Assembly: GCF_031624635.1 (NCBI RefSeq)
Contig: NZ_JAMQOQ010000002.1
Coordinates: forward strand, 868,001-932,000
DNA from: Halogeometricum sp. S3BR5-2
GTDB lineage: Archaea > Halobacteriota > Halobacteria > Halobacteriales > Haloferacaceae
DNA: 64,000 nt
Direction: 5' to 3'
Below the pieces are notes generated by a model. The model was not told where the DNA came from. It searched no databases and was given only the letters and a program-made list of their open reading frames with translations. The position numbers and the translations under genes were made by a program. How positions within the stretch are numbered: the first letter of the stretch is position 1; every line of letters begins with the position of its first letter. Below, one piece after another: positions 1-64,000 of this stretch.

Positions 1-752
1 AGCGTCTCTTCCCTTCCCCCGGCGACGAAGTCGAGGCCGATAGCCTCGACGTCGGCGTCCATCAGGTGCGCGTACGTCTTCTCGTCGATGGCGCCCCAGT
101 AGGTGTGGACGACCACGTCGGCGTCAGTCGCGCCGGCGACGGCGTCGATGGCCTCGGGGACGAGTTCCGCGAGGTCCTCGTCGGGCGCGTCCGTCACGAG
201 GGAGGGGTCGAGGAGGAACAGCGTCTCGTGTTCCGGGAACGCCTCCACCTCGCCGGCGAGGAAGTCGCCGACGGCCGAGAGGAACTCGGCGTCGTCGCCG
301 TAGTGCTCGTCGCTGGCGAGTTCGGCCAGCGAGTACGGGCCGGGGAGGACGGCCTGAAGCGGCGTCTCGCCCGCGAGGTCCGCGGCCGCCTCCAGTTCCG
401 CGGCCACGTCGCCGGAGAAGTCGAGTTCGCCGACGACGCGCGGGTCGCGGTAGAAGTTGTTGTTGTCGTAGTAGCGGACGATGCCACCCGTTTCGACGTT
501 GTCGTGGACGGTCAGGGGGTGTGCGAGCATGTCGTCCCAGCGGAGTTGGCCCTCGACCACCCGGTCGAGGCCCGCGTCGAGTTGGTCCGAGACGACTTCC
601 TCGCGCGCCTCCTCGTAGACGCCGACGATGGCGTCCGACTCGTCGCCGGAGATGAGGTCGTCCTTCTGGTGCCCTTTGAGGTCTGAGAGGTCCGACTTCG
701 CCCAGTCCGGGAGGGGAAAGAGCCCGGGCGAGGTCGCTACCAGTTCGGTCAT
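1..752 (-). CDS. metE: MetE-like cobalamin-independent methionine synthase (3' part missing)
   Basis: The reading frame starts at the ATG at 752 and runs off the left edge, so only the first 250 residues are seen. The protein has the MetE/UROD-like barrel look: RWDDM and GGIVRYYDNN near residues 70-95, a PGPYSLAEL segment near 140 and VVVHTYWG near 220. MetE transfers a methyl group from a folate or pterin donor to homocysteine to make methionine. Haloarchaea usually carry two adjacent MetE-like genes, one similar to the N-terminal and one to the catalytic C-terminal half; which one this is cannot be settled without the missing zinc-binding end. A sulfur amino-acid enzyme (5172-6335) lies nearby but is not co-transcribed. 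Confidence 0.75.
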   Translation of the reverse strand, partial: MTELVATSPGLFPLPDWAKSDLSDLKGHQKDDLISGDESDAIVGVYEEAREEVVSDQLDAGLDRVVEGQLRWDDMLAHPLTVHDNVETGGIVRYYDNNNFYRDPRVVGELDFSGDVAAELEAAADLAGETPLQAVLPGPYSLAELASDEHYGDDAEFLSAVGDFLAGEVEAFPEHETLFLLDPSLVTDAPDEDLAELVPEAIDAVAGATDADVVVHTYWGAIDEKTYAHLMDADVEAIGLDFVAGGREET

Positions 753-811
753 CAGCCACGGCTACGAAATGCCGACGCTTAATATTTGCTGATGCGTTCT
801 ATTACCTATAG

Positions 812-1417
812 TTATTTCAGTTCGAGCACCGACAGCACCTCGAACGGGTAGGACTCCTGCACCACCGTCTCGTGGGCGAACCCCCGCGCCTCGACGCGCG
901 CGACGACTTCGTCGTACCCGGTGAGCGAACTGACGAGGAGGAGGACGCGCCCGCCGTCGGCGAGCACGCGCCCCACGCTGTCGACGAACGGGTCGAGGAA
1001 CTTTCGACCGGTCTCGCCGCCCGAGAGCGCCTGCTCCATCCAGTCGTCCCACTCGTTGTCGGGGTCCGTGGGCAAGTAGGGCGGGTTGAACGCCACCGTG
1101 TCGAACGCGTCGTCGGCGAAGGGGTCCACGAGGTTCGCGCGCACCGCCTCGATAGCGAGGTGGCCCTCGTCCGCCGAGCGTTCGCCGCGTTCGCGGGCGC
1201 TCTCGCAGGCGTGCGGGTTGACGTCGCTGGCGACCACTTCCGTCACGTCCGCCTCTCGGGCGGCCCGTTCGGCGACCCACCCCGACCCGGTGCCGACTTC
1301 GAGGAACCGGCCGCTCGCGCGGTCGACGACGGCCTCCGCGAGGAGCGCGGAGTCCTCGGCGGGTTGGTAGACGTTCGTCTCCATCCCGCGGCGCTCGGCC
1401 AAGTCGCGCCCCGTCAC
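812..1417 (-). CDS. HemK2/PrmC-like N5-glutamine methyltransferase
   Basis: SAM-dependent class I methyltransferase of about 201 aa. It shows motif I (LEVGTGSGWVAE), an acidic post-motif (VVASDVN) and the NPPY signature (FNPPYLP) typical of enzymes that methylate amide nitrogens, as in the GGQ glutamine of translation termination factors. The short form without an N-terminal PrmC helical domain fits archaeal/eukaryal HemK2 (Mtq2), so aRF1 is the likely substrate (inference). The GTG at 1417 overlaps the mscS stop by four bases (GTGA) and suggests translational coupling; an alternative ATG start lies at 1384, just before the conserved VYQPAEDS segment. Last gene of the ksgA-mscS-hemK run. Confidence 0.8.
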   Translation of the reverse strand: MTGRDLAERRGMETNVYQPAEDSALLAEAVVDRASGRFLEVGTGSGWVAERAAREADVTEVVASDVNPHACESARERGERSADEGHLAIEAVRANLVDPFADDAFDTVAFNPPYLPTDPDNEWDDWMEQALSGGETGRKFLDPFVDSVGRVLADGGRVLLLVSSLTGYDEVVARVEARGFAHETVVQESYPFEVLSVLELK

Positions 1418-2703
1418 GAGTCCTCACCGTCCGGGGAGTCGCCGCCGTCGCCCTCGGGCGTCTCCGCCCCTTCGTTCTCTTCGCTCTCCGCGCTCTCTGC
1501 ACTCTCGTCCTCGCCGTCCCCGCCGTCGGTCGTCGCCGTCGGCGAGTCCGGCGCCGGACTCCGGTCCCGCGGGGCGGCCGCTCGCTCGCCGCCCGAGACG
1601 ACGAACCCGTTCTCCTCCTCTCGACCCATGAGTTCGCGTTGCGGGTAGGGTATCTTGATACCCTCCGATTCGAACGCCTCCTTTATCGCGGAGATGACCG
1701 CCGTCTGCGTCCGCCACTTGCGGCGCGCGCTGGGGCGGTCGATCCAGACGCGGACGCCGAGCACGACGGCCGAGTCGGCGAAGCGCTTCAGCACCACCTG
1801 CGGCGTGGGGACGCTCAGCGGTTCGTCCAACCGCTCGACGGCTTCCAGCGCCACGTCGGCCGCGCGCTTCGGGTCCGCGTCGTAGTCGGCGCCCACGTCG
1901 ACCTCGATGCGGAGGCGCCCCTTCCGACTGCGGTTGACGAGGCTCTCCGAGGAGACGACGTCGTTCGGCACCATCACGTACTCGCCGTCGAACGTCTGGA
2001 TGCGCGTGTTGACGATGGTGATGTCGGTGACGATGCCCTCGTGGTCGCCCACTTCGACCCAGTCGCCTATCTCGAACGGCCGGGAGAACATCAGGACGAA
2101 CCCCGCGAGGAGCGCCCCGAGCGTCTGTCTGGCGGCCATCCCGACGACGATGCCGAGGAACCCGGCGCCGACGAGGATGCCCCCGAGGTCGACGTTCCAG
2201 AGGGCGAGCACCATGGCGACGCCGACGACGTAGAGGAACACCTGCGCGATGCGGTAGGCTATCTCGCGTTGGTGCTGGCTCACCGCGGGCCGGGCCTCCG
2301 TCACCTCGTCGACGAGTCGGCGGACGAGGCTCGTCATCGTGTACGCGCCGACGAGGATGAGAATCGAGAGCCCGAGGTTGACGAACGACCGGTAGCCGAA
2401 GTCGTACCCCTCGAACACCTCGGCGACCTGCGTCGCCTGCCCCCAGACGCCGACGATGACGGCGGCGCCCCCGACGGTCACGGACATCGTCGTCAGCGTC
2501 ACGAGCAGGCTCCACAGCGCCGCCGGGACGTGTCCGGGGTCGGAGTCGTGAACTCGGTCGCCGCGCGCCAAGAGCGCCGTCACGATGAGGAGGATGACGC
2601 CGGTGACCGCCACGCGACCGGCGAACGACGGCACGAGCGAGGCGAGTTCGTCCAGCGGGGAGACGCCGCTCTGTAGCGGGACGAGGAGGGACGCGGCGCT
2701 CAT
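1414..2703 (-). CDS. mscS: MscS-family small-conductance mechanosensitive channel
   Basis: 429 aa membrane channel that opens under membrane tension after hypo-osmotic shock. The N-terminal 190 residues hold about five hydrophobic helices; the pore-lining helix is followed by the MscS beta domain with FEIGDWVEVGDHEG and VPNDVV around residues 205-250. The last 75 residues are an acidic Glu/Ser/Asp-rich tail with no known domain. The ATG directly abuts the ksgA stop codon and the stop overlaps the next gene, so it sits inside a translation-related operon, an odd but tight arrangement. The acidic tail may be a haloarchaeal adaptation (inference). Confidence 0.9.
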   Translation of the reverse strand: MSAASLLVPLQSGVSPLDELASLVPSFAGRVAVTGVILLIVTALLARGDRVHDSDPGHVPAALWSLLVTLTTMSVTVGGAAVIVGVWGQATQVAEVFEGYDFGYRSFVNLGLSILILVGAYTMTSLVRRLVDEVTEARPAVSQHQREIAYRIAQVFLYVVGVAMVLALWNVDLGGILVGAGFLGIVVGMAARQTLGALLAGFVLMFSRPFEIGDWVEVGDHEGIVTDITIVNTRIQTFDGEYVMVPNDVVSSESLVNRSRKGRLRIEVDVGADYDADPKRAADVALEAVERLDEPLSVPTPQVVLKRFADSAVVLGVRVWIDRPSARRKWRTQTAVISAIKEAFESEGIKIPYPQRELMGREEENGFVVSGGERAAAPRDRSPAPDSPTATTDGGDGEDESAESAESEENEGAETPEGDGGDSPDGEDS

Positions 2704-3573
2704 CTATCGACCGTGTTCGTCGGCGAGTGCCGCCAGCGCGGCGAACTCGCTCGGGGCCATCTTCCCCGCGCGCTTCCGGAGCGTCTCCTCGTCGGCCGCC
2801 TCGACGACGGCCTCCGGGTCCGACAGCCCGGAGATGTGCGCCGTGTTGCGGATGCCGTTTCGGATGGTCTTTCGCCGCTGGGTGAACAGCGCCTTCACGA
2901 AGTCGAGGAAGAACGCCTCGTCGTCCACCTCGTAGTCGGGGTCGCGCGGCGTCACGCGGACGACGACGCTGTCGACGGCCGGCGCGGGCGAGAACGCCCC
3001 CTTGGGGACGGTCTCGACCACCTCCACGTCGCCGTAGTGCTGGGCGCTCACCGACAGGCGGCCGTACTCGCTCGTCCCCGCCTCGGCGGCCATCCGCTCG
3101 CCGAACTCCTTCTGGAACATCAGGACGAGGGGGACGCCGCGCGGGAGCAGTCGGAAGGCTATCGCGGAGGAGATTCCGTAGGGGAGATTCGAGACGCAGG
3201 CGGTGAACTCGGGGAGGTCGAGTTCGACGGCGTCGCCTTCGAGGACGGTCAGTCGACCCGATTCGACCTCGTCGACGAACTCCTCGCGGAGGAAGGCGGC
3301 CAGGCGCGCGTCGCGTTCGACCACCGTGACGCGCCCCGCGACGCGGAGCAGGCGGTCGGTCAGCGCACCCGTCCCGCCGCCGACTTCGAGCACGTGCGAG
3401 GTGTCGGCGCCCTCCGGCAGGTAGTCGGGGATGCGGTCCAGAACGCGGTCGTCGACGAGAAAGTGCTGGTCCTGGTCGGGGTCGCCGCGCAGGCCAGCGC
3501 GTTCGATCAGTCGGTCCGGGTCGCGCGGCGGGCGCGCCGCGGCCTCCGGCGTGTCCGGCTGCGGCTCGGTCAT
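2704..3573 (-). CDS. ksgA: 16S rRNA dimethyladenosine transferase RsmA/KsgA
   Basis: 289 aa enzyme that dimethylates two adjacent adenines at the 3' end of 16S rRNA, using SAM, late in small-subunit assembly. Seen: QHFLVDDRVLDRI near residue 37, SAM motif I VLEVGGGTGALTD near 62, the catalytic NLPYGISS near 130, and the C-terminal RRKTIRN helical region. Length is normal for the family. It follows DUF655, rpo4 and rpl21e on the same strand, an order found in many archaea, in keeping with a ribosome-biogenesis operon. Confidence 0.95.
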   Translation of the reverse strand: MTEPQPDTPEAAARPPRDPDRLIERAGLRGDPDQDQHFLVDDRVLDRIPDYLPEGADTSHVLEVGGGTGALTDRLLRVAGRVTVVERDARLAAFLREEFVDEVESGRLTVLEGDAVELDLPEFTACVSNLPYGISSAIAFRLLPRGVPLVLMFQKEFGERMAAEAGTSEYGRLSVSAQHYGDVEVVETVPKGAFSPAPAVDSVVVRVTPRDPDYEVDDEAFFLDFVKALFTQRRKTIRNGIRNTAHISGLSDPEAVVEAADEETLRKRAGKMAPSEFAALAALADEHGR

Positions 3574-3628
3574 CGGCCGAGGTTTCGTCCGCGCGGGTGT
3601 AAACGTCTCGGGTCCGAGTTCCCTCGGC

Positions 3629-4261
3629 TCAGTCGTCGCGGCCGACGAACGTCTTGTACTTCAGGTCGTCGTCGCGCAGTTCCTCCATGACGCGTTCGAC
3701 CAACACGTCGCGGGCGTGGTGGAGCCCGGAGACGCGGTCTTCGACGTCCTCGAAGCTCTCGAACGGGCCGCGCTTGCGCTCGTCGAGGATGTTGTTCCGC
3801 AGTTTCTTGCCGATGCCCGGCAGGAGGTTCAACTGGTGGAGGCGGAGCGTGATGGGCTGGGCGTCGTTGTAGAAGTCGACGAACCGACGCTCGTTCTCGG
3901 TGACGATGTCCTCGACGACGTACTCCAACTCCGAGTGGGCCGTGTTCGAGAGGTCGTCGTACTCCACCTCGCGGAGTTCCTCGACCGCCGTGCGCCTCTC
4001 TGCGGGGAACAACACCACTCTGTCCCCGATGGACGTGTCGGAGTCGTCTCCCAGCCGAAGCTCGAAGAGGCGGAAGTTCCGCTCGCCCAAGGCGTACGCC
4101 AACGGCGACTTCTTGTACCGCGGGCGGTCGTCGTCCGGCCGCCCGTGGGGGAGGTGGTCGAGGACGATGGCGTACTGTACCTCCTCCTCGGCGTCGGCGC
4201 CGCTCTCGGTCTCGTCGACCGGCGAATCGGGGTCGGCGTCTCCGCTCTCAGCGCTCGTCAT
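3629..4261 (-). CDS. DUF655 family protein (predicted nucleic-acid binding)
   Basis: 210 aa archaeal protein of the DUF655 family. After an acidic 28-residue N-terminus comes a beta-rich OB-like part (residues 29-90), then a helix-hairpin-helix motif LLPGIGKKLRNNIL at 146-159, which usually contacts nucleic-acid backbone. No catalytic motif is visible. Family members nearly always sit between rpo4 and ksgA, so a role in rRNA or transcript handling is likely but unproven. It has its own TATA element (4284-4292) close to the ATG, so it can be transcribed apart from rpo4. Confidence 0.85.
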   Translation of the reverse strand: MTSAESGDADPDSPVDETESGADAEEEVQYAIVLDHLPHGRPDDDRPRYKKSPLAYALGERNFRLFELRLGDDSDTSIGDRVVLFPAERRTAVEELREVEYDDLSNTAHSELEYVVEDIVTENERRFVDFYNDAQPITLRLHQLNLLPGIGKKLRNNILDERKRGPFESFEDVEDRVSGLHHARDVLVERVMEELRDDDLKYKTFVGRDD

Positions 4262-4283
4262 GTCATCCGATACGCCGAGGGCG

Positions 4284-4292
4284 TATTTAAAC
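4284..4292 (-). promoter_or_regulatory. TATA element for DUF655-ksgA-mscS run
   Basis: On the minus strand GTTTAAATA lies about 27 bases before the ATG at 4261, the spacing expected for a haloarchaeal leaderless transcript. No Shine-Dalgarno sequence precedes the start. Confidence 0.55.
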
Positions 4293-4379
4293 AGTTGGCC
4301 GTTTCGGCGGGCGGGCGGCGTCGCTCGCGGTTCGTCTTCGGGAGCCGTCGGCGGAAAAGGACCCGACCGGTCTCGGAAC

Positions 4380-4736
4380 TCAGACGTACTTCGCGACGAC
4401 GTTCAGCACGTCGTCGAGTTCGTCGCCGCTCAGGGCGTACCGCTCTTGGGCGTAGACGGCGCGGAGTTCGTCCCGGCTCTGGGGCAGGAGGTCCGCGATT
4501 TTGAACGCGGTCGTCTCGTCCACCTTCTCCAGTTCGAGGAGTTCCTCGACGAGTTCGCGCGACTCCCCGGCGTCGAGGACGGCGAAGCGGTTGACGTGTT
4601 CGATGGCGCGGGCGAGTTCGTAGCGCAGTTCGCGCTCCTCGTCCGCGGCGCGTTCGGCCTCGACGTCTTCGAGCAGGTCTTTGACCTCGCTCGTGGTGAG
4701 GTACTCCTCGTGTACCTTCTCTTTGAAGATGGTCAT
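4380..4736 (-). CDS. rpo4: DNA-directed RNA polymerase subunit Rpo4 (RpoF)
   Basis: 118 aa subunit that pairs with Rpo7 to form the stalk of archaeal RNA polymerase, which helps open-complex formation and binds nascent RNA. The small helical HRDC-like fold is recognisable (YLTTSEVKDLLEDV, then FKIADLLP). It starts only ten bases after the rpl21e stop, so the two are co-transcribed. Size is standard for archaeal Rpo4. Confidence 0.92.
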   Translation of the reverse strand: MTIFKEKVHEEYLTTSEVKDLLEDVEAERAADEERELRYELARAIEHVNRFAVLDAGESRELVEELLELEKVDETTAFKIADLLPQSRDELRAVYAQERYALSGDELDDVLNVVAKYV

Positions 4737-4746
4737 CGCGGGGGAG

Positions 4747-5037
4747 TTACTGCTGGGCGCGCAGGTGGGCGGGGCGGACGACGAGTATCTTGTCCTTGCC
4801 GCCGTCGTTGATTTCGACTTTGAACGCGCGGCCCTGCTTGCCGACCACTTCGCCCGTGTGGCCGTTGAAGCGCGGGTGGAAGCGGCCCTTGCGCACGCTG
4901 GGGTCTATCTTCAGGTGGACTTTCTGACCCTCGTCGTACTCCTGAATCGCGCGCTGCGGCGGGGAGGTCCCCCGCTCGCGGGGGTTGTTCGAGAGCTTTC
5001 CTCGCGTCCCGTGAAGCGGACCGTTTGAGCTCGGCAT
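4747..5037 (-). CDS. rpl21e: Large ribosomal subunit protein eL21
   Basis: 96 aa. Recognised by the start [17 protein letters not shown], the basic SH3-like core ([25 protein letters not shown]) and the ending RPAHLRAQQ. eL21 is an archaeal/eukaryal 50S protein. The ATG at 5037 was chosen because it gives the family N-terminus; an upstream in-frame codon at 5079 would fall inside the TATA element. First gene of the rpl21e-rpo4 pair. Confidence 0.95.
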
Positions 5038-5066
5038 AGTCGTGAGGCAGTCTACTGGTGACGGAG

Positions 5067-5076
5067 GTATAAAACG
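5067..5076 (-). promoter_or_regulatory. TATA element for rpl21e-rpo4
   Basis: TTTTATACC on the minus strand, about 35 bases before the eL21 ATG, so the predicted leader is under 10 bases. The same A/T stretch read on plus could serve the divergent cystathionine gene but would leave a leader of about 70 bases. Confidence 0.55.
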
Positions 5077-5171
5077 CACGTTCCTGTTCCGCGGCCGTGC
5101 GAGGGGCTCGGGGAGCGACGAAAACGGGCGGAAGGGGAAGAGTCACGCCGGTCGCGCGAGAGGGGCCCGAC

Positions 5172-6335
5172 ATGGACGACAGCGACGACCAGCGCATCGA
5201 GACGCGCGCGATTCACGCCGGACAGGACCCCGACGCGGAGACGGGCGCGCTGATGACGCCCATCCACGCCAACTCGACGTACCAACAGGACGGCCCGGGC
5301 GAGCACCGCGGCTACGAGTACTCGCGGACGGGCAACCCCACTCGGACGGACCTCGAATCGAACCTCGCCTCGCTGGAGGGCGGCGCGCACGGCCGCGCGT
5401 TCTCCTCGGGAATGGGCTCCATCAACACGGTGCTCAACCTCCTCGAAGCGGGCGACCACGTCGTCACCGGCGACGACGTATATGGAGGAACGCACCGCAT
5501 CTTCACGCAGGTGTACGAGCAGTACGACCTCTCGTTCGACTTCGTCGACACCACCGACCACGACGCCGTCGCCGACGCGATGCGCGAGGAGACGGCCCTG
5601 CTGTGGGTCGAGACGCCGACGAACCCGTTGATGCGCGTCAACGACATCGGCGCGCTGGCGGACCTCGCCGACGAGTACGACGCGCTCTGCGCCGTCGACA
5701 ACACGTTCGCCACGCCGTACCTCCAGCGACCGCTCGAACACGGCGCCGACATCGTCTCGCACTCGCTGACGAAGTACCTCGGCGGCCACTCGGACGTGGT
5801 CGGCGGCGCCCTCGTCACCGACAGCGAGGAACTCGACGAGCAGATCGGGTTCTACCAGAACGCCGTCGGCGCGACGCCGTCGCCGTTCGACTGCTTTCTC
5901 GTCCTCCGCGGGACGAAGACGCTCCCGGTCCGCATGGACCGTCACTGCGACAACGCCCGCGAACTCGCCTCGTGGCTGGAGGGCCACGAGCGCGTCGACC
6001 GGGTGTACTACCCCGGTCTGGAGTCGCACCCGCAGCACGAACTCGCGGCCGAGCAGATGGACGACTTCGGCGGGATGCTCTCCTTCGAGGTGGACGGCTC
6101 GCTGAGTCAGGCTTCCGACGTCGTCTCGGAGACGGAGGTGTTCACGCTCGCGGAGAGTCTCGGCGGCGTCGAGAGCCTCATCGAACAGCCGGCGGCGATG
6201 ACGCACGCCGCCATCCCGCGGGAGGAACGGGTCGCGGCCGGCCTCGCCGACGGCCTCGTCCGCGTCTCCGTCGGCGTCGAACACGTCGACGACCTGAAAG
6301 CGGACCTCGACAGGGCGTTCGACGCCGCGTTCTAA
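5172..6335 (+). CDS. metB: Cystathionine gamma-synthase / gamma-lyase type PLP enzyme
   Basis: 387 aa Cys/Met metabolism PLP enzyme. PLP-binding Lys is at about residue 201 in SHSLTKYLGGHSD; YEYSRTGNPT near 50 and SSGMGSI near 80 are typical of the family. Members make cystathionine from an activated homoserine and cysteine, or cleave it; sequence alone does not separate synthase from lyase, and O-acetylhomoserine sulfhydrylases are close relatives. The ATG at 5172 gives the family-typical RAIHAGQ beginning. It is divergent from rpl21e and stands alone. Confidence 0.85.
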   Translation: MDDSDDQRIETRAIHAGQDPDAETGALMTPIHANSTYQQDGPGEHRGYEYSRTGNPTRTDLESNLASLEGGAHGRAFSSGMGSINTVLNLLEAGDHVVTGDDVYGGTHRIFTQVYEQYDLSFDFVDTTDHDAVADAMREETALLWVETPTNPLMRVNDIGALADLADEYDALCAVDNTFATPYLQRPLEHGADIVSHSLTKYLGGHSDVVGGALVTDSEELDEQIGFYQNAVGATPSPFDCFLVLRGTKTLPVRMDRHCDNARELASWLEGHERVDRVYYPGLESHPQHELAAEQMDDFGGMLSFEVDGSLSQASDVVSETEVFTLAESLGGVESLIEQPAAMTHAAIPREERVAAGLADGLVRVSVGVEHVDDLKADLDRAFDAAF

Positions 6336-6409
6336 CGGCTCCGCGGCGGAGTTCCCAACCGTCGGGAACGAGGTAAAAGGATACGCTCTCGGCGGGCGTC
6401 TCTTCGTAC

Positions 6410-6697
6410 ATGGTTCAAGAAGTCACCGCGGGGGACAGCAGGCGTACCGTCGACGAGCAGGTGATGCAGTACGACGTCGACTCCGTCGAACCGCCGCGGC
6501 CGGGCGGGGTGCCGAGCCACCTCGGCGAGCGGTTCGGTCTGGGCCTGTCCGCGACCATCCTCCTCGGCGCCGTCGTCGGCGTCGCCCTCACGTGGGCGCT
6601 GGGCGGGGGCACGCTCCTGCCGCTGTTCGTCGCGCTCGGCGCCGGGTTTATCCTCTCGCCGCTGGCCGGCCTGCTGGCGGTGGAGCTGAGCGACTGA
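6410..6697 (+). CDS. Small two-helix haloarchaeal membrane protein
   Basis: 95 aa. The first 40 residues are hydrophilic and probably cytoplasmic; two hydrophobic helices follow (about 45-64 and 67-88), separated by a GGG turn. No named family recognised. The TACATG start follows an A/G-rich stretch, GTAAAAGGA (6372-6380), that could be its promoter. It stands alone between the cystathionine gene and the convergent aEF1-beta gene. Confidence 0.7.
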   Translation: MVQEVTAGDSRRTVDEQVMQYDVDSVEPPRPGGVPSHLGERFGLGLSATILLGAVVGVALTWALGGGTLLPLFVALGAGFILSPLAGLLAVELSD

Positions 6698-6724
6698 AAA
6701 GGAAACTCGAGTCGGCGCCGCGGT

Positions 6725-6991
6725 TCAGATGCGGCCGACGTTCTCGACGGAGACGCTCTCGACGCCCTCGACGCCCGTGAACGCCTCTTCGACGGCCTCC
6801 GTGCCGCCGGCGTCGTCGGGGACGATGACCGTCGGGAGGAGCGCGACGAGGCCGAACGCCACGTCGTCGCGCTCGAAGCCGTTTATCTTCGCGCCCTCGG
6901 GAAGCGAGTCCTCCAGGCGCTCCTGAAGCTCGTCGAGGTCCATCTCGGGGCTGTCCGGCATGACCTTCATCTTGGCTGCGACCTTCCCCAT
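6725..6991 (-). CDS. aef1b: Translation elongation factor aEF1-beta
   Basis: 88 aa guanine-nucleotide exchange factor that recharges aEF1A with GTP. Recognised by the start [12 protein letters not shown], the acidic middle and the ending [20 protein letters not shown]; length matches archaeal EF1-beta (about 88-91 aa). The ATG at 6991 lies two bases after the stop of the zinc-ribbon gene, so the two are almost certainly read from one mRNA. Confidence 0.95.
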
Positions 6992-6993
6992 CG

Positions 6994-7179
6994 TTACGGC
7001 CCCATGAAGCCGCAGTCGGGACACTCGTAGAGGTTGCTCTGCTTTCGGCACTTCGCGCAGCGCGAAATCTCGGTGCCGCACTCCGGACAGCTGAACGTCG
7101 CGGCGCTCATGCCGGAGATGTTGATGCCGCAGGACACGCACTGTCTGGCGTGTCGCTGCTCGGAGTCGGATTGGCTCAT
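6994..7179 (-). CDS. HVO_2753-like zinc-ribbon micro-protein
   Basis: 61 aa with four cysteine pairs: CVSCG, CPECG, CAKCR and CPDCG, enough for two zinc ribbons. From memory it closely resembles HVO_2753 of Haloferax volcanii, a small zinc-finger protein studied structurally and genetically and reported to matter for swarming and biofilm formation. The C-terminal [13 protein letters not shown] is a strong family mark. Molecular partner unknown; the two-base spacing to aEF1-beta hints at a link with translation (inference). Confidence 0.9.
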
Positions 7180-7200
7180 ACGAATACCAACCCGGCGGCG

Positions 7201-7208
7201 ACTTTTAA
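7201..7208 (-). promoter_or_regulatory. TATA element for zinc-ribbon/aEF1-beta operon
   Basis: GTTAAAAG on the minus strand ends about 25 bases before the ATG at 7179, consistent with a leaderless start. Confidence 0.5.
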
Positions 7209-7225
7209 CGATTGTCTTTTCGGGC

Positions 7226-8524
7226 CTATCCGAGCGACCCGAGCGCGACGGGCGCTAGCAACACTCCCATCAGGTGGACGCGCCGGACGCCGAGACGCGG
7301 CGGTACGAGGCCGACCAGCGCCGCGAGGGCGAACGCGCACAGGCCGGCCCATCCGGCGAAAGCGGCCGCCAGCGCCCACAGCAGGACGAGGACGGCCAGC
7401 GAGAGCGGACGGTGGGGGAGTCGACCGACTAAGGACAGATAGCGGTCGCCGACGAGTGGGACGAGCACCGTTCCGACGCCCGCCGCGAGGACGACGACGG
7501 CGAGCGCCGAGAGGGAGCCGAACGGCGACCCGCCGCCGCCGACGGCGGAGAGGGCGACGGCGACGCCGCTTCGCTCGTCGCCGAGGACGGTCAGCGCCGT
7601 CGCCGCGAAGACGGCCGTCGCGGTGTCCGCGCCGCTGGTCGCCACGACGTACGCGCGGTCGGTCCGCTCGCGTCGGCCGCCTGCGTCCTCTTCCGCCGTC
7701 CCCGCTCCCGACTCCCCGCCGACGCCGCCGAGTGCCAGCACCGTCGCCACGCCCGCTGACACGCCGGGGAGGTAGCCCACCAGGGCCCCGCCGCCGACGC
7801 CCGACAGCGCCGCGCGGAGCGTCGTCCGGGGGGAGAGAGCGACGCCCCGCCCGACCTGCGGCGGTATCGCCCCGCGACCGGAGAGCGCGTCCACGAGCAC
7901 CGGCGCCCCGAACAGACCGGCGAACAGCGGCGCGAGCATCGACGCCGCCGCCTCCGGGGCGAGCGCCCCCGCCGTCGGCGCGTCGAGGGCGAGGAACCCG
8001 AGCGCCGCCGCGAGGCCGAAACAGCCGGTCCCGGCGAGGCGCCGGGGCCACGTCGGTTCGGCGGCGACGAGGAGGCAGACGACGGCGGCGAGTAAGAGTG
8101 GGAGCGCCGCGTCCAACTCCGCGCGGCCGGCCGCGACGAGGGCCGACAGGGGGAGCGACAGCGGTACCGCGACGGCGACGGCGACGCCGCTCCCGAGAGC
8201 CGAGAGCCTGAGCGCCTCCCTCCCGCGTCCGGCGAGGACGAGGCGGTGTCCCGGCAGCGACCCGGCCGCCGTCGCCGCGTCGGGGACGCCGAGGACGAGG
8301 GCAGGGACGACGTCGAGGAAGGTGTGGACGACGCCCGCCGCGAGGACGGCCGCGCCCGCCGCCGCCGGCGGTCCGGGGAGCGTCGGCGCCGCGGCCGCCA
8401 GCAGGAGGGCGAGGGCGTTGACGTGGAGCCCGGGAATCAGGCCGCTCGCGGTTCCGAGCAGGACGCCGCCCGCGACGAACCCGACGGTCAGGAGGGCGGT
8501 ATCGAGGTGGGACGGTGCGACCAT
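7226..8524 (-). CDS. TctA/DUF112-family membrane permease
   Basis: 432 aa very hydrophobic protein with about ten to twelve membrane helices. The motif [15 protein letters not shown] near residue 30 and [17 protein letters not shown] near 90 are those of the TctA (DUF112) family, the large membrane subunit of tripartite tricarboxylate transporters. No TctB or TctC gene is next to it, as is common for archaeal members, so substrate is unknown. The ATG at 8524 (MVAPSH) was preferred to a GTG at 8614, which would add 30 Arg/Pro-rich residues overlapping promoter-like sequence. Confidence 0.8.
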
Positions 8525-8610
8525 CTGCGCGTGCTGGCCGCGCTCTCGTATATGAACGTGCGGTCGGGGCCGTGCCCGCACCGTGAATCTCGCGGGGAGC
8601 GGAACGTCGT

Positions 8611-8633
8611 TCACCCGGTGAAAATATTCACGG
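8611..8633. promoter_or_regulatory. Overlapping palindromes with TATA core, divergent promoter region
   Basis: TCACCCGGTGA (8611-8621) and GTGAAAATATTCAC (8618-8631) overlap and enclose an AAAATATT TATA-like core. Inverted repeats of this type suit a dimeric regulator. The site lies between the TctA-like permease (minus, ATG 8524) and the cupin gene (plus, ATG 8749); either could be controlled, with leaders of roughly 75-95 bases. Confidence 0.4.
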
Positions 8634-8748
8634 AATAACTACACGTTCTCCGGAACCGTCGGTCGACACGTCGAGAGGTGGCCGTGACGGGTCCTCTGTG
8701 TTGGGACCGGTCGCGTCGCGGTCGGTCTCTCGGCGGAAGGTGGACGAG

Positions 8749-9144
8749 ATGAGACAAGACAAACGCGACATACCGGTCAGAGTCGACACACCAGACGCAG
8801 TCGCTCGTCAGCAGACGGGCTTCGGTGACGCGAGCGGGTACGGGGAACTCAGCGGCGAGTACTTCACGTTCGCCGCTGAGACGGACATCACGCCGCTGTT
8901 GGCGGGTCTCGAAGACGACCACTGCCAGTGTCCCCACTGGGGGTACGTCGTCGCGGGACGCCTCGGCGTCGGCTACGCCGACGGGAGCAGCGAGGAGACT
9001 CGGGCGGGCGAACTGTTCTACTGGCCGCCGGGACACACGGTCCGAGCGCACGAGGACTCGGAAATCGTGATGTTCAGTCCTCAGGAGGAGCACTCGGCCG
9101 TCATCGAACACATACGGACGAAGATAGCCGAGAGCGCCGAGTGA
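8749..9144 (+). CDS. Cupin-fold protein
   Basis: 131 aa. The central part (HWGYVVAGRLGVGYADG, then GELFYWPPGHTVRAHED) matches the two conserved cupin strands, although the usual metal ligands are only partly kept (one His in each motif). Possible roles include ligand binding or a small isomerase; none can be chosen. The ATG at 8749 begins a hydrophilic N-terminus. It is followed 55 bases later by a FilR1-type regulator on the same strand. Confidence 0.7.
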   Translation: MRQDKRDIPVRVDTPDAVARQQTGFGDASGYGELSGEYFTFAAETDITPLLAGLEDDHCQCPHWGYVVAGRLGVGYADGSSEETRAGELFYWPPGHTVRAHEDSEIVMFSPQEEHSAVIEHIRTKIAESAE

Positions 9145-9163
9145 CGGCGCCCTCGAACTCGAC

Positions 9164-9191
9164 TGAAATATTTTACGTCATCTATGCATAG
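9164..9191 (+). promoter_or_regulatory. TATA element and CTATGCATAG palindrome at regulator start
   Basis: TGAAATATTTTAC (9164-9176) is centred about 29 bases before the ATG at 9199, so the transcript is probably leaderless. The perfect 10-bp palindrome CTATGCATAG (9182-9191) lies between TATA and start, where a bound regulator would block initiation; autoregulation by the downstream HTH protein is the simplest reading (inference). Confidence 0.5.
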
Positions 9192-9198
9192 TGCTAGC

Positions 9199-10041
9199 AT
9201 GGGAGACGCGACCCAAGCGATCGAGTTCCTGGCGCGGTCGGAACACCGCGTCGCGGTGCTGGAAGCTCTCGCCGAGGAGCGGCACGACCGGCGGGACCTG
9301 CGCGAGTCGACCGGCGCGTCCGACCCCACCGTCGGACGCGTTCTCCGGGACCTCGAGGAGCGTTCGTGGATCGCCCGCGACGGACCGCGCTACGAACTCA
9401 CGCCGCTGGGCGAGTTCGTGACCGAACGGTTCCTCGAGTTGCGAGCGGGGATGGAAACCTGTGAGACGCTCCGGGAGGTCTGGCGGTGGCTTCCGCGGGA
9501 GATGGAGGGGTTCGCCGTCGAGAGCTTCGAGGACCTCGTGGTGTCGTATCCCGGGCCGAGTTACCCGTACACGCCCGTCGAGCGGGTCAGCCACCTGCTC
9601 GAATCGACCGACTCCATCCGCGGGCTCGGGACGACGATATACAAATCGGGCAACCTCGAGGTGTTCTGTCGGCGCGTGCTGGAGGGGATGGAGATGGAGT
9701 ACATCTACTCGCTTCCCGTCCTGCGCGCCATCGTGGACTGGAACCCGGAACTGACCGCCAGAGCGCTCGAACGCGACAACTGCACCGTGTTCGTCCACGA
9801 GGACCTCCCGGACGGCGACCGATGCGGGCTCAACGTCATGGACGACCGCGTCGGAATCTGCGGTCACGACCCCGAAACCGCACAGCTCGAAGCCGTCATC
9901 GACACGAAGTCCCCGGACGCCCGCGAGTGGGCGGAGGCCGCCTACGAGCGGCACCGGCGGGAGGCGCGGCCGTTCGAGGTTCGAGAGCTACTCACTCCCG
10001 ACTCCCGGCGGGAGTCCCGACTCCGCGTCGAACCGGGGTAG
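9199..10041 (+). CDS. Winged-helix transcriptional regulator with FilR1-like domain
   Basis: About 280 aa. Residues 1-75 form a winged helix (VAVLEALAEERHDRRDLRE, then VGRVLRDLEERSWIARDG). The rest resembles the FilR1/methanogenesis-regulatory sensor domain common in haloarchaeal regulators (GNLEVFCRRVLEG, LPDGDRCGLNVMDDRVGICG). The effector is unknown. An ATG at 9184 is also in frame, but the TATA spacing favours 9199. The short gap from the cupin gene suggests a functional pair. Confidence 0.82.
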   Translation: MGDATQAIEFLARSEHRVAVLEALAEERHDRRDLRESTGASDPTVGRVLRDLEERSWIARDGPRYELTPLGEFVTERFLELRAGMETCETLREVWRWLPREMEGFAVESFEDLVVSYPGPSYPYTPVERVSHLLESTDSIRGLGTTIYKSGNLEVFCRRVLEGMEMEYIYSLPVLRAIVDWNPELTARALERDNCTVFVHEDLPDGDRCGLNVMDDRVGICGHDPETAQLEAVIDTKSPDAREWAEAAYERHRREARPFEVRELLTPDSRRESRLRVEPG

Positions 10042-10126
10042 CCACTGCGCGACGGGTTTCAGAAAAATTTCAGGATGTACTGACGATTCGAGGTGCGACG
10101 TCCGGACGGACGCGCGAACTCCGGCG

Positions 10127-10465
10127 TTAGCCGAAGAGTTCGCCGAGGCCCTCGCCGGAGGACTCGTCTTCTTCTTCCTCGTCGTCCTCGTCGGCGGCGG
10201 CGTCCTCGTCGCCACCCTCGTCCTCGTCGTCGTCGTCGGACGTCTCGACCTCGCCACCCGAGCTACCGCCAGCGGCGGGCGCGGGAGCGGCGGCGGCCGT
10301 GTCGACGGCCTCCTCGATGTCGACGTCCTCCAGCGCGGCGACGAGCGCCTTGACGCGGGATTCCTCGACGTCCACACCGGCGGCGTCGAGCACCGCGGTG
10401 ACGTTGTCTTCGTTGATCTCTTCGCCCGATTCGTTCAGGATGAGAGCTGCGTAAACGTATTCCAT
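10127..10465 (-). CDS. rpl12: Large ribosomal subunit protein P1 (L12)
   Basis: 112 aa acidic stalk protein that forms dimers on P0 and recruits elongation factor GTPases. The N-terminal helical dimerisation part ([21 protein letters not shown]) is followed by an Ala/Pro hinge, a long Asp/Glu run and the C-terminal ending GLGELFG, which contacts factors. Last gene of L1-L10-L12. Confidence 0.96.
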
Positions 10466-10483
10466 TGTCGTGTTCCTCGTTGA

Positions 10484-11542
10484 TTATCCGAACATCGCGC
10501 CGAGGCCGTCGGCACCGTCGCCGTCGTCGTCGTCGTCGTCATCAGCGTCGGCGTCGGTGTCGTCGGCGTCGGCTTCTTCTTCGTCAGTCGATTCGTCTGC
10601 GTCCGCCTCGTCGGCGGATTCGTCGGCCGCCGGCTCGGGCGTCTCGACGCCGCGGAGCTCCTCCGGCAGGGCCTCCTCGTCGTCGATCTGCGCCGCGAGC
10701 GTGCGGAGCTGCGCGTCGGCCTTGGCGATGAGGTCCGGAACGAGTTCGGGGTCCTCGATGGCGGCGAACAGGCCGAGGGCCTTCGCCTCGCCGGCGGCCT
10801 TCGCGAGCATGGTGGGCGCGGTCTGCGCCGTCGGGTAGCCCGCGTTGATCGAGAGGTTGCGGGCGCCCGCCGCGGCGGACTGGATGTCCGCGCGGTACTC
10901 GTCGACGTCGATGGCGAGCTCGTCGGGCTCGAACAGGACGCCCTCGGAGTAGACGCCGCGGAGGTCGAGACCGACCTCCTTCGGCTCGATACCGAGCTCC
11001 GCCAGAACGTTTGCGAGTTCCTCGGAGACGGCCTCGCCCTCGTCGAGCACGTGGGAGTCCTCGGTGACCTTGATGGAGCCGTCCATGATGCGGGCCGACG
11101 CCCCCACCTGCTGGAGTTCGCCGACGAACGGACCGGGGTCGACGCCGGTGTCACCCTCGGGGATGACGATGTCGTTCGGAGCGACCTCGCCCGCGTTGAT
11201 CGGCGCGGGGGTCTTCGAGGCTTCGAGCTCCTTGTACAGGCCGAACGGGTTGTCGTTCGTCCCGACCAGGGCGACCTGCCCGTAGACGAACTCGGTCAGC
11301 TGTTCGAGGCCGTCGTTCACGTCCTCCAGCGCGCGCGTAAGGAGCGTGTTTCGGCTCATCCGAAGCGCGGCGCTACCGTGCAGTTCCCGCCGCATGCTCT
11401 GGAGCTGGCGGCTCGGGATGCCGGTGACGCTGACGACGCCGACGGACTGGTACTCTTCGAGGAAGTCGGTGAGCTCACCGACCTCGATGCGTTTCCACTC
11501 GGGGATGGTCTCGGTCTTGCGGACGCTCTCGCTCTCGCTCAT
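10484..11542 (-). CDS. rpl10: Large ribosomal subunit protein P0 (L10)
   Basis: 352 aa base of the ribosomal stalk. The N-terminal rRNA-binding domain, the inserted domain and the C-terminal helices that carry P1 dimers are all present; the last 60 residues are an Asp/Glu/Ala tail ending in GLGAMFG, matching the P1 C-terminus. Starts four bases inside the end of rpl1 (ATGA overlap) and is followed 18 bases later by rpl12. Confidence 0.96.
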
Positions 11543-12177
11543 GCTTCGACCTCCACCGATGGCCCCATCGTCGTCTTCACGAAGACCCCGTCGATGTTGA
11601 GGGGGCCCTTCTCGAGCGTCGCCTCGAGGCGACGCACGATGACGTCGATGTTCTCCGCGATTTCGTCGGCGGACATGTCCTCGGCACCCACGCGGGTGTG
11701 GAACGTCCGGCGGTCACGACTGCGGAGTTGGACCGTGTTCTTCATGCGGTTCACCACTTCGACCACGTCGTCGTCCGGTTGGAGCGGCGTCGGCATCTTA
11801 CCGCGAGGACCGAGGACGGTCCCGAGGTAGCGGCCGATATCTTGCATCATGTCGGCCTCGGCGACGAAGAAGTCCGTTTCGTCGGCGAGGTCCTTCGCGG
11901 CGTCCGAATCGTCTCCGAGGTCTTCGAGGTCGTTACCGTCCATCACCTGGTCGGCAACGTCCTCTGCCTGGAGCGCGGTTTCGCCGGTCGCGAAGACGAC
12001 AATCTGCGTCTCCTGTCCGGTGCCGGCCGGGAGCACGATGCTCTCGTCGACACGCTTCGACGGGTCGTTTAGGTCGAGGTCGCGCAGGTTGATAGCGAGG
12101 TCGACCGTTTCGCGGAAATTCCGCTGCGGCGCCTCGTCAAGTGCGCGAGAGACTGCGTCAACTATCGTATCTGCCAT
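11539..12177 (-). CDS. rpl1: Large ribosomal subunit protein uL1
   Basis: 212 aa two-domain protein of the L1 stalk that handles exit of deacylated tRNA. Recognised by [20 protein letters not shown] near residue 20, [11 protein letters not shown] near 125 and the C-terminal [10 protein letters not shown]. The start at 12177 is preceded by a strong GGAGGTGA Shine-Dalgarno (12182-12189). In archaea L1 can repress its own mRNA; see the leader entry. Confidence 0.96.
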
Positions 12178-12266
12178 TATTCACCTCCGTAGTACGCAGG
12201 ATTGCTCCTACGGGTCAGTGAAACAGGCGTCTGCCTGCCTCGTCGGAGCAAATGGGAATGGCGGCC
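12178..12266 (-). promoter_or_regulatory. L1-L10-L12 leader: promoter, candidate L1 autoregulatory site, strong RBS
   Basis: Read on minus, CTTAAG (about 12258-12263) is a TATA-like element about 80 bases before the rpl1 ATG, so this operon, unlike most genes here, would have a leader of about 50-60 bases. The leader contains GGAGCAATCC and TACTACGGAGG. In Halobacterium the L1-L10-L12 mRNA is known to carry a leader resembling the 23S rRNA site of L1; the same feedback is inferred here. The remaining bases up to the L11 stop (12267-12447) hold no gene that I can see. Confidence 0.5.
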
Positions 12267-12447
12267 TTAAGTCCGTCGAAGCAGTTCCCGCAGAAAGCCG
12301 GTATCCGACCGCTACGCGGCGTTTCCGTGCCACCGGCACACAAGCGCGGCGGACGCGGTGAACGTCGAGAACGCGACGGACGCGTCGCTCCGACGGTCGA
12401 AACGAACTCGAAGGAGGGAGTTGTCCCCGGAGCGGTCGTCGAGCGGT

Positions 12448-12924
12448 CTACGCGGCGAGTTGGTCGTCGTACTCGCCGTCGTCGATGCGCTGTTTGAACT
12501 CGCGGGGGTTGTTCCCCTCGATGGTGACGCCGAGGGAGGTGCAGGTACCGACGACCTCTTTCGCGGCGTTCTTCGTGTCGTACGCGAGGAGGTCCGAAGA
12601 CTTCTGCTCGGCGATTTTCTTCACCTGATCGAAGCTCAGGTCCGCGACGAAGTTCTCCTGGGGTTCGCCGGAACCGGTCTCGAACCCGGCCTCGTCCTTG
12701 ATGAGTTCGGCCGTCGGCGGGACGCCGACCGAGATGGAGAACGACCCGTCGTCGTCGTACTCGACCGTGACGGGCACTTCCATGCCGTCGAACGCGGCGG
12801 TCTGCTCGTTTATCTCCTGCACGACGTCCTGCACGTTCACCGGCGTCGGGCCGAGTTCCGGTCCGAGCGGCGGACCGGGGTTGGCCTCCCCGCCGGGAAC
12901 GAGCACTTCGATAGTTCCAGCCAT
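12448..12924 (-). CDS. rpl11: Large ribosomal subunit protein uL11
   Basis: 158 aa protein of the GTPase-associated centre. Begins MAGTIEVLVPGGEANPGPPLGP, the diagnostic Gly/Pro start, with the rRNA-binding C-terminal domain after residue 70 (FDQVKKIAEQKSSD, CTSLGVTIEG). It is separated from rpl1 by about 270 bases and has its own TATA element, so it is a separate transcript from L1-L10-L12. Confidence 0.96.
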   Translation of the reverse strand: MAGTIEVLVPGGEANPGPPLGPELGPTPVNVQDVVQEINEQTAAFDGMEVPVTVEYDDDGSFSISVGVPPTAELIKDEAGFETGSGEPQENFVADLSFDQVKKIAEQKSSDLLAYDTKNAAKEVVGTCTSLGVTIEGNNPREFKQRIDDGEYDDQLAA

Positions 12925-12945
12925 ACCCCAAATCACCCTTCCGCG

Positions 12946-12954
12946 ACTTTTAAC
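12946..12954 (-). promoter_or_regulatory. TATA element for rpl11
   Basis: GTTAAAAGT on the minus strand sits about 25 bases before the ATG at 12924; a near-leaderless transcript is expected. Confidence 0.5.
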
Positions 12955-13043
12955 GGTTTTCTTTCGCGTCAACGCCCGTGCGAGGGCGGGTCACGCGGGC
13001 GGCCGTCGCGGCCGGATTCGCGCTCGGGTTCGCGTCCGCCGGG

Positions 13044-14108
13044 TCAGATGTCGACGGCGAACGGCGCGGCGTCCGCGGTACCTTCGGCCATCGCCCCGAG
13101 CAGCGCCGCCACGCCGTCTAGGTCCTCGGTGTCGACGACTTCCACCGGCGTGTGCATGTAGCGGTTCGGGATGCCCACGTTCAGCGAGGGGATGCCGCTT
13201 CTGGACGTGTAGAAAGCGTCGGCGTCGGTACCCGTCCTGATGCCGGCGGCCTGCAACTGCACGTCAATCTCCGCGTCCTCGGCGGCGTCGCGGGCGAGGT
13301 CGACGACGGCCGGGTGGTTGGCGCTCCCGCGAGTGACGACCGGGCCCGCGCCGAGTTCGACGGGGCCGCGGCGCTTGCCCGACACGTCGGGGTTGTCCGT
13401 CGCGTGCGTGACGTCGATTGCGACGGCGGCGTCGGGGTTCAGGTCGTAGCTGACCATCTTCGCACCCTGCACGCCGAGTTCCTCCTGCACCGTGCTGACG
13501 GCGTACACCGTCGCGTCGACGTCCGCCTCGACGGCGTGTCGGAGGGCCTCCGCCGCGGCCCACGTCCCGACGCGGTTGTCCATCCCGCGGGCGGCCATTC
13601 GAGAGCCGTGCAGGTCGCGGACGCGCGTCTGGACGGTCAGCGGGTCGCCCACCTCGACGAGTTCGCGCGCCTCCTCCTCGCTCGTCGCGCCCACGTCGAC
13701 GAACTGCTCGGTCAGGTCCTCGTGCTCCTCGTTCCCCGTCTCGCGCAGGTGGATGGCCGTCTGGCCGACGACGCCCGGCACCTCGTCGTCCCCGGCGTAC
13801 ACCGTGACGTGCTGGCCCTTCGAGACGGTGCGGTCGGCGCCGCCGATGGCCTCGATGCGGAGGAAGCCGTCGTCGGTCACGTCGCGGACGATGTACCCTA
13901 TCTCGTCGGCGTGGCCCGTGAACGCGATTTCGGCCGCGTCCTCGGCGCCCTCGTGGACCGCCACGGCGTTGCCGTAGGCGTCGACGCGCACCTCGTCGGC
14001 GAACTCCTCGACGTGCGACACCCACACCCGCTGGCCCGCCGTCTCGAACCCGGAGGGACTCGGGGCGCGCAGCAGGTCGGTCAGAAACGTGCGTCGCTCT
14101 TCGTCCAT
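13044..14108 (-). CDS. M42 family metallo-aminopeptidase
   Basis: 354 aa. M42 enzymes are cytosolic, often dodecameric, two-metal aminopeptidases, also annotated as endoglucanase M or deblocking aminopeptidase. Metal ligands can be followed: GHADEIGY near residue 66, ARGMDNRVG (bridging Asp), QEELGVQGA (catalytic and ligand Glu), AIDVTHATD and the C-terminal NRYMHTPVE His. Length is usual. The ATG at 14108 was chosen for its family-like start DEERRTFLTDLL. Its job is likely to be trimming of peptides from the proteasome. Confidence 0.9.
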   Translation of the reverse strand: MDEERRTFLTDLLRAPSPSGFETAGQRVWVSHVEEFADEVRVDAYGNAVAVHEGAEDAAEIAFTGHADEIGYIVRDVTDDGFLRIEAIGGADRTVSKGQHVTVYAGDDEVPGVVGQTAIHLRETGNEEHEDLTEQFVDVGATSEEEARELVEVGDPLTVQTRVRDLHGSRMAARGMDNRVGTWAAAEALRHAVEADVDATVYAVSTVQEELGVQGAKMVSYDLNPDAAVAIDVTHATDNPDVSGKRRGPVELGAGPVVTRGSANHPAVVDLARDAAEDAEIDVQLQAAGIRTGTDADAFYTSRSGIPSLNVGIPNRYMHTPVEVVDTEDLDGVAALLGAMAEGTADAAPFAVDI

Positions 14109-14288
14109 ACGCGAGGCGACGGCCAGTTCGCACCTCAAAGCACCGATACCGAGGCCGTCGCCGCGCGATTCCCGCGCCAGTCGGCCCTCGCGGCGCTCAC
14201 TCGCCGGTTCTCGCTCGCTCTCGTCGTCGTTTCGTTCCGTTCGAGCGGGCACAACGATTATTCCGGTCGTCGGCGTACTGCGAATGCT

Positions 14289-15053
14289 ATGGGAGACAAA
14301 TCGTTCACGCTCTTCGAGATAAATCTGCACGAGCCCAGTTTCAGCGCGTCGAACTCGGCGCCGGGCATCATTCGAAACCTGGCCGAAGAGGCCACCGAAG
14401 CCGACGAGGACGGCGACGGGGACGGCCTGTTCCAGTCCATCGACGTGGTCGGCGGTGACGCCGAGGACGCCCTCGACGAGGGGGCCGACGCCGACGTCGA
14501 GGACGACCTCGACGGCGAACTCGACGACGTCGAGACCGACGACGACTCCGGGTCCTCCGGACGCGGGAAGGGGAGCACTATCATGGGTCTCCTCCTCCTC
14601 GCGGCCCTCGCCGTCGCCAAGAAGGTGCTGAGCGGCGACGACGTCGACGAGTTGGCCGACCTCGACGACCTCACCGATATCTCCGTCGACGACGCGGGCG
14701 ACGCCGTCGACGCGGTCGAGGAGGCGGAGGACGCCGTCGACGTCGAAGACGACGCCGACGCAGACGACGTCGAGGACGACGGCTCCTCGTCGGGTCGCAG
14801 CAAGAGCAGCATCCTCGTGGCGCTCGTCCTCCTGGGTGCGCTCATCGTCGCGCGGAAACTGATGAGCGGCGACGACGAACTGGCCGAACTCGACGACCTC
14901 TCCGAGACGGACGACGACGGTCACGACGCCGCCCTCGACACGGACGCGAACGACGAGGCCGCGACGAACATCGTCGACGAGGAGACGGACGCCGACGAGG
15001 ACGAGGGCGACCACGACGCCGCCCTCGACGAAGACGAAGAAGACGAGGAGTAA
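14289..15053 (+). CDS. Acidic haloarchaeal protein with two duplicated membrane units
   Basis: 254 aa, extremely Asp/Glu-rich. Two similar units of about 35 residues each have an SSGR-(K/S) lead, a 15-17 residue hydrophobic helix (MGLLLLAALAVA and ILVALVLLGALIVA), a basic pair (KK or RK) and then LSGDD/MSGDD with ELADLDDL or ELAELDDL. Between and around them are long acidic spacers. It looks like an internal duplication giving a two-pass membrane protein with acidic loops. No known family. The start is about 30 bases after a weak TATA (GATTATTCC, 14255-14263); a T-rich stretch follows the stop. Alone between divergent and co-directional genes. Confidence 0.75.
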   Translation: MGDKSFTLFEINLHEPSFSASNSAPGIIRNLAEEATEADEDGDGDGLFQSIDVVGGDAEDALDEGADADVEDDLDGELDDVETDDDSGSSGRGKGSTIMGLLLLAALAVAKKVLSGDDVDELADLDDLTDISVDDAGDAVDAVEEAEDAVDVEDDADADDVEDDGSSSGRSKSSILVALVLLGALIVARKLMSGDDELAELDDLSETDDDGHDAALDTDANDEAATNIVDEETDADEDEGDHDAALDEDEEDEE

Positions 15054-15075
15054 GCCGCACTGTCCGGTCGACCGC

Positions 15076-15086
15076 TTTTCTTTCGC
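15076..15086 (+). terminator. T-rich termination signal
   Basis: GCTTTTCTTTC about 20 bases after the stop of the acidic membrane protein; archaeal polymerase terminates at such U-tracts. No stem-loop is needed and none is clear. Confidence 0.4.
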
Positions 15087-15125
15087 ACCTGCCGCCCGCT
15101 CCCCGGAGTGCCGACAGTCGGACAG

Positions 15126-15131
15126 CCTTAA
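15126..15131 (+). promoter_or_regulatory. TATA element for mvk-ipk
   Basis: CTTAAG lies 25-30 bases before the mevalonate kinase ATG at 15156, matching leaderless spacing. Confidence 0.45.
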
Positions 15132-15155
15132 GCGCCGTCCGGGGAATCCTCGGAC

Positions 15156-16172
15156 ATGACCGTTTCGAGCGCCCCCGGGAAGGTGTACCTGTTCGGGGAG
15201 CACGCAGTCGTCTACGGCGAACCGGCGGTGCCCTGCGCCGTCGAACGCCGGGCGACCGTCTCCGTCGACGCCCGCGAGGACGACCGGGTCCGCGTCACCG
15301 CCCCCGACCTGAGCCTCGACGGCTTCACCGTCGAGTACGGCGGCGACGGCGACGACAGACCCGACGTGAACGTCGCGCAGGGACTCGTCGAGGCCGGCAT
15401 CGCCTACGTCGCCGCGGCCGTCGAACAGGCCCGAGACGCCGCCGACGCCCCGAGCGCCGGCTTCGACGTCACGGTCGAGAGCGACATCCCCCTCGGCGCC
15501 GGACTCGGCTCCTCGGCGGCCGTCGTCGTCGCCGGCATCGACGCCGCGACGCGCGAACTCGGCGCGCCCTTGGACCCCGAGGAGGTGGCCGAACGCGCCT
15601 ACCGCGCGGAGCACGACGTGCAGGACGGGCAGGCCTCCCGCGCGGACACGTTCTGCTGCGCCGTCGGCGGCGCCGTCCGCGTCGAGGGCGACGACTGCCG
15701 GCGCATCGACGCGCCGAACCTCCCGTTCGTCGTCGGCTTCGACGGCGGCGCGGGCGACACGGGGAAACTCGTCGCCGGCGTCCGGTCGCTCCGCGAGGAG
15801 TACGACTTCGCCGCCGACACCGTCGGGAGCATCGGCGATTTGGTCAGGAAGGGCGAGTCGGTGCTCGCGGAAGCGGACCCGACCGACGACCCGCCGGAGT
15901 CGGTGCTGGCCGAACTCGGCCGCCTGATGGACTTCGACCACGGCCTCTTGGAGGCGCTCGGCGTCTCCTCGCGTTCGCTGGACAACATGGTCTGGTCGGC
16001 CCGCGAGGCGGGCGCACACGGCGCGAAACTCACCGGCGCGGGCGGCGGGGGCTGTATCGTCGCCCTCGACCGGACCGAGGAGACCGAGACGGCACTTCGG
16101 TTCACGCCGGAGTGCGAGGACGCGTTCCGCGCCGAACTCGCGCGCGGCGGGGTTCGGGTGGAGGAGGAATGA
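15156..16172 (+). CDS. mvk: Mevalonate kinase
   Basis: 338 aa GHMP kinase that phosphorylates mevalonate with ATP, a step on the way to the isoprenoid chains of archaeal lipids. Motifs: GKVYLFGEHAVVYGEPAVP at the N-terminus, the ATP loop PLGAGLGSSAAV near residue 110, and the C-terminal KLTGAGGGGCIVAL near 290. It is followed four bases later by isopentenyl phosphate kinase; the pair fits an archaeal mevalonate pathway in which decarboxylation precedes the last phosphorylation. Confidence 0.95.
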   Translation: MTVSSAPGKVYLFGEHAVVYGEPAVPCAVERRATVSVDAREDDRVRVTAPDLSLDGFTVEYGGDGDDRPDVNVAQGLVEAGIAYVAAAVEQARDAADAPSAGFDVTVESDIPLGAGLGSSAAVVVAGIDAATRELGAPLDPEEVAERAYRAEHDVQDGQASRADTFCCAVGGAVRVEGDDCRRIDAPNLPFVVGFDGGAGDTGKLVAGVRSLREEYDFAADTVGSIGDLVRKGESVLAEADPTDDPPESVLAELGRLMDFDHGLLEALGVSSRSLDNMVWSAREAGAHGAKLTGAGGGGCIVALDRTEETETALRFTPECEDAFRAELARGGVRVEEE

Positions 16173-16176
16173 CGAG

Positions 16177-16944
16177 ATGACGACCACCACCGTCCTCAAA
16201 CTCGGCGGGAGCGTCCTCACCGACAAGTCCGCCCCGGAGACCGTCGACGACGGCGCCCTCGACGACGCCGTCGGGGCGGTGGCCGAGGCGCTGGCGGGCG
16301 ACGGCGACGGGGCGGACGCCCCACGTCTCGTCCTCGTCCACGGCGGCGGGAGCTTCGGCCACCACCACGCCGCCAGACACGGCGTCAGCGACACCGACGG
16401 CACGCGCGACGCCGAGGCGGCCTTCGCCGTCCACGACGCGATGCGACGGCTGAACGACGCCGTGGTGACCCGACTGCACGAGGCGGGCGTCGACGCCCTC
16501 CCGGTCCACCCGCTCTCGGCGGCGACGCGGGACTCGGAGGCCCGTCTCTCGCTTCCCCTCGGCCCGACGGCGACGATGCTGGAGGAAGGGTTCGTCCCCG
16601 TCGTGCAGGCCGATATGGTCGCACAGGCGGGCTCAGGAACGACGGTGCTGAGCGGCGACGAACTCGTGACGACGCTCGCGCGCGGCCTCGACGCCGACCG
16701 GGTGGGACTGTGTTCGACGGTGCCGGGCGTCCTCGACGCCGACGACGCGGTGATTTCGGAGATAACGGCGTTCGAGGAGGTCAGCGACGTGTTGGGCGGC
16801 AGCGACGCGACGGACGTGACCGGCGGGATGGCCGCGAAGGTGCGCGCCCTCCTCGACCTCGGCGCGCCGGCGCACGTGTTCGGCCCCGACGCCCTCGCGG
16901 ATTTCCTGGCCGGCGAGGACGCGGGGACCGTAATTCGCGGGTAG
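16177..16944 (+). CDS. ipk: Isopentenyl phosphate kinase
   Basis: 255 aa amino-acid-kinase fold enzyme that turns isopentenyl phosphate into isopentenyl diphosphate. KLGGSVLTDK at the start and VHGGGSFGHHHA near residue 60, which carries the catalytic His that marks IPK, are seen; DVTGGMAAKV near 210 binds nucleotide. Co-transcribed with mvk (four-base gap). Confidence 0.93.
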   Translation: MTTTTVLKLGGSVLTDKSAPETVDDGALDDAVGAVAEALAGDGDGADAPRLVLVHGGGSFGHHHAARHGVSDTDGTRDAEAAFAVHDAMRRLNDAVVTRLHEAGVDALPVHPLSAATRDSEARLSLPLGPTATMLEEGFVPVVQADMVAQAGSGTTVLSGDELVTTLARGLDADRVGLCSTVPGVLDADDAVISEITAFEEVSDVLGGSDATDVTGGMAAKVRALLDLGAPAHVFGPDALADFLAGEDAGTVIRG

Positions 16945-16960
16945 TCGACGGGTCGACCGC

Positions 16961-17734
16961 TCAGACCTCGAATCGGAGGCCGTCGCGCGCGAAGCGCACG
17001 TCGCCGTCGTACTGCCTCGCAATCGACGCCAGCATCTCCTCGTGTTTCCCTTCCGTGTGCGGGTAGAGGTGCGTCAGGTAGACCCGGTCGATATCGCGGC
17101 CGGCGAGGGCGGCGCCCAACTGCGACGGCGTCGGGTGGTTCGAGACGTCCACCTCGTCGGGGAACGAGCAGTCGTGCGCGAGGACGGCCGCGCCGTCCGC
17201 GAAGTTGGCGAGGCCCTCGAACGCCTCGGAGTCGCCGGAGAAGACGAAGTCTCCCGTCTCGCTGTCCGCCTCGTCGCCGTCGCCGTCACCGTCACCAGCG
17301 AACCGGTAGGCCAGGCAGTCTACGGAGTGGCGCGTCTCCGTCGCCTCCACTTCGAACCCGCCCACCTCGAACGACCCCGACGTGACCTCTCTGACCTGCA
17401 GGTCCACGCGGTCCCGCATGTAGTCGTAGACGTCGAGGAGGCCGTCGAGGTGCCGTTTCGTGCCCGCCGGGCCGACGACTTCGAGGTGCGTCTCCCCGGC
17501 GAGCCACCGCGCCTTCAAGAGGGGAAGGAGGTCCGAGACGTGGTCGAGGTGGTGGTGGGTGAGCAGGACGGTGCCGACGCCCTCGTACCCCGTCTCGGTG
17601 CCGGCGAGGCGGCCGAGGACGCCGCTGCCGCAGTCGACGAGGAGCGAGCGGTCGCCGGACTCGACGAGGAGGCCGGTCTGCGCCCGGTCGGGGAGGGGCA
17701 TCGCGCTTCCGGTGCCGAGGAAGGTGACGCGCAT
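16961..17734 (-). CDS. MBL-fold metallo-hydrolase, RNase Z-like
   Basis: 257 aa with the full beta-lactamase-fold motif set: FLGTGSAMP start, THHHLDHVSD near residue 60, a His near 135 (TRHSVD), Asp in FSGDSEAF near 165 and the final THLYPHTEG near 225. It resembles ribonuclease Z but is short and lacks a clear exosite arm; a separate long tRNase Z is usual in haloarchaea, so this may be an arylsulfatase/phosphodiesterase-like member. Convergent with mvk-ipk. Confidence 0.82.
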   Translation of the reverse strand: MRVTFLGTGSAMPLPDRAQTGLLVESGDRSLLVDCGSGVLGRLAGTETGYEGVGTVLLTHHHLDHVSDLLPLLKARWLAGETHLEVVGPAGTKRHLDGLLDVYDYMRDRVDLQVREVTSGSFEVGGFEVEATETRHSVDCLAYRFAGDGDGDGDEADSETGDFVFSGDSEAFEGLANFADGAAVLAHDCSFPDEVDVSNHPTPSQLGAALAGRDIDRVYLTHLYPHTEGKHEEMLASIARQYDGDVRFARDGLRFEV

Positions 17735-17879
17735 GGTCGCCGTAGGCGGCGCGGGTATAAGTTGGCGGCGTCCGCCGCGTCACGGAGCGGACTCGACGGC
17801 GGGCCGTCGGCGCGCCGTCCGCGAGTCGCACGCGGGCGCGGGCGCAACCCACTTACAGGCGCGCCCCTCACTGCAACCA

Positions 17880-20684
17880 ATGAGTAGCGGTGGTCGACGC
17901 CTCCTCCGCGAGGCGGCCTCGCGGGCGGCCGACGGGAACGAGAGCGAGGGCGACGAGGGGCCGTTCGCGTTCGACCCCGAGACCGTCCCGCTGGCCGACG
18001 AGGGCGTCCTCGACCGGTTGGAGCCCGCGGTCCGGGAGTGGTGGGTCGACCAGTTCGGCCGGTACGTCGGCGGCAACGGCGGCTTCTTCACCCCGCCGCA
18101 GCGGGAGGGTATCCCCCTCATCGACGAGGGGGAGAACGCCCTCGTCTGCGCGCCCACGGGGTCCGGCAAGACGCTCGCCTCCTTCACGGCCATCCTCAAC
18201 GACCTCTTCCGCAGGGACCGAGAGCGCGAGGAGGGGTTGGAGAACTCCGTCTACTGTCTGTACGTCTCGCCGCTGAAGTCGCTCGCCAACGACATCCACC
18301 GGAACCTCACCCGACCGCTCGAAGGAATCGCCGAGCGAATGGGCGAACGGGGGGAGGAGGTATCGGTCAGACACGCCATCCGCCACGGCGACACCGAGAG
18401 CTCCGAGCGGCAGAAGATGCTGGAGACGACGCCGCACATCCTCAACACGACGCCGGAGACGCTCGCGATTCTCCTCAACTCCCCGAAGTTCAAGGAGAAA
18501 CTCCGCACCGTCGAGTACGTCGTCGTCGACGAGATTCACAGTCTCGCGGAGAACAAGCGCGGGACGCACCTGTCGGTGTCCCTCGAACGACTGGAGGAGA
18601 TGTGCGACTCCTCCCCCACCAGAATCGGCTGTTCGGCGACGGTCGAACCCCTCTCTACGATGGCGGAGTTTCTGGTCGGCCGGGACGATTCGGGCGAGGC
18701 ACGCGACTACGAGATAGTCGACACGCGGTTCGTCCGCGACTTCGACGTGCGCTTGGAGTGTCCGACCGACGACCTCATCGACACGCCGCGCGGCGTCGTC
18801 CAGGAGGGGTTCTACGACCGTCTGGACGAACTCGTGCGGTCGCACACGAACACGCTCGTGTTCACGAACACGCGCTCCGGCGCCGAGCGCGTTCTGCACA
18901 ATCTGAGAGAGGAGTACGACGGCTACGACGAGTCGAACTCGGGGTGTCACCACGGAAGCCTCTCGAAGGAGCGTCGGGGGGAGATAGAGTCCCAACTCAA
19001 GGCCGGCGAACTAGACGTGGTGACCACCTCCACGAGCCTCGAACTCGGTATCGACATGCCGCACATCGACCTCGTGGTGCAGGTCGGTTCCCCGAAGTCG
19101 GTCGCCTCTCTACTACAGCGAGTCGGCCGCGCGGGCCACCGCCTCGGCCAGACCGTCGAAGGGAGGGTCATCGCCCTCGACAGGGACGAGTTGGTCGAGT
19201 GCGCGGTGATGCTGAAGAAGGCCGAGGAGGGGTTCGTCGACCGGGTGTTCGTCCCCGAGAACGCCCAGGACGTGGCCGCACAGCAGGTCTACGGAATGGC
19301 CATCAACGCGGTGCGGCGCGAGGAGGACGTGCGGGCGACGCTCCGGCGGGCGTATCCGTATCGGAACTTCTCCGACGCCGAGTGGGAGCGACTGCTGTCC
19401 TACCTGACGGCCGACTACGAGGGTCTCGAGGACAAGAACGTCTACGCGAAGGTGTGGCGCGACACCAACGACGCCCCCGACGGCGAGCACCACTACCCGG
19501 AGTACGACGTCGGCGAGCACCTCCTCGGCAAGCGCGGACGGATGGCGCGCGTCATCTACATGACGAACATCGGCACCATCCCCGACTCGTTCACCTGCGA
19601 CGTGGTGACGCGGGGGGGCGACGAGTGGGTCGGGCAGTTGGACGAGAACTACCTCGACACCCTGGAGAAGGGGGACGTGTTCGTCCTCGGCGGCGACCGC
19701 TTCGCCTACCGCTACCGGCGCGGGTCGAAGGTGCACGTCGACCGGACGAGCGACCGGCCGACGGTGCCGTCGTGGTTCTCCGAGCGCCTGCCTCTCTCCT
19801 ACGACCTCGGCCGCGAGATAGCCGCGTTCCAGGGCGAACTCCTCGACCGACTGGAGTCGGGCGGCGCGCCCGGCGTGCGGACGTGGCTCAGGGAGTACCC
19901 GATGGACGAGAACAGCGTCCGCGCCGTCACCCGGATGTTCGACGAGCAGGTGCGCTACGCCGGCGCCGAGAGCGTCGCCACCGACGGCCGACTCGTCGTC
20001 GAGGAGCAGTTGGACCGCGCGGCGTACCGCCGACATTTCTACGTCCACTCGAACTACGGGCGGCGGTTCAACGACGGCCTCTCGCGCCTCGTCGCCTACC
20101 GCTGCGCCCAGCGGTCGAACGCGAACGTTCAGGTGGCCGTCGCGGACAACGGCTTCTGCCTCTCGATGCCGCTGAACCGGAAGGTGGACGTGGAGGCCGC
20201 CCTCCGCGACGTCGACCCGGCGGACGTGGACGCGGACCTGCGCGCCGCCATCGACGGCACCGACCTGCTGAAGCGCTACTTCCGCATCAACGCCGCGCGC
20301 TCGCTGATGATTCTGAAGCGCTACAAGGGCTACGAGAAGACCGCGGCCCAACAGCAGGTGTCCTCCGAGATGCTGCTGTCGTTCGCGCAGGGACTCGACT
20401 CCTTCGCCGTGATGGAGGAGACGTACCGCGAGATTCTGGAGGACAAGCTGAACGTCGCCGCGGTGAAGGACGTGCTCGGCGACGTCCGGGCGGGCGATAT
20501 CGACGTCGTCTCGCGCACCGTCGACTCCCCCACGCCGCGGGCGTTCGGCCTCGCGACGCTCACCGCCAGCGACGTGGTGCTCGCCGAGGACGAGAGCGAG
20601 GTGCTGCGGGAGTTCCACGCCCGCGTGCTGGACGAGATAGAGGGAGAGGAGCCGGCAGTGGCCGCCGGTGAGGACCGTTCTTAG
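17880..20684 (+). CDS. lhr: Lhr-type ATP-dependent helicase
   Basis: 934 aa superfamily 2 helicase of the Lhr class (large helicase-related). Motifs: Walker A APTGSGKTLA near residue 91, DEIHSLAENKRGTHL (motif II) near 217, GCSATVEP (motif III), TSTSLELGIDMPHID (V) and QRVGRAGHRLGQ (VI). The winged-helix and Lhr core parts follow to the C-terminus. Archaeal Lhr translocates 3' to 5' on ssDNA and is linked to repair of damaged forks. The ATG at 17880 matches the start of conserved sequence. Its stop overlaps the stop of the small convergent membrane gene. Confidence 0.92.
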   Translation: MSSGGRRLLREAASRAADGNESEGDEGPFAFDPETVPLADEGVLDRLEPAVREWWVDQFGRYVGGNGGFFTPPQREGIPLIDEGENALVCAPTGSGKTLASFTAILNDLFRRDREREEGLENSVYCLYVSPLKSLANDIHRNLTRPLEGIAERMGERGEEVSVRHAIRHGDTESSERQKMLETTPHILNTTPETLAILLNSPKFKEKLRTVEYVVVDEIHSLAENKRGTHLSVSLERLEEMCDSSPTRIGCSATVEPLSTMAEFLVGRDDSGEARDYEIVDTRFVRDFDVRLECPTDDLIDTPRGVVQEGFYDRLDELVRSHTNTLVFTNTRSGAERVLHNLREEYDGYDESNSGCHHGSLSKERRGEIESQLKAGELDVVTTSTSLELGIDMPHIDLVVQVGSPKSVASLLQRVGRAGHRLGQTVEGRVIALDRDELVECAVMLKKAEEGFVDRVFVPENAQDVAAQQVYGMAINAVRREEDVRATLRRAYPYRNFSDAEWERLLSYLTADYEGLEDKNVYAKVWRDTNDAPDGEHHYPEYDVGEHLLGKRGRMARVIYMTNIGTIPDSFTCDVVTRGGDEWVGQLDENYLDTLEKGDVFVLGGDRFAYRYRRGSKVHVDRTSDRPTVPSWFSERLPLSYDLGREIAAFQGELLDRLESGGAPGVRTWLREYPMDENSVRAVTRMFDEQVRYAGAESVATDGRLVVEEQLDRAAYRRHFYVHSNYGRRFNDGLSRLVAYRCAQRSNANVQVAVADNGFCLSMPLNRKVDVEAALRDVDPADVDADLRAAIDGTDLLKRYFRINAARSLMILKRYKGYEKTAAQQQVSSEMLLSFAQGLDSFAVMEETYREILEDKLNVAAVKDVLGDVRAGDIDVVSRTVDSPTPRAFGLATLTASDVVLAEDESEVLREFHARVLDEIEGEEPAVAAGEDRS

Positions 20685-20866
20685 CTCACCAGCAGCCAGA
20701 GGGCGACGAACGTGACGCCCCCGACGAAGATGGCGATGAGGTAGTCGCCGGCCGTCGACGCGCCGAGGAGCGTGAGCACCACGCCGGCGAGGCCGCCGGA
20801 GACGGCGCCGAGGACGCCCCGTCTGAACGCGTCGGACTCGTCGAACCGGTCTCGCAGCGAGGTCAT
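20681..20866 (-). CDS. Small two-helix membrane protein
   Basis: 61 aa: a charged N-terminus (MTSLRDRFDESDAFRRG) followed by two hydrophobic helices, about 18-36 and 42-60, with Gly-rich packing faces. The TAA stop shares three bases with the TAG of the convergent helicase. No family recognised. Hydropathy and clean start support a real gene. Confidence 0.6.
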   Translation of the reverse strand: MTSLRDRFDESDAFRRGVLGAVSGGLAGVVLTLLGASTAGDYLIAIFVGGVTFVALWLLVS

Positions 20867-20958
20867 GACTGGCTAGCTGGTCGCCGGAGGGCAAGAACGC
20901 ACCGACGCGCGCCGGGCATCCGCATGCGTTTTGTGCGAACAACCGTGAGAGTCACTCG

Positions 20959-21204
20959 ATGGCCGCCACCTCCTCCGTCGACGTCGCGGAGCTCTCCCCG
21001 CGGGCGTGGCGACTGCTCCGGGTCGCCGCCGGCTACGACCAGCGGACGGTCGAACGCGAAGTCGACGACGTCCTCCAAGCCCACGTGTCGATGCTCGAAT
21101 CGGGGGCGCGCGCGCTGTCGCGGTCCCGCCGGGAGGAACTGCTCGACCTGTACGCCGCCGAACTCGACGCCGACCAGGTCGAAGCGCTCGCGGAGCACTT
21201 TTAA
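20959..21204 (+). CDS. Small XRE/Cro-like helix-turn-helix protein
   Basis: 81 aa, all helical. LSPRAWRLLRVAAGYDQRTVEREVD, read in two parts, looks like the first two helices of a Cro-type HTH, then VLQAHVSMLESGARALS as recognition and following helix, as in a minimal DNA-binding protein. No further domain. Divergent from the small membrane gene with a 92-base shared upstream region; a leaderless start is plausible. Confidence 0.7.
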   Translation: MAATSSVDVAELSPRAWRLLRVAAGYDQRTVEREVDDVLQAHVSMLESGARALSRSRREELLDLYAAELDADQVEALAEHF

Positions 21205-21250
21205 TCACGACGAGCGTGTGATACGGTAACTCTCCTATCCCGTCTCCGAA

Positions 21251-21283
21251 AGTATTAATCGTGGAGTTTCGTAATCGGAGGTG
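21251..21283 (+). promoter_or_regulatory. TATA element and Shine-Dalgarno of SLC13 permease
   Basis: AGTATTAATC (21251-21260) is a TATA element and GGAGGTG (21277-21283) a strong ribosome-binding site six bases before the ATG at 21289. The two are so close that the RBS would lie at the very 5' end of the RNA unless another start site is used. Confidence 0.5.
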
Positions 21284-21288
21284 TATCA

Positions 21289-22980
21289 ATGATACAGCTG
21301 GGTAACTCGCGCACGCAGCGGCGGCTGATACTGTTCGCCATCGCGGTGGTCGGCACCGCGCTCGTCGCCGCCGGCCCCTCGCCGGAGGGGCTGTCGGTGA
21401 GGGGGCAGTACGCGATGGCGACCATGTTCTTCGCCGGGTTCCTCTGGGTGACCGGAGCGCTCCCCCTGGCCGTGACGGCGCTGGCGATACCGTTCGTGCT
21501 CACCGCGTTCGGGGTGTACGCGTCCTTGGACGAGGCGTTGGTCGGATTCGCGGACCACCTCATCTTCCTGTTCATCGCCGGCTTCATGCTGGCGAACGCG
21601 CTGCAGAAGTACGACATCGACCGCAGAATCGCGCTGTGGATCATGTCGAAGATGGGGTCGTCGCCGCGCCGACTCGTCGCGGCGGTGATGCTCGCCACGG
21701 CGTTCCTCTCGATGTGGGTGTCGAACACGGCGACGACGGCGATGATGACGCCCATCGCCCTCGGCGTCCTCACGCAGGTGCTCGGACGGGACGAAGTGGC
21801 CGCGGCCGAAGCCGACCCCGACGCGGACTTCGACGCCGACGTGGCCGGCGACGAGACGCGCGGGGAGTCCGGAACCTCCTCGGACACGATGTCCGACGGC
21901 GGCGCGGGCGTCGGGTCGGCCGACCTCGGCGACGGGGCCGGCGAGGACTCCTTTACGAACATTCAGATTTCGATGCTGCTCGGCACCGCCTACGCCGCCA
22001 GCGTCGGCGGCGTCGGCACGCTCATCGGCACGCCGCCGAACGCCATCCTCGCGGCGCAACTCAACGAGATTCTCGGCTACGAGATCGGCTTCGCGCAGTG
22101 GCTGCTCATCGGCATCCCCATCGTCGTCGTCACCCTTCCCCTCGTGTGGTACCTCCTCACGTACCACATCTACCCGCCGGAGATAGGGAACGTCGAGTCG
22201 GCCCGCGAGGAGGCCGCGCGCTACCTCGAAGAGGAGGGCGAACTGAGCACGCGCGGCAAGCGCGTCGCGTACATCTTCGCCGCGACGGCGGGACTGTGGG
22301 TGCTCGGCGGCCTCGGCGACTTCGTCGGCCCGTACCTCCCCGCGGCGTGGGCGACGACGGTGTTCGGCGGCGACGGCGCGACGGTGCTCGGCGTCGAGGG
22401 CCACCAGGGACTCCTCTACTACGTGATGGTCGGTCTCGCGGCGATTCCGGTCCTGGTCCTCGCGGACACGATGGAGTGGGACGAACTCGTCGACATCGAC
22501 TGGGGCACCATCCTGCTGTTCGGCGGAGGTATCGCCCTCGCGGACGCCCTCGCGGCAACGGGCGCGACCGACTGGATAGCCAACTCGGTGTTCGGTTCCC
22601 TGACCGGCGCGCCCATCGTCCTCGTCGTCGCCGCCGTCGTCCTCCTCGTCATCTTCCTCACCGAGATGACCTCCAACACCGCGACGGCGACCATCATCGT
22701 CCCCATCCTCATCGGCATCGGCGGCGTCTTCGCCTCGACGCTCGGCCTCGCGGAGGTGTCGGCGGCCGTCTTCCTCTCCGTCTCCGGCGCCGTGGCGGCG
22801 AGTTTCGCCTTCGCGCTCCCGGTGGCGACGCCGCCGAACGCCATCGTGTTCGGGTCGGGCTACATCGAACAGAAGCACATGATGCGCGCCGGCGTCATCC
22901 TCAACCTCGTGATGACCGTCGTGCTGACGGGCCTCATCTGGTTCATGTTCCAGTTCGTCTGGCCCATTGTGTTGTGGTAG
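21289..22980 (+). CDS. SLC13/DASS family sodium-coupled anion symporter
   Basis: 563 aa transporter with about 12 membrane helices. The family marks SNTATTAMMTPIALGV near residue 147 and SNTATATIIVPI near 464 are the two SNT motifs that form the sodium and carboxylate sites; GTPPNAI and ATPPNAIVFGSGYI are further conserved loops. Likely substrates are dicarboxylates, citrate or sulfate. Between helices near residues 165-225 lies a long acidic Asp/Gly/Ser insert absent from bacterial relatives as far as I recall. Stands alone. Confidence 0.9.
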   Translation: MIQLGNSRTQRRLILFAIAVVGTALVAAGPSPEGLSVRGQYAMATMFFAGFLWVTGALPLAVTALAIPFVLTAFGVYASLDEALVGFADHLIFLFIAGFMLANALQKYDIDRRIALWIMSKMGSSPRRLVAAVMLATAFLSMWVSNTATTAMMTPIALGVLTQVLGRDEVAAAEADPDADFDADVAGDETRGESGTSSDTMSDGGAGVGSADLGDGAGEDSFTNIQISMLLGTAYAASVGGVGTLIGTPPNAILAAQLNEILGYEIGFAQWLLIGIPIVVVTLPLVWYLLTYHIYPPEIGNVESAREEAARYLEEEGELSTRGKRVAYIFAATAGLWVLGGLGDFVGPYLPAAWATTVFGGDGATVLGVEGHQGLLYYVMVGLAAIPVLVLADTMEWDELVDIDWGTILLFGGGIALADALAATGATDWIANSVFGSLTGAPIVLVVAAVVLLVIFLTEMTSNTATATIIVPILIGIGGVFASTLGLAEVSAAVFLSVSGAVAASFAFALPVATPPNAIVFGSGYIEQKHMMRAGVILNLVMTVVLTGLIWFMFQFVWPIVLW

Positions 22981-22999
22981 CGTAGCCCGATAGCCCGAC

Positions 23000-23401
23000 T
23001 CAGTCGGAGTCGGACTCGGACTCGGACTCGCCCTCCGACCACTCCCCGCCCACCCGGTCGACGCCCATCAGTTCCTCGCCGGCGTGCTCGGTGAACGACA
23101 CCTTCAGGTTCGCCTCGGGTATCGAGAACCGCTCGGCCGCCAGTTCCATCGCCGCCAGTGCGAACGACCGCTTGCGCTCGAACGACCGCCCCTCCCTGAT
23201 ATCGGCGCTCAGAAGACACAGCGGCCCCTCCTCGGCGCGACCCAAGGAGAGGTTCGCCGGGGGGTGCTCGCGTATCACCACGGCGACGTGCCCCGTCGTC
23301 GTCGCCATCTCCTCGGCGTACAGGTCGGTCACCGCCGCGGTGAACCGCTCTCTCTCCTCGGCGCTCGCCTCAACCGACGTGTCGAACTGGAGCAACGGCA
23401 T
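23000..23401 (-). CDS. Tautomerase-superfamily protein
   Basis: 133 aa. The start MPLLQFDTS puts a Pro directly after the initiator Met, the catalytic base of the 4-oxalocrotonate tautomerase/MIF superfamily. MATTTGHVAVVIREHP near 34-49 and the length (about 115 without tail) fit a MIF/CHMI-like member rather than the 60-aa type. The last 12 residues are an acidic Ser/Glu/Asp tail. Its ATG overlaps the stop of the preceding membrane gene (ATGA), so the pair is translationally coupled. Substrate unknown. Confidence 0.8.
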   Translation of the reverse strand: MPLLQFDTSVEASAEERERFTAAVTDLYAEEMATTTGHVAVVIREHPPANLSLGRAEEGPLCLLSADIREGRSFERKRSFALAAMELAAERFSIPEANLKVSFTEHAGEELMGVDRVGGEWSEGESESESDSD

Positions 23402-23889
23402 CAGACGTCGTAGACCGGGATGGTCGCGTAGCGGCCGTAGACGGTGCCGAGGACGTAGCCGTAGCCGACGTGCGCGGCGAGCGTCAACAGGAGGTACAGC
23501 GCCAGCGTCAGACCGGTCTGCTCGGACCAGAAGGCGACGGCGAACCCGGTCCAGACGATGGCGTTGAAGACGGCGCCCTTCGTTCCCATGCTCTCGCCCG
23601 GCATGAACACCGCCAGCGAGGCGAACAGGAGCGGAATCGTCGTCATCCCGCCGCCGACGAAGATTACCGCGCCGAGCAGGAAGCTCTCGCCGAGTCCGAC
23701 GATGCTCGCCAGACCGGCCACAGCCGAGAGTTCGAACGCCCCGAGCAGCCACGCGACGCCGAGAAGCGGGAGCATCACCGCCATCCCCGCGAGTCCGGCC
23801 GCCGCTCCCAGCGCCGCCTGTCTGATCCCGAGCAGTTGCCCCTGCGAGTCGGCCTCCGGTCGGGACATCGGCGTCTGTCTCCGCGACAT
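23401..23889 (-). CDS. DUF6789-like haloarchaeal membrane protein
   Basis: About 162 aa with four hydrophobic helices and the conserved-looking loops GGGMTTIPLLFA and GTKGAVFNAIVWTGF. I assign it to the DUF6789 group from memory, moderately sure. The ATG at 23889 lies about 30 bases after CGCTTTTCC, a TATA-like element; another in-frame ATG is at 23868. Coupled to the tautomerase gene by an ATGA overlap. Confidence 0.65.
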   Translation of the reverse strand: MSRRQTPMSRPEADSQGQLLGIRQAALGAAAGLAGMAVMLPLLGVAWLLGAFELSAVAGLASIVGLGESFLLGAVIFVGGGMTTIPLLFASLAVFMPGESMGTKGAVFNAIVWTGFAVAFWSEQTGLTLALYLLLTLAAHVGYGYVLGTVYGRYATIPVYDV

Positions 23890-23996
23890 ATGGGAGGGTT
23901 TCGCACCCCACGAGGAAAAGCGTTCTCGCGCGGTCCGCGACGCCTTCACCGCCGTCGGACCGATGGCCCGACGAGGCTCGCACGTCTCCGACGCCC

Positions 23997-26660
23997 TCAC
24001 CGCCGCGCCCAGTCGAGCATCCGCGCGTAGAAGGGGTCCGAGGCGAGGGCGTCGGCGTCGCCGACGAGGACGAGCGCCTTCTTCGCGCGCGTGAGGGCGA
24101 CGTTGGTTCGGCGGTGGTCCTCGAAGATGGGGCCGTCGAGCGTCCCGGTGGCGACGAAGGAGACGAGAATCACCTCCTTCGAGGAGCCCTGAAAGCGGTC
24201 GACGGTGTCGACGGTGACGTCGGTCCGCTCGCTTATCTCCGCGACCTGCGCGCGGAACGGCGCGATGACGCCGATGTCGTCGGGGTCGACGCCGGCGGCG
24301 ACGTAGGCGTCGACGAGTTCGGCCACCCGGTCGGCCTCTCTCGGGTTCGTGTTGCCGACGCGCGACCCGCCGGGGTCGACGAACGACACGGGGTCGCGGA
24401 GTACTTCTGGTAAATCGGACTCCGCGACGCCGAGGTCGGAGAGCCGTTGCGCGGCCACCTCGCCGCTCGCGGGCCTGAGCGCCCCGCCGTAGAACTCCGC
24501 CGAGGAGAACGCCTGGATGCGCTGGCTCATGCGGTACTGGCGGTCCAACATCACCGACGCCTCGGGGTAGCGGTCGACGAGTCGCTCGAACAGCGATTTC
24601 TGTAGGTCGTTCTCCGCCCGAACGACCGGCGGCAACTGCTGGTGGTCGCCGACGAGGACGAACCGGTCGGCGAGGTTGACGGCCGCGAGCGTACTGGGTT
24701 CGGTCAACTGCGACGCCTCGTCGACGAGGGCCACGTCGAAGGACTGCTCGCGCATCATCCGCGACCCGCAGGAGGAGGTAGTGGCGGCGACGACGGGCGC
24801 GCCGTTCAGTTCCGCCGCGCGGTCGTTCGGTTCGCCCGCCGTCTCCAGACGGAGGTCCATCATGTCCTCGCGGACGCCGTTCTCGGTGCCGACGCGGACG
24901 ATTTCCGACACTCCCTGTTCGCGGAGGGCCTCCAGGGCGTTGTCGACGGCCCGGTTCGTGAACGCCGAGAGGAGGACCCGCTGACCGTCGTCGAGGAGGG
25001 CGCGGACGGTGCGCGCGATGGTGTGCGTCTTACCCGTCCCCGGCGGGCCGTGGACGAGGGCGGCGTCGTCGGCGTCGACGGCGAGTCGCACGGCCCGGTT
25101 CTGCGCCTCGTTGTTGTCGACGTACGTCTCGGCGCTGCGATTGGAGAACTCGGGGTCGCGCCGGCCGAACAGCACGTCCTTGCGCTCCTCCGAACCCTTC
25201 AGCAGGGCGTCGTGGACGGCGGTGAGCATCCGCGAGACGGATATCTCGGAGGGGTAGACGTCGAGACGGCGGAGTTCGACCGGTTCGTCCGCCGTGACGA
25301 CCACCTCGTCGCCGAGTTCGCGGATGCGACAGAGTTCGGCGTGCCCGCCCACCGGGTCGCCGTCGCTGGCCAGGCAGATGTCGCCCTCGCGGAGTTTCGA
25401 CACCGCGCCGTCGGGCCGCCGCGCACGGAGTTCCCAGCGGCCGCCCTCGATTTCGCGCTTGTCGAGGTAGTCCAGGTCGATGAGAGCCCTGTCGTCGTCG
25501 GCGCGTTCCTCGGCGGACTGCTCCCACAGTTTGCGGTACTCCTTGTGCGTCTCGCGTCGCTCCTCCTCGATGGCGCGGTAGAGCCGGTCGAAGTACTCGC
25601 GTTCGTCTTCGGGGAGCGATTTACCGATTTGGCCCGCCTTCGACTCCTGGTTCAGACGCCCGGAGACGACCATGCAGGTGTCCTGCTCGAAGCAGTACTC
25701 GCACTTCGCGTCGGCCTCGAACCCCGTCGGCACCGAGAAGTCGAACTCCATCGCGGCTATCTCGTTGCGCTTGCGGACGACGAAGTCGAGGAGGCCCTTC
25801 CCTATCGAGAACTCCTTCGCGGGCGAGAGGTCGCCGGACTCCTCGTTGCGTTCGAGGGCGGTGTTCTTGGTGTACAGAAGCGTCGCCGTGTCGGCGGGGA
25901 CGCCGCGTTCGGCGAGGACGAGGGCGTACGCGGCGGCCTGAATCTTGTCCTGAAACCGCGGGTCGCGCTTGAGGTTCTTGCCCGTCTTCAACTCCACGGG
26001 CATCCCGCGCCGGAGGGCGTCCGCGCGCCCCTTGATTCCGAACGTCGGCGAGATGAGCGTGTACTCCGAGCGCCACCCGTCCTCTTCTGTGAGGGTCCCC
26101 TGCGCCAACCAGCCCTCGATGGCCGCCGCGTTGCGCCGCACCTCGTCTCGCACCTCCTCGGCGTCGTAGCCGAGGAGGCCGAGTTGCAGGCCCGCCTCGG
26201 CGACGCGTTCGTCGATAGAGTCTTCGAGGTCCCGCCCCCGCAACAGGTCGCCGAACACCTCGTGGACGACGGTCCCCTTCACGACGGGGTAGTTCAGCGG
26301 GATGCCCGAGAGTTTGTTCAGGTAGTACATCCGCGGGCACTGCACCCACGAGCGCACGTCCGTTACGTCGACGAGGAAGTCGGGTTCGAGGACGACGTAC
26401 GACTCCTTCGAGGTGGAGTAGGTCGTCTCTCCCCGATACTCGGACTCCTCGGCGTCCGTAACGAGGAGGTCCATACCGGTCTCGGCGAGGTCGGCGGTGT
26501 GGGTCCACTTCCCCCAGAGCGTCATCCGAACGGTCGCGTCCGGCGCGTCGACGTCTCCCCCCTCGGGGCGGAGCGACATCTCCGCGAGCGACCGCGTCCC
26601 GTACTGCGTCTCCACTTCTCGTTCGTCGCCCACCTCGACGAGACGGCCGCGGAGGTTCAC
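23997..26660 (-). CDS. dna2: Dna2-like nuclease-helicase (Cas4-type nuclease plus SF1 helicase)
   Basis: 887 aa if started at the GTG at 26660. Residues 1-100 look like a small OB-like ssDNA-binding part. Residues about 110-370 carry a RecB/Cas4-type nuclease: VQCPRMYYLNKLSG, VVHEVFGDLL, KGRADALRR and PVELKTGKN, with CEYC and a later Cys completing four cysteines likely to hold a 4Fe-4S cluster. The C-terminal half is a superfamily 1 helicase: GPPGTGKTHTIA, VDEASQLTEPS, GDHQQLPPVV, RQYRMSQRI, VDRFQGSSKE and ALTRAKKALVL. Expected role: flap and end processing in replication and recombination. Divergent from the gene at 26903. Confidence 0.88.
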   Translation of the reverse strand: MNLRGRLVEVGDEREVETQYGTRSLAEMSLRPEGGDVDAPDATVRMTLWGKWTHTADLAETGMDLLVTDAEESEYRGETTYSTSKESYVVLEPDFLVDVTDVRSWVQCPRMYYLNKLSGIPLNYPVVKGTVVHEVFGDLLRGRDLEDSIDERVAEAGLQLGLLGYDAEEVRDEVRRNAAAIEGWLAQGTLTEEDGWRSEYTLISPTFGIKGRADALRRGMPVELKTGKNLKRDPRFQDKIQAAAYALVLAERGVPADTATLLYTKNTALERNEESGDLSPAKEFSIGKGLLDFVVRKRNEIAAMEFDFSVPTGFEADAKCEYCFEQDTCMVVSGRLNQESKAGQIGKSLPEDEREYFDRLYRAIEEERRETHKEYRKLWEQSAEERADDDRALIDLDYLDKREIEGGRWELRARRPDGAVSKLREGDICLASDGDPVGGHAELCRIRELGDEVVVTADEPVELRRLDVYPSEISVSRMLTAVHDALLKGSEERKDVLFGRRDPEFSNRSAETYVDNNEAQNRAVRLAVDADDAALVHGPPGTGKTHTIARTVRALLDDGQRVLLSAFTNRAVDNALEALREQGVSEIVRVGTENGVREDMMDLRLETAGEPNDRAAELNGAPVVAATTSSCGSRMMREQSFDVALVDEASQLTEPSTLAAVNLADRFVLVGDHQQLPPVVRAENDLQKSLFERLVDRYPEASVMLDRQYRMSQRIQAFSSAEFYGGALRPASGEVAAQRLSDLGVAESDLPEVLRDPVSFVDPGGSRVGNTNPREADRVAELVDAYVAAGVDPDDIGVIAPFRAQVAEISERTDVTVDTVDRFQGSSKEVILVSFVATGTLDGPIFEDHRRTNVALTRAKKALVLVGDADALASDPFYARMLDWARR

Positions 26661-26902
26661 ACCGAGTGGTCCGCGCCGGCGCGAAAAACGCTGTCGGTCG
26701 CGGGAATCGGGACGGAGGCGACGACGTGCGGAACGATTACGAGACGGACGACGACCGGCCGAACGACCGCTCCGGGTGGGATTGGAGGGGGCCGGGGGCT
26801 TCCGGGAGAGTCGGAGCACCCGTTCTACCGATGGTCGTCGTGCCGAACAGTAACGTCACAACCGGCACGCTCATCCGAACCGCCGTAGTACACGGCGAGT
26901 AT

Positions 26903-27463
26903 ATGCGCGTCAGGGACTGGAAGGACGTACTCTCGGACGTTACCGAGTCGGGCGCGGACCCCGACGGCTGGCGGGCGGTCGCCGGCCATCGAGAGGAGGG
27001 CCTCGGCGAGGAACTGTTCCTCGGACACCCGAGCGTCGGCGTCTACGAACTGAAGACGTACGCGAAGAACCCCTTGGAGGTCCGCGGCGTCGGGTCGCGC
27101 GTCGCCCGCCGAATCGACGACGACATCGAACCGCTGCTTCCCCGCCGCGGCGACGGCGGCGACGGCGGCCTCTTCGCCGTGCAGTCGCCGCCCGAGGACG
27201 ACGAGCACGCGAAGTCGATGGCGACCCGACTCGAAGAGACCGTGAAGGTCCACGCCGAGGCGCCGACGACGCCGGAGGACTTCTTCACCGACCTGATGGA
27301 CGCGGTGGACAGTCCGGCGTTCGGCCCGATGGAGTACGAGTTCGACGGCCGGCCCGACCGACTGGACGAGTTGACCGAGGAGTTCGCCGACGCCGACGCC
27401 CTGTTGAACGAGGACTTGGAGGATCTCGTCGACGAGGACGAGGTCGGCCGCGGGTTCCAGTAG
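26903..27463 (+). CDS. Haloarchaeal conserved hypothetical protein
   Basis: 186 aa soluble protein beginning MRVRDWKDVLSDV, with an acidic C-terminus (LEDLVDEDEVGRGFQ). No motif I can name; no membrane helix; one Gly/Asp-rich linker near residue 75-85 separates two parts, so it may have two domains. An in-frame ATG at 26831 would add 24 residues that look less conserved. Divergent from the Dna2-like gene with about 240 bases between; that interval holds no other gene I can see. Confidence 0.7.
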   Translation: MRVRDWKDVLSDVTESGADPDGWRAVAGHREEGLGEELFLGHPSVGVYELKTYAKNPLEVRGVGSRVARRIDDDIEPLLPRRGDGGDGGLFAVQSPPEDDEHAKSMATRLEETVKVHAEAPTTPEDFFTDLMDAVDSPAFGPMEYEFDGRPDRLDELTEEFADADALLNEDLEDLVDEDEVGRGFQ

Positions 27464-27536
27464 CGGCGTCCGAGCGTCGTCGCCGCCCGCGGCGCGGAAC
27501 CGTGTTTTCAAATCCCCTCGCGCCGACGTGTCGAAC

Positions 27537-27953
27537 ATGAGCGCACGGGCGACCGTCGAGGACTACTACGAGGCCCTCCGCCGCGGAGAGCCGCTGTACC
27601 CCTACTTCGCGGAATCCGAATCGGTGACGAAGTTCGGGGTGGGCGAGACGCTCGTCGGCTACGACGCGGTCGCCGAGGGACTCCGCGAACAGACCCGGAC
27701 GACGACGGACTGGACCGTCGAGAGCGGCGACCTGCGGGTCGTCGAACGCGACGACCACGCCGCCTTCGCCGACGACGTCCGGATGGCGTGGACCGACACG
27801 GAGGCGGGCGAAGACCGGTCGTTCGAGACGCGGTGGAGCGGGACGCTCGAACGGCGGCCGACCGACGACGACCCGGACGCCGACCCCGAGACCGACGAGT
27901 GGGTGTTCCTCGGGATGCACGTGAGCGTCGCGCACGACACGGAGGACGGCTGA
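27537..27953 (+). CDS. NTF2-like (SnoaL/DUF3225-type) protein
   Basis: 138 aa alpha+beta cone-fold protein: ATVEDYYEALRRGEPLYPYFAES at the N-terminus is the usual two-helix start of NTF2-like folds, and FETRWSGTLERR plus WVFLGMHVSVAH form the last strands. Such proteins bind small ligands or act as isomerases; no catalytic residue can be assigned. The stop is directly followed by the ATG of the next gene (TGAATG), so the two are coupled. Confidence 0.75.
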   Translation: MSARATVEDYYEALRRGEPLYPYFAESESVTKFGVGETLVGYDAVAEGLREQTRTTTDWTVESGDLRVVERDDHAAFADDVRMAWTDTEAGEDRSFETRWSGTLERRPTDDDPDADPETDEWVFLGMHVSVAHDTEDG

Positions 27954-28193
27954 ATGGTCGGGCCGAGCATGAGCGAGGAGGAACGGGCCACCGCGAGCAG
28001 TCGGCTGAAGGTCGGGTTCGTCCTCCTCGTCGCCGTCTCGGGCGCGCTGGTCGCCTTCCAGTCCGGCGGCTCTCCCGTCCTCGTCGGCGGCGGGTTCCTC
28101 GCCGGACTGCTCGTCGGTCTGATCCTCATCTTCTTTCTCGTCCGCTGGTGGGCCGACTTCCTGGCGACGACGAACCGCGGCCGCAGTCGGTGA
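27954..28193 (+). CDS. Small two-helix membrane protein
   Basis: 79 aa with a short charged N-terminus and two membrane helices, about 20-37 and 43-62, ending in a basic Arg-rich tail. No family recognised. A second in-frame ATG at 27969 would give 74 aa. Zero spacing from the NTF2-like gene makes co-translation likely. Confidence 0.65.
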   Translation: MVGPSMSEEERATASSRLKVGFVLLVAVSGALVAFQSGGSPVLVGGGFLAGLLVGLILIFFLVRWWADFLATTNRGRSR

Positions 28194-28335
28194 GCGCGGG
28201 GCGCCGTCGGCCGAATCGGAGTCGCTCGCGGGGGTTTCGGGACGAACGTTTATCCGACAGCCACCGGAAGCCCCGGAGGACGAACGCGGGTCGGCCGGAC
28301 GCCGCGACCCGTCCCGACGCCGAAGACACCAACCA

Positions 28336-28413
28336 ATGACACCGAACCGATGTGGCCGGACCGCCGCGTCCGAGAGCGCGGGAAGGCCGGCCCCCGAGGG
28401 GACCGACCGATGA
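28336..28413 (+). CDS. Possible 25-codon leader ORF overlapping the kinase start
   Basis: ATG at 28336 opens a 25-residue frame that ends in TGA at 28411-28413, overlapping the kinase ATG at 28410 as ATGA. The peptide (MTPNRCGRTAASE...) is Arg/Pro-rich and resembles nothing known. It could couple translation of the kinase or be chance. A TATA-like GTTTATCC lies at 28250-28257, about 80 bases further upstream. Confidence 0.3.
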   Translation: MTPNRCGRTAASESAGRPAPEGTDR

Positions 28414-30812
28414 ACGAGTTCGCGGGCGTCTCGTCGCCGTCGACCGACCGAATTCGAGTCCTCCACGTCGACGACGCGCCGGACCTGAGCGAACTGGTCG
28501 CGGCGTTCCTCGAACGGACGGACGACCGGTTGACGGTGGAGACGGCGACGAACGTGGGCGAGGCGCTCGACCGACTCGCCGAGGAGGCGTTCGACTGCGT
28601 CGTCTCCGACTACGAGATGCCGGAACGGACCGGAATCGACCTCCTCGAAACCATCCGGACGACCCGGCCGGACCTTCCCTTCATCCTCTACACCGGGCGG
28701 GGGTCCGAGGAGGTGGCCAGCGAGGCCATCACGGCCGGCGCGACGGACTACCTCCAGAAGGAGAGGGGGACCGACCACTACGCCGTCTTGGCGAACCGAA
28801 TCGTGAACGTGGTCGAACGAGAGCGCGCGCGGGCCTCGATAGACGAGATACAGCATCTGTTCTCCGAACTCGTCGACCGCACCGACGACGTGCTCTGGTT
28901 GTTCTCGGGCGACTGGCGCGAGGCGGTGTTCGTCACGACCTCTTACGAGGACGTCTACGGACAGTCGCGAGCGGCGCTTCGGGAGGACCCCAGCGCGTTC
29001 CTCGACGCGGTGCATCCCGAGGACCGGGCGCGGGTCGAGCGGGCGATGAGGGGCCTCTCGAACGGCCGGCCGGTCGACATCGAGTACCGCGTCAACGAGG
29101 CCGAGGGCTACGAGCGCTACGTGTGGGTCAAGGGCGAACCGATAACCGACGCCGACGGCCGGGTGACGCACGTCGGCGGGTCGACGCGCGACATCACGCG
29201 CCGTCGGACCCGCGAGGCCGAACTCGCCCGCGCGGAGCGCCAGTACGAGGCGGTGTTCGAGGACCCGAACGTCCTCGTGGGACTGCTCACCCCCGACGGG
29301 ACCGTTCTCGACGTCAACCGGACGGCCATGGAGTACGTCGACGCCGACCGCGAGGCGGTACTCGGCGCGCCGTTCCGCGAGACGCCGTGGTGGGGCGACG
29401 ACGACTCCCTCCGCGACGACGTCCAGCGGTGGGTCGACCGTGCGGCGTCGGGCGAGTACGTCCCGTTCGAGGCGGAAATCGTCGGCTCCGGCGGGAATCG
29501 CATCGTCAGCGGCGTGTTCAGACCGGTGACGGACGACGACGGCGAGGTGACCGAGATAATCGTCTCCGACCGCGACATCACCGACCGCCGGACGCGCGAA
29601 CGCGTCCTCCGGGAGATGTACGAGATAACCGCCGACCCCGCGCTCCCCTTCGAGGAGCGCATTCGGAAGCTTCTCGCACTCGGCCGCGCGCAACTCGGAG
29701 TCAGATACGGGACGCTGTCGCGGATTCGGGGCGAGGAGTACCGCTTCGAGGTGGTCGACGCGGCCGACGACAGCATCCGCGAGGGGGACGTCGTACCGGT
29801 GTCGGCGACCAACTGCGAGATAGCCGCCGCGACCGAGGAGACGCTCGTTCTCGAAGACGTCGCGCGCGACGCGCCGGAGGAGACGGACCGGGCCGGCTTC
29901 GCCGAGTGGGGCATCTCCTGTTACCTCGGTACCCCCGTTTTCGTCGACGACGGCGTCTACGGGACGTTCTGCTTCTACGACACGGAAGCCAGGAGCGAGC
30001 CGTTCTCGGAGTGGGAAGTCACGCTCGTGGACCTGATGAGCCGCTGGGTGAGTTCGGAGCTCCAGCGCCGGCGGGCGAGCGAGCGGTTACAGCGGCAGAA
30101 CGAGCGACTGGGTCGGTTCACGTCTATCGTCTCGCACGACCTGCGGAACCCGCTGAGCGTGGCGATGGGGTCGGTCGAACTGGCCGCGCAGACCGAGGAC
30201 CTGAGTCACTTGGCGCCCGCGCGGCGCGCCCTCCGACGGATGAACGGGCTCATCGACGACCTGCTCGTACTGGCGCGGTCGGGTGACACCATCGACGACC
30301 TCTCCGCCGTCGAACTCGACTCGGTCGTCGAGCGGTCGTGGGCGAACGTCCCGACAGCCGACGCGACGCTGCGAGTCGAGACCGAGCGGCGGATTCGCGC
30401 CGACGAGGCGCGACTCCGGCAACTGTTCGAGAACCTCCTCCGGAACGCTGTCGAACACGGTTCGACAGGCCACCGGACGAGGTCCGGTGACGCCGTGGAA
30501 CACGGCTCCAGAGGCGAACAGACGGAAGCGGAGTCCGGGAGTGACGACCGACCGGTGACCGTCTCAGTCGGCGACCTGACCGACGGCTTCTACGTGGCCG
30601 ACGACGGACCGGGGATTCCGCCGGAGAACCGCGAGCGCGTGTTCGAGAACGGCTACTCGACGGACCGGGACGGAACCGGGTACGGGCTCGCAATCGTCGG
30701 CGAGATAGCCGACGCGCACGGCTGGGCGGTTCGCGTGACCGAGAGCGACTCGGGCGGCGCGCGGTTCGAGGTCACGGGCGTCGACATCGTCGACGTCGTC
30801 GACGCCGAGTGA
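28410..30812 (+). CDS. Hybrid sensor histidine kinase (REC-PAS-PAS-GAF-HisKA-HATPase)
   Basis: 800 aa cytosolic kinase typical of haloarchaeal signalling. An N-terminal receiver domain has its phospho-acceptor Asp67 in CVVSDYEMP. Two PAS domains follow (about 140-270 and 275-400), then a GAF domain (about 405-560), the phosphorylation box SHDLRNPLS with His576, and the ATPase: N box ENLLRNAVEHGS, ADDGPGIPPENRERVF and GTGYGLAIVGEI. There is no transmembrane segment. The N-box region carries a short insert repeating AVEHGS. An in-frame ATG at 28350 is possible. No response regulator is adjacent. Confidence 0.9.
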   Translation: MNEFAGVSSPSTDRIRVLHVDDAPDLSELVAAFLERTDDRLTVETATNVGEALDRLAEEAFDCVVSDYEMPERTGIDLLETIRTTRPDLPFILYTGRGSEEVASEAITAGATDYLQKERGTDHYAVLANRIVNVVERERARASIDEIQHLFSELVDRTDDVLWLFSGDWREAVFVTTSYEDVYGQSRAALREDPSAFLDAVHPEDRARVERAMRGLSNGRPVDIEYRVNEAEGYERYVWVKGEPITDADGRVTHVGGSTRDITRRRTREAELARAERQYEAVFEDPNVLVGLLTPDGTVLDVNRTAMEYVDADREAVLGAPFRETPWWGDDDSLRDDVQRWVDRAASGEYVPFEAEIVGSGGNRIVSGVFRPVTDDDGEVTEIIVSDRDITDRRTRERVLREMYEITADPALPFEERIRKLLALGRAQLGVRYGTLSRIRGEEYRFEVVDAADDSIREGDVVPVSATNCEIAAATEETLVLEDVARDAPEETDRAGFAEWGISCYLGTPVFVDDGVYGTFCFYDTEARSEPFSEWEVTLVDLMSRWVSSELQRRRASERLQRQNERLGRFTSIVSHDLRNPLSVAMGSVELAAQTEDLSHLAPARRALRRMNGLIDDLLVLARSGDTIDDLSAVELDSVVERSWANVPTADATLRVETERRIRADEARLRQLFENLLRNAVEHGSTGHRTRSGDAVEHGSRGEQTEAESGSDDRPVTVSVGDLTDGFYVADDGPGIPPENRERVFENGYSTDRDGTGYGLAIVGEIADAHGWAVRVTESDSGGARFEVTGVDIVDVVDAE

Positions 30813-30822
30813 GCCGCGCGTC

Positions 30823-31803
30823 TCAGAGCCGCGATTCGGGGTTCACTCGGGCGACCCACTTCCACGGGTTCTCCAACTCCTCTTCGGTCGGGAGGTTCTC
30901 CGGGCGCTCCCACACCGTCGAGGCGGCGGCGACGCCCCGTTCGTCCGCGACGGTCTCGAAGAACTTCGCGCCGCGTTCGTACTGGCGGCGCTTCATCCCG
31001 AGGCCGAGGAGGCGGCGCGCGAGGCGAGCGACGGGACCGCCGCCCTTGCGTCGGGCGTCGAGTTTCTCCCGCAGGTCCTCGTACTCCTCGTCGAACGCGC
31101 GGTCCATCAGCAGTTCCGCGTACCCCTCGACGGCCGTCATCGCGGTGTCGAGGTCCGAGAACGCCTCGCGGTCGAACTCCCCGTCCGCGAGGGCGTCGAG
31201 GCCGTCCTGCATCCGGCTTTCGAGGTGGTCGGAGAGCCACGGAGCGGCGCCGAACTCGGCGGCGTGGGACACCTCGTGAAAGGCGATCCAGCGCCGGAAT
31301 CGGGCGAAGTCGACGTCCAGCGACTCCGACGCGGCGACGATGTTCGGGTGGACGAAGTAGAGGCCGTGCTCCTCGTCGCCCTCGGCGAGGAGGAGGGGGT
31401 CGTACTGCCCGAGAACGTTCTTGCCGAGGAACGACAGCATGAACGCCATCGTCCCGGTGTTGACCACGCGGGTGACGCCGGGGAGGGTGACGCGGCTCTG
31501 CTCCTCGATGGGTCGCATCACGCGCTCGAACGTCCGGATGTTCGCGTCGATCCAGTGGTGACGGCTCTGCACTTCGACGGTGTCGGGGAGGTCGAACTCG
31601 ACGTCGCCCACGTCGCGGAGGCGGCGGCGGGCGTCTCGCACGTCCGTCGCGTACCCCTCGCGGTCGGCCTCGGAGAGCGTGAGGTCGCCGGGGTCGGTCA
31701 CGTTCTTCGCGGCGTCGGCGACGGCGACCCAGTCGATGGCGCCGGTTCCGGTGCCGTCGCCCGAAGCGGTCGCGACCGCGTGGACGCTACGGAGGATATC
31801 CAT
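30823..31803 (-). CDS. Zincin-like metalloprotease, F420-biosynthesis-associated (DUF2342)
   Basis: 326 aa. HEVSH at 176-180, followed by an acidic metal ligand region, is the zinc-protease signature; WIDANIRTFERVMRPIEEQ near 84-102 and the surrounding sequence match the DUF2342/TIGR03883 family, whose genes co-occur with coenzyme F420 synthesis in actinobacteria and haloarchaea. No enzymatic role has been shown to my knowledge. Convergent with the kinase, divergent from the VOC protein. Confidence 0.85.
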   Translation of the reverse strand: MDILRSVHAVATASGDGTGTGAIDWVAVADAAKNVTDPGDLTLSEADREGYATDVRDARRRLRDVGDVEFDLPDTVEVQSRHHWIDANIRTFERVMRPIEEQSRVTLPGVTRVVNTGTMAFMLSFLGKNVLGQYDPLLLAEGDEEHGLYFVHPNIVAASESLDVDFARFRRWIAFHEVSHAAEFGAAPWLSDHLESRMQDGLDALADGEFDREAFSDLDTAMTAVEGYAELLMDRAFDEEYEDLREKLDARRKGGGPVARLARRLLGLGMKRRQYERGAKFFETVADERGVAAASTVWERPENLPTEEELENPWKWVARVNPESRL

Positions 31804-31940
31804 ACAGGACGGTAGAGGTGGGGAGACAAAACCCTTGTTCTGGCGGCCTGCACCGCGGCACGCCGGTCTGAAGGCCGACGCCGGCGTCTCCCGACGGTCC
31901 CTCCTCCCCGTTTATGCGCGCTCGGGTCGACGTGCGACCG

Positions 31941-32780
31941 ATGCTCACCATCGACCACGTCGCCTTCGCCGGCCTCGACTTGGACGACCTGCGCGCGGTC
32001 GCCGAAACCGTCGGCCTCCCCACAACATACGGCGGCCCGCACGGAACCGGAACGACGCACATGGCCGTCGTCGGTCTCCCCGACGGCTCCTACCTCGAAC
32101 TCGTCGCCCCGACGGAGGGCACCGACCCCGCCGACGCCGGGTTCTGGCCCGCCCACCTCGCCGCGGACGCCGGCCCCGCCGGGTGGTGTCTCGACGCCTC
32201 CGACGCGGCGAAGTCGGCGAAGTCCGCCATCGACCGCGGCGTCCGCGTCGACGGCCCGCACGAGGCCTCGCGCACCCGCCCCGACGGGACGCGCGTCGAG
32301 TGGGACATGTGCTTCGAGGGCCCCGACGGCGACGAACGCCTCCCGTTCGTCGTCGCCGACCGGACGCCCCGGTCCTACCGGACGACGCCCGACCCCGACC
32401 TCCGCGACTCACCGCTTCTCGGCACCGCCGCCGTCGTCCTCGCCGTCGAGGACGCCGACGCCTCGGTGGACCTCCTGGCCCGCCGCCACCGCCTGCCGAC
32501 GCCCGTCGACGCCGACGGCCCGTTCGACCGCCTGCGCGTCTGTCCGGGGGCGCCGGTCGCCCTCGCGGAGGCGGGGACGGACGGAGCGCTCCGGGAGCGA
32601 ATCGAGACGGTCGGCGAGGGGCCGTGCGCGTACCTCCTCGGCGTCGACGACTTCGAGGCGGCCCGCGAGCGCTTCTCGCTCGGCGACCCGTTCGCGTTCG
32701 GACAGACGCGCAGGCGGGCGGCGTGGTTCGACCACGAGCGATTCGCGGGGCGACTCGGCGTCGTCGAGCGGTCGGACTGA
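31941..32780 (+). CDS. VOC/glyoxalase-like protein
   Basis: 279 aa with two glyoxalase-fold halves. The start MLTIDHVAFAGLDLDDL and the segment GSYLELVAP near residue 50 are typical of the Glyoxalase-like (PF13468-type) proteins; the second half (AAVVLAVEDADASVDLL) repeats the fold. Metal-binding His and Glu residues are present, but the reaction is unknown. The ATG at 31941 is favoured over one at 31914 because it begins the fold directly. Confidence 0.78.
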   Translation: MLTIDHVAFAGLDLDDLRAVAETVGLPTTYGGPHGTGTTHMAVVGLPDGSYLELVAPTEGTDPADAGFWPAHLAADAGPAGWCLDASDAAKSAKSAIDRGVRVDGPHEASRTRPDGTRVEWDMCFEGPDGDERLPFVVADRTPRSYRTTPDPDLRDSPLLGTAAVVLAVEDADASVDLLARRHRLPTPVDADGPFDRLRVCPGAPVALAEAGTDGALRERIETVGEGPCAYLLGVDDFEAARERFSLGDPFAFGQTRRRAAWFDHERFAGRLGVVERSD

Positions 32781-32811
32781 GCGGTCGCTCGGCGTCGTCG
32801 CTCGCCGGCGA

Positions 32812-32830
32812 GAGAAAGGAAAACCGTCGC
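32812..32830 (-). terminator. T-rich terminator after rps2
   Basis: On the minus strand GGTTTTCCTTTCTCTC follows the S2 stop by about 25 bases and probably ends the long ribosomal operon. Confidence 0.4.
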
Positions 32831-32852
32831 GTCGGTCGAAAGCGGGGTCGAG

Positions 32853-33698
32853 TTAGACTTCGGCCTCGAAGTCTTCCAGCGCGTACACCTGATCGGTGCC
32901 GCGGCGGTCGAGCGTCTCGTTGGCGAGGAGCCAGTAGACGACCGACAGGGCGCGTCGACCCTTGTTGTTCGTCGGGACGACGAGGTCGACGTTCGAGGTC
33001 TGGTTGTTCGAGTCGCACATGGCGATGACCGGGATGCCGACCGTGATGGCCTCCTTGACCGCCTGCGCGTCGCCGATGGGGTCGGTGACGACGACCACGT
33101 CGGGTTCGATGTAGCCGGCGTAGTCGGGGTTCGTCAGCGTGCCCGGGATGAACCGACCCGTGCGGGCGCGGGCGCCGACGGCGTCGGCGAACTTCTTGGC
33201 CGGGAACCGACCGTACTGGCGCGAACTCGTGACCAGAATCTGCTCGGGGTCGTAGTTCGCGAGGAAGTCCGCGGCGGTGCGGATGCGCGAGTCCGTCTGG
33301 CTCACGTCGAGGACGTACAGACCGTCGTCGCGGACGCGGTGGATGAACCGCTCCATGTCCTTCGTCTTCTGCTGCGTCCCGATGTGGACCCCGGCGCCGA
33401 GGTAGTCCTCGACGGGGATGAGGAGGTCGGCCTCCTCGTCCGGCATGACGTCCTCGTCGAACGCCGGCCCGGTTTCTTCCTCGTCTTCCTCGAGCGTTTC
33501 GGCCTCGGCCTCGTCCTCGTCCGCCGCCGGAGCCTCCTCGGTTTCGGCTTCGGCGTCGGCTTCGGCTTCTTCGGCCTCGGCGACTTCTTCTTCGGTCGTC
33601 TCGGCCTCGGTCGTCTCGGCGGCGTCGGCGTCGGCGTCTTCGGCCTCCGCGACGTCCTCGTCGACGACTTCGACCGCTTCGTTGTCGTTGTCTGTCAT
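32853..33698 (-). CDS. rps2: Small ribosomal subunit protein uS2
   Basis: 281 aa. The ribosomal core begins near residue 90 ([18 protein letters not shown]) and contains [25 protein letters not shown] and [18 protein letters not shown]. The first 85-90 residues are an Asp/Glu/Ala/Thr-rich tail not found in bacterial S2 and unusually long; the family core is about 195 residues. The ATG overlaps the enolase stop (ATGA). Last gene of the superoperon. Confidence 0.95.
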
Positions 33699-34900
33699 AC
33701 TGCGTCGTCCGCGATGCGGATGAGTTCGTTCAGTTTGGCGGTTCGCTCGCCCTGCACCGCCCCCGTCTTGATGAAGGCGGCGTCGGTGGCGACGGCGAGG
33801 TGTGCGATGGTAGTGTCCTCCGTCTCGCCGGAACGGTGCGAGATGACCGCGTCGTAACCGTTCCGGACGGCGAGTTCGACGGCGTCGAAGGCGTCCGAGA
33901 GGGTGCCGATCTGGTTCGGCTTGATGAGGATGGAGTTGGCGGCGCCCACGTCGATGCCGTCCTGCAGGCGTTCGACGTTGGTGACGAACAGGTCGTCGCC
34001 GCAGATGAGCGTCTGCTCGCCCACCCGTTCCGTTAGCTCCGCGAAGCCCTCGTAATCGTTCTCGTCGAGGGGGTCCTCGACGTAGACGAGGTCGTACTCG
34101 TGGACCATCTCGGCGACGTAGTCGACCATCTCGTCGGTCGACTTCACCTCGTCGCCGAAGACGTAGCCGCCCTCCTCCTCGTCGTACAGTTCGGCCGCGG
34201 CGATGTCGAGGCCGAACCCGATCTCGAAGCCGAGGTCGTCCTCCACGTCGGAGACGGCCTCGTCGACCACCTCGAACGCCTCGGCGTCCGAGATGGGCGG
34301 CGCCCACGCGCCCTCGTCGCCCTTCGCGGCGGGGACGTCGCGGTCGTCGAGTATCTCGGAGATGCGGTCGTGGACCGCGGCGTTGGCGAAGACGGCCTCG
34401 GAGACGCTCGGCGCCCCGACGGGCGCGGAGAGGAACTCCTGGATGTGCGTGGCCTCCTTCGCGTGTTCGCCGCCGCCGACGACGTTGCCGAGCGGCGTCG
34501 GGAAGTTCTCGCCGCGGAACGCGCCGCCGAGGTGCTGGTACAGGGGCGCGCCCAACACGTCGGCGCCGGCCTTCCCGGCCGCCATCGAGATGGCGACGGC
34601 GCTGTTGGCGCCGATTTCCGAGAAGTTGTCCGTCCCGTCGGCGGCGCGCAGGGCCCCGTCGACCTCGCGCTGGTTGCCCGCGTACACCTCGTCGACGAGG
34701 CGCGGGATGGCGTGGCGTCGGGCGGCCGCGATGGCCTCCGACGGCGGGAGTTCGATAGCCTCGTACTCGCCGGTGCTCGCGCCGCTTGGCGCGGCCGCGC
34801 GGCCGAAGCCGCCCGACTCGGTGAGTACGTCCGCCTCGACGGTCGGGTTGCCCCGGGAGTCGAGGACGCGTCGGAGTCTAACGTCGGTGATGAGTGTCAT
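33695..34900 (-). CDS. eno: Enolase
   Basis: 401 aa glycolytic enzyme interconverting 2-phosphoglycerate and phosphoenolpyruvate. Seen: [16 protein letters not shown] at the start, [16 protein letters not shown] in the middle, metal site ligands around [26 protein letters not shown] (catalytic Lys) and the signature [19 protein letters not shown] near 365. A GTG at 34906 overlaps the Rpo6 stop as GTGA and would add two residues; either start couples it to rpo6. Enolase within the ribosomal operon is the archaeal arrangement. Confidence 0.95.
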
Positions 34901-34902
34901 GT

Positions 34903-35079
34903 TCACTTACCCTCTCGCTTGACCGTGAACGGCAACACGCCGGCGTCGTACTCCTCGGCCGCGATGAGGATGGGTTCGCTCTGGTCCGTGTCGAGGAGGA
35001 CCGGCGCCCCGTACGACACCTGCAGCGCTCGCGCGCCGAGGATGCGTGCCTTCTCGTATCGGTTGTAGCGCTGTTGCAT
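34903..35079 (-). CDS. rpo6: DNA-directed RNA polymerase subunit Rpo6 (RpoK)
   Basis: 58 aa small subunit, the omega/RPB6 counterpart that helps assemble the polymerase. The sequence [20 protein letters not shown] is the conserved omega-family helix. Its ATG overlaps the Rpo10 stop by one base (TAATG). Confidence 0.93.
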
Positions 35080-35273
35080 TATTGGTACGGTGCCACCACG
35101 TCCACGAGGTCTTTGTGCGAGACCATCATGCGCCGACAGCAGTGGCGCTCGACGCCGAGTTCGTCGAGGACCTCGGCGGGGTCTTCGTCACCCTCGCGGG
35201 CGCGGGCCTTGAACTCGTCCCAGTGTTCACCGACGACGTTGCCGCACGTGAAACACCGGACGGGAATCATCAT
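35079..35273 (-). CDS. rpo10: DNA-directed RNA polymerase subunit Rpo10 (RpoN)
   Basis: 64 aa zinc-binding subunit, the RPB10 counterpart. The zinc motif CFTCG near residue 7 and [10 protein letters not shown] near 44 are complete. The double ATG at 35270-35273 leaves a one-residue ambiguity in the start. Follows rps9 by 11 bases and overlaps rpo6 by one. Confidence 0.95.
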
Positions 35274-35284
35274 GGTTGGATCAC

Positions 35285-35683
35285 CTAACGGTAGGACTTC
35301 TGGTAGCGCGCTCTCGCGCCCGGTCCGCCCCACTTCTTCGACTCGGACTGGCGAACGTCGTTCACCAGGAGCGAGCGGTCGAAGTCCATGTAGGCGTCGC
35401 GGAGTTCCGCGTCGTTGAGATGCTGCACCAGACCGCGCGCGATGGCCGTGCGCGTCGCGTCCGCCTGCCCGGCGAAGCCGCCGCCGGACACGGTGACGTC
35501 GATGTCGACCTGCGAACGGAGGTCCTCGCCGGCGATGCGGAACGGTTCCAGCATCTTCAGGCGGGCCATCTCCGGTTCGGTCAGTTCGACCGGTCGGGAG
35601 TTGATACGGACGCGGCCCTCGCCCTCGCTCACGGTGGCGCGGGCGATGGCCGTCTTCTTCTTTCCGGACGTGTTCGTTACCAT
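35285..35683 (-). CDS. rps9: Small ribosomal subunit protein uS9
   Basis: 132 aa. Recognised by [23 protein letters not shown] at the start, [20 protein letters not shown] in the middle and the ending [17 protein letters not shown], whose basic tail reaches the P-site tRNA. Starts inside the end of rpl13 (seven-base overlap). Confidence 0.96.
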
Positions 35684-36114
35684 GTGACGTTAGCACCCAG
35701 TTTCTCGGAGACCTCTCCGAGCGAGATGAACTTGATGTTCGAGAGGCGGTCCAGCGAAGTGCCGTCGACGACGTCGCCGTCCTCGTCGAACGGGTTGCCG
35801 ACGTAGACGCGGACGTTCGAGAGCGCTTCGCGGCCCTCGTCGGTCTTGTACGGCACCATCCCGCGGACGGCGCGCTTGAAGATGCGGTCCGGCCGCTTGG
35901 GGTAGTACGGACCCTGGTCGGAGCCGACGTCCACGCGCTTGCGGTAGACGCCCATCACGTCGTCTTCCGAGCCCGTAATGACGGTGTCCTCGGCGTTGAC
36001 GATGGCGACCTTCTCGCCGGCGAGCGCCTTCTGAGCGACCTCGCTGGCGACGCGACCCATGATACAGTTCCGCGCGTCGACGACCACGTCGGCGTCGAAC
36101 TCTGCGAGACTCAT
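35677..36114 (-). CDS. rpl13: Large ribosomal subunit protein uL13
   Basis: 145 aa. [18 protein letters not shown] at the start and [20 protein letters not shown] in the middle are conserved L13 segments. The start ATG overlaps the rpl18e stop by four bases. Confidence 0.96.
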
Positions 36115-36461
36115 CGGATCACCCGTACGTCGGAGCCCTCGGGGTTCTGTTCTGCGATCTGTTCGAGCGTCACCGTCGAACCGACCTGCTCGATCTTCTT
36201 GCGGGCCGACGACGAAAAGTCGACAGCCGCGACGGTGACGTTCTTCTCCAGCACACCGCTGCCCAGCACTTTGCCGGGGACGATGACCGTCTCGTCTTCC
36301 TTGGCGTACCGTTCGATACGACCGAGGTTGACCTCTGCGTGGGTGCGCCGGGGCTTCTCCAGACGGTCCGCGACGTCCTGCCACACGTTGGCTCCGGAGT
36401 CGCGCGAGGCCGCCTTTAGCTCGGCGATGAGACTGTTGAGTCTCGGGTTAGTCTTACTCAT
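36111..36461 (-). CDS. rpl18e: Large ribosomal subunit protein eL18 (L18e)
   Basis: 116 aa archaeal/eukaryal 50S protein, a relative of bacterial L15. Seen: [37 protein letters not shown] and [21 protein letters not shown], each in order. Begins just after tRNA-Leu, which separates it from rpo3, an order known in Haloarcula and Haloferax. Confidence 0.95.
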
Positions 36462-36488
36462 TGTCTATCTGTTGAGAGAAAACGGAGT

Positions 36489-36572
36489 GCAGGGAGCAGG
36501 ATTCGAACCTGCGGACCCCTATGGGACGGCGCCCTGAACGCCGCGCCGTTGACCAGACTTGGCTATCCCTGC
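36489..36572 (-). tRNA. tRNA-Leu (anticodon CAG)
   Basis: 84 bases that fold fully: acceptor GCAGGGA with TCCCTGC, D arm with GCCAAGTCTGG, anticodon stem CGGCG/CGCCG around loop TTCAGGG (CAG at 34-36), a long variable arm (TCCCATAGGGG) and T arm GCAGG-TTCGAAT-CCTGC. The class II shape and anticodon identify Leu. It lies between rpo3 and rpl18e within the operon, so it must be processed out of, or separate, the mRNA. Confidence 0.95.
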
Positions 36573-36733
36573 GCGCACTCCGACGTACTGCGTGCCCCTT
36601 CAAACCAGTTTCGGTCCGACGGTTCCCTGCGAGCCGTTGTCGCGGCTCCGCGACCGTCAGGGCGGCCGGTCGGGCGACTCTCGCGGCGGGCGCGGCGAGT
36701 CGTCGTCGGGTGTGGTGAGGGGCAGTCATGGTT

Positions 36734-37516
36734 CTATATCGCGACTTTCTCTTCGAGTTCGGCCGCGCGGTCCGAGATGCTCTCGACGGCGCGGCGAACG
36801 AGTTCCTCGACGGTGAACGACCCGTCCGTCTCCACGTGGAAGACGAACGCGCCGGGGACGTCGTGGACTTCGACCTCCTTTCCGGGGTACCGCTTCGTGA
36901 GGTCGTTGTCGAACGCCTCGGTGGGGACGAGGTCGCCGTTCTGCGCGCCCTCGTCGGCGGCGTGTTCGGCCGCCTGCTCCTCGATGACGCCGCGCAGGAT
37001 GTTCGGTTCCTGCTCGTCGAACTCGCTGGCGTCGCCGACGACCTCCACGCGGTGGAGATGTCGGTAGCCGACGGCCACGCCGCCTTGATGCTTGGCGTGT
37101 TCCTTCCCGCGCCCGAGGACGGCGTCGGCCTCCAGTTCGAGGCGTTGACCCTCCTTCAGTTCGATGATGGGCACGTTCTGGTCGGCCGGTTGGACGAGTC
37201 CGTCGGACGTCTCGATGTCGCCCGAGTAGGCCGTCGCCGGCCCCTCGACGTCGAGGGCGAGGGTGACGACGTCACCCTCCTCGAAGTCGTCCAGGTCGGT
37301 CGTCAGCGGAACGAGGCCGAGGCGCAGACCGATCATCTCGTCGAACATGACCGAGGAGTTCTCGACGAACCGGACGGTGTCGACGCTGAACGTCGGCACG
37401 TCCGCGATCATCGCCCGGCGGATGCCGTTGGCGACCGCGGGGGTCATCCCGCGGACGAGGAAGCGAGCCTTCCGGTCGTCGCGTTCGATGAACTCGACCT
37501 CGAAATCTTCTGCCAT
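36734..37516 (-). CDS. rpo3: DNA-directed RNA polymerase subunit Rpo3 (RpoD)
   Basis: 260 aa alpha-like assembly subunit. [23 protein letters not shown] at the N-terminus and [12 protein letters not shown] mark the alpha-type dimerisation part. The inserted domain that holds a 3Fe-4S or 4Fe-4S cluster in some archaea has no cysteine here; the whole protein lacks Cys, so it cannot bind such a cluster. Nine bases downstream of rps11. Confidence 0.95.
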
Positions 37517-37525
37517 GGTTGTGGG

Positions 37526-37921
37526 TTAGAGTCGGCTGTTTTTCGGCGCGCGCGTCCCGTCGTGCGGGATGGGCGTGACGTCCTCGATGCGGCCGATTTC
37601 GAGTCCGGCGCGGGCCAGCGCGCGAATCGTCGCCTGCGCACCGGGGCCGGGGCTCTTGTTGAGGTTGCCGCCGGGCCCGCGCACGCGAACGTGCAGGGCG
37701 TCGATGCCGGCCGCTTTGATCTCTTCCGCGACCGTGTCGGCCATCTGCATGGCCGCGTACGGGGACGCCTCGTCGCGGTTCTGCTTCACCACGGCGCCGC
37801 CGGACGACTTGGCGACCGTCTCCGCGCCCGTCTGGTCGGTGACCGTGATGAGGGTGTTGTTGAACGATGCGTACACGTGGGCGATGCCCCACGTCGTGCC
37901 GGTATTCTCGGATTCGCTCAT
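37526..37921 (-). CDS. rps11: Small ribosomal subunit protein uS11
   Basis: 131 aa platform protein. [18 protein letters not shown] at the N-terminus and [28 protein letters not shown] near residue 80, read as two parts, are conserved; the ending [10 protein letters not shown] is typical of archaea. Starts six bases after rps4. Confidence 0.96.
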
Positions 37922-37927
37922 GGGTTG

Positions 37928-38455
37928 TTACTCCTGTCCCTCCGCGCGTTCGGGGTGTAGTTCGTCCGCGAGGGGGCTGCCCTCGTCGAACGCGACGCGG
38001 TCCTCCTCGACGGCTTCGACCTTCTTCGAGGGGCGCGTGACGCGGCCCTCACCGACGACCACGTGGCCGTGGACGATGAACTGCCGCGACTGCTGCGGCG
38101 TGTGACCGATGCCCTTCCGGTAGGCGACGGTCTGCAGGCGGCGTTCGAGGATGTCGGTCACGTCGAGACCGAGCACCTCGCTGATGTCGGCGTCCTCCGA
38201 GAGGATGCCGTAGCGGCGGAGTCGGTCGAGGAACTCCTCGCCGAGTTCCTCGGCGGCCTCCATGTCGCCCTGCGCCTCGCCGATGAGGCGTCGGGCCTCG
38301 CGGCGGTAGTCGCGCAGTTCGGACTGGGCGCGCCAGAGTTCCTCTTTGTTCTTCAGCCCGTAGCGCCCGAGGAGGTCGGCCTCCTGCGCGATACGTTCGC
38401 CTTGGAACGGGTGGTTCGGCGTCTCGTAGAACTTGGTGTTCTTGCCGGTCGCCAT
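37928..38455 (-). CDS. rps4: Small ribosomal subunit protein uS4
   Basis: 175 aa. Begins MATGKNTKFYETPNHPFQGE; the S4 RNA-binding fold is at about 100-165 (VLGLDVTDILERRLQT, ARQFIVHGHVVV-like segment RQFIVHGHVVVGEGRV). The ATG overlaps the last base of rps13. It nucleates 30S assembly with S11 and S13. Confidence 0.96.
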   Translation of the reverse strand: MATGKNTKFYETPNHPFQGERIAQEADLLGRYGLKNKEELWRAQSELRDYRREARRLIGEAQGDMEAAEELGEEFLDRLRRYGILSEDADISEVLGLDVTDILERRLQTVAYRKGIGHTPQQSRQFIVHGHVVVGEGRVTRPSKKVEAVEEDRVAFDEGSPLADELHPERAEGQE

Positions 38456-38976
38456 TATTCGTCACCCTCCTCGGCTTCGGCGGCCTGTTCTTCCTTGATC
38501 GCTTCGACGTTCACGCCGATGGTCCCCTCGGTACGTCCCGTGGACTTCGTGCGCTGTCCGCGCACCTTCTGTCCGCGCTTGTGTCGGACGCCCTTGTAGG
38601 AGCTGATCATCTTCATGCGGTTGATGTCGTGGCGGCGCTTCTCTTCGAGGTCCGAGCCGGTCTTGTGGCTGGTCTCGCCGCTGTAGAAGTCGTCGCGGCG
38701 GTTGATCATCCACTCGGGGGCGTGGTCGGTGAAGTTCTCGACGACGTCGACGACCGAGTCGATTTCGTCTTCGTCGAGAAGCCCGAACGTCGCCGTTCGG
38801 TCCACGCCCGCGGCGTCGGTAACGATGCGCGCCGTGCGCTTGCCGATACCTTTCATGTCGGAGAGACTCCGCTCTACCGACTTCGTGCCGTCCAGGTCGG
38901 TCTGACCGATTCGGACGAAGTATCGGAGGTTTTCCTCCTCCTCGGGAGCGTCGTCTTGTGGTTCTTCTGCACTCAT
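38455..38976 (-). CDS. rps13: Small ribosomal subunit protein uS13
   Basis: 173 aa. After a 15-residue acidic start comes LRYFVRIGQTDLDGTKSVE, the helix-hairpin-helix segment MKGIGKRTARIVT and the basic GVRHKRGQKVRGQRTKS C-terminal stretch. The start at 38976 (MSAEEP) follows tRNA-Ser by 21 bases. First protein gene of the superoperon. Confidence 0.95.
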   Translation of the reverse strand: MSAEEPQDDAPEEEENLRYFVRIGQTDLDGTKSVERSLSDMKGIGKRTARIVTDAAGVDRTATFGLLDEDEIDSVVDVVENFTDHAPEWMINRRDDFYSGETSHKTGSDLEEKRRHDINRMKMISSYKGVRHKRGQKVRGQRTKSTGRTEGTIGVNVEAIKEEQAAEAEEGDE

Positions 38977-38997
38977 GACTGGAAAGTCGGGGCGAGC

Positions 38998-39081
38998 GTT
39001 GCGGCGGGGATTCGAACCCCGGAGGCGATATGCCACAGAGTTAGCAACCCTGCGCCTTGGGCCAGGCTTGGCTACCGCAAC
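38998..39081 (-). tRNA. tRNA-Ser (anticodon GCT)
   Basis: 84 bases: acceptor GTTGCGG/CCGCAAC, anticodon stem CAGGG/CTCTG around loop TTGCTAA (GCT), long variable arm GGCATATCGCC and T arm CGGGG-TTCGAAT-CCCCG. It precedes rps13 on the same strand, the arrangement known in other haloarchaea. Confidence 0.95.
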
Positions 39082-39245
39082 TCGTGCTCTATTACTGTCG
39101 CCCTTTCGGACTCGGGACCGGTGCCCCTACAGCGTATTGCAGTCGGAACAAAACGTGGACCCTACTTAAGCATCACGATAGGGCGGCCGGGTGAGAGCGG
39201 CACACACGCCCCGAAGCGGGCGGTTCCGCCCGAACGCGCCTCCGC

Positions 39246-40106
39246 TCACCGCCACGCGTCGGCGTAGTCGGCGGCGAACGTCGCCACGTCCCGGGGCGGC
39301 CGTCCGAGCACCGCCGACGCGTCGGGTTCGACCCGCCCTGCGAGGCCGAACCGCGCCGTCGCGTAGATACCGAGCATCGCGACGACGAACCCCCAGTCGT
39401 GCCCCCGGCGACGCATCCGACGCGCGAACGCCCGGGCCGACGGGTCGACGTACTCGACGGGCCGCCCCAGGACATCCGAGAGGACGGCCGCCACCTCCTC
39501 GTACGTCACCGCCTCCGGACCGGTGAGGTCGTAGGCGACGTTCGCGTGCCCCGGTTCGGTCAGCGTCGCGGCGGCGACGGCCCCCACGTCGCGGGCGTCG
39601 ACGAGGCTGGTCGCGCCGTCGCCCGCCGGGACGAACAGTTCCCCGCGTTCGCGGACGTCGGGGGCGTGGACCTCCGCGAGGTTCTGCATGAAGTAACTCG
39701 CGCGGAGGAAGGCGTGCGTCGCCCCCGCGCCCGCGTCGGTGTCGTCGGTTTCGAGGTGGCGTTCGACCCGTCGATGCGGGAGCAGGGGGTTCCGCTCGGC
39801 GCCGAGCACCGAGAGGAACGTCACCCGGTCGACACCACACCGGACCGCCGCGTCCGCCGCCGGGAGGAGGCGCCGCGACACCCGCGTCGTTGTCGGCGGC
39901 CGGAGGAGGAACAGCCCTGTCGCGCCGTCGAACGCCCGTCCCCACGTCTCGGGGCGCTCGAAGTCGAACTCGACGGTTTCGGTCCCCGCGGGGACCGACG
40001 CCGCCGAAGGATTCCGAACCGCGGCCCGCACGTCCGCGCCGCGCGCGAGCAGCGACTCCACGGTCGGTTCGCCCACCGTCCCCGTCGCACCGGTGACGAC
40101 TATCAC
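39246..40106 (-). CDS. NmrA-like NAD(P)-binding short-chain dehydrogenase family protein
   Basis: 286 aa starting with GTG at 40106. VVTGATGTVGEPTVESL is the Rossmann Gly motif (TGxxGxxG); the atypical SDR lacks a clear YxxxK triad, and GLFLLRPPT plus FLRASYFMQNLAE near residue 140 fit the NmrA/HSCARG-like group of redox sensors or reductases. Substrate unknown. It sits alone between tRNA-Ser and a divergent thioredoxin gene. Confidence 0.8.
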   Translation of the reverse strand: MIVVTGATGTVGEPTVESLLARGADVRAAVRNPSAASVPAGTETVEFDFERPETWGRAFDGATGLFLLRPPTTTRVSRRLLPAADAAVRCGVDRVTFLSVLGAERNPLLPHRRVERHLETDDTDAGAGATHAFLRASYFMQNLAEVHAPDVRERGELFVPAGDGATSLVDARDVGAVAAATLTEPGHANVAYDLTGPEAVTYEEVAAVLSDVLGRPVEYVDPSARAFARRMRRRGHDWGFVVAMLGIYATARFGLAGRVEPDASAVLGRPPRDVATFAADYADAWR

Positions 40107-40217
40107 GGTGGCGCGTTCGTCGCGGAGCGCAAAGTACGCACGGCCCGTCGTGCGGCCGTGCGCCGACGGCGACACCCCGCCGAAGCGATATAGCCGCGGC
40201 GACCCCACTAACCGGGT

Positions 40218-40580
40218 GTGAGTGCAGAGTCACCCGCGACCGACGCCCCGAACAGACCGATCACCGTCGAATCCGAGGCCGAACTCGACGAACTCGTCGC
40301 CGCGAACGGCCTCGTCCTCGTCGACTTCTACACGAAGGGCTGCACGCTGTGTCAGAGCATCGAGCCCGTCCTCGGCAACGTCGCACGCGCGCACGAGGAG
40401 TTAACTGTCGCCCTCTGCAACCCCCGAAACGATATCGGCCTCGTCGACCGCTTCGGCATCAGGAGCGTCCCCACTCTCATTCTGTTCGAGGACGGCGAGC
40501 GGGTGGGAACGCTGGCGGAGGGGTTCCAGGGCGGCGCGGCCATCGACGAGTTCGTCGCCGAATCGCGGTCGAACGACTAG
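40218..40580 (+). CDS. Thioredoxin-fold protein with CTLC site
   Basis: 120 aa with a GTG start. The fold is complete: LVLVDFYTKGCTLCQSIEP carries the CxxC pair (CTLC rather than CGPC) and RFGIRSVPTLILFEDG the cis-Pro loop. The non-standard dipeptide predicts a different redox potential from classical thioredoxin. The stop codon shares the palindrome CTAG with the stop of the convergent Usp gene. Confidence 0.85.
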   Translation: MSAESPATDAPNRPITVESEAELDELVAANGLVLVDFYTKGCTLCQSIEPVLGNVARAHEELTVALCNPRNDIGLVDRFGIRSVPTLILFEDGERVGTLAEGFQGGAAIDEFVAESRSND

Positions 40581-41476
40581 TTCACCTCCGAGTCGCGGAC
40601 GACCAGCACCGGCACCTCGCTCCGGCGGACGACGCGCCGAGCGACGCTCCCGAGGGGGACGGCGTCGAGTCCGCGGCGCCTCCGCCCGCCGACTGCGACG
40701 AGGTCGAAGCCCCCCTCCGAGTCGAGGACGCGCGCCGCCGGGACGCCCGTCTCGACGACGGCGTCGACGGCGACGCCTCGTTCCGCCGCGTCGACGGCGA
40801 CGGCCCGGACCGTCTCGCGGGCCGCGGATTCGAGCGACGCTCGAAGCGCCGAGGGCCGAGCGAACCGCTCGTCGACGACCGACAGCGCCGTCACTTCGGC
40901 GCCGTACGCGGCCGCCAGCGACACCGCCGCGTCCGCGGCGCGGTCCGCGCCCCCCTCGCCGTCGACGGCGAGGAGGAGGCGGCGGTAGTCGGGCGTCGGG
41001 TCCGGTCGCTCCCCGGTCGCCGGCACCACCAGCACCGCGGCGTCGACGGCGTCCACGACGGCCTCCGCGACGCTTCCGAGGAGGAAGCGGCCGACTCCGG
41101 TGCGGCCGCGCGTGCCGACGACGACGACGTCGGCCTCCACGTCGGCGGCGAATTCCGCGACGACGGCCGCCGGTCGCCCCTCCTCGACGGCGGTCAGGGC
41201 GTGGACGCCCGCCGCCGTCGCCCGCCGCGCCGCGGTGGCGGTGGCCTCCTCGCCCTCGACGGCGGCGCGCGTTCGCTCCCGCCGACGCATCCGCTCGGTC
41301 GAGAACGAGTCGGCGTGTCTGTCGTCGACGACGGAGAGAACGTGCAGCGTCGCGTCCGTCCGCGCGGCGAGTTCGACGGCGTGCGCGGCGGCCGCCTCGG
41401 CGCCGGCGCTCCCGTCGGTGGCGAGGAGGACGCGGGAGACGGAGAAGGGGTCGGGAGAGTCGGAGGGGGGTGTCAT
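40577..41476 (-). CDS. Tandem universal stress protein (UspA domain x2)
   Basis: 299 aa: two UspA domains of about 145 residues. The first ends with GTRGRTGVGRFLLGS, the ATP-binding pattern G-2X-G-9X-G-S; the second has VAVGGRRRRGLDAVPLGS, a close variant. Each starts with an RVLLATDGS or RLLLAVDGE strand. Haloarchaea carry many Usp proteins; the specific stress is not known. Confidence 0.9.
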   Translation of the reverse strand: MTPPSDSPDPFSVSRVLLATDGSAGAEAAAAHAVELAARTDATLHVLSVVDDRHADSFSTERMRRRERTRAAVEGEEATATAARRATAAGVHALTAVEEGRPAAVVAEFAADVEADVVVVGTRGRTGVGRFLLGSVAEAVVDAVDAAVLVVPATGERPDPTPDYRRLLLAVDGEGGADRAADAAVSLAAAYGAEVTALSVVDERFARPSALRASLESAARETVRAVAVDAAERGVAVDAVVETGVPAARVLDSEGGFDLVAVGGRRRRGLDAVPLGSVARRVVRRSEVPVLVVRDSEVN

Positions 41477-41541
41477 GCGGCTGATACGCCGCGAGGGGAG
41501 ATATACTGTCGGTCGATCCGGAAACGAGTGAGACGACCCGT

Positions 41542-42549
41542 TCAGGCGCCGATGTACTTCTCGTTGACGACCCACTGGTCGTCGTCGTCCTGCACGAGGT
41601 ACTCGCCGTAGTAGGGAACGCGGTTCTCGACCGTCTCCCGGTACGTCTCGCGAATCTCCTCCCGGGTCATCTCGCCCATCGAGCGCAGGTCGTCGTTGCG
41701 GTTGAGACAGCCCTTGAGGTAGCCCTCGTGGGTGACGCGGACGCGGTGGCAGTTCGCGCAGAACTCCTCGTTCTCGACGGGGTCGACGATTTCGACCATC
41801 CCGGCGCCGTCGCCGTCCGCATTTGTGCTCCCGTCCGAGTCGGGGTCCGTGCTGCTGACCCAGTAGCGCTTGCGGTCGTGCATCTCGCGGTGTTCGACCC
41901 GGTCGGCGATGTCCGCGAGCCAATCGTGGACGCGCTGGATATCGATGTTCCACTCGGGGCGACCGGTCAGTTCGGGCATGTACTCGATGAGCTGGAGCTG
42001 AAGCCCCTCGTTCTCCGCGACGTAGTCGACCATCTCGTCGACGTAGCCCGCGGTGTGCTCGAAGACGACCATGTTGAGTTTCACCGGCGAGAGGCCGGCG
42101 TCGACGGCGGCCCGCACGCCCTCCATCACCTGGTCGTACGCGCCGGACTGGGTTATCTCGGCGAACTCCTCGGGGTCGAGGGCGTCCTGCGAGACGTTCA
42201 CCCGCGAGAGGCCCGCGGCCTTCAGGTCCTCGGCGCGGCCGGGGAGGAACGTTCCGTTCGTCGTCAGCGACGTCTCCATCGACTCGGGCGTGCGTTCGAG
42301 TATCTCCTCTAAGTCCTGCCGGAGCATCGGCTCCCCTCCCGTGAATTTCACCTTCTCGACGCCGAACTCCTCGGCGACTTCGAGGAAGCGGACGACGTCG
42401 TCGGCCGACATCTCGTCGTCGTCGGGGTCCATCGGGCCGCGCGTGTCGCCCAACCCCTCGTTGTGGCAGTAGACGCAGTCGAAGTTACACCGGTCGGTGA
42501 GAGAGACGCGGACGCCGGTCACCTCGCGTCCGAAATCGTCCTCGAGCAT
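41542..42549 (-). CDS. moaA: GTP 3',8-cyclase MoaA (molybdenum cofactor)
   Basis: 335 aa radical SAM enzyme for the first step of molybdopterin synthesis. The SAM cluster motif CNFDCVYC (C-x3-C-x2-C) lies near residue 21, GGEPMLRQD near 71, and the second cluster ligands in [19 protein letters not shown] near 270. Start at 42549 gives the family-like [20 protein letters not shown]. The chain ends KYIGA and lacks the terminal Gly-Gly seen in bacterial MoaA. Confidence 0.92.
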
Positions 42550-42718
42550 GTCTCGAAACTGGGAGCGAACGCTGATAAATTCGCGGCCCGCCGAACTCGA
42601 ATAGTAACGACGAGCGGTTACGCGAGCGGGCTCACGTGTCGACGCCGAGTTACGGCCGTCGGCTCCGCGACGGGCCCCTTCAAAACCCTTATTCGGCGCA
42701 CGGACCCATTCTCGCGGC

Positions 42719-43765
42719 ATGAACGACGAAGCGGTACGCGACCGCCTCCGAGCGGTCGAAGACCCGGACCTCGGCGACGACATCGTCTCGCTCGGCCTCG
42801 TCAACGCCGTCGAGGTGGACGACGACGCGGGCGTGGTCCGCATCTCCGTCGCCCTCGGCGCGCCGTACTCGCCGCACGAGACGGACGTCGCCGCGGAAAT
42901 CAGAGCGCAGTTCGCGGACACCGACTACGAGGTGGACCTCTCGGCGTCGATTCCGGGCGGCCTCTCGGCCGACGAGGACGTCCTGCCCGGCGTGAAGAAC
43001 GTCATCGCCGTCGCCTCGGGGAAGGGCGGCGTCGGCAAGTCCACCGTCGCGGTGAACCTCGCGGCGGGCCTCTCGAAACTCGGCGCGCGCGTCGGCCTGT
43101 TCGACGCCGACGTGTACGGGCCGAACGTTCCGCGCATGGTCTCCGCCGACGAGGCGCCGCAGGCGACGGGCGAACAGCAGATCGTTCCGCCCGAGAGGTA
43201 CGGGGTGAAACTGATGTCGATGGCGTTCCTCGTCGGCGAGGACGACCCGGTCATCTGGCGCGGCCCGATGGTCCACAAACTGCTGACCCAGTTGGTCGAG
43301 GACGTGCAGTGGGGCGAACTCGACTACATGATTCTGGACCTCCCGCCCGGCACCGGAGACACGCAACTGACCGTCCTCCAGACGCTCCCCCTCACGGGCG
43401 CGGTCATCGTGACGACGCCGCAGGACGTGGCCATCGACGACGCCCGGAAGGGCCTCCAGATGTTCGGCAAGCACGACACGAACGTGCTCGGCATCGTCGA
43501 GAACATGTCGTCGTTCCGGTGTCCCGACTGCGGGTCCTCCCACGACATCTTCGGGACGGGCGGCGGCGAGGCGTTCGCCGCGGAGAACGACCTGCCGTTC
43601 CTCGGCGGGATTCCGCTCGACCCCGCCGTACGGACGGGCGGCGACGGCGGCCGGCCGGTCGTCTTAGAGGAGGACAGCGAGACGGCCGACGCCTTCCGCC
43701 GACTGACAGAGAACGTCGCGGACATGGCGGGCGTCGTCCGGCGGCGAGAGGCCTCGGGGCGATGA
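42719..43765 (+). CDS. mrp: Mrp/NBP35-type iron-sulfur carrier ATPase
   Basis: 348 aa. A MIP18/DUF59 domain (residues 1-85) precedes the P-loop ATPase: deviant Walker [12 protein letters not shown] near 102, [25 protein letters not shown] and [12 protein letters not shown], whose two Cys bind a bridging Fe-S cluster between subunits. It moves Fe-S clusters to apo-enzymes; MoaA next door is an Fe-S protein. Overlaps the next gene by four bases (ATGA). Confidence 0.93.
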
Positions 43766-44091
43766 GCGAGGGGGGAACGACCGACCGACCGGCGTCCGAA
43801 GTGCGGACCGACGGCGGCGCGCCCGAGGAGTCGGACGCCGACGACCCCGACTGGGAGATGGCCCCCGACTCCGAGGCCGAGTTCGAACCGGACGCCGACC
43901 GCCGGGAACTGCTTCGCGAGGTGGCCGAGGAGGTGTACGGCGACTCCTCGGAGAGCCGACAGCTCTCGGCCGTCCTCTACCGCGTGAGCGACCTGTACGA
44001 CCCCGACGAGGACACCTCCCCCGAGGAGATATATCTGAACGTCCGGCACATCATGGACATCAAGGAGCAGGGCGGCCTGCGAACCGAGTAA
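43762..44091 (+). CDS. Haloarchaeal conserved hypothetical downstream of mrp
   Basis: 109 aa: a disordered acidic first half, then a helical second half, ELLREVAEEVYGDSSESRQLSAV and EEIYLNVRHIMDIKEQGG (as two segments), which looks like the conserved part. No named family. Its ATGA overlap with mrp predicts joint translation and perhaps a helper role in Fe-S delivery (inference). Confidence 0.75.
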   Translation: MSEGGTTDRPASEVRTDGGAPEESDADDPDWEMAPDSEAEFEPDADRRELLREVAEEVYGDSSESRQLSAVLYRVSDLYDPDEDTSPEEIYLNVRHIMDIKEQGGLRTE

Positions 44092-44300
44092 TCGCTTCAC
44101 TTCCGCTTTCGGCGTGACGGCCGTTTCTCACACTTCGGCCTCGAACCCGCCGCACGTCGCGTCTGTCCCGACGTTCACTTTCACCGTGCACTCCACTCGT
44201 CGGCCGTCGTCTCTCGTCGGCCGTTCGCGAACCCGGCGCGACGGACGGCGTCGACGGACCGAGAGCGACCACTTTTCACCGTCGCGGCCGAGGGGCGAAC

Positions 44301-44933
44301 GTGGACGCCGAACAACACACCCTCGAGAACCCGTTCAACATGGACCCCGACTGCGAGAACTGTCCGGGCCTCTGCGACGTCCGCGAGAACGTCGCGCACG
44401 GGTACGGGGACGTGGGCGGGGAGTTCCTGTTCATCGGGGAGCGACCCAGCGAGGGCGCCGACCGGAACGGGATTCCGTTCACCGGCGAGTCGGACGAGCG
44501 ACTCCAGCGCATCCTCGGCGACCTCGGCTTCTCGCGGTCGCCGCCGGACAGCGACCGGCCGGACCTCCAGAACGCCTTTCTCACCTACCTCACGCGCTGC
44601 CGGCACCCCGACCGGCGGCCGACCGACGAGGAGGTGCTCACCTGCGAACCCTATCTCAACGCCGAGGTGCGGATGATAAACCCCGAGATAATCGTCCCCG
44701 TCGGTCAGCGGCCCCTAGAGGAGTTGGCCATCGACTACACGACGCGCGCGCCGGACAGTTTCGACGTCGAAGCCGAGCACGCGACGACGATTCGCGGGCG
44801 CGGCTTCGAACTCGTCCCGATGCTGTCGCTGGACGAACAGACCGACGAGGACACCGAGGCGTTCGTCGACCACGTCCTCGAATCGGTGTTCTCGCGGGAC
44901 TATCGGCAGACGAAGGGGCGGCGGAGTCGCTGA
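44301..44933 (+). CDS. Uracil-DNA glycosylase superfamily protein (Fe-S type)
   Basis: 210 aa. GERPSEGADRNGIPFTGESDERL corresponds to motif A of family 4/5 uracil-DNA glycosylases (read in two pieces GERPSEGADRNG and IPFTGES). CENCPGLC near residue 18, with CRHP and CEPYL further on, could supply the four cysteines of their 4Fe-4S cluster. It would remove uracil from DNA. GTG start at 44301; the ATG at 44340 would cut off 13 residues. Confidence 0.75.
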   Translation: MDAEQHTLENPFNMDPDCENCPGLCDVRENVAHGYGDVGGEFLFIGERPSEGADRNGIPFTGESDERLQRILGDLGFSRSPPDSDRPDLQNAFLTYLTRCRHPDRRPTDEEVLTCEPYLNAEVRMINPEIIVPVGQRPLEELAIDYTTRAPDSFDVEAEHATTIRGRGFELVPMLSLDEQTDEDTEAFVDHVLESVFSRDYRQTKGRRSR

Positions 44934-44966
44934 GGCGGGCGGCGAGCGACGGTTCGGTTTCGAAGC

Positions 44967-45236
44967 TCAGGTCCGCCAGTACGGCGTCGCCGTCTTCCTC
45001 GCTCGCCGCGCGCCGTACAGCACCGCTCCGGCGACGGCGACGAGGAGCGACGCGCCGACGAGGAGCGACCACGCCTCCGCGGCGAACAGCCAGTACAGGC
45101 CGGCGGCGACGCCGAGGAGGACCACGAGGGCGGCGCCGAGAGACGAGAGCGCGCGCGTGAGTCCCGAGGCGGCCGGTCCGTCCGTCGGCGGTCCGTCTCT
45201 CGGTCGGACGTTGTCGGTCCGATGGTTCGGGGGCAC
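44967..45236 (-). CDS. Small two-helix membrane protein
   Basis: About 89 aa from GTG 45236: a polar N-terminal 30 residues, then two hydrophobic helices (ALVVLLGVAAGLYWLFA and LLVGASLLVAVAGAVLYG) and a short basic tail. Start uncertain because upstream sequence is open. Divergent from the CofC/DUF2064-like gene. Confidence 0.6.
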   Translation of the reverse strand: MPPNHRTDNVRPRDGPPTDGPAASGLTRALSSLGAALVVLLGVAAGLYWLFAAEAWSLLVGASLLVAVAGAVLYGARRARKTATPYWRT

Positions 45237-45308
45237 ACCCTCCCTTGGGTCGGGGGACACTTGAACCGAAACGGCGAGTTGAAGGGTCGCCCTCTCCGAG
45301 GGTGGGAC

Positions 45309-46070
45309 ATGACCGTCGTCGTTCTCCTGGCCGACCCGCCGCGCCCCGGACTCGCGCTCTCCGAACTCGCCGCGACGAGTCCGCTGTCGGAGGCGGAGGC
45401 CGCGGACCTGCACGCCGCGATGCTGAAGGACGCGATGGTCGCCGTCTCGCGTTCCGGCGGCGACCTACTCGTGAACTACCCCGCCGAGGAGCACCTCCCG
45501 GAAGCCCACCGGAAAGAGGAGGGAACGGCGGAGGCCGAGATGCGCGCCCTCGCCGTCGACGCCCTGGAGGACCCCGACGAAGTCCGCTTCGAGGTGCAGG
45601 TCGGGTCGTCGTTCGACGCGCGCGCGGGGAACACGATACAGCACCTCCTCCGCGACGAGGACGTCGCCTCGGCGGCCCTCCTCCGCGGCGACGCCCCGTT
45701 CTTCACCCGCGCGAAGTTGGACACCGTGTCGACGAAACTCCGGACGAGCGACGTCGTCATCGGTCCGTCCAGCGGCGGGCGGTGCTACGTCGCCGGCTTC
45801 TGCGAATCCGTCGACTTCGCGGGGGCCTTCGAGGCGCCGGAACTGCAGACCGTCACCGACCGAGCGACGGACGCCGGACACGGCGTGGCGTTCGCGGAGT
45901 TCCAACCGACCGTCCGGACGGGCGCGGACCTGCTGACGCTCGTGCCGATGATTCGGGCGCGCTGGCGGGCGAGCAGTATCGTCCCCGGTCACACGGCCGA
46001 GTTCGTCGTCGAGGAGGGCCTCCGGGTCGTCGACGACGGGGGCGACCCGACGCTGGTCCGCGAGGACTGA
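45309..46070 (+). CDS. DUF2064/CofC-like nucleotidyl- or glycosyltransferase
   Basis: 253 aa. The start MTVVVLLADPPRPGLALSELA and later GDAPFFTRAKLD and VVIGPSSGGRCYVAGF follow the GT-A-type pattern of DUF2064 proteins, relatives of CofC (2-phospholactate guanylyltransferase of F420 synthesis). The usual LGTDSP-like metal loop is replaced by RGDAPF. The reaction is not predictable. The ATG at 45309 begins the fold; upstream in-frame codons look like leader sequence. Confidence 0.7.
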   Translation: MTVVVLLADPPRPGLALSELAATSPLSEAEAADLHAAMLKDAMVAVSRSGGDLLVNYPAEEHLPEAHRKEEGTAEAEMRALAVDALEDPDEVRFEVQVGSSFDARAGNTIQHLLRDEDVASAALLRGDAPFFTRAKLDTVSTKLRTSDVVIGPSSGGRCYVAGFCESVDFAGAFEAPELQTVTDRATDAGHGVAFAEFQPTVRTGADLLTLVPMIRARWRASSIVPGHTAEFVVEEGLRVVDDGGDPTLVRED

Positions 46071-46111
46071 CCGACAGGCCTTAGAACGACCCCCGAGAAG
46101 CACGGTCCGTT

Positions 46112-46193
46112 GGTGGGATGGCAGAGTGGACTATTGCGCCGGTCTTGAAAACCGGTGGCCTTCGGCCTCCTGGGTTCAAATCCCAGTCCCACC
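46112..46193 (+). tRNA. tRNA-Ser (anticodon TGA)
   Basis: 82 bases: acceptor GGTGGGA/TCCCACC, D arm, anticodon stem CCGGT/ACCGG around loop CTTGAAA (TGA), variable arm GGCCTTCGGCC, T arm CTGGG-TTCAAAT-CCCAG. Its 3' end is copied twice just downstream (see repeats). Confidence 0.95.
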
Positions 46194-46241
46194 GCATTCT
46201 GACGCGAGCACATCAGCGAGCACCGCGTAGCGTGTGCTCGC
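46174..46241 (+). repeat. 68-bp direct repeat, copy 1 (tRNA-Ser 3' end plus downstream hairpin)
   Basis: Begins at the T-loop GTTCAAATCCCAG of tRNA-Ser and runs through a hairpin (GCGAGCAC ... GTGCTCGC). Identical to 46454-46521. Copies of a tRNA 3' end are the usual footprint of integration by a tyrosine recombinase at attB. Confidence 0.9.
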
Positions 46242-46320
46242 TCTCCCCGTGAGCGTCGAATCGAATACGCTGGCGATTTGAATCAGGGAGCGACGTGAAC
46301 GGAGTGAACGAGCGACCGTG

Positions 46321-46342
46321 GTTCAAATCCCAGTCCCACCGC
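46321..46342 (+). repeat. 22-bp copy of tRNA-Ser 3' end (middle copy)
   Basis: GTTCAAATCCCAGTCCCACC followed by GC, identical to the tRNA-Ser 3' end, but followed by different sequence with its own 9-bp hairpin (ACGCCGCAG ... CTGCGGCGT, 46360-46383). No integrase gene lies between copies. Confidence 0.85.
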
Positions 46343-46453
46343 GTTTTGCGAGCGAAACCACACGCCGCAGTCTCGTCTGCGGCGTCCGCGTGAACGAGCA
46401 AACCGGAGACGGCTGGGATTTGAGCAGCGAGCAACGCGAAGCGTTGTGAGTGA

Positions 46454-46521
46454 GTTCAAATCCCAGTCCCACCGCATTCTGACGCGAGCACATCAGCGAG
46501 CACCGCGTAGCGTGTGCTCGC
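46454..46521 (+). repeat. 68-bp direct repeat, copy 2
   Basis: Exact second copy of 46174-46241, 280 bases further on. Preceded by CAACGC-GAA-GCGTTG, a perfect 6-bp hairpin, and by an inverted copy of the T-arm (CTGGGATTTGA at 46412-46422). Confidence 0.9.
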
Positions 46522-46532
46522 ACTCTCCGACG

Positions 46533-46772
46533 TCACTCCACCGACAGGCGAGTCGCGACGTAGCGCAGACAGGAGTAGACGGCGAGGCCGCCGACGCCGG
46601 CGACGAGAACGGCTTCGCCGACGGCGAATCCGGCGCCGGTCAGCGCCCATCCCGCGAGCAGTCCGCAGGCGAGCGCCGCGGCGGCGAGCAGCAGGGGGGT
46701 TGACGCGCCGCCGGAATCGCGGCCGGAGTCGGGACCGGACGCGTCGCCGCGGTCGGACGAGGAAGGCGTCAC
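46533..46772 (-). CDS. Small two-helix membrane protein
   Basis: 79 aa from GTG 46772: Ser/Asp-rich N-terminus then two membrane helices (LLLAAAALACGLLAGWAL and AVLVAGVGGLAVYSCLRYVA). No family recognised; start is a best guess as the frame is open further upstream. Divergent from the DUF5785-like gene. Confidence 0.6.
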   Translation of the reverse strand: MTPSSSDRGDASGPDSGRDSGGASTPLLLAAAALACGLLAGWALTGAGFAVGEAVLVAGVGGLAVYSCLRYVATRLSVE

Positions 46773-46862
46773 GGGCCGACGTCGGGTCTCCGACGACAAA
46801 TCCCTGCCGTCGGCGTCCCCGAGATGCGTAACGGCTATGGGTCGCCCTCCCAACGTCGAACC

Positions 46863-47186
46863 ATGGACTGGCCACACGACCCCGACGGCGAGGAGGGAAG
46901 CGAGGGGATGCGGAAGTACGGGCAGGCGATCATCGCGAAGAAGATAGACGAGGAGGAGGACTTCCCCCTCTCGCGCGACGAGTTCGTCGAGGCGCACGGC
47001 GACGAACCGATTCGAATCGACTACCAGACGGTCGTCCCCCTGCGGGACATCTTCGAGAACGTCGAACAGGAGGAGTTCGACGCGTTCGTCCCGTTCCACA
47101 AGGCCGTCGGACGGGCGATGCGCGAGTCGGGCTACTGGTTCTACGAGGGCGCCGACCAGTTCGTCAGCGGCAAGAAGAGCGCCTGA
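46863..47186 (+). CDS. DUF5785-like haloarchaeal protein
   Basis: 107 aa soluble protein, MDWPHDPDGEEGSEGMRKYG at the start, then a mixed alpha/beta core (RKYGQAIIAKKIDEEEDFPL, IRIDYQTVVPLRDIF). Assigned to DUF5785 from memory. Function unknown. Convergent with uridine kinase. Confidence 0.75.
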   Translation: MDWPHDPDGEEGSEGMRKYGQAIIAKKIDEEEDFPLSRDEFVEAHGDEPIRIDYQTVVPLRDIFENVEQEEFDAFVPFHKAVGRAMRESGYWFYEGADQFVSGKKSA

Positions 47187-47198
47187 ACGACCGGAAAG

Positions 47199-47855
47199 CT
47201 ATCGCTCCGGCGCCGGACGCTCCCAGTCGCGCACCGCGTCGCCGTGCACCTCCGCCATCACCTTCTCCTCTAAGAGGTTCACCGCGACGCTGTTTGCCCC
47301 TTCGGGGATGATGAGGTCGGCGTGCTTCTTCGAGGGTTCGATGAACTGCTCGTGCATCGGCTTCACCGTCGAGAGGTACTGGTCGATGACGCCCTCCAGG
47401 TCGCGCCCGCGTTCGATAACGTCGCGTTCGATTCGGCGGAGGATGCGCACGTCGGCGTCCGTCTCGACGTAGAGGCGCAGGTCGAACATCTCGTTGACGT
47501 CCTCGTCGTACAGCGCGAGGATACCCTCGACGATGATGACGTCCGTCGGTTCGACCGTCGTCGCCTCCTCCTTGCGGTTGTGTATCTCGAAGTCGTACAC
47601 CGGCATCTCGATGGGTTGCCCTTCCAGCAGCGTCGAGAGCTGTTCTCGCAGGAGGTCCCACTCGAACGCCGAGGGGTGGTCGTAGTTGACGTCCTCGCGT
47701 TCGGAGAGGTCGAGGTGGCTCAGGTCCTCGTAGTAGTTGTCGATGGGGATGCGCGTGACGGACTCGCCGACGTTCTCCGTGATGAGTCGCGCGACGGTTG
47801 TCTTGCCCGCGCCGGTCCCGCCAGCGATACCGATGACGAACGACGGGATGGTCAT
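47199..47855 (-). CDS. udk: Uridine kinase
   Basis: 218 aa P-loop kinase that phosphorylates uridine and cytidine for pyrimidine salvage. Walker A GIAGGTGAGKTTVA is at 9-22, IPIDNYYEDL near 36, NYDHPSAFEWDLL near 57 and RRIERDVIERGRDLEGVI near 150. Slightly longer than bacterial Udk, with standard order of motifs. Confidence 0.93.
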   Translation of the reverse strand: MTIPSFVIGIAGGTGAGKTTVARLITENVGESVTRIPIDNYYEDLSHLDLSEREDVNYDHPSAFEWDLLREQLSTLLEGQPIEMPVYDFEIHNRKEEATTVEPTDVIIVEGILALYDEDVNEMFDLRLYVETDADVRILRRIERDVIERGRDLEGVIDQYLSTVKPMHEQFIEPSKKHADLIIPEGANSVAVNLLEEKVMAEVHGDAVRDWERPAPER

Positions 47856-48002
47856 CGGTGGAGAACGCGTCCGCGCCGATTTGAGCGTGGCGGTTCGCCT
47901 CCGAAACGTCTCAGTTGCTCCCTCGTGTGTCAGTAACAACCACCAACGTTTCGCGGGTGTCAAACGTGCGAATTCGAGTCATTTTGGCGAACCGAAGGGT
48001 AG

Positions 48003-48010
48003 ATTTATAA
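48003..48010 (+). promoter_or_regulatory. TATA element for the Liv-type binding protein
   Basis: ATTTATAAA-like element (ATTTATAA 48003-48010) about 28 bases before the ATG at 48035; the transcript is predicted leaderless. One of the clearest TATA boxes in the window. Confidence 0.65.
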
Positions 48011-48034
48011 ACGGTAACTGCCTTTGCGAGTCAC

Positions 48035-49450
48035 ATGGCACGTGATATCGTACGGCGTGACTTTCTGAAAAGAGCGGGTGCGGCCGGGGCAGTCGGCGTG
48101 GTGGGGCTGTCGGGATGCATCGGAAGCCCGGACAACGGCGGGACCGAGACGCAGGGCGAGACCGAGACCGACGCCGGGTCGGGTACCGACGGGGGCGGCG
48201 AGACCGAGACCGAGGGTAGCGGCGGCGGCGGCAGCGGCGACGGACCGGACGGACTGGTCGTCATCGGCTACCCCGAGAGCGGGATTCAGCTGTTCCGCGA
48301 CTACTACAGCCAGTCCGACGGGGCCGAGGCCATCCTCATCCCCGACGGCCTGCGCGACGGGGCGCTCCCGGCGCAGGTCGGCAACGACATGGAGAACGTG
48401 ACGGGGACGGCGCCGGCGGCCGGCGGCCCGAACCAGGAGGCGTTCGTCTCCCTCTTCCAAGAGGAGTACGGCTCCGCGCCCGGCGTGTTCACCTCCCAGT
48501 CGTTCGACTCGGCGGCCATCGGCATCCTGGCGAACGCCGCGGCCGGCGAGAACAGCGGCCCCGCCATCAAAGAGCAGATGCGTCGCATCGCCAACCCCGG
48601 CGGGATGGAGGTCGGTCCGGACAACTTCGTCGAGGGCGTCGAGGCCGCCGCCAACGGCGAGGACGTCAACTATCAGGGGGCCTCCTCGTCGACGAACTTC
48701 GACCAGAACGGCGATCCCGCCTCCGCGGCGTACGCCATCTGGGAGTTCGAGGGCGTCGACTCGCAGTCGACCACGACCATCGAGACGCAGTCGTTCCAGG
48801 GGCAGAACCCCAACGGCGCCGGTCCCGCGGCGGACAGCGCGCCGGGCGGCAGCGACCGCGAGATATCGCTCGGAATCCTCCTGCCGGAGACCGGCGACCT
48901 CGCCTCGACCGGCCAGCCGATGATTCAGGCCGCGCAGATTCCCGGCATGCTGGTCAACGACGCGAACCCGGCGGGTCTGTCCGTCAATCAGCAGATAGAG
49001 GACACCCAGACCTCGCCGAGCGCGGGGGTCTCCGCGGCGCAGTCGCTCGCCAGCGCGGGCGTCCCGTTCGTCTGCGGGACGGCCTCCTCGGGCGTCAACG
49101 TTCCCGTCTCCCAGCAGGTGTTCATCCCCAACGAGATGATCGGCTGCTCGCCGTCGTCGACGGCGCTGTCGGTGTCGAACCTCGAGGACAACGACTACAT
49201 CTTCCGGACGGCGCCGTCGGACCGCCTGCAGGGCCGCGTGATGGCGCAGGTGATGGCCGAACGGCTGAACGCCTCGACGGTGTCGACGCTGTACGTCAAC
49301 AACGACTACGGTCAGCAACTCTCCGAACGCTTCTCCGGCGTCTTCGAGGACAGCTTCGACGGCGAGGTACTCACGCAGGTGGCGTTCAACATCGGCGAGT
49401 CGTCGTACTCCTCGGTCATCGAGTCGGCGCTGTCCGGGTCGAGCAACTGA
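48035..49450 (+). CDS. Liv-type amino-acid binding lipoprotein with circularly permuted domain order
   Basis: 471 aa. A Tat signal (VRRDFLKRAG) and lipobox LSGC (Cys28) predict an exported, lipid-anchored protein, followed by a Gly/Thr/Glu linker (29-70). Residues 71-257 match the C-terminal portion of LivJ-type (PBP type I) proteins, starting at the strand that is DFVYYGG in E. coli LivJ (here DGLVVIGYPESG). A second linker (about 258-272) leads to residues 273-471, which match the N-terminal portion (REISLGILLPETGDLAS, VPFVCGTASSGVNVPVSQQV, TLYVNNDYGQQLSE) and stop at SALSGSSN. No part of the fold appears missing; it is only reordered. It should bind a branched-chain amino acid or related ligand for the nearby livHMGF transporter (inference). 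Confidence 0.9.
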   Translation: MARDIVRRDFLKRAGAAGAVGVVGLSGCIGSPDNGGTETQGETETDAGSGTDGGGETETEGSGGGGSGDGPDGLVVIGYPESGIQLFRDYYSQSDGAEAILIPDGLRDGALPAQVGNDMENVTGTAPAAGGPNQEAFVSLFQEEYGSAPGVFTSQSFDSAAIGILANAAAGENSGPAIKEQMRRIANPGGMEVGPDNFVEGVEAAANGEDVNYQGASSSTNFDQNGDPASAAYAIWEFEGVDSQSTTTIETQSFQGQNPNGAGPAADSAPGGSDREISLGILLPETGDLASTGQPMIQAAQIPGMLVNDANPAGLSVNQQIEDTQTSPSAGVSAAQSLASAGVPFVCGTASSGVNVPVSQQVFIPNEMIGCSPSSTALSVSNLEDNDYIFRTAPSDRLQGRVMAQVMAERLNASTVSTLYVNNDYGQQLSERFSGVFEDSFDGEVLTQVAFNIGESSYSSVIESALSGSSN

Positions 49451-49466
49451 GCCGGCCGAAATCAGA

Positions 49467-49472
49467 TTTTTT
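49467..49472 (+). terminator. T6 terminator after the binding protein
   Basis: A run of six T 17 bases after the stop at 49450, suitable for archaeal termination; it separates this gene from the next lipoprotein. Confidence 0.45.
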
Positions 49473-49568
49473 GCGTCCACTCCGCGAGCGACGGCGTTTC
49501 GGCGGGGCCGTCTGGAAACTCGTTCCCTCGACAGAAGATACTCGTACTGTCGAATAGACGACCACTCG

Positions 49569-50687
49569 ATGAAGCGCCGCGCCCTCCTCTCCGCGCTGAG
49601 TTCTGCCTCGGTCTTCGGGACCGCGGGCTGTCTATCGGATTCGAACGGTTCGACCCCCTCGTCGGGGGCGACGAGTACGGCGACCGGAATCCCATCGACG
49701 ACGGGAACCGAAGCGTCCACGCCGGCAGCGACGGAGGCGAGCACGCCCCCCGAACCGGACGACCGAGTCGGAATCGGCGTCCTGAACGAGACCGAGACGG
49801 CGCACACCCTCTCGATTCGACTCGCGGACGCCGAGAGGGGGACGGAAATTCTCGCCGAGACGCTCGACGTCCGCGACGGAATCCATCGAGGCGTCGACGG
49901 GAGCGAAGTCGGCGAGGGGACCTACAGTGTCGTCGCCGACGTCGACGCCGGCGCGACGCTGGAGTACGAGTGGCGCGTGACTCCGCAACTCCGCCAACTC
50001 ACCTTGGTCCTCACGGAGGATGGCGGACTCGAACCGCGCCAACGAGCGACTGCAGACGTCGACGACGACCTCCCGTACACCGTCGACGGTGCGTCGAGCA
50101 TCCACGCGCCGCCGCACGCGGAAGTGAGGAACGACGGCGACGCGGACGCCGTCTTGACCCTCGCACTCGAACGCGAGGGCGAGCGGTTCTTCGAACACGC
50201 ATTCGAGGCGACGACCGACCGGGAAATCCACACGCCGCCGCTCGTCGCCTCCGCGGGGACGTACGACGTGGTCGCGGAGGCCGACGACGGCCGTCGGGCG
50301 ACTTACGAGTGGGAGATACCCGAGAACTATCACTGGCCGCTGTTGGCCGTCCTCGTCGACGAGGACGGCGTGCTGAGAGTCGGCTGTTCGTTCTCACGGG
50401 AGGCGCCCGTCTCGGTGGAGAACCGCGACGGAACCGACCGCGAACTCACGCTCCGACTCAGTTCGGGAGGGGATATCGTCGCCGAGGCGACGGAGTCCGT
50501 GCCGCCCGGCGGCCGAATCATCGCGCTCGATACCCCTATCGGCGGCGAGTACGAGTTGCACGCGGAGACCGCCGAGGGAACGGCCACGGCCGACTATTCG
50601 ACGTGTTACTGTTACAGCACGGATACGAGGGTCAGAATAGACGAGGGAGTTCCGAGTATCGACTCGCCTCGACTCGTCTGTGAGTGA
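49569..50687 (+). CDS. Secreted lipoprotein with three beta-sandwich-like repeats
   Basis: 372 aa. The start MKRRALLSALSSASVFGTAGC is a short Tat-like signal ending in a lipobox (Cys21 approx.), then a Ser/Thr linker. Three related units of about 95-105 residues follow; each has an N-terminal strand pattern with T-L-x-L/I-x-L (HTLSIRL, LTLALER, LTLRLSS), a middle E-x-T and a G-T/E-Y-x-V/L-x-A strand (GTYSVVADV, GTYDVVAEA, GEYELHAET). They resemble Ig-like or CARDB-type domains, but no family is sure. The last unit ends with a CYCYS motif. It lies between the Liv binding protein and the convergent livF. Confidence 0.75.
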   Translation: MKRRALLSALSSASVFGTAGCLSDSNGSTPSSGATSTATGIPSTTGTEASTPAATEASTPPEPDDRVGIGVLNETETAHTLSIRLADAERGTEILAETLDVRDGIHRGVDGSEVGEGTYSVVADVDAGATLEYEWRVTPQLRQLTLVLTEDGGLEPRQRATADVDDDLPYTVDGASSIHAPPHAEVRNDGDADAVLTLALEREGERFFEHAFEATTDREIHTPPLVASAGTYDVVAEADDGRRATYEWEIPENYHWPLLAVLVDEDGVLRVGCSFSREAPVSVENRDGTDRELTLRLSSGGDIVAEATESVPPGGRIIALDTPIGGEYELHAETAEGTATADYSTCYCYSTDTRVRIDEGVPSIDSPRLVCE

Positions 50688-50719
50688 CTCTACCGAAGGG
50701 GAAGCGGCACCGGGTCGGG

Positions 50720-51529
50720 CTACCCGCCGAGGAAGTCCCGGCGGACCTGCTCGTCCTCTAAGAGCGCCCGGCCGGAGTCGACGTAGCGGTTCTCGCCGTT
50801 GGCGAGGACGTAGCCGCGGTCGCAGCGCCTGAGCGCCTCCTTGGCGTTCTGCTCGACCATCAGTACCGCGGTGCCGGCCTCGTTTATCTCGTCTATCTTG
50901 TCGAACATCTCCTCGACCAGGTCCGGCGCGAGGCCGGCCGACGGTTCGTCGAGGAGGAGCAGCGACGGGTCGAGCATCAGCGCGCGACCCATCGCGAGCA
51001 TCTGCTGTTGCCCGCCGGACATCGTGCCGGCCTTCTGGTCGTCTCGTTCCTCTAAGATGGGGAAGCGCTCGAACACCATATCGAGAGCGTCCTGCGGCAC
51101 CTCGTCGAGGATGTACGCGCCCATCTCCAGGTTCTCGCGGACCGTGAGCGAGGCGAACACGTTGTCGTTCTGCGGCACGTAGCCGATTCCCTCGTGGATG
51201 ATGTCTTCGGGCTGTAAGCCGGTGACGTCCTCGCCCTCGAACGTCACCGTGCCGCCCATGAGGTTGGTGAGCCCGAAGACGGACTTCATCAGCGTCGACT
51301 TGCCCGCGCCGTTGGGGCCGACGATGGTGACGTACTCGCCGTCGTGGACGTCCATGTCGACGTCGGTGAGAATCTGTAAGTCGCCGTAACCCGCGTCGAG
51401 GTTCCGGACGCGGAGCAGTTCGGCGCCCTCGCTCTCGGGCGTCGACTCGGCGGTGGCGGCGCCGGCCGACGAGTCGGAGTCGGGCGACTCCGCGGCGTCG
51501 GTGTCGGCAGCGTCGGCGTCGGTGCTCAT
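50720..51529 (-). CDS. livF: Branched-chain amino-acid ABC transporter ATPase LivF
   Basis: 269 aa. A 38-residue acidic tail precedes the ABC domain: Walker A GPNGAGKSTLM, Q-loop, signature MSGGQQQMLAMGRAL and Walker B LLLLDEPSAGLAPD, with the LivF ending GRALLEDEQVRRDFLGG. It pairs with LivG under the LivH/LivM permeases. Start overlaps the livG stop by four bases. Confidence 0.95.
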   Translation of the reverse strand: MSTDADAADTDAAESPDSDSSAGAATAESTPESEGAELLRVRNLDAGYGDLQILTDVDMDVHDGEYVTIVGPNGAGKSTLMKSVFGLTNLMGGTVTFEGEDVTGLQPEDIIHEGIGYVPQNDNVFASLTVRENLEMGAYILDEVPQDALDMVFERFPILEERDDQKAGTMSGGQQQMLAMGRALMLDPSLLLLDEPSAGLAPDLVEEMFDKIDEINEAGTAVLMVEQNAKEALRRCDRGYVLANGENRYVDSGRALLEDEQVRRDFLGG

Positions 51530-52413
51530 ACGTTCCCCCCGAGGTACGCCTCGATGACGTCCTCGTTCGATTTGATGTCCGCGGGCGTCCCCTCGGTGAG
51601 GACGCGCCCCTGGTGCAGTACGATGACGTGCTCGCAGTTCTCCATGATGAGGTCCATGTCGTGTTCGACCAGGAGGAAGGTGTAGCCCTGGTCTTTCAGG
51701 GCGTGGATGTGTTCGAGCAGGCGCTTCTCCAGGGAGGGGTTGACGCCCGCGAACGGTTCGTCCAAGAGCAGCATGTCGGGGTCCGTCAGGAGCGCCCGCG
51801 CCATCTCCAAGAGTTTCCGCTGCCCGCCGGAGAGGTTGCCCGCGTACTCGTCGGCGATGTGGTCGATGTCGAAGAACTCCAGGACGTCCCAGACCCGGTC
51901 GAGGAGTTCCTCCTCCTGTGCGATGACGTCGTCGCGGACGCCCGGCGTCACCGACCGCCAGAGCTTCTCGCCGCGCTGTCCCTTCGGCGCGAGCATCATG
52001 TTCTCCAAGACCGTCATGTCTTCGAGTTCGCGCGCTATCTGGAACGTCCGGACGAGCCCCTTGTTCGCGATGGCGTGCGGTTCCATCCCGGTGATGTCCT
52101 CGTCGTTGAACGTCACCGTCCCCTCGTCGGGCGTGAGCATGCCGGTGATGAGGTTGAACGTCGTCGACTTACCGGCGCCGTTCGGGCCGATGAGCCCCGT
52201 CAGCGTGCCGCCCTCGACGGAGAACGACGCGTCGTCGACGGCGGTGATGCCGCCGAAGGACTTTCTGAGCCCCTCGACTTCGAGCGGGCGCTCCGCCGTC
52301 ACGTTCGGTCCGCCGCCGCCCAGAATGGGCGCGTCGGCCGGCGGTTCGGTCGCGTTCGGTCCCGTCTCGGTCGCATTCGCGTTCGTGTTCGCGTCGTTCT
52401 CGGTCTTACTCAT
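51526..52413 (-). CDS. livG: Branched-chain amino-acid ABC transporter ATPase LivG
   Basis: 295 aa; the first 40 residues are an Asn/Thr/Ala linker. Walker A GPNGAGKSTTFN, signature LSGGQRKLLEMARALL, Walker B MLLLDEPFAGVNP and the LivG C-terminal extension (VLHQGRVLTEGTPADIKSN, EAYLGG). Start at 52413 overlaps the livM end by eight bases. Confidence 0.95.
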   Translation of the reverse strand: MSKTENDANTNANATETGPNATEPPADAPILGGGGPNVTAERPLEVEGLRKSFGGITAVDDASFSVEGGTLTGLIGPNGAGKSTTFNLITGMLTPDEGTVTFNDEDITGMEPHAIANKGLVRTFQIARELEDMTVLENMMLAPKGQRGEKLWRSVTPGVRDDVIAQEEELLDRVWDVLEFFDIDHIADEYAGNLSGGQRKLLEMARALLTDPDMLLLDEPFAGVNPSLEKRLLEHIHALKDQGYTFLLVEHDMDLIMENCEHVIVLHQGRVLTEGTPADIKSNEDVIEAYLGGNV

Positions 52414-53752
52414 TGCGCTCGCCCCCGTCTCCGTCGTCGCTCTCCGTCCCGCCGTCCGTCGCGGCGGCCCGCGCATGGTTCGCCGTGAGCGGGATGCCCG
52501 CGGCCGTCTCCTTGCGGTGGCCGAGCATCCCCTCGGGGCGGTTGTGCATCAACCAGATGAGCACCAGCCCCATCAGGACGAGCTGTAACTGTCGGATGCT
52601 GTCGACGGTGTAGTAGAACAGCGGCGCCGGGTTGAGATTCGAGATGAGCGGCGCCACGGCCGGGCCGAAACTCGACGGCGCGTTGAACGCCGGGAGCGCC
52701 GTGTCGACGAGGTTCTTGAAGTAGCGCGGCCCCTGGTACAGCACCGCCGCGAAGACGGCGCCGCCGAGCACGCTCCCCGTGTTCGACCCCGCGCCGCCGA
52801 TGATGAGCGCTATCCAGACGAAGAAGGTGATACGCGGGCGGAACGTGTTCGGCGTCACCGCCCCCTGCGTCATGAACCAGAGGATGCCCGCCAGTCCCAT
52901 CAGCGCGCACCCGAGCATGAACGACTTGATCTTGAACTGGTTCGTGTTCTTTCCGAGGGAGTTCGCCACGTCCTCGTCCTCGCGGATGGCCTTGAGGACG
53001 CGGCCGAACGGCGACTCGCCGGTGCGCTTCAACAGCCAGTAGTACGCCGCGACGAACAGGAGTAAGACGAGACCGTACACCAGTCCGTCGACGACCGGTT
53101 TCGGGTTGGTCGGGACGATGGCGCCGAACGCGTCGACGAAACCGAGGTAGGCGCCCCACAGCCCGAACGTCTCGAAGAACGCCTGTAGGGGGTCGGTGAA
53201 GTCGAGGATGAGCCCCGACCCGCCGCCGAAGCCGACGCGGTTGCCGAACAGGGTGAACTGCTGGAACTCCCCCGAGAGGAAGCTGAAGCGAACGATTTCC
53301 GACATCGCGATGGTGACGATGGCGAGGTAGTCGGCCCGCAACCTGAGCGCCGGCAGGGCGACCACGAGTCCGAGCAGTGCCGCGGCGACCATGCCGACGG
53401 CGATGCCGACGACGAGAGGGAGGCCGAGGCCGCCCACCTGCGCCGCGCCGCCGGACTGGTAGACCGGCTTCGACACCAGCGCCATCACGTAGATGCCGAC
53501 GGCCATGAAGCCGACGATGCCGATGTTGAAGAGTCCGGTGTAGCCCCAGTGGAGGTTCAGCGCCAGCGCCAGCATCGCGAAGACGCCGATGTAGAACGTC
53601 AACACCGCGACGGTGTTGAGTTGGCCGCGCAGCGAGTAGCCGAGGCCGACCCCGGCGAGCACGTACGCGGCGTACAGCACCACGAGGGCGGCGACGATGA
53701 GGCCGGCGTCGCCGCCGGGCACTCGGTCCGCGAGGTCCTCGCGGACGCTCAT
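52406..53752 (-). CDS. livM: Branched-chain amino-acid ABC transporter permease LivM
   Basis: 448 aa inner-membrane subunit with about ten helices. Conserved segments: ALALNLHWGYTGLFNIG near residue 65, LPALRLRADYLAIVTIA near 145, and the cytoplasmic coupling loop SPFGRVLKAIREDEDVANSLG near 250. The last 60 residues are hydrophilic and acidic. Overlaps both neighbours (ATGA with livH). Confidence 0.95.
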   Translation of the reverse strand: MSVREDLADRVPGGDAGLIVAALVVLYAAYVLAGVGLGYSLRGQLNTVAVLTFYIGVFAMLALALNLHWGYTGLFNIGIVGFMAVGIYVMALVSKPVYQSGGAAQVGGLGLPLVVGIAVGMVAAALLGLVVALPALRLRADYLAIVTIAMSEIVRFSFLSGEFQQFTLFGNRVGFGGGSGLILDFTDPLQAFFETFGLWGAYLGFVDAFGAIVPTNPKPVVDGLVYGLVLLLFVAAYYWLLKRTGESPFGRVLKAIREDEDVANSLGKNTNQFKIKSFMLGCALMGLAGILWFMTQGAVTPNTFRPRITFFVWIALIIGGAGSNTGSVLGGAVFAAVLYQGPRYFKNLVDTALPAFNAPSSFGPAVAPLISNLNPAPLFYYTVDSIRQLQLVLMGLVLIWLMHNRPEGMLGHRKETAAGIPLTANHARAAATDGGTESDDGDGGERNE

Positions 53753-54855
53753 GCGGTCGACCTCCCGCTGAACAGTCCCGACGGCTTCACGAGCAGGATG
53801 ACGATCATCACGAAGAACGCCGCCGCGCGGGCGAACGCCGAGGGAATCCAGATGACCGACAGCGACGCCGTCAGTCCGATGACGAGGCCGCCCGCGATGG
53901 CGCCGTACACCGACCCGATGCCGCCGAGGATGACGGCCGCGAAGATCAGGAGGAGAAGCAGCCAGCCGTCGTTGAAGCCGAGCGTCCCCTTCCAGAGCAC
54001 GAACATGTAGCCGGCGACGCCGGTGAGGCCGCCGCCGATGATCCACACCGCGCGGACGACCCGTTCGGTCGGGATGCCCGTGACGCGCGCGAGGTCCTCG
54101 TTGTCGGCCATCGCCCGCATCGCCTTGCCCAGTTTCGTCCGCTGGAGCAGGAGGTGTACGCCGAGCATCAGACCGCCGGCGACGACGACGAGCGTCAGGT
54201 CGTGCATGTTGATGCGGACCGCCCCGTCGACGAAGTACGCCGAGACGGCCGGCGGTTGCGCCGTCGTCCCGCGCACGTCCGACCCGAAGACGAACTGCAT
54301 CATGTAGCGGAGCGCGAACGCGACGCCGATGCTCGTGATGAGCAGCGTGATGCCGTCCTCGTCGCGGATGGGCCGGAAGATGAACCGGTCGACCCCCAGC
54401 GAGAGGGCGATAGTGAACGCTCCGGCGACGACGAGGCCGGCCACGACGGCTATCGGCGTCCCCGTGATACCGATACCGAGCGCGCCGCCGAACACCGACC
54501 CGCCGGCGCCGACGAGCAGCAGCGACCCGATGTCGGCGCGCCCGAGGCCCGCCAGTAGGTAGGTCGTCCCCCACCCGGAGAACGCCCCCGCGGTGATGTA
54601 GTCGCCGTGCGCGAAGTTCGCGAAGTTCAGGATGCTGTACGTCATCGAGAGTCCGATACCCGCTAACCCGATTACCAGCCCACGCATGAGGCCGTCCCAT
54701 ACCAGTGACCCCACGTCACTGAATGCAGTCCGCCCGGAGGCGAGACCGGCGACGAGGTCTCCGAAGAGGAGAACCCCGACGATGGCCAGAAGAAGCGCCC
54801 CGGGTCTGTCGACTGCGAACCGGCGACCGCGTGAGTAGGTCTCAGCGATACCCAT
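53749..54855 (-). CDS. livH: Branched-chain amino-acid ABC transporter permease LivH
   Basis: 368 aa, about nine helices. The LivH marks GLMRGLVIGLAGIGLSMTYSILNFANFAHGDYI (in parts: GLSMTYSILNF and ANFAHGD) and TKLGKAMRAMADNEDLARVTG near 235 are clear. First gene of the livHMGF operon; it has a TATA element upstream. Confidence 0.95.
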   Translation of the reverse strand: MGIAETYSRGRRFAVDRPGALLLAIVGVLLFGDLVAGLASGRTAFSDVGSLVWDGLMRGLVIGLAGIGLSMTYSILNFANFAHGDYITAGAFSGWGTTYLLAGLGRADIGSLLLVGAGGSVFGGALGIGITGTPIAVVAGLVVAGAFTIALSLGVDRFIFRPIRDEDGITLLITSIGVAFALRYMMQFVFGSDVRGTTAQPPAVSAYFVDGAVRINMHDLTLVVVAGGLMLGVHLLLQRTKLGKAMRAMADNEDLARVTGIPTERVVRAVWIIGGGLTGVAGYMFVLWKGTLGFNDGWLLLLLIFAAVILGGIGSVYGAIAGGLVIGLTASLSVIWIPSAFARAAAFFVMIVILLVKPSGLFSGRSTA

Positions 54856-54884
54856 TGATAACTATCCTCACGGTATTTGCGGAC

Positions 54885-54902
54885 GTGAAACGATGATAAG
54901 TC
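54885..54902 (-). promoter_or_regulatory. TATA element for livHMGF
   Basis: On minus, AGACTTATCATCG lies about 40 bases before the livH ATG at 54855, leaving a leader of roughly 10-15 bases. The remaining bases to 55053 hold no gene. Confidence 0.45.
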
Positions 54903-55053
54903 TTTCTTCATTCACCGAACACTGAAAGCGAGATTCACGGGCGAGCGAACGGCCCGAGCGAATCCGTCTGCACGGACGGTCACTCCCGGCGGCCGCCGGT
55001 CGCCGGGGCGGGCGGGGAGTAGTTCTTTCGCCCCGGAAGACGTATCGTAGTCG

Positions 55054-55557
55054 ATGGATCACACCGACGAATGCGCGGTGCGCATCGGTCGTGCCGGGAC
55101 GGACAGCGTCGACGTCCTCGCGGACCTGTGGGTCGAACTCGCCGACGACCAGCGGTCCTACCGCTCGCACCTCCGGGCCGACGAAAACCGCGAGCAGATA
55201 CGCGAGGCGATGGCCCGGCACGCCGTCACCGGCGGCCTCCGCGTCGCCCGCGCCGGCGACGAAATCGTCGGGTTCGTGATGTTCAGCCTCGAACGCGGCG
55301 ACTTCGAACAGGACGGCGTCCGGGGCGTCGTCCGCAACCTCTACGTCACGCCCTCCCACCGGGGCCGCGGCGTCGGGTCCCGACTCCTCGAAACCGCCGA
55401 GGCGGCGCTGGCCGACGCGGGCGCGGCGCGCGTCAGCCTCGAAGCGATGGCGCGGAACGACCGCGCGCGGCGGTTCTACGAACGGCACGGCTACGCCGTC
55501 CACCGGGTCGAGTTGGAGAAGGCGGTCGAAAGCGATACACACTCAAAGGAGGACTGA
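55054..55557 (+). CDS. GNAT family N-acetyltransferase
   Basis: 167 aa. The acetyl-CoA site is VRNLYVTPSHRGRGVGSRLLET near residue 90 (R-G-x-G-V-G pattern) and the C-terminal ARRFYERHGYAVH is typical of RimI/PhnO-like members. Acceptor unknown. Ends 14 bases before tRNA-Thr. Confidence 0.88.
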   Translation: MDHTDECAVRIGRAGTDSVDVLADLWVELADDQRSYRSHLRADENREQIREAMARHAVTGGLRVARAGDEIVGFVMFSLERGDFEQDGVRGVVRNLYVTPSHRGRGVGSRLLETAEAALADAGAARVSLEAMARNDRARRFYERHGYAVHRVELEKAVESDTHSKED

Positions 55558-55571
55558 CTACTCGGAGTCGC

Positions 55572-55644
55572 GCCAGGAGAGCATGGGCGGTTCATGCACT
55601 CGACTTGTAATCGAGACTTCGTGGGTTCGAATCCCACTCCTGGC
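55572..55644 (+). tRNA. tRNA-Thr (anticodon TGT)
   Basis: 73 bases: acceptor GCCAGGA/TCCTGGC, D arm GCATGGGCGGTTCATGC, anticodon stem CTCGA/TCGAG around loop CTTGTAA (TGT), T arm GTGGG-TTCGAAT-CCCAC. No extra copy of its 3' end was noticed downstream. Confidence 0.95.
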
Positions 55645-55682
55645 TTACGAGCCGATCGCCTCCTCCCGAAAGCCGTCGACGG

Positions 55683-56009
55683 TTACTCCGAATCCACCCA
55701 CACGTGCCGTATCTCGGCAAGCACTCCTTCTCGCTCGTCTCGCGCCTCCGCGATGAGACTGCGACCGGAGTCGTGGAGCGTGACTCCGACCGTCCTCGGG
55801 TTCGCGTCGGGCAGCGGCGTCCGTTCGAGAACCGTCGTCCGGCCGTCGCCCTCGTGGACCAGTCGGAATCGACCCCGGCGGAGTTCGGCGCGATAGTTCA
55901 GATACTCGTCGCTCGGCGGAGTCCGAGGCGCTCCGCCGAACTCGGTCGCCAGAACCCGTTCGAGTCGTATCCGCAGATCGTCGAAAGAGAGTCGCCTTCC
56001 GAACCACAT
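55683..56009 (-). CDS. Hypothetical protein next to tRNA-Thr
   Basis: 108 aa soluble, mixed charge; MWFGRRLSFDDLRIRLERVL forms a first helix, followed by beta-like segments (RGRFRLVHEGDGRTTVLE, TVGVTLHDSGRSLIAE). No family recognised. On minus TATCTTTTC lies about 30-38 bases before the ATG, so it is probably expressed. Confidence 0.6.
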   Translation of the reverse strand: MWFGRRLSFDDLRIRLERVLATEFGGAPRTPPSDEYLNYRAELRRGRFRLVHEGDGRTTVLERTPLPDANPRTVGVTLHDSGRSLIAEARDEREGVLAEIRHVWVDSE

Positions 56010-56260
56010 CGTATATCGAGCCCAGCCACACGAGATAGAAAAGATACATAGTTGTGTACGAAACCCCTTCTTGTGTCTCTCGGTGCCTCGCGGCGACGCG
56101 AGAACGAAAGCGGTTCGAGTCGGTCTCCCCGTTGAGACGACTCAGCGGTCCTGAAACGCCTCTTCAGGAGACGTCCGCGAGTCGGCGAGAAGGCCACAGC
56201 TCGGAGGAAATTCACAACCGAGAGGTTCTTCTGCTTCGGCGTCGCCAGTTTCGACGCGCG

Positions 56261-56485
56261 ATGGCACCTCAGGACCCGCTCAGTATTCGGCTCGTGACCG
56301 AAATATCACGACTGGAAGGTGTCGAACCGTTCGAACTCCCGCCGCTCGAAGACTACATCGACACGGAATCGCTCGACAACCTGTTCGGACGCCCGGACAC
56401 GCCGTTCTACGAGGGCGAGGTCAGATTCCGCTACGCGGGGTACGACGTGACGGTCACGCACGCGGGCGAGTTCGATATCTCGTGA
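56261..56485 (+). CDS. HalOD1-domain mini-protein
   Basis: 74 aa, a single haloarchaeal output domain of the HalOD1 type: SIRLVTEISRLEGVEPFELP, LEDYIDTESLDNLF and VRFRYAGYDVTVTHAGEFDIS in order. HalOD1 is found alone or fused to response-regulator proteins; its target is not known. The ATG at 56261 (MAPQDP) begins just before the domain; about 250 bases upstream hold nothing else recognisable. Confidence 0.8.
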   Translation: MAPQDPLSIRLVTEISRLEGVEPFELPPLEDYIDTESLDNLFGRPDTPFYEGEVRFRYAGYDVTVTHAGEFDIS

Positions 56486-56521
56486 ACGCGGACCCCCGGA
56501 CCGACCGGGTCGGAGTCCGGG

Positions 56522-56851
56522 CTACTCTTCGGCCGCCTCGGCGGCGCTTCCGGCGGTATCGGCGTTCTGCGTGGTCCGAAGCTCCTCGTCCAGCAGCGAC
56601 TCGAACTCCACCGAATCGTCGTCGTATCGCTCCCGGTAGGTAACCGCCAGTTCCCCTCGCTCCGTGAGTTCGTACAGGCCGCCGTTCTCACTCGGTCCGA
56701 CCCGACGGACGAGTTCGAGCGACGCGAGTTTCGAGAGCTGGTTGTTGACGTACCCGCGGTTTCGGTCGAGTTCGAGCGCGAGATTCGCACCGACGTTCCG
56801 GCCCTCGCGTAGCCGGTCGAGAATCATGAAATCAGTCGGGCGAAGTTCCAC
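56522..56851 (-). CDS. PhiH1-repressor-like winged-helix regulator
   Basis: 109 aa with a GTG start. A winged helix (MILDRLREGRNVGANLALEL, YVNNQLSKLASLELVRRVG, GLYELTERGELAV) covers residues 8-75 and the rest is an acidic tail. It resembles the PhiH1 phage repressor-like family widespread in haloarchaeal chromosomes and proviruses. A perfect 12-bp palindrome lies 66 bases upstream. Confidence 0.78.
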   Translation of the reverse strand: MELRPTDFMILDRLREGRNVGANLALELDRNRGYVNNQLSKLASLELVRRVGPSENGGLYELTERGELAVTYRERYDDDSVEFESLLDEELRTTQNADTAGSAAEAAEE

Positions 56852-56916
56852 TTTGAATCACTCACTAGTCCGATTAGGCTTCAAGGGGAAATATCTTTTC
56901 GACGATTCGGTTAGGT

Positions 56917-56928
56917 GAAATTAATTTC
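56917..56928. promoter_or_regulatory. 12-bp palindrome GAAATTAATTTC
   Basis: Perfect inverted repeat in an A/T-rich island upstream of the PhiH1-repressor-like gene, with AAAGATATTT (56891-56900, minus) closer to the start as TATA. Candidate operator for that regulator. Confidence 0.4.
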
Positions 56929-57292
56929 GAGGGCTCGCGCAACCGGGACCGGGCGCGCGTTCCCGCACGTCGACGTTGGGCTACGGCGGCCGCGCGACCG
57001 CGAGAGCGAACGGGGTGGAGATGTCGAGCGTTCGGTCGGGCGTACTGACCGGAAATCGGCGCGCTACAGGGATGCTACGTACAGTAGAGGCCGCCGGGGG
57101 GAGGCGGCCTCGGGAGGGCCGAACGTCGGCGGGGAGTCCGACGGGCCGCGGGAGTGGGGGTGGGGGAAAGGGGTCCGCGGTGTCCGTCCCGTCGGTTCGG
57201 GCGGGCGTTCTCTCCTACGGCGGCGTCGTATATAACCACGGCGTATACTCAAAGAACCGTTTGACCGACCGCGACGGGCGGTGTGCGGCGAA
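56929..57292. other. Interval without a recognisable gene
   Basis: About 360 bases. All frames in it give Arg/Gly-rich peptides unlike haloarchaeal proteins. It contains GTATATAA (57228-57235), a good TATA on plus with no gene in front of it within the expected distance, so a short RNA or antisense transcript toward the convergent membrane gene is possible. Confidence 0.5.
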
Positions 57293-57715
57293 TCAGCGCG
57301 AGGAGTCGTTCTCCCGCGGCGCGAGGAGGATGAGCGCGCCGGGGATGGAGAGCGCGACGAGTTTCAGCGGGTTCTGTCTGATGTCCACGTCCGGGTCCAG
57401 CGGTTCGCTCTGCACGTCGGTGATGCGGAGACACGAGTAGTAGACGGTGACGTGCGTGACGACGTAACCGAACAGGAACGGGACGACGAGCGGGTAGGTG
57501 AGCCCCACCTGCGTCGCCAGCAGGTCGAACAGGATGGCCGTCGCGGAGGCGACGGCGACGAAGTCGCCCACCTGGAGGGTGACGCCGGTGAAGGCGGTGA
57601 CGAGCGAGTCGATTCGGGAGGACGTGTACGGCGTGTAGACGAACGCGGTGAACACGCTCACGGCGACCAGACCGGCGCCGAGGAACAGTCCACCAACGGG
57701 GTACACGTACTCCAT
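57293..57715 (-). CDS. Haloarchaeal membrane protein
   Basis: 140 aa with about four membrane helices (VGGLFLGAGLVAVSVFTAFV, FVAVASATAILFDLLA, LVVPFLFGYVVTHVTVYYS, LVALSIPGALILLA) and a hydrophilic loop with a DPDVDIRQNP stretch. No family recognised. Start MEYVYP at 57715; a T/A-rich stretch upstream could hold the promoter. Confidence 0.75.
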   Translation of the reverse strand: MEYVYPVGGLFLGAGLVAVSVFTAFVYTPYTSSRIDSLVTAFTGVTLQVGDFVAVASATAILFDLLATQVGLTYPLVVPFLFGYVVTHVTVYYSCLRITDVQSEPLDPDVDIRQNPLKLVALSIPGALILLAPRENDSSR

Positions 57716-57820
57716 CTCGTTCGCGCGGAAGACGCGGGGGGGTATAGCTCTATCTTCCCGACTATCAGAACTGAAGATAGGTAGTTCGAAGCGGGCGGTT
57801 CGATGCGCCCTCGCGGCCGT

Positions 57821-59626
57821 TCAGAGGACGTTCGATGCGGAGAAGAACGCCAGCGTCCCGGTGAAACCGTCCGCGGTCCCGGCCCCCTCGGCCGCGTCGG
57901 TCGGGTCGTCCGAAGCGTCTGACGACGGTTCGTCTTCGGTCGGGGTTTCGGTCTGCGTCTCGGTTTCGACTTCGGGTCCGGTCTCGACGGCCGCCTCGGC
58001 GGCGTCGCTCGACTCCTCGGAGGCGTTCCGCGCGTCGTCGGAGGCCTCGGACGCGGGTTCGTTCTCCGCTTCCGTCTCGGTCTCAGTGGGTGTCTCGGTC
58101 GGCGCGTCCGTCTCCGTCGTTTCGGGTGCGGCCGAGTCGGTCGGCGTTGCAGTGTTCGTCGGCGTTTCCGAGTCGGTCGGCGTTGCAGTGTTCGTCGGCG
58201 TTTCCGAGTCGGTCGGTGTCGCGGTGTCTGTCGGCGTCTCCGAGTCGGTCGGTGTCGCGGTGTCTGTCGGCGTCTCCGAGTCAGTCGGCGTTGCGGTGTC
58301 CGTCGCCGTCTCCGAGTCAGTCGGCGTTTCGACGTCGGACGGCACCGGCGCGTCCGTCACCGGAGCCCCCGTCCCCGCGTCGGTGCCGGTGGTCGTGCCG
58401 TCGCCGGCGTCGGCACCCGGTGTAGTCGAGCGGTTCGTCTCCTCCGCGTCGCTCCGACCGGGGGCGTTCGCGGAGTTACCCGGCGCCGAACTATCGCCGT
58501 CGTCCTCGTCGTCCCCGTCCCCCCCGTCGTCGTTCCGGTCCGAGTCTCCGGCGTCGTCCCGCGGGTCCCCGTCCGCGGCGGGGGACTCGGAGGCGTTCCC
58601 GGCGGTGCGGTTCCCGACGGTCGCGTTCTCGGCCGTGAGGTTCCCCGTCGTGCCGTTGCCGACGGTCGCGTTTCCGGCGGTCGCGTTGTTCTCACCGGCG
58701 AGTCCCGGCGCCCCCGTCGCGTTTCCGGTCGCGTTCGACCGGTTGCCCGCCCCGGGAGCGTCGCTGGCGTTTCCGACGGTCGCGTTTCCGCAGGGGCCGA
58801 CGCCGGACCCGGCGCCGCCGGAGGCGTTCGCCGGCCCCGTTAGGGAGCCGTTTCCGGACGCTCCGGAGCCGTTTATGCTCCGGTTTCCGCCGTTCGCGGC
58901 GGCCGAGCAGGTGTCGTCGTCGACCACCTTGCTCTCGTTGACGACGTCCCCCGGGGCGAGGCCGTTACCCGCGTCCGGGCCCGAGATGTCGCGCGCCGCG
59001 GCGGCGGCGCTCGCCGCCGAAATCTCCTCGACGCCGTTTCGGAGCCGCGACAACCGCTCTCGGCCGATGTCGTTCGACCGCCGCGTCTTCGCGGAGAGGT
59101 CGGCCGCGGTATCCTCGGTCTCGTTCAGCATCCGCCGGACGGACCGGACCTCGGCGGAGAGGCGCGCCGCCTCCGCCCGGTAGCGGCCCTCCGAGATGTT
59201 CCCCTCGCGGCGCGCCGCCTCCAGTTCGCCTAACCGCTGTCGGAGGTCGGCCAACTGCCCGTCGATCCGGTTCAGTTGCCGCGAGACGACGTCCGCTTTC
59301 GACGCCTCGCTCCGCGACGTCGTGATCTGTACCTCGTAGGCGCGCTGTTCGAGTTCGCCGTCGATTTCGGCCTGCTGGACAGCGATGACGCCCGCGAGTT
59401 GCGCCCCCGGCGAGAGGCCGCCGGAAGCCCCCGCGGCGCCGTCGCTCGCGTTCCCCGCCGACCCTCCGGTCGCGTTGCCCGACGATGAGGTCTCGGAGGC
59501 CTGAGAGGCGACCGCGCCGGGACTCGCCGTCCCATCGGTCGGCACGGTCGCCGCCGCGGTCGCGACCCCGAACGGGGTCGCAGTCACGACGAACAGTAGC
59601 ACGGCGATGACGGCGACGCGTCTCAT
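57821..59626 (-). CDS. Large secreted sequon-rich protein with coiled coil and Thr/Pro repeat tail
   Basis: 601 aa. A Sec signal (MRRVAVIAVLLFVVTATPFGVATA) precedes an N-terminal coiled-coil region (about 95-240; VVSRQLNRIDGQLADLRQRL, RLSRLRNGVEEIS). Residues 250-370 are packed with N-x-S/T sequons (NAT, NGT, NAS), the acceptor of archaeal N-glycosylation. Then come an Asp-rich stretch, five 12-residue repeats of the ETPTDTATPTDS type (about 430-495) and a Glu/Thr tail ending in GFTGTLAFFSASNVL. The hydrophobic end is too short for a clear anchor. Likely a surface glycoprotein; partner of the HTH membrane protein next door (inference). Confidence 0.75.
   Translation of the reverse strand: MRRVAVIAVLLFVVTATPFGVATAAATVPTDGTASPGAVASQASETSSSGNATGGSAGNASDGAAGASGGLSPGAQLAGVIAVQQAEIDGELEQRAYEVQITTSRSEASKADVVSRQLNRIDGQLADLRQRLGELEAARREGNISEGRYRAEAARLSAEVRSVRRMLNETEDTAADLSAKTRRSNDIGRERLSRLRNGVEEISAASAAAAARDISGPDAGNGLAPGDVVNESKVVDDDTCSAAANGGNRSINGSGASGNGSLTGPANASGGAGSGVGPCGNATVGNASDAPGAGNRSNATGNATGAPGLAGENNATAGNATVGNGTTGNLTAENATVGNRTAGNASESPAADGDPRDDAGDSDRNDDGGDGDDEDDGDSSAPGNSANAPGRSDAEETNRSTTPGADAGDGTTTGTDAGTGAPVTDAPVPSDVETPTDSETATDTATPTDSETPTDTATPTDSETPTDTATPTDSETPTNTATPTDSETPTNTATPTDSAAPETTETDAPTETPTETETEAENEPASEASDDARNASEESSDAAEAAVETGPEVETETQTETPTEDEPSSDASDDPTDAAEGAGTADGFTGTLAFFSASNVL
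58134..58329. repeat. 36-bp minisatellite, five units plus partial
   Basis: Units at 58134, 58170, 58206, 58242 and 58278 with a partial sixth at 58314. Units 1 and 2 are identical, units 3 and 4 are identical, unit 5 differs at several bases. It encodes the 12-residue Thr/Pro repeats of the secreted protein. Confidence 0.92.
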
Positions 59627-59772
59627 TCTGTCTCCTCCTTCCGGAGCCACCCACGTATAATCCGCCGACGCTCGCGTCGGATTGGCCCGAATCAACGACG
59701 TTTCACGGTCGCCGCCGTCTCCCGATTCCGCGTCTCGCCGCCCCCCGTCTCGGGTGAACAGTCGAAACATAT

Positions 59773-61044
59773 TTATCCATCCTCCCGGTCGGCGTCCGCG
59801 TCGGGGAGTACGAGGACGTTCTCCCGGCCGAGGCGGAACGCGTCGAGTTCGTCCGCCTCGCGCATCCGGCGGACGACCTGACTCGTCTTCGCGTCGGTCC
59901 AGTCGAGCGTCTGGGCGACCTCCTGTTGCTTCAGACGCCCCCCTTCGTGCTCCATCAGCGCGAGGACTCGCTCCTCGTTGCTCAGAAGTTCGTCCTCCCA
60001 CGGCGGCGTCCCGCCGTCCGCCCCCGGCGCGGCGGCCGTCGACCCCTCCTCGGGGTCCGCTCCGGTCTCGGGGGAGTCCTCCCCGGGGGCGGTGGCGCGG
60101 TCCGTTCCGGCCGGCGCCGATTCGGCGTCCGCCCCGGCCGGCCCGTCGCGCGCCGGTGCGGCGGCGGCCTCGGTACGGGTCGCGGCGCCGGTATCGGCGC
60201 CGTCCGCCGGGTCGTCTTCCCCCCGTCTGCGGTAGAGCGCCCAACCGCCGCCGACGACGGCCGCGGCGACCAGCAGTCCCGCCCCTCCGAGCCACAGGTT
60301 CGAGCCGTCCCCACCGGCCGGCGAGAGGCCGCCGCCCTCTCCGCCCGCCGTCGCCGGCCCGTTCGTCGTTACGCCCGCTCCCGCCTCCGCCTCCGCGGAC
60401 CCCTGCGCGGCGACGACCACGGAGGGTTCGCCGGGGCCGAAGTCGAGCGGCCCGTTCCAGACGACGGTCCGCGTCCGCTCGTCGTCGGGCGCCGGCGCGG
60501 CGTCCTCGACGACGTACCCCTCGGGCCACGTCACCAGAAGCGACGTCTCGTCGTCGAGGAACAGTCCCCGGAGGGCGTCGCCGGCGCGGATGCTGTCGCC
60601 GTCGACGACGGCGAAGTTCACCCAGACGAACCGGTACGTGAGCACGCCGTACTCCTGCGGAAGCTGCTGTCTGGAGGCGCTGACGCTCACGTTCTCGATG
60701 GCCATCTCGCGCCCGGTGGCGTTCTCGGCCGTCGCGGCCGTCGACTGCATCCGGCCGCGGAACTCCGAGGAGTACTCCGACCCGTCGGCCTCCACGTCGC
60801 GTCTGACCGACTCGAACGCCGTCGTCGTGTTCTCGTCGTCGAGGAGGACGCGGTACTCCACCGCCCACTCGGCGGTGCCGTCCTCGCGGATGTCGATGCG
60901 GAGGGAGACGTCGTCGGGGGCGAGTTGTGTCCCGGCGATGGTGCGCGTCGACTGGCCGGCCGCCGGTGCCGCCGCCGCGCCGACGAGGACGAAGAACAGG
61001 ACCAACCAGAGGACGCAGATACTGCGGGAAACGAGACGACTCAT
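59773..61044 (-). CDS. Membrane-anchored winged-helix regulator with extracellular domain
   Basis: 423 aa. A signal sequence (SICVLWLVLFFVLVGAAAAPAAGQS) is followed by an exported beta-rich domain (residues about 35-215, starting LAPDDVSLRIDIREDGTAEWAVEY), one membrane helix (NLWLGGAGLLVAAAVVGGGWALYRRR, near 240-262), a disordered Ala/Gly/Glu linker, and a C-terminal winged helix (NEERVLALMEHEGGRLKQQEVAQ, TSQVVRRMREADELDAFRLG). This is the layout of haloarchaeal one-component membrane regulators (DUF7345/DUF7343-like). It lies 146 bases upstream of the secreted protein on the same strand. Confidence 0.85.
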   Translation of the reverse strand: MSRLVSRSICVLWLVLFFVLVGAAAAPAAGQSTRTIAGTQLAPDDVSLRIDIREDGTAEWAVEYRVLLDDENTTTAFESVRRDVEADGSEYSSEFRGRMQSTAATAENATGREMAIENVSVSASRQQLPQEYGVLTYRFVWVNFAVVDGDSIRAGDALRGLFLDDETSLLVTWPEGYVVEDAAPAPDDERTRTVVWNGPLDFGPGEPSVVVAAQGSAEAEAGAGVTTNGPATAGGEGGGLSPAGGDGSNLWLGGAGLLVAAAVVGGGWALYRRRGEDDPADGADTGAATRTEAAAAPARDGPAGADAESAPAGTDRATAPGEDSPETGADPEEGSTAAAPGADGGTPPWEDELLSNEERVLALMEHEGGRLKQQEVAQTLDWTDAKTSQVVRRMREADELDAFRLGRENVLVLPDADADREDG

Positions 61045-61247
61045 TCGGCGGTACCCACGGCTCCCTCCGACAAACAACTTCCGAGTGCGACCGAGAACTA
61101 TCCGATTCGACACATCTTCGCCCGGTCTCGCCGCCGTTTCGCGTTCGGCCCCTGTTCCTGTCGTCGCCGCCCCGCCGCCGACTGAACGCGGTGAAGGAGA
61201 CGGGCGCGGCGAGACTCGAAGCCCTCGGCCGGGGTCCCGTCACAACG

Positions 61248-61253
61248 TTTATG
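61248..61253 (+). promoter_or_regulatory. TATA element for zinc-ribbon gene at 61281
   Basis: TTTATG 28-33 bases before the ATG; leaderless transcript expected. Confidence 0.45.
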
Positions 61254-61280
61254 ACACACAGCTCTCGTCAGTTAGACGCC

Positions 61281-61439
61281 ATGCCCGAATGTCAGAACTG
61301 CGGTTCCTTCGTCACGACGGCGTACGCCCGGGTCTTCGCCCCGGACGGCATGGACCGCCCGCGCGTCTGTCCGAGCTGTGAGGATATGGTTCGCGACGGC
61401 GCAGAGGTGAGAAAAGCGCGCTCGGCGCGGAACACCTGA
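61281..61439 (+). CDS. DUF7563-like small zinc-ribbon protein
   Basis: 52 aa: MPECQNCGSFVT with CQNC and CPSCEDM with CPSC make a single zinc ribbon; the short linker contains ARVFAPDG. Similar one-ribbon proteins are common in haloarchaea. Function unknown. Confidence 0.8.
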   Translation: MPECQNCGSFVTTAYARVFAPDGMDRPRVCPSCEDMVRDGAEVRKARSARNT

Positions 61440-61448
61440 GACGCCGCG

Positions 61449-61697
61449 TCAGGCGATTCGGTAGCGCTCGGCGTCCTGGTGGACGAGGCCCCGGTCGGAC
61501 AGCGTTCCCAGGATGCTGTACAGGGAGATCTTCTTCATCTCCAACCCGTTCTGGAGGTCGGTCACGGACGACTCCCCTCGGACCGACAGGAAGAGGTAGA
61601 CGAGCTTCGCGCGCGGCGATTCGAGTTCCGCGGGGACGGTGGGAACGGACTCGGAGTCGGCTCCGGCGGCGGGTCGCGGTTGAACAGTGCCTTGCAT
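61449..61697 (-). CDS. Small TrmB-like helix-turn-helix protein
   Basis: 82 aa: a 20-residue polar start, then SPRAKLVYLFLSVRGESSVTD and LYSILGTLSDRGLVHQDAERYRI, a winged-helix of TrmB/ArsR type. The ATG at 61697 fits a TATA element at 61726-61735; the in-frame ATG at 61739 lies upstream of it. Convergent with the zinc ribbon gene. Confidence 0.75.
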   Translation of the reverse strand: MQGTVQPRPAAGADSESVPTVPAELESPRAKLVYLFLSVRGESSVTDLQNGLEMKKISLYSILGTLSDRGLVHQDAERYRIA

Positions 61698-61725
61698 TGT
61701 TGTTGTCTGGTCGTCGGGTTCGACG

Positions 61726-61735
61726 ATAATAAAAC
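61726..61735 (-). promoter_or_regulatory. TATA element for the small HTH gene
   Basis: GTTTTATTAT on the minus strand is centred about 32 bases before the ATG at 61697. The bases from here to 61913 show no gene. Confidence 0.55.
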
Positions 61736-61913
61736 TCATCCACGTTGATTGTCGAACTCCCGCGAACCGAGTTCGGGCGCGGCGGGCGCCGAGACGGTCG
61801 TACGGCGAAACTGTAAGGATCGTTAGTAGTCGAACGGCTCCGTTCGGCGGCGTCCGTTTTCGACTTCTGACGAGAATCGGCGTCGATTCGGCCGTTGGAC
61901 TCCGACCGGAAGC

Positions 61914-62009
61914 GGAAGGGGCGGGATTCGAACCACGCGAAGCCGTAAACCCGGGCGACCCGAGGGTCGCTGCCGGAAATTTATCGCTCTACCACTGAGC
62001 CACCCTTCC
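61914..62009 (-). tRNA. tRNA-like sequence, possibly intron-containing or a pseudo-tRNA (anticodon perhaps TCC)
   Basis: 96 bases. Acceptor GGAAGGG/CCCTTCC pairs fully and the D arm GCTC-AGTGGTA-GAGC is perfect. The T arm keeps TTCGAAT but its stem pairs only with a bulged T (GCG-T-GG with CCCGC). The anticodon stem ATAAA/TTTAC is nearly all A/T with one mismatch, very unlike the GC-rich stems of other tRNAs here. Its loop is 30 bases and holds CCGG-CAG-CGACC-CTCG-GGTCG-C-CCGG, which could be a bulge-helix-bulge intron; removing it could leave TCC (Gly). Either a tRNA with an intron or a decayed copy. Confidence 0.45.
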
Positions 62010-62104
62010 GTGTCGACGTACGCTACGCCCCGGTAAATAGGCGACGGCGCGAGCGGAGGACGGACGAGGGGGCGGAGAGCGGACCGCGCGGCGGACGGAC
62101 CGAA

Positions 62105-63961
62105 TCAGTAGCTACGGACTTTCGGTTCGTACGTCTTGTTCTCGCCCTCGAGGACGACCGGCCGGTACCACAGGTCGGGGCGGCCGTCCTCCCACGACAG
62201 CATCGTGTGCTTGAGCCACACCTCGTCGCGGCGTTCCTGGTTCTCCCTGCGCCAGTGGGCGCCGCGGAACTCGTCGCGGGCCAACGCGCCGAGCGTGATG
62301 GCCTCCGCGAGGTCGAGGACGTTCCGCGTCTCGATGGTCTGGATGAGGTCGGTGTTGAACGTGCTCGACTTGTCGGCGACGTACACGTCCTCGTACTTCT
62401 CGCGCGCGTCGCGGATGTCGCGGAGCGCCTGCTTCAGCCCGGACTCCTCGCGGAACACGTTCACGTTCCGCGTCATCGACTTCTGCACGTCGGCGCGAAT
62501 CTCGGCGTGCTGTCGTCCTTCTTCTTTCTCCAGGAGCGACTGGACGCGTTCGCGTTCGACGTCGAGGGCGCGCTGGACGTACTCGTCGGGCGAGAGCGAC
62601 CCGCCCGAGGAGGCGGCCGTGCCGCCGCTGCCGTCCGCGACGACGTCCTCGCCGGGCGCGGAGACGTCGCCGGGTTCGACGGGCGTGTCGACCTCGCCGA
62701 CTTCCCAGTCGCCGCGCTTGCCCGTCTCTATCTTCGCCGTCCCGAGGTCACCGCCGGCGGCGTGCCGGCCTGCGCGCTTGCCGAAGACGGTGAGTTCCGG
62801 GAGGGCGTTGCCGCCGAGGCGGTTCGACCCGTGGACGGACGCGCAGGCGCACTCGCCGGCCGCGTACAGCCCCGAGATGCACGTCTCGCCGTTCTCGTCC
62901 GTCTCGATGCCGCCCATCGCGTAGTGCTGGCCGGGCTTGACCGGCATCGGCTGTTCGAGGGGGTCGACGCCCTCGAAGTCCTCCGCGAGGTGGACGATGT
63001 TCTCCAGTCGGTCGATGATGCGCTCCTCGCCGAGGTGGCGCATGTCGAGGTGGACGTACTCGTCCTCGATGCCGCGCCCCTCGTTCACCTCGGTGAGTTC
63101 GGCGCGCGAGACCACGTCGCGGGAGGCGAGTTCGCCGTCGTTGTTCGCGTAGCCGTGCTCGAACATGAAGCGCTCGCCGTCCTTGTTGTAGAGGATGCCG
63201 CCCTCGCCGCGAACCCCCTCGGTGATGAGGACGCCCGTCGAGGGGAGCGTCGTCGGGTGGAACTGGATGAACTCCATGTCCTCCAAGGGGACGCCCGCGC
63301 GGTAGGCCATCGCCGGCCCGTCGCCGGTGTTGGCGACGGCGTTGGTGGTGTGGTCGAACACCTGACCGGGGCCGCCGGTGGCGAGGATGACGCCGTCGCG
63401 CGCGTGGAAGGCGTCGAGGCCGCCGGATTTGATGTCGTAGGCGACGACGCCGTGACAGTCCCGCTCGGTCGGGTCCTCTTCGTCGGAGACGGCGAGGCGG
63501 GTGACGTACCACTCGTCGTACACCTGGATGCCCCGCTTGACCAACTGCTCGTACATCGTGTGCAGGAGCTGATGGCCCGTCTCCGCGCCCGCGTACGTCG
63601 TCCGCGGGAACGACATCCCGCCGAACGGGCGCTGGCTCATCCGGCCGTCCTCGTCGCGGGAGAACGCCAGCCCCCAGTGCTCCAGTTGGATGACCTCCTC
63701 GGGACTGTCCTGACAGAGCGTCTCGATGGCCGGGGCGTCGCCGAGGTAGTCGGACCCCTTCATCGTGTCGTAGGCGTGCTGCTCCCAGGAGTCGCCCTCC
63801 CGGAGAGCGGCGTTGATGCCCCCCTCCGCCGCGCCCGTGTGACTGCGGACGGGGTGGAGCTTCGAGACGATGGCCACGTCGGCCCCCTCTTCTTGTGCCG
63901 CGATGGCCGCGCGGAGACCCGCGCCGCCCGCGCCGACAACGATAACGTCGTGTTCGTGCAT
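62105..63961 (-). CDS. sdhA: Succinate dehydrogenase flavoprotein subunit
   Basis: 618 aa. FAD-binding start VIVVGAGGAGLRAAIAAQEEGA; SHTGAAEGGINAAL has the position where FAD is covalently held by His; active-site segment FHPTTLPSTGVLITEGVRGEGGIL (read as FHPTTLPSTG and ITEGVRGEGG); HYAMGGIETDENGET and LYAAGECACASVHGSNRLGGN complete the site. It oxidises succinate to fumarate in the TCA cycle and respiratory chain. About 30 residues near 430-460 form a Gly/Ser/acidic insert not expected in bacterial SdhA. Confidence 0.95.
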   Translation of the reverse strand: MHEHDVIVVGAGGAGLRAAIAAQEEGADVAIVSKLHPVRSHTGAAEGGINAALREGDSWEQHAYDTMKGSDYLGDAPAIETLCQDSPEEVIQLEHWGLAFSRDEDGRMSQRPFGGMSFPRTTYAGAETGHQLLHTMYEQLVKRGIQVYDEWYVTRLAVSDEEDPTERDCHGVVAYDIKSGGLDAFHARDGVILATGGPGQVFDHTTNAVANTGDGPAMAYRAGVPLEDMEFIQFHPTTLPSTGVLITEGVRGEGGILYNKDGERFMFEHGYANNDGELASRDVVSRAELTEVNEGRGIEDEYVHLDMRHLGEERIIDRLENIVHLAEDFEGVDPLEQPMPVKPGQHYAMGGIETDENGETCISGLYAAGECACASVHGSNRLGGNALPELTVFGKRAGRHAAGGDLGTAKIETGKRGDWEVGEVDTPVEPGDVSAPGEDVVADGSGGTAASSGGSLSPDEYVQRALDVERERVQSLLEKEEGRQHAEIRADVQKSMTRNVNVFREESGLKQALRDIRDAREKYEDVYVADKSSTFNTDLIQTIETRNVLDLAEAITLGALARDEFRGAHWRRENQERRDEVWLKHTMLSWEDGRPDLWYRPVVLEGENKTYEPKVRSY

Positions 63962-63982
63962 GGTGTGAGTGTTTGTCGTGGG

Positions 63983-64000
63983 TTAGGACTGGCTGAACTT
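63983..64000 (-). CDS. C-terminal end of an upstream gene, probably sdhB
   Basis: Only five codons (KFSQS) and a TAA are inside the window, 21 bases before the sdhA ATG. Haloarchaeal sdh operons place the iron-sulfur subunit gene just upstream of sdhA, so sdhB is likely, but the residues alone do not prove it. Confidence 0.45.
   Translation of the reverse strand, partial: KFSQS

Follow-up and report, generated by a model that had tools for sequence, protein, structure and literature searches.

Integron attC sites fold into hairpins whose outer arms are conserved, whose middle is irregular and whose top varies, and share the core consensus GTTRRRY, while MITE- and REP-type palindromic repeats are short, non-coding, hairpin-forming sequences present in many copies per genome. 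The hairpin units examined here resemble attC arrays in that they occur in tandem, each ending in a hairpin like a recombination site with its boundary at G/TT, and in that the outer arms of these hairpins are conserved, the middle irregular and the loop variable. Unlike integron cassettes, however, they are gene-less, with no integron integrase recognised by eye beside the window array; their core reads GTTCRAA, with C as the fourth base, and their arms correspond to a tRNA and change from one tRNA to the next. With MITE- and REP-type repeats they share short length, lack of coding capacity, hairpin formation and multiple copies, but they are confined to tRNA 3' ends, and both of their arms carry sequence of the resident tRNA.

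The 3' ends of tRNA genes are also common attB sites, and the available sections of PMC8371274 describe archaeal tyrosine-recombinase elements of the SSV1, SNJ2 and pT26-2 types that carry a copy of the tRNA 3' end at their far border, with some cleavage points bordering the T-loop, as in our units. The units differ from the elements in those sections in measuring 100-150 nt, in lacking an integrase, and in forming one hairpin family across many kinds of tRNA. Casposons insert at a tRNA 3' end with a direct repeat as well; according to the available sections of PMC6614799, the A. boonei casposase recognises TCAAATC, a T-loop sequence, beside the end of tRNA-Pro and duplicates the 14-15 nt downstream of it. 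By comparison, our units have a repeat of different length and position and are gene-less, and most genomes that carry them lack Cas1 (see below).

The array behind tRNA-Ser(UGA)

The window, that is, the whole 64,000-nt stretch analysed, belongs to a haloarchaeal genome of 4.66 Mb (G000), and its tRNA-Ser(UGA) gene is followed by two hairpin units (Table 1). As a preliminary description had noticed, the end of the tRNA recurs twice downstream: nt 53-73 (GTTCAAATCCCAGTCCCACCG) are identical in the gene and in both copies. The 68-bp block that it reported as perfectly repeated is indeed exact (46174-46241 and 46454-46521), and the match extends to 79 nt at 96%. The spacers of ~110-125 nt contain hairpins only. 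Both hold the inverted T-arm pieces described earlier, GATTTGAA at 46275-46282, inside CTGGCGATTTGAA and with one additional C, and CTGGGATTTGA at 46413-46423, and each piece pairs with the copy 3' of it. The two hairpins proposed on this basis fold better than shuffled sequences both as DNA (z = -2.9 and -6.2) and as RNA (z = -3.6 and -8.1). A strong stem-loop had also been ascribed to each spacer. That of spacer 1 was recovered (z = -3.5 as DNA, -4.1 as RNA), whereas the corresponding region of spacer 2 folds no better than shuffles (z ~ -0.9).

Table 1. Positions of the tRNA-Ser(UGA) gene and of the downstream hairpin units in the window
Feature	Position	Strand	Basis or remark
tRNA-Ser(UGA)	46112-46194	+	Rfam; end at 46195 by ARAGORN
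Copied source sequence, tRNA nt 53-73	46174-46194	+	inside the tRNA-Ser(UGA) gene
Unit 1 HP1 (first hairpin region)	46195-46267	+	z -3.46 as DNA, -4.10 as RNA
Unit 1 HP2 (T-arm hairpin, type A)	46270-46333	+	R1 match G000:C2:914271-914333, 54.6 bits
Copy 1 of tRNA nt 53-73	46321-46341	+	sequence match
Unit 2 HP1 (sequence unlike unit 1 HP1)	46342-46412	+	resembles the single unit of G003
Unit 2 HP2 (T-arm hairpin, type B: GCAGCGAGC..GTGAGTGA)	46413-46465	+	z -6.21 as DNA, -8.13 as RNA
Copy 2 of tRNA nt 53-73	46454-46474	+	sequence match
Start of unit 1 HP1, repeated 3' of the last copy	46475-46521	+	completes the 68-bp block with copy 2

In unit 1, HP2 is made up of the 5' arm CTGGCGATTTGAA, an inner part CAGGGAGC..GCGACCGTG, and a 3' arm that lies within copy 1. 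The type B hairpin of unit 2 gave no match to the covariance model described below (R1) at E <= 0.001. The repeat of the HP1 start after the last copy is found in the same arrangement in a relative (G004). In a search of Rfam 15, only the tRNA itself passed the gathering score and the units matched no Rfam family, and inspection of the ORF list by eye showed nothing like a recombinase in the 4 kb around the array. An assembly artefact is unlikely, because all five genomes of the genus that were compared carry this type of array behind that tRNA. The array genuinely belongs to a widespread family of non-coding hairpin units that are anchored at tRNA gene ends in Halobacteria. Elsewhere in the window, at 61913-62009 on the minus strand, Rfam finds a tRNA (43.5 bits) that ARAGORN misses; it probably contains an intron and has no downstream copy.

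A hairpin family at tRNA ends

All 48 tRNA genes of G000 (Rfam model) were examined for a copy of their own last 22 nt, allowing at most 4/22 mismatches, within 600 nt downstream. Such copies were found for 15 of the 48, one of them (L020) being merely the neighbouring tRNA-Gly gene. Mismatched combinations of tRNA and downstream region gave 5 hits in 1580 pairs, and upstream regions 2 in 48; thus, the repeats do not arise by chance. The window spacers themselves, compared against G000, match nine places, namely the window and eight others whose coordinates lie beside tRNA genes.

Searches of other haloarchaeal genomes found the unit family behind many tRNA genes. The right side of unit 1 supplied an exact 18-nt pattern (GCGACCGTGGTTCRAATC) that occurs in at least 120 stretches of GTDB genomes, of which 80 loci containing 84 matches were analysed; among these matches listed, nearly all loci are from Halobacteria. 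At the 80 loci, 68 of the 84 matches lie on the same strand as a tRNA and less than 600 nt downstream of it, and 56 of these 68 carry nt 53-73 of that very tRNA with at most 3/21 mismatches. The tRNAs concerned include those for Ser, Leu, Met, Arg, Lys, Val, Gly, Asp, Ala, Glu, Gln, Pro, Thr and Ile. Several of the remaining matches, in bacteria, seem fortuitous, and others can be seen to lie behind a tRNA end that ARAGORN did not call. The exact pattern has no match in IMG/VR, and the window's own units were absent from the phages and plasmids searched. A gapped pattern, CAGGGAGC..GCGACCGTG, matched 106 stretches of viral contigs, which we dismissed as chance (0/106 were counted with GTTC after it or TTTGAA/TTCGAA before it).

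A covariance model (R1) built on an alignment of 44 hairpins (A1) matched 21 of 148 genomes of the phylum (E <= 0.001), with 1 to 19 matches per genome, G000 having the most (19). All 21 positive genomes are in the window's order, three listed members of which have no match; the other negative genomes belong to other orders, 107 unlisted ones having been placed by table sort order. G009, which may be Haloquadratum (99% complete, of the same family as the source and with an AT-rich tRNA-Ser trailer), gave no R1 match. All 19 matches in G000 are associated with tRNAs, 17 lying directly behind a tRNA gene and two behind the 3' half of a tRNA-Leu or tRNA-His. In 11 other genomes, where loci were hand-picked from R1-matched places rather than sampled at random, 75 of 78 matches lie behind a tRNA, with the copy recognisable at <=4/21 mismatches in 63 and at <=8 in 71; the 78 derive from 81 rows, after two reverse-strand readings of one palindrome and one further L292 unit were dropped. 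The family is apparently undescribed: among the open-licence PMC papers listed in searches for it, no title or abstract opening describes it.

The units share one architecture: HP1, a 5' arm that is the complement of the tRNA's T-loop and of the 3' strand of its T-stem, a short conserved inner stem, and the copy of nt 53-73. In the outer helix, 12 pairs join the 5' arm to tRNA nt 54-65 of the copy. Inside it lie the constant CAGGGA / GACCG, with two facing GA pairs, and then a variable stem; other inner types are B (window unit 2) and C (L090, L112, L140). At five loci (L008, L021, L034, L051, L081) we observed a shorter layout behind tRNA genes, with a generic hairpin followed by a copy of only ~tRNA nt 61-73.

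The 5' arm follows the tRNA to which the unit is attached. After five elements with no arm anchor (L079, L101, L104, L108, L141) were set aside from 68, leaving 63, 57 of them distinct, the arm agreed with tRNA nt 57 in 56 of 57 elements and formed Watson-Crick pairs with nt 61-65 of its own tRNA at 191 of 285 positions (139±6 when shuffled, 0/5000). For nt 66-70 there was no excess pairing (80 vs 86 shuffled), the complementarity stopping at the acceptor stem. The two pairs beside the GA pairs (GC/AT and CG/GC/TA types) were paired in 55 and 58 of 59 units, compared with 31 and 21 after shuffling, 59 of 75 units being parsable for this count. Across the named structure, which was derived from the same alignment, 72 cells were changed on both sides vs 31±4, while RNAalifold on A1 returned just 12 pairs with weak covariation. 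The copies read GTTCRAA in 44 of 44 A1 rows, partly by choice, as the search pattern contained GTTCRAATC; those found by R1 also read GTTCRAA, with few exceptions. Decay of the copies amounts to 146/1368 in the acceptor part vs 38/684 in the T-stem part, these figures being sums of counts by position over copies that were required to have T-loop-like nt 53-61.

Such quasi-palindromes could arise with no dedicated mobility, if slippage or template switching at the T-arm hairpin during replication duplicated and inverted pieces of the tRNA end and gene conversion exchanged the inner sequences. Direct and inverted tRNA-end pieces are indeed seen in several arrangements, some with shorter copies that follow other hairpins, and perfect tandem units exist (L072). 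Quasi-palindrome correction can match the arms of a hairpin, and would do so here. Yet the conserved inner motif is common to different tRNAs and genera, and the family is confined to one order, within which G009, a complete member, has no match. We regard replication errors as an improbable origin of the family.

Filled and empty alleles

At tRNA-Ser(UGA), G000 has two units and four relatives of its genus have one each (2,1,1,1,1). The HP1 of window unit 1 is of the type found in G004 and G001, and that of unit 2 resembles the HP1 of G003. Where the tRNA has G57 in place of A57, the arm and the copy are changed likewise. Thus unit number and content vary among relatives, and the same immobile array in all of them, which the preliminary description had named as the outcome that would count against it, was not what we found.

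A broader comparison comes from tRNA-Leu(CAA) in genus g14, taken to be Halorubrum because a 100% match to a Halorubrum salsamenti locus falls in it. Among 50 loci from 52 g14 genomes (G203 and G204 were left out), 23 are filled, 24 empty and 3 undetermined, with exact but unpolarised junctions; L332, which ends 26 nt after the tRNA, was counted as undetermined, giving 6 'empty a' loci. The filled allele reads tRNA - HP1a - HP2 - copy - HP1x - GGAAGACGCTC, and the empty allele tRNA - HP1x - GGAAGACGCTC. HP1x occurs as types a, b and c, in 2, 19 and 1 filled loci (one further filled locus being untyped) and in 6, 15 and 3 empty ones. The HP1a-HP2 part is the same before three different distal HP1 types, each of which is also found empty. 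One cassette that inserted into three backgrounds would leave this pattern, as would recombination at the 21-nt repeat. In four of the 15 'empty b' loci (L325, L326, L331, L341), a second, partial tRNA-Leu lies downstream, and in L325, L326 and L341 a unit can be seen to follow it.

Two further features of these loci were observed. The partial second tRNA-Leu, seen in six g14 loci (L312, L325, L326, L331, L333, L341) and in L295, has a variable-arm insert that resembles the type C inner hairpin. In addition, the g14 tRNA-Leu(CAA) trailer hairpin GGAAGACGCTC..GAGCGCTCTTCC (for example in L302) is conserved and stops at CTCGCA, which are also the final bases of the tRNA; in L290, from another genus, the trailer stem is different but has the same CTCGCA ending.

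In 19 filled tRNA-Leu alleles there is hardly any variation in the hairpin, the copy or the following hairpin, while beyond the trailer agreement falls to about 30-60% in many columns. The unit is therefore either under selection or has recently spread in the genus. Within one genome, units behind different tRNAs are more alike than after shuffling of the labels (likeness 0.332 vs 0.257±0.013, 0/2000). Inner parts behind the same tRNA in different genomes are also somewhat alike (0.318 vs 0.252±0.024, 8/2000), and vertical inheritance therefore contributes as well. A rank test of same genome and different tRNA against different genus and same tRNA was not significant (p 0.10).

The main rival to a mobile unit is a selected RNA trailer: the units would be co-transcribed with the tRNA, and their hairpins would serve 3' processing, termination or tRNA quality control, the T-arm copy keeping the antisense 5' arm off the tRNA. 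The units do lie downstream of the tRNA on its own strand, both arms and the inner stem covary, and HP1, HP2, the copy and the following hairpin are conserved against a fast-changing flank in the 19 filled alleles. However, species within one genus differ in whether they have the units, the units stand behind just a minority of G000 tRNA genes, and they match no Rfam family. Mismatches in the downstream stems show no excess of G.T over A.C (36 vs 29 in stems of >=9 pairs, 18 vs 17 at >=10), although the T-arm helix taken alone has 27 vs 14. On balance we think a trailer selected as RNA unlikely, if less so than replication errors.

Integrases, casposases and possible cassette exchange

Tyrosine recombinases were found in 24 of 24 genomes tested, and G000 has real integrase islands. 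Its tRNA-Leu(TAG) is directly followed by an integrase island of ~10 kb (C1:80782-91060, L288) that encodes a tyrosine recombinase (PF00589 match at C1:81601-82035). The far end of the island repeats the tRNA from the anticodon arm onward, and the old hairpin unit lies intact beyond it. By eye, a 1303-aa ORF of the island resembles a type IIG restriction-modification enzyme and a 564-aa ORF a DUF262 protein, and the new tRNA 3' half has a different variable loop. A tRNA-His 3' half with a hairpin unit occurs far from the intact tRNA-His gene (G000:C5:1156, L289; G000:C6:299346, L056). The half at C5:1156 looks like the far end of L288 and has an integrase fragment at C5:124-570; it is probably the far end of another island.

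In the preliminary description, the array was taken as a possible scar, left at attB by repeated integration and excision. Although tRNA 3' ends commonly serve as attB sites (PMC8371274, available sections) and tyrosine recombinases are ubiquitous in the genomes tested, we consider this reading very unlikely. In both integrase-linked tRNA displacements found in G000, the repeats are longer and begin in or before the anticodon region, and the units were displaced intact. The units themselves form a family of ~100-150 nt with its own conserved hairpin, and the exact pattern search of IMG/VR did not return them. The copies were separately considered as attR scars of an integrase element and rejected as such: no element or integrase remains between tRNA and copy, where the ~110-125-nt spacers hold hairpins alone, and the L288 island differs.

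No enzyme is implicated by linkage to the units. Y1 transposases (PF01797) occur in 12 of the 21 genomes with an R1 match and in all 3 tested that have none. The casposase offers, by analogy, a precedent for the recognition of a T-loop sequence, and insertion of short DNA by a Cas1- or casposase-type enzyme, with the tRNA end duplicated as target site, would account for each copy having the sequence of the resident tRNA. Cas1 (PF01867) is nevertheless present in only 6 of the 21 R1-positive genomes, G000 having one, and missing in 15, though a past enzyme is possible. The duplication here also covers ~21 nt including TCAAATC, compared with 14-15 nt downstream of the motif in the available sections of PMC6614799, and the 5' arm would be left unexplained. 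We rate casposase-type insertion as highly improbable.

Our favoured reading, to which we give about an even chance, is that the units are non-coding, gene-less cassettes gained and lost by recombination at tRNA 3' ends. We favour it because the units carry copies of their own tRNA, their matches are bound to tRNAs, arms and inner stem covary, filled and empty alleles exist, units within a genome resemble each other, and unit numbers vary in the window's own genus. The family, its restriction to tRNAs, the matching of both arms to the resident tRNA and the covariation of the inner stem are established here, as are the exact filled and empty alleles at one tRNA and the arrays of one to several units. 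Movement, in turn, is inferred from comparing the sequences of alleles. Recombination at the repeated tRNA end, from G53/T54 to 73, would bring units in and take them out, perhaps through a host tyrosine recombinase or through homologous recombination between the 21-nt repeats. Transfer to another tRNA would duplicate nt 54-73 of that tRNA, and either selection or palindrome correction might later match the 5' arm to it. Two such cassettes would then stand in the window: unit 1, as in G004 and G001, and unit 2, with its HP1 as in G003. The earlier suggestion of a small mobile repeat that moves by copying tRNA ends comes near to what the comparisons show, and is partly supported by presence and absence at exact junctions and by related inner sequences that each stand with the end of their own tRNA.

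Some points speak against mobility of the cassettes, the vertical inheritance noted above among them. Loss could be plain homologous or slippage deletion between the 21-nt repeats, the conservation of the hairpin in filled alleles far beyond that of the flank fits a host function, and insertion alone leaves the matching of the 5' arm to each tRNA unaccounted for. More speculatively, the cassettes could form a tRNA-anchored system that uses the T-loop as its landing site. Each cassette would bring an attC-like folded T-arm hairpin along with the tRNA end without which the tRNA would be broken, and a host recombinase that acts on folded single strands would move the gene-less cassettes around within tRNA loci and from one locus to another; this extended scheme strikes us as doubtful.

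The units rebuild the end of whichever tRNA precedes them, on both arms of a hairpin, and fit no element family tested. For annotation, such tRNA-end copies can be mistaken for the att sites of integrated elements. If the units are mobile, they would show how minimal, gene-less DNA can colonise essential genes harmlessly, and they would constitute a natural recombination landing pad at many tRNAs in Halobacteria. If instead they are selected as RNA, they would be a structure of tRNA trailers shared across the class. In either case, the filled and empty alleles allow a direct test in cultured species.

Follow-up and report, generated by a model that had tools for sequence, protein, structure and literature searches.

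Does the gene at 48035-49450 on the forward strand of the window (the whole 64,000-nucleotide stretch of Halogeometricum sp. S3BR5-2 analysed here) encode a Liv-type substrate-binding protein whose two halves stand in swapped order, and if so, how often and by what route has such a chain arisen? Natural circular permutations are generally regarded as ancient one-off events that distinguish distantly related homologues. The interval coincides exactly with an intact open reading frame of 471 aa beginning at an ATG, and its product matches the binding-protein family Peripla_BP_6 (PF13458) with E=2.8e-25 and 90 bits against a cut-off of 31.7, which places it among the homologues of that family.

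The order of the profile matches bears directly on the first part of this question. Residues 276-465 correspond to Peripla_BP_6 positions 1-186 of 343, a half that contributes 70 bits alone, and residues 119-239, upstream of that match, correspond to ANF_receptor positions 233-351, with a weak score of 16 bits. Because C-terminal profile positions match upstream of N-terminal ones, the profile order is reversed, and phmmer comparison with the Leu/Ile/Val-binding structures 3ipc and 4gnr gives the same reversal. Canonical haloarchaeal relatives (L057, L125, L126 and others), at ~45-61% identity per half, run N then C, the one part following the other with at most a few intervening residues. At the cut, the canonical chain reads ...SSYTSKLQSAL-dd-PDLLVVIGYPASG; the permuted protein starts with PDGLVVIGYPESG and ends with SSYSSVIESALSGSSN, so that its start motif PDxLVVIGYPxSG is the canonical continuation past SSYTSKLQSAL-dd- and its end reads ...SSYSSVIESALS. 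The homologous segments are therefore swapped and the old termini joined, rather than running in the canonical N-to-C order. The first-pass annotation of this DNA had proposed just such a swap, with residues 71-257 as the C-terminal part and 273-471 as the N-terminal part; the Pfam and PDB matches together with the canonical haloarchaeal orthologues bear out the order, separate alignment of each half to canonical relatives yields the same assignment, and those relatives place the cut at the same point. At the level of sequence, the product is thus confirmed as a true circular permutant of a Liv-type (Peripla_BP_6) substrate-binding Tat-type lipoprotein, and as a member of that family by descent. 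The three other Peripla_BP_6 proteins of the window's own genome are all canonical.

The individual parts of the gene, all on the forward strand, can be followed from its promoter to its terminator. An archaeal TATA-like box (TTTATAAA, 48004..48011) is read ~24-31 nt 5' of the ATG, and the transcript probably has little or no leader. Residues 1-28 (48035..48118) form a Tat-type signal peptide with the sequence MARDIVRRDFLKRAGAAGAVGVVGLSGC, in which a twin-arginine signal and lipobox read as RRDFLKRAG...LSGC, with Cys28 in the lipobox LSGC, supply the export signal expected of Liv-type proteins and the lipobox anchor expected of those in archaea; the Pfam TAT_signal match to this peptide is weak and falls under its cut-off. 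There follows a hypervariable tether rich in Gly/Ser/Thr/Glu (residues 29-70, 48119..48244), which differs among orthologues in both length and sequence. The former C-terminal segment, now first (residues 71-257, 48245..48805), contains the ANF_receptor 233-351 match and is 45-60% identical to canonical C-terminal halves. Next comes the permutation linker (residues 258-272, 48806..48850), which connects the former C-terminus with the former N-terminus; it is without counterpart in canonical orthologues, in agreement with the ~15-residue linker originally postulated, and keeps the pattern FEGxNPxGxGxxADSxPGGxxR in the window's clade. The former N-terminal segment, now last (residues 273-471, 48851..49447), carries the Peripla_BP_6 1-186 match and superposes on 4n0q_B, and a terminator-like T6 run lies 3' of the stop codon at 49467..49472. 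The frame, TATA-like box, signal and terminator-like run of the annotation were thus all recovered by reading the sequence.

For the predicted fold, AlphaFold was given window residues 68-471, 18 permuted orthologues and two L057 segments. The resulting model of the permuted protein is one compact fold (pLDDT 79.6, pTM 0.80), of which residues 208-404 superpose on residues 23-217 of 4n0q_B (Z 13.7, rmsd 3.0, 194 residues). Sequential aligners superposed mainly residues 275-471, that is, the N segment, on LivJ-type structures (Z 12-14); since such aligners cannot fit both segments together, the identity of the whole-chain fold is supported by pTM and homology. The canonical L057 model, at pLDDT 52, was too poor for comparison. 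The structure check suggested in the annotation, whether the two segments would form one two-lobed fold, is accordingly answered in part, with a compact prediction and an N segment that fits LivJ-type structures, and with a superposition that covers mainly residues 275-471.

Downstream of the gene, on the other strand, lie genes for a LivF-type ATPase (50720..51529; Pfam ABC_tran), a LivG-type ATPase (51526..52476; ABC_tran and BCA_ABC_TP_C), a LivM-type permease (52406..53749; BPD_transp_2) and a LivH-type permease (53749..54855; BPD_transp_2), so that binding protein and transporter are convergent and the genetic linkage to LivH, LivM, LivG and LivF typical of Liv-type proteins is present. 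This locus is conserved: in many genomes the canonical gene and its permuted counterpart stand in one syntenic position, with a shared convergent LivFGMH and two shared upstream neighbours, a kinase-like ORF at 47199-47963 (working label 'udk') and an ORF at 46824-47186. From homology and gene context, the protein presumably serves amino-acid-type uptake. Between the binding-protein gene and LivF, the window also holds an ORF at 49569-50687 whose product, with the signal MKRRALLSALSS...AGCLSDS, is another putative lipoprotein, which has no Pfam match and whose counterparts, at 37-52% identity and in the same place, occur only in some Haloferax.

We then asked how widely the swapped order occurs in a sample of 391 genomes of class Halobacteria, 306 of which have a match to the window protein at E<=1e-30. 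By best score, the full-length permuted form is present in 94 + 74, or ~168, of these 306, across dozens of genera; 134 have canonical-order matches only, three have second-generation forms (described below) and in one the permuted gene is interrupted by an insertion. These classes were drawn from a gap in scores, which separates the last canonical-only value, 1e-66, from the first permuted one, 1e-103, and were checked on ~140 opened loci. Permuted and canonical family members occur together within four genomes (G017, G054, G397 and G402), where the canonical members are frequently accompanied by separate Liv genes, and a single genus-level group (g56) includes canonical, permuted and twice-permuted orders as well as two unrelated permuted lineages. 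Among relatives in Halogeometricum, Halospeciosus and Haloferax, whole-gene dN/dS is 0.15-0.24, with both halves and the linker under purifying selection and the N-terminal tether less constrained in two of three pairs. A frame kept across many genera, these dN/dS values and one compact predicted fold agree with the annotation's impression that the gene is functional.

Genomes with intermediate scores were also searched for other permutation sites. Three of them (G394, G402 and G329) proved to carry second permutants and three others interrupted or broken genes: in G104 (L238:8076-11000) a clade III permuted gene is split by a ~1.4 kb insertion encoding a transposase-like ORF, in G300 (L272:6004-7292) a canonical orthologue is apparently frameshifted in its C segment, possibly through sequencing error in a draft genome, and in G096 a canonical gene is broken by a contig end. 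Separately, G336 holds a second permuted copy ~11 kb from the first (L087:15437 region), with a run of N in its 3' part.

To count origins, each protein was split into N and C segments, each segment was aligned in canonical order, and rows were labelled by chain order. On the resulting binding-protein tree, permuted rows fall into four clades: clade I, which contains the window; clade II (L118, L195, L196, L199, L240); clade III (L119, L201, L238, L239, L242-L244); and clade IV, consisting of L116 alone. Forcing all permuted rows into one clade costs 79.6 log units and is rejected (AU p=0.0057, AU tests here being based on quick trees); in a sparser earlier set a single permuted clade was not rejected (p=0.083). 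Joining clades I and III is likewise rejected (p=0.0016), as is joining II and III (p=0.032), and joining I and II is not rejected by the binding protein alone (p=0.088). Clades I, II and III also stay separate on the N half or the C half alone, which require 4 and 3 order changes, so that the separation does not stem from chimeric joining of halves. The partner genes LivHMGF provide an independent witness: their tree (1280 columns), computed after removal of ten rows that were long or had swapped permeases, again separates clades I, II and III on strongly supported branches, requires at least 3 order changes and rejects I+II (p=2e-8). With those ten rows included, the clade I permeases no longer form one clade, indicating that some gene transfer has occurred; the permease tree is for this reason an imperfect witness, with permeases swapped in some permuted rows.

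A different history, in which one ancient permutation was followed by several reversions to canonical order, either by recombining with a canonical copy or by permuting back, would also account for the cut position, which is identical in every permuted clade examined. The gene transfer just described and the co-occurrence of both forms in G017 and G054 also lend it some plausibility, and second-generation forms show that the N-C junction can regain its canonical spacing. Against it, distant outgroups are all canonical, so that under a canonical root a history of four gains requires 4 changes and one with a single gain requires more; the linkers of clades I, II and III are unlike one another; and a relic linker at the C-terminus was seen in second-generation forms only, in none of the canonical genes. 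We consider a single origin with reversions unlikely, though a serious alternative, and infer independent gains instead: with canonical outgroups, a history of three or four permutation gains is the cheapest reading of the sequences, although a fourth origin is not firmly claimed because clade IV is one long-branched row. Still less probable is a history of fission and fusion, in which the halves were once separate genes later re-fused in the other order. The cut does fall in a loop flanked by two secondary-structure elements, and each half is a compact unit, but none of the genomes examined shows split halves at the locus, truncation there being due to the G104 insertion sequence, the G300 frameshift and the G096 contig end, and separate halves would be unlikely to work alone because both segments contribute to each lobe. 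That the swapped order might be an assembly artefact or a pseudogene can for practical purposes be dismissed: the search for homologues called for by the annotation returned the same order in ~170 of the 391 sampled haloarchaeal genomes, independent genomes that rule out the assembly rearrangement it had named as a danger, and the frame is intact and under purifying selection.

Permutation did not stop at this first loop. Five genomes in two lineages, G402 and G394 of one genus and G329, G410 and G414 of another family, carry second-generation genes (L234:8191-9504, L235:8247-9563, L236:8393-9754, L274:6184-7671 and L275:6895-8334), all at the same locus and adjoining LivFGMH. Their products begin with the signal, continue with the N segment from residue 42 and then the C segment, and close with the clade I linker and N segment 1-39, an order which places the second cut between helix 1 and strand 2, restores the original N-C junction with canonical spacing (…NEALSDDPDTLVVIGYPEDG) and leaves the first permutation linker in place near the C-terminus. 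Both second-generation groups are nested within clade I and joining them is rejected (p=0.00045), from which it follows that a permuted gene was re-permuted twice at one second loop. On the evidence of these alignments and trees, the gene is best read as a recurrently and serially permuted orthologue.

Taken together, these observations make it very probable that the gene supplies a Liv-type (HAAT) ABC importer with its lipid-anchored substrate-binding protein, and that this protein is a circular permutant with bridged old termini and a presumably retained two-lobed fold. The C segment comes first, a short linker spans the old termini and the N segment comes last, and the ordinary two-lobed clamp fold should persist, since a bridge closes the old ends and the new ones fall within a surface loop of lobe 2; the protein would work with the permeases and ATPases encoded just downstream on the other strand. 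The first cut would shift the entry of the membrane tether from lobe 1 to lobe 2, a geometric effect for which we take the lobe assignment from LivJ topology. We think it rather probable that at least three independent permutations occurred at the same loop and at least two more at the second, which would make chain order an evolutionarily labile trait in this family, with the altered orders possibly kept for moving the lipid anchor between lobes; it is also possible that the changed tether position is neutral.

Each event would have proceeded by tandem duplication, fusion and then trimming, the scheme known as permutation by duplication (review PMC3320104), and tandem duplication followed by trimming appears the likeliest origin of each permutation. 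Adjacent tandem permuted copies in two genomes of one genus, G343 and G152 (L104:7850-10700 and L105:7800-10700), show that tandem duplication of the binding-protein gene occurs. A search for fused intermediates, N-C-N-C or N-C-N, and for gene remnants in flanking DNA found neither, so that of the route first proposed, tandem duplication with loss of the outer halves, the capacity for duplication is documented by separate tandem copies and the fused stage is not. In L104 and L105 alike, one of the two copies shows no clear lipobox Cys (…GLMGTLQQGGG / …GLMGSLQQDGG).

Orthologues as close as these, sharing a locus yet showing three chain orders, offer direct tests of how permutation arises, and allow one to ask why a loop is used repeatedly, whether the linker has a role and whether tethering the other lobe affects transport. 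They constitute a natural experiment, in salt-loving archaea, on how proteins survive cutting and rejoining, and serve as a warning to annotation pipelines that half-length Pfam matches here do not equal gene fragments. The annotation had known of no natural permutation in this transporter family, and a limited search of open-access literature, outside which most subscription journals lie, likewise found no report of a naturally permuted Liv-type binding protein, nor any permuted protein from haloarchaea.

Compared with LivJ/LivK-type proteins (PF13458, type I fold; PDB 4n0q, 3ip5, 3td9, 4gnr), the permuted protein is alike in both segments and in its Liv partners, but has C-then-N order, an extra linker and its tether on the other lobe. 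The canonical haloarchaeal orthologues (L057, L125, L126, L132, L205) share the locus, the convergent orientation and ~45-61% identity per half, and differ in having N-C order without an internal linker. The type I binding-protein fold is malleable (PMC9815098, PMC10601554): type II binding proteins are thought to derive from type I by domain dislocation (Fukami-Kobayashi 1999, as related in PMC9815098), and halves of ribose-binding protein that were permuted in the laboratory do fold (PMC9815098). The former is an ancient change of core topology and the latter a laboratory construct, whereas the case described here is a recent whole-chain permutation. The NeIle sensors (PDB 8z0g, 9jti) are Liv-type proteins with rearranged connections that still function, but they are man-made, with a fluorescent protein inserted. 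In other families, natural circular permutants include saposin/swaposin, DNA methyltransferases and transhydrogenases (PMC3320104), and in the methyltransferases several orders and recurrent permutation with intermediates are known (PMC3320104). In contrast to these, the permutations described here lie within one orthologous locus and recur at one site, and the second permutation retains the linker of the first as a fossil.
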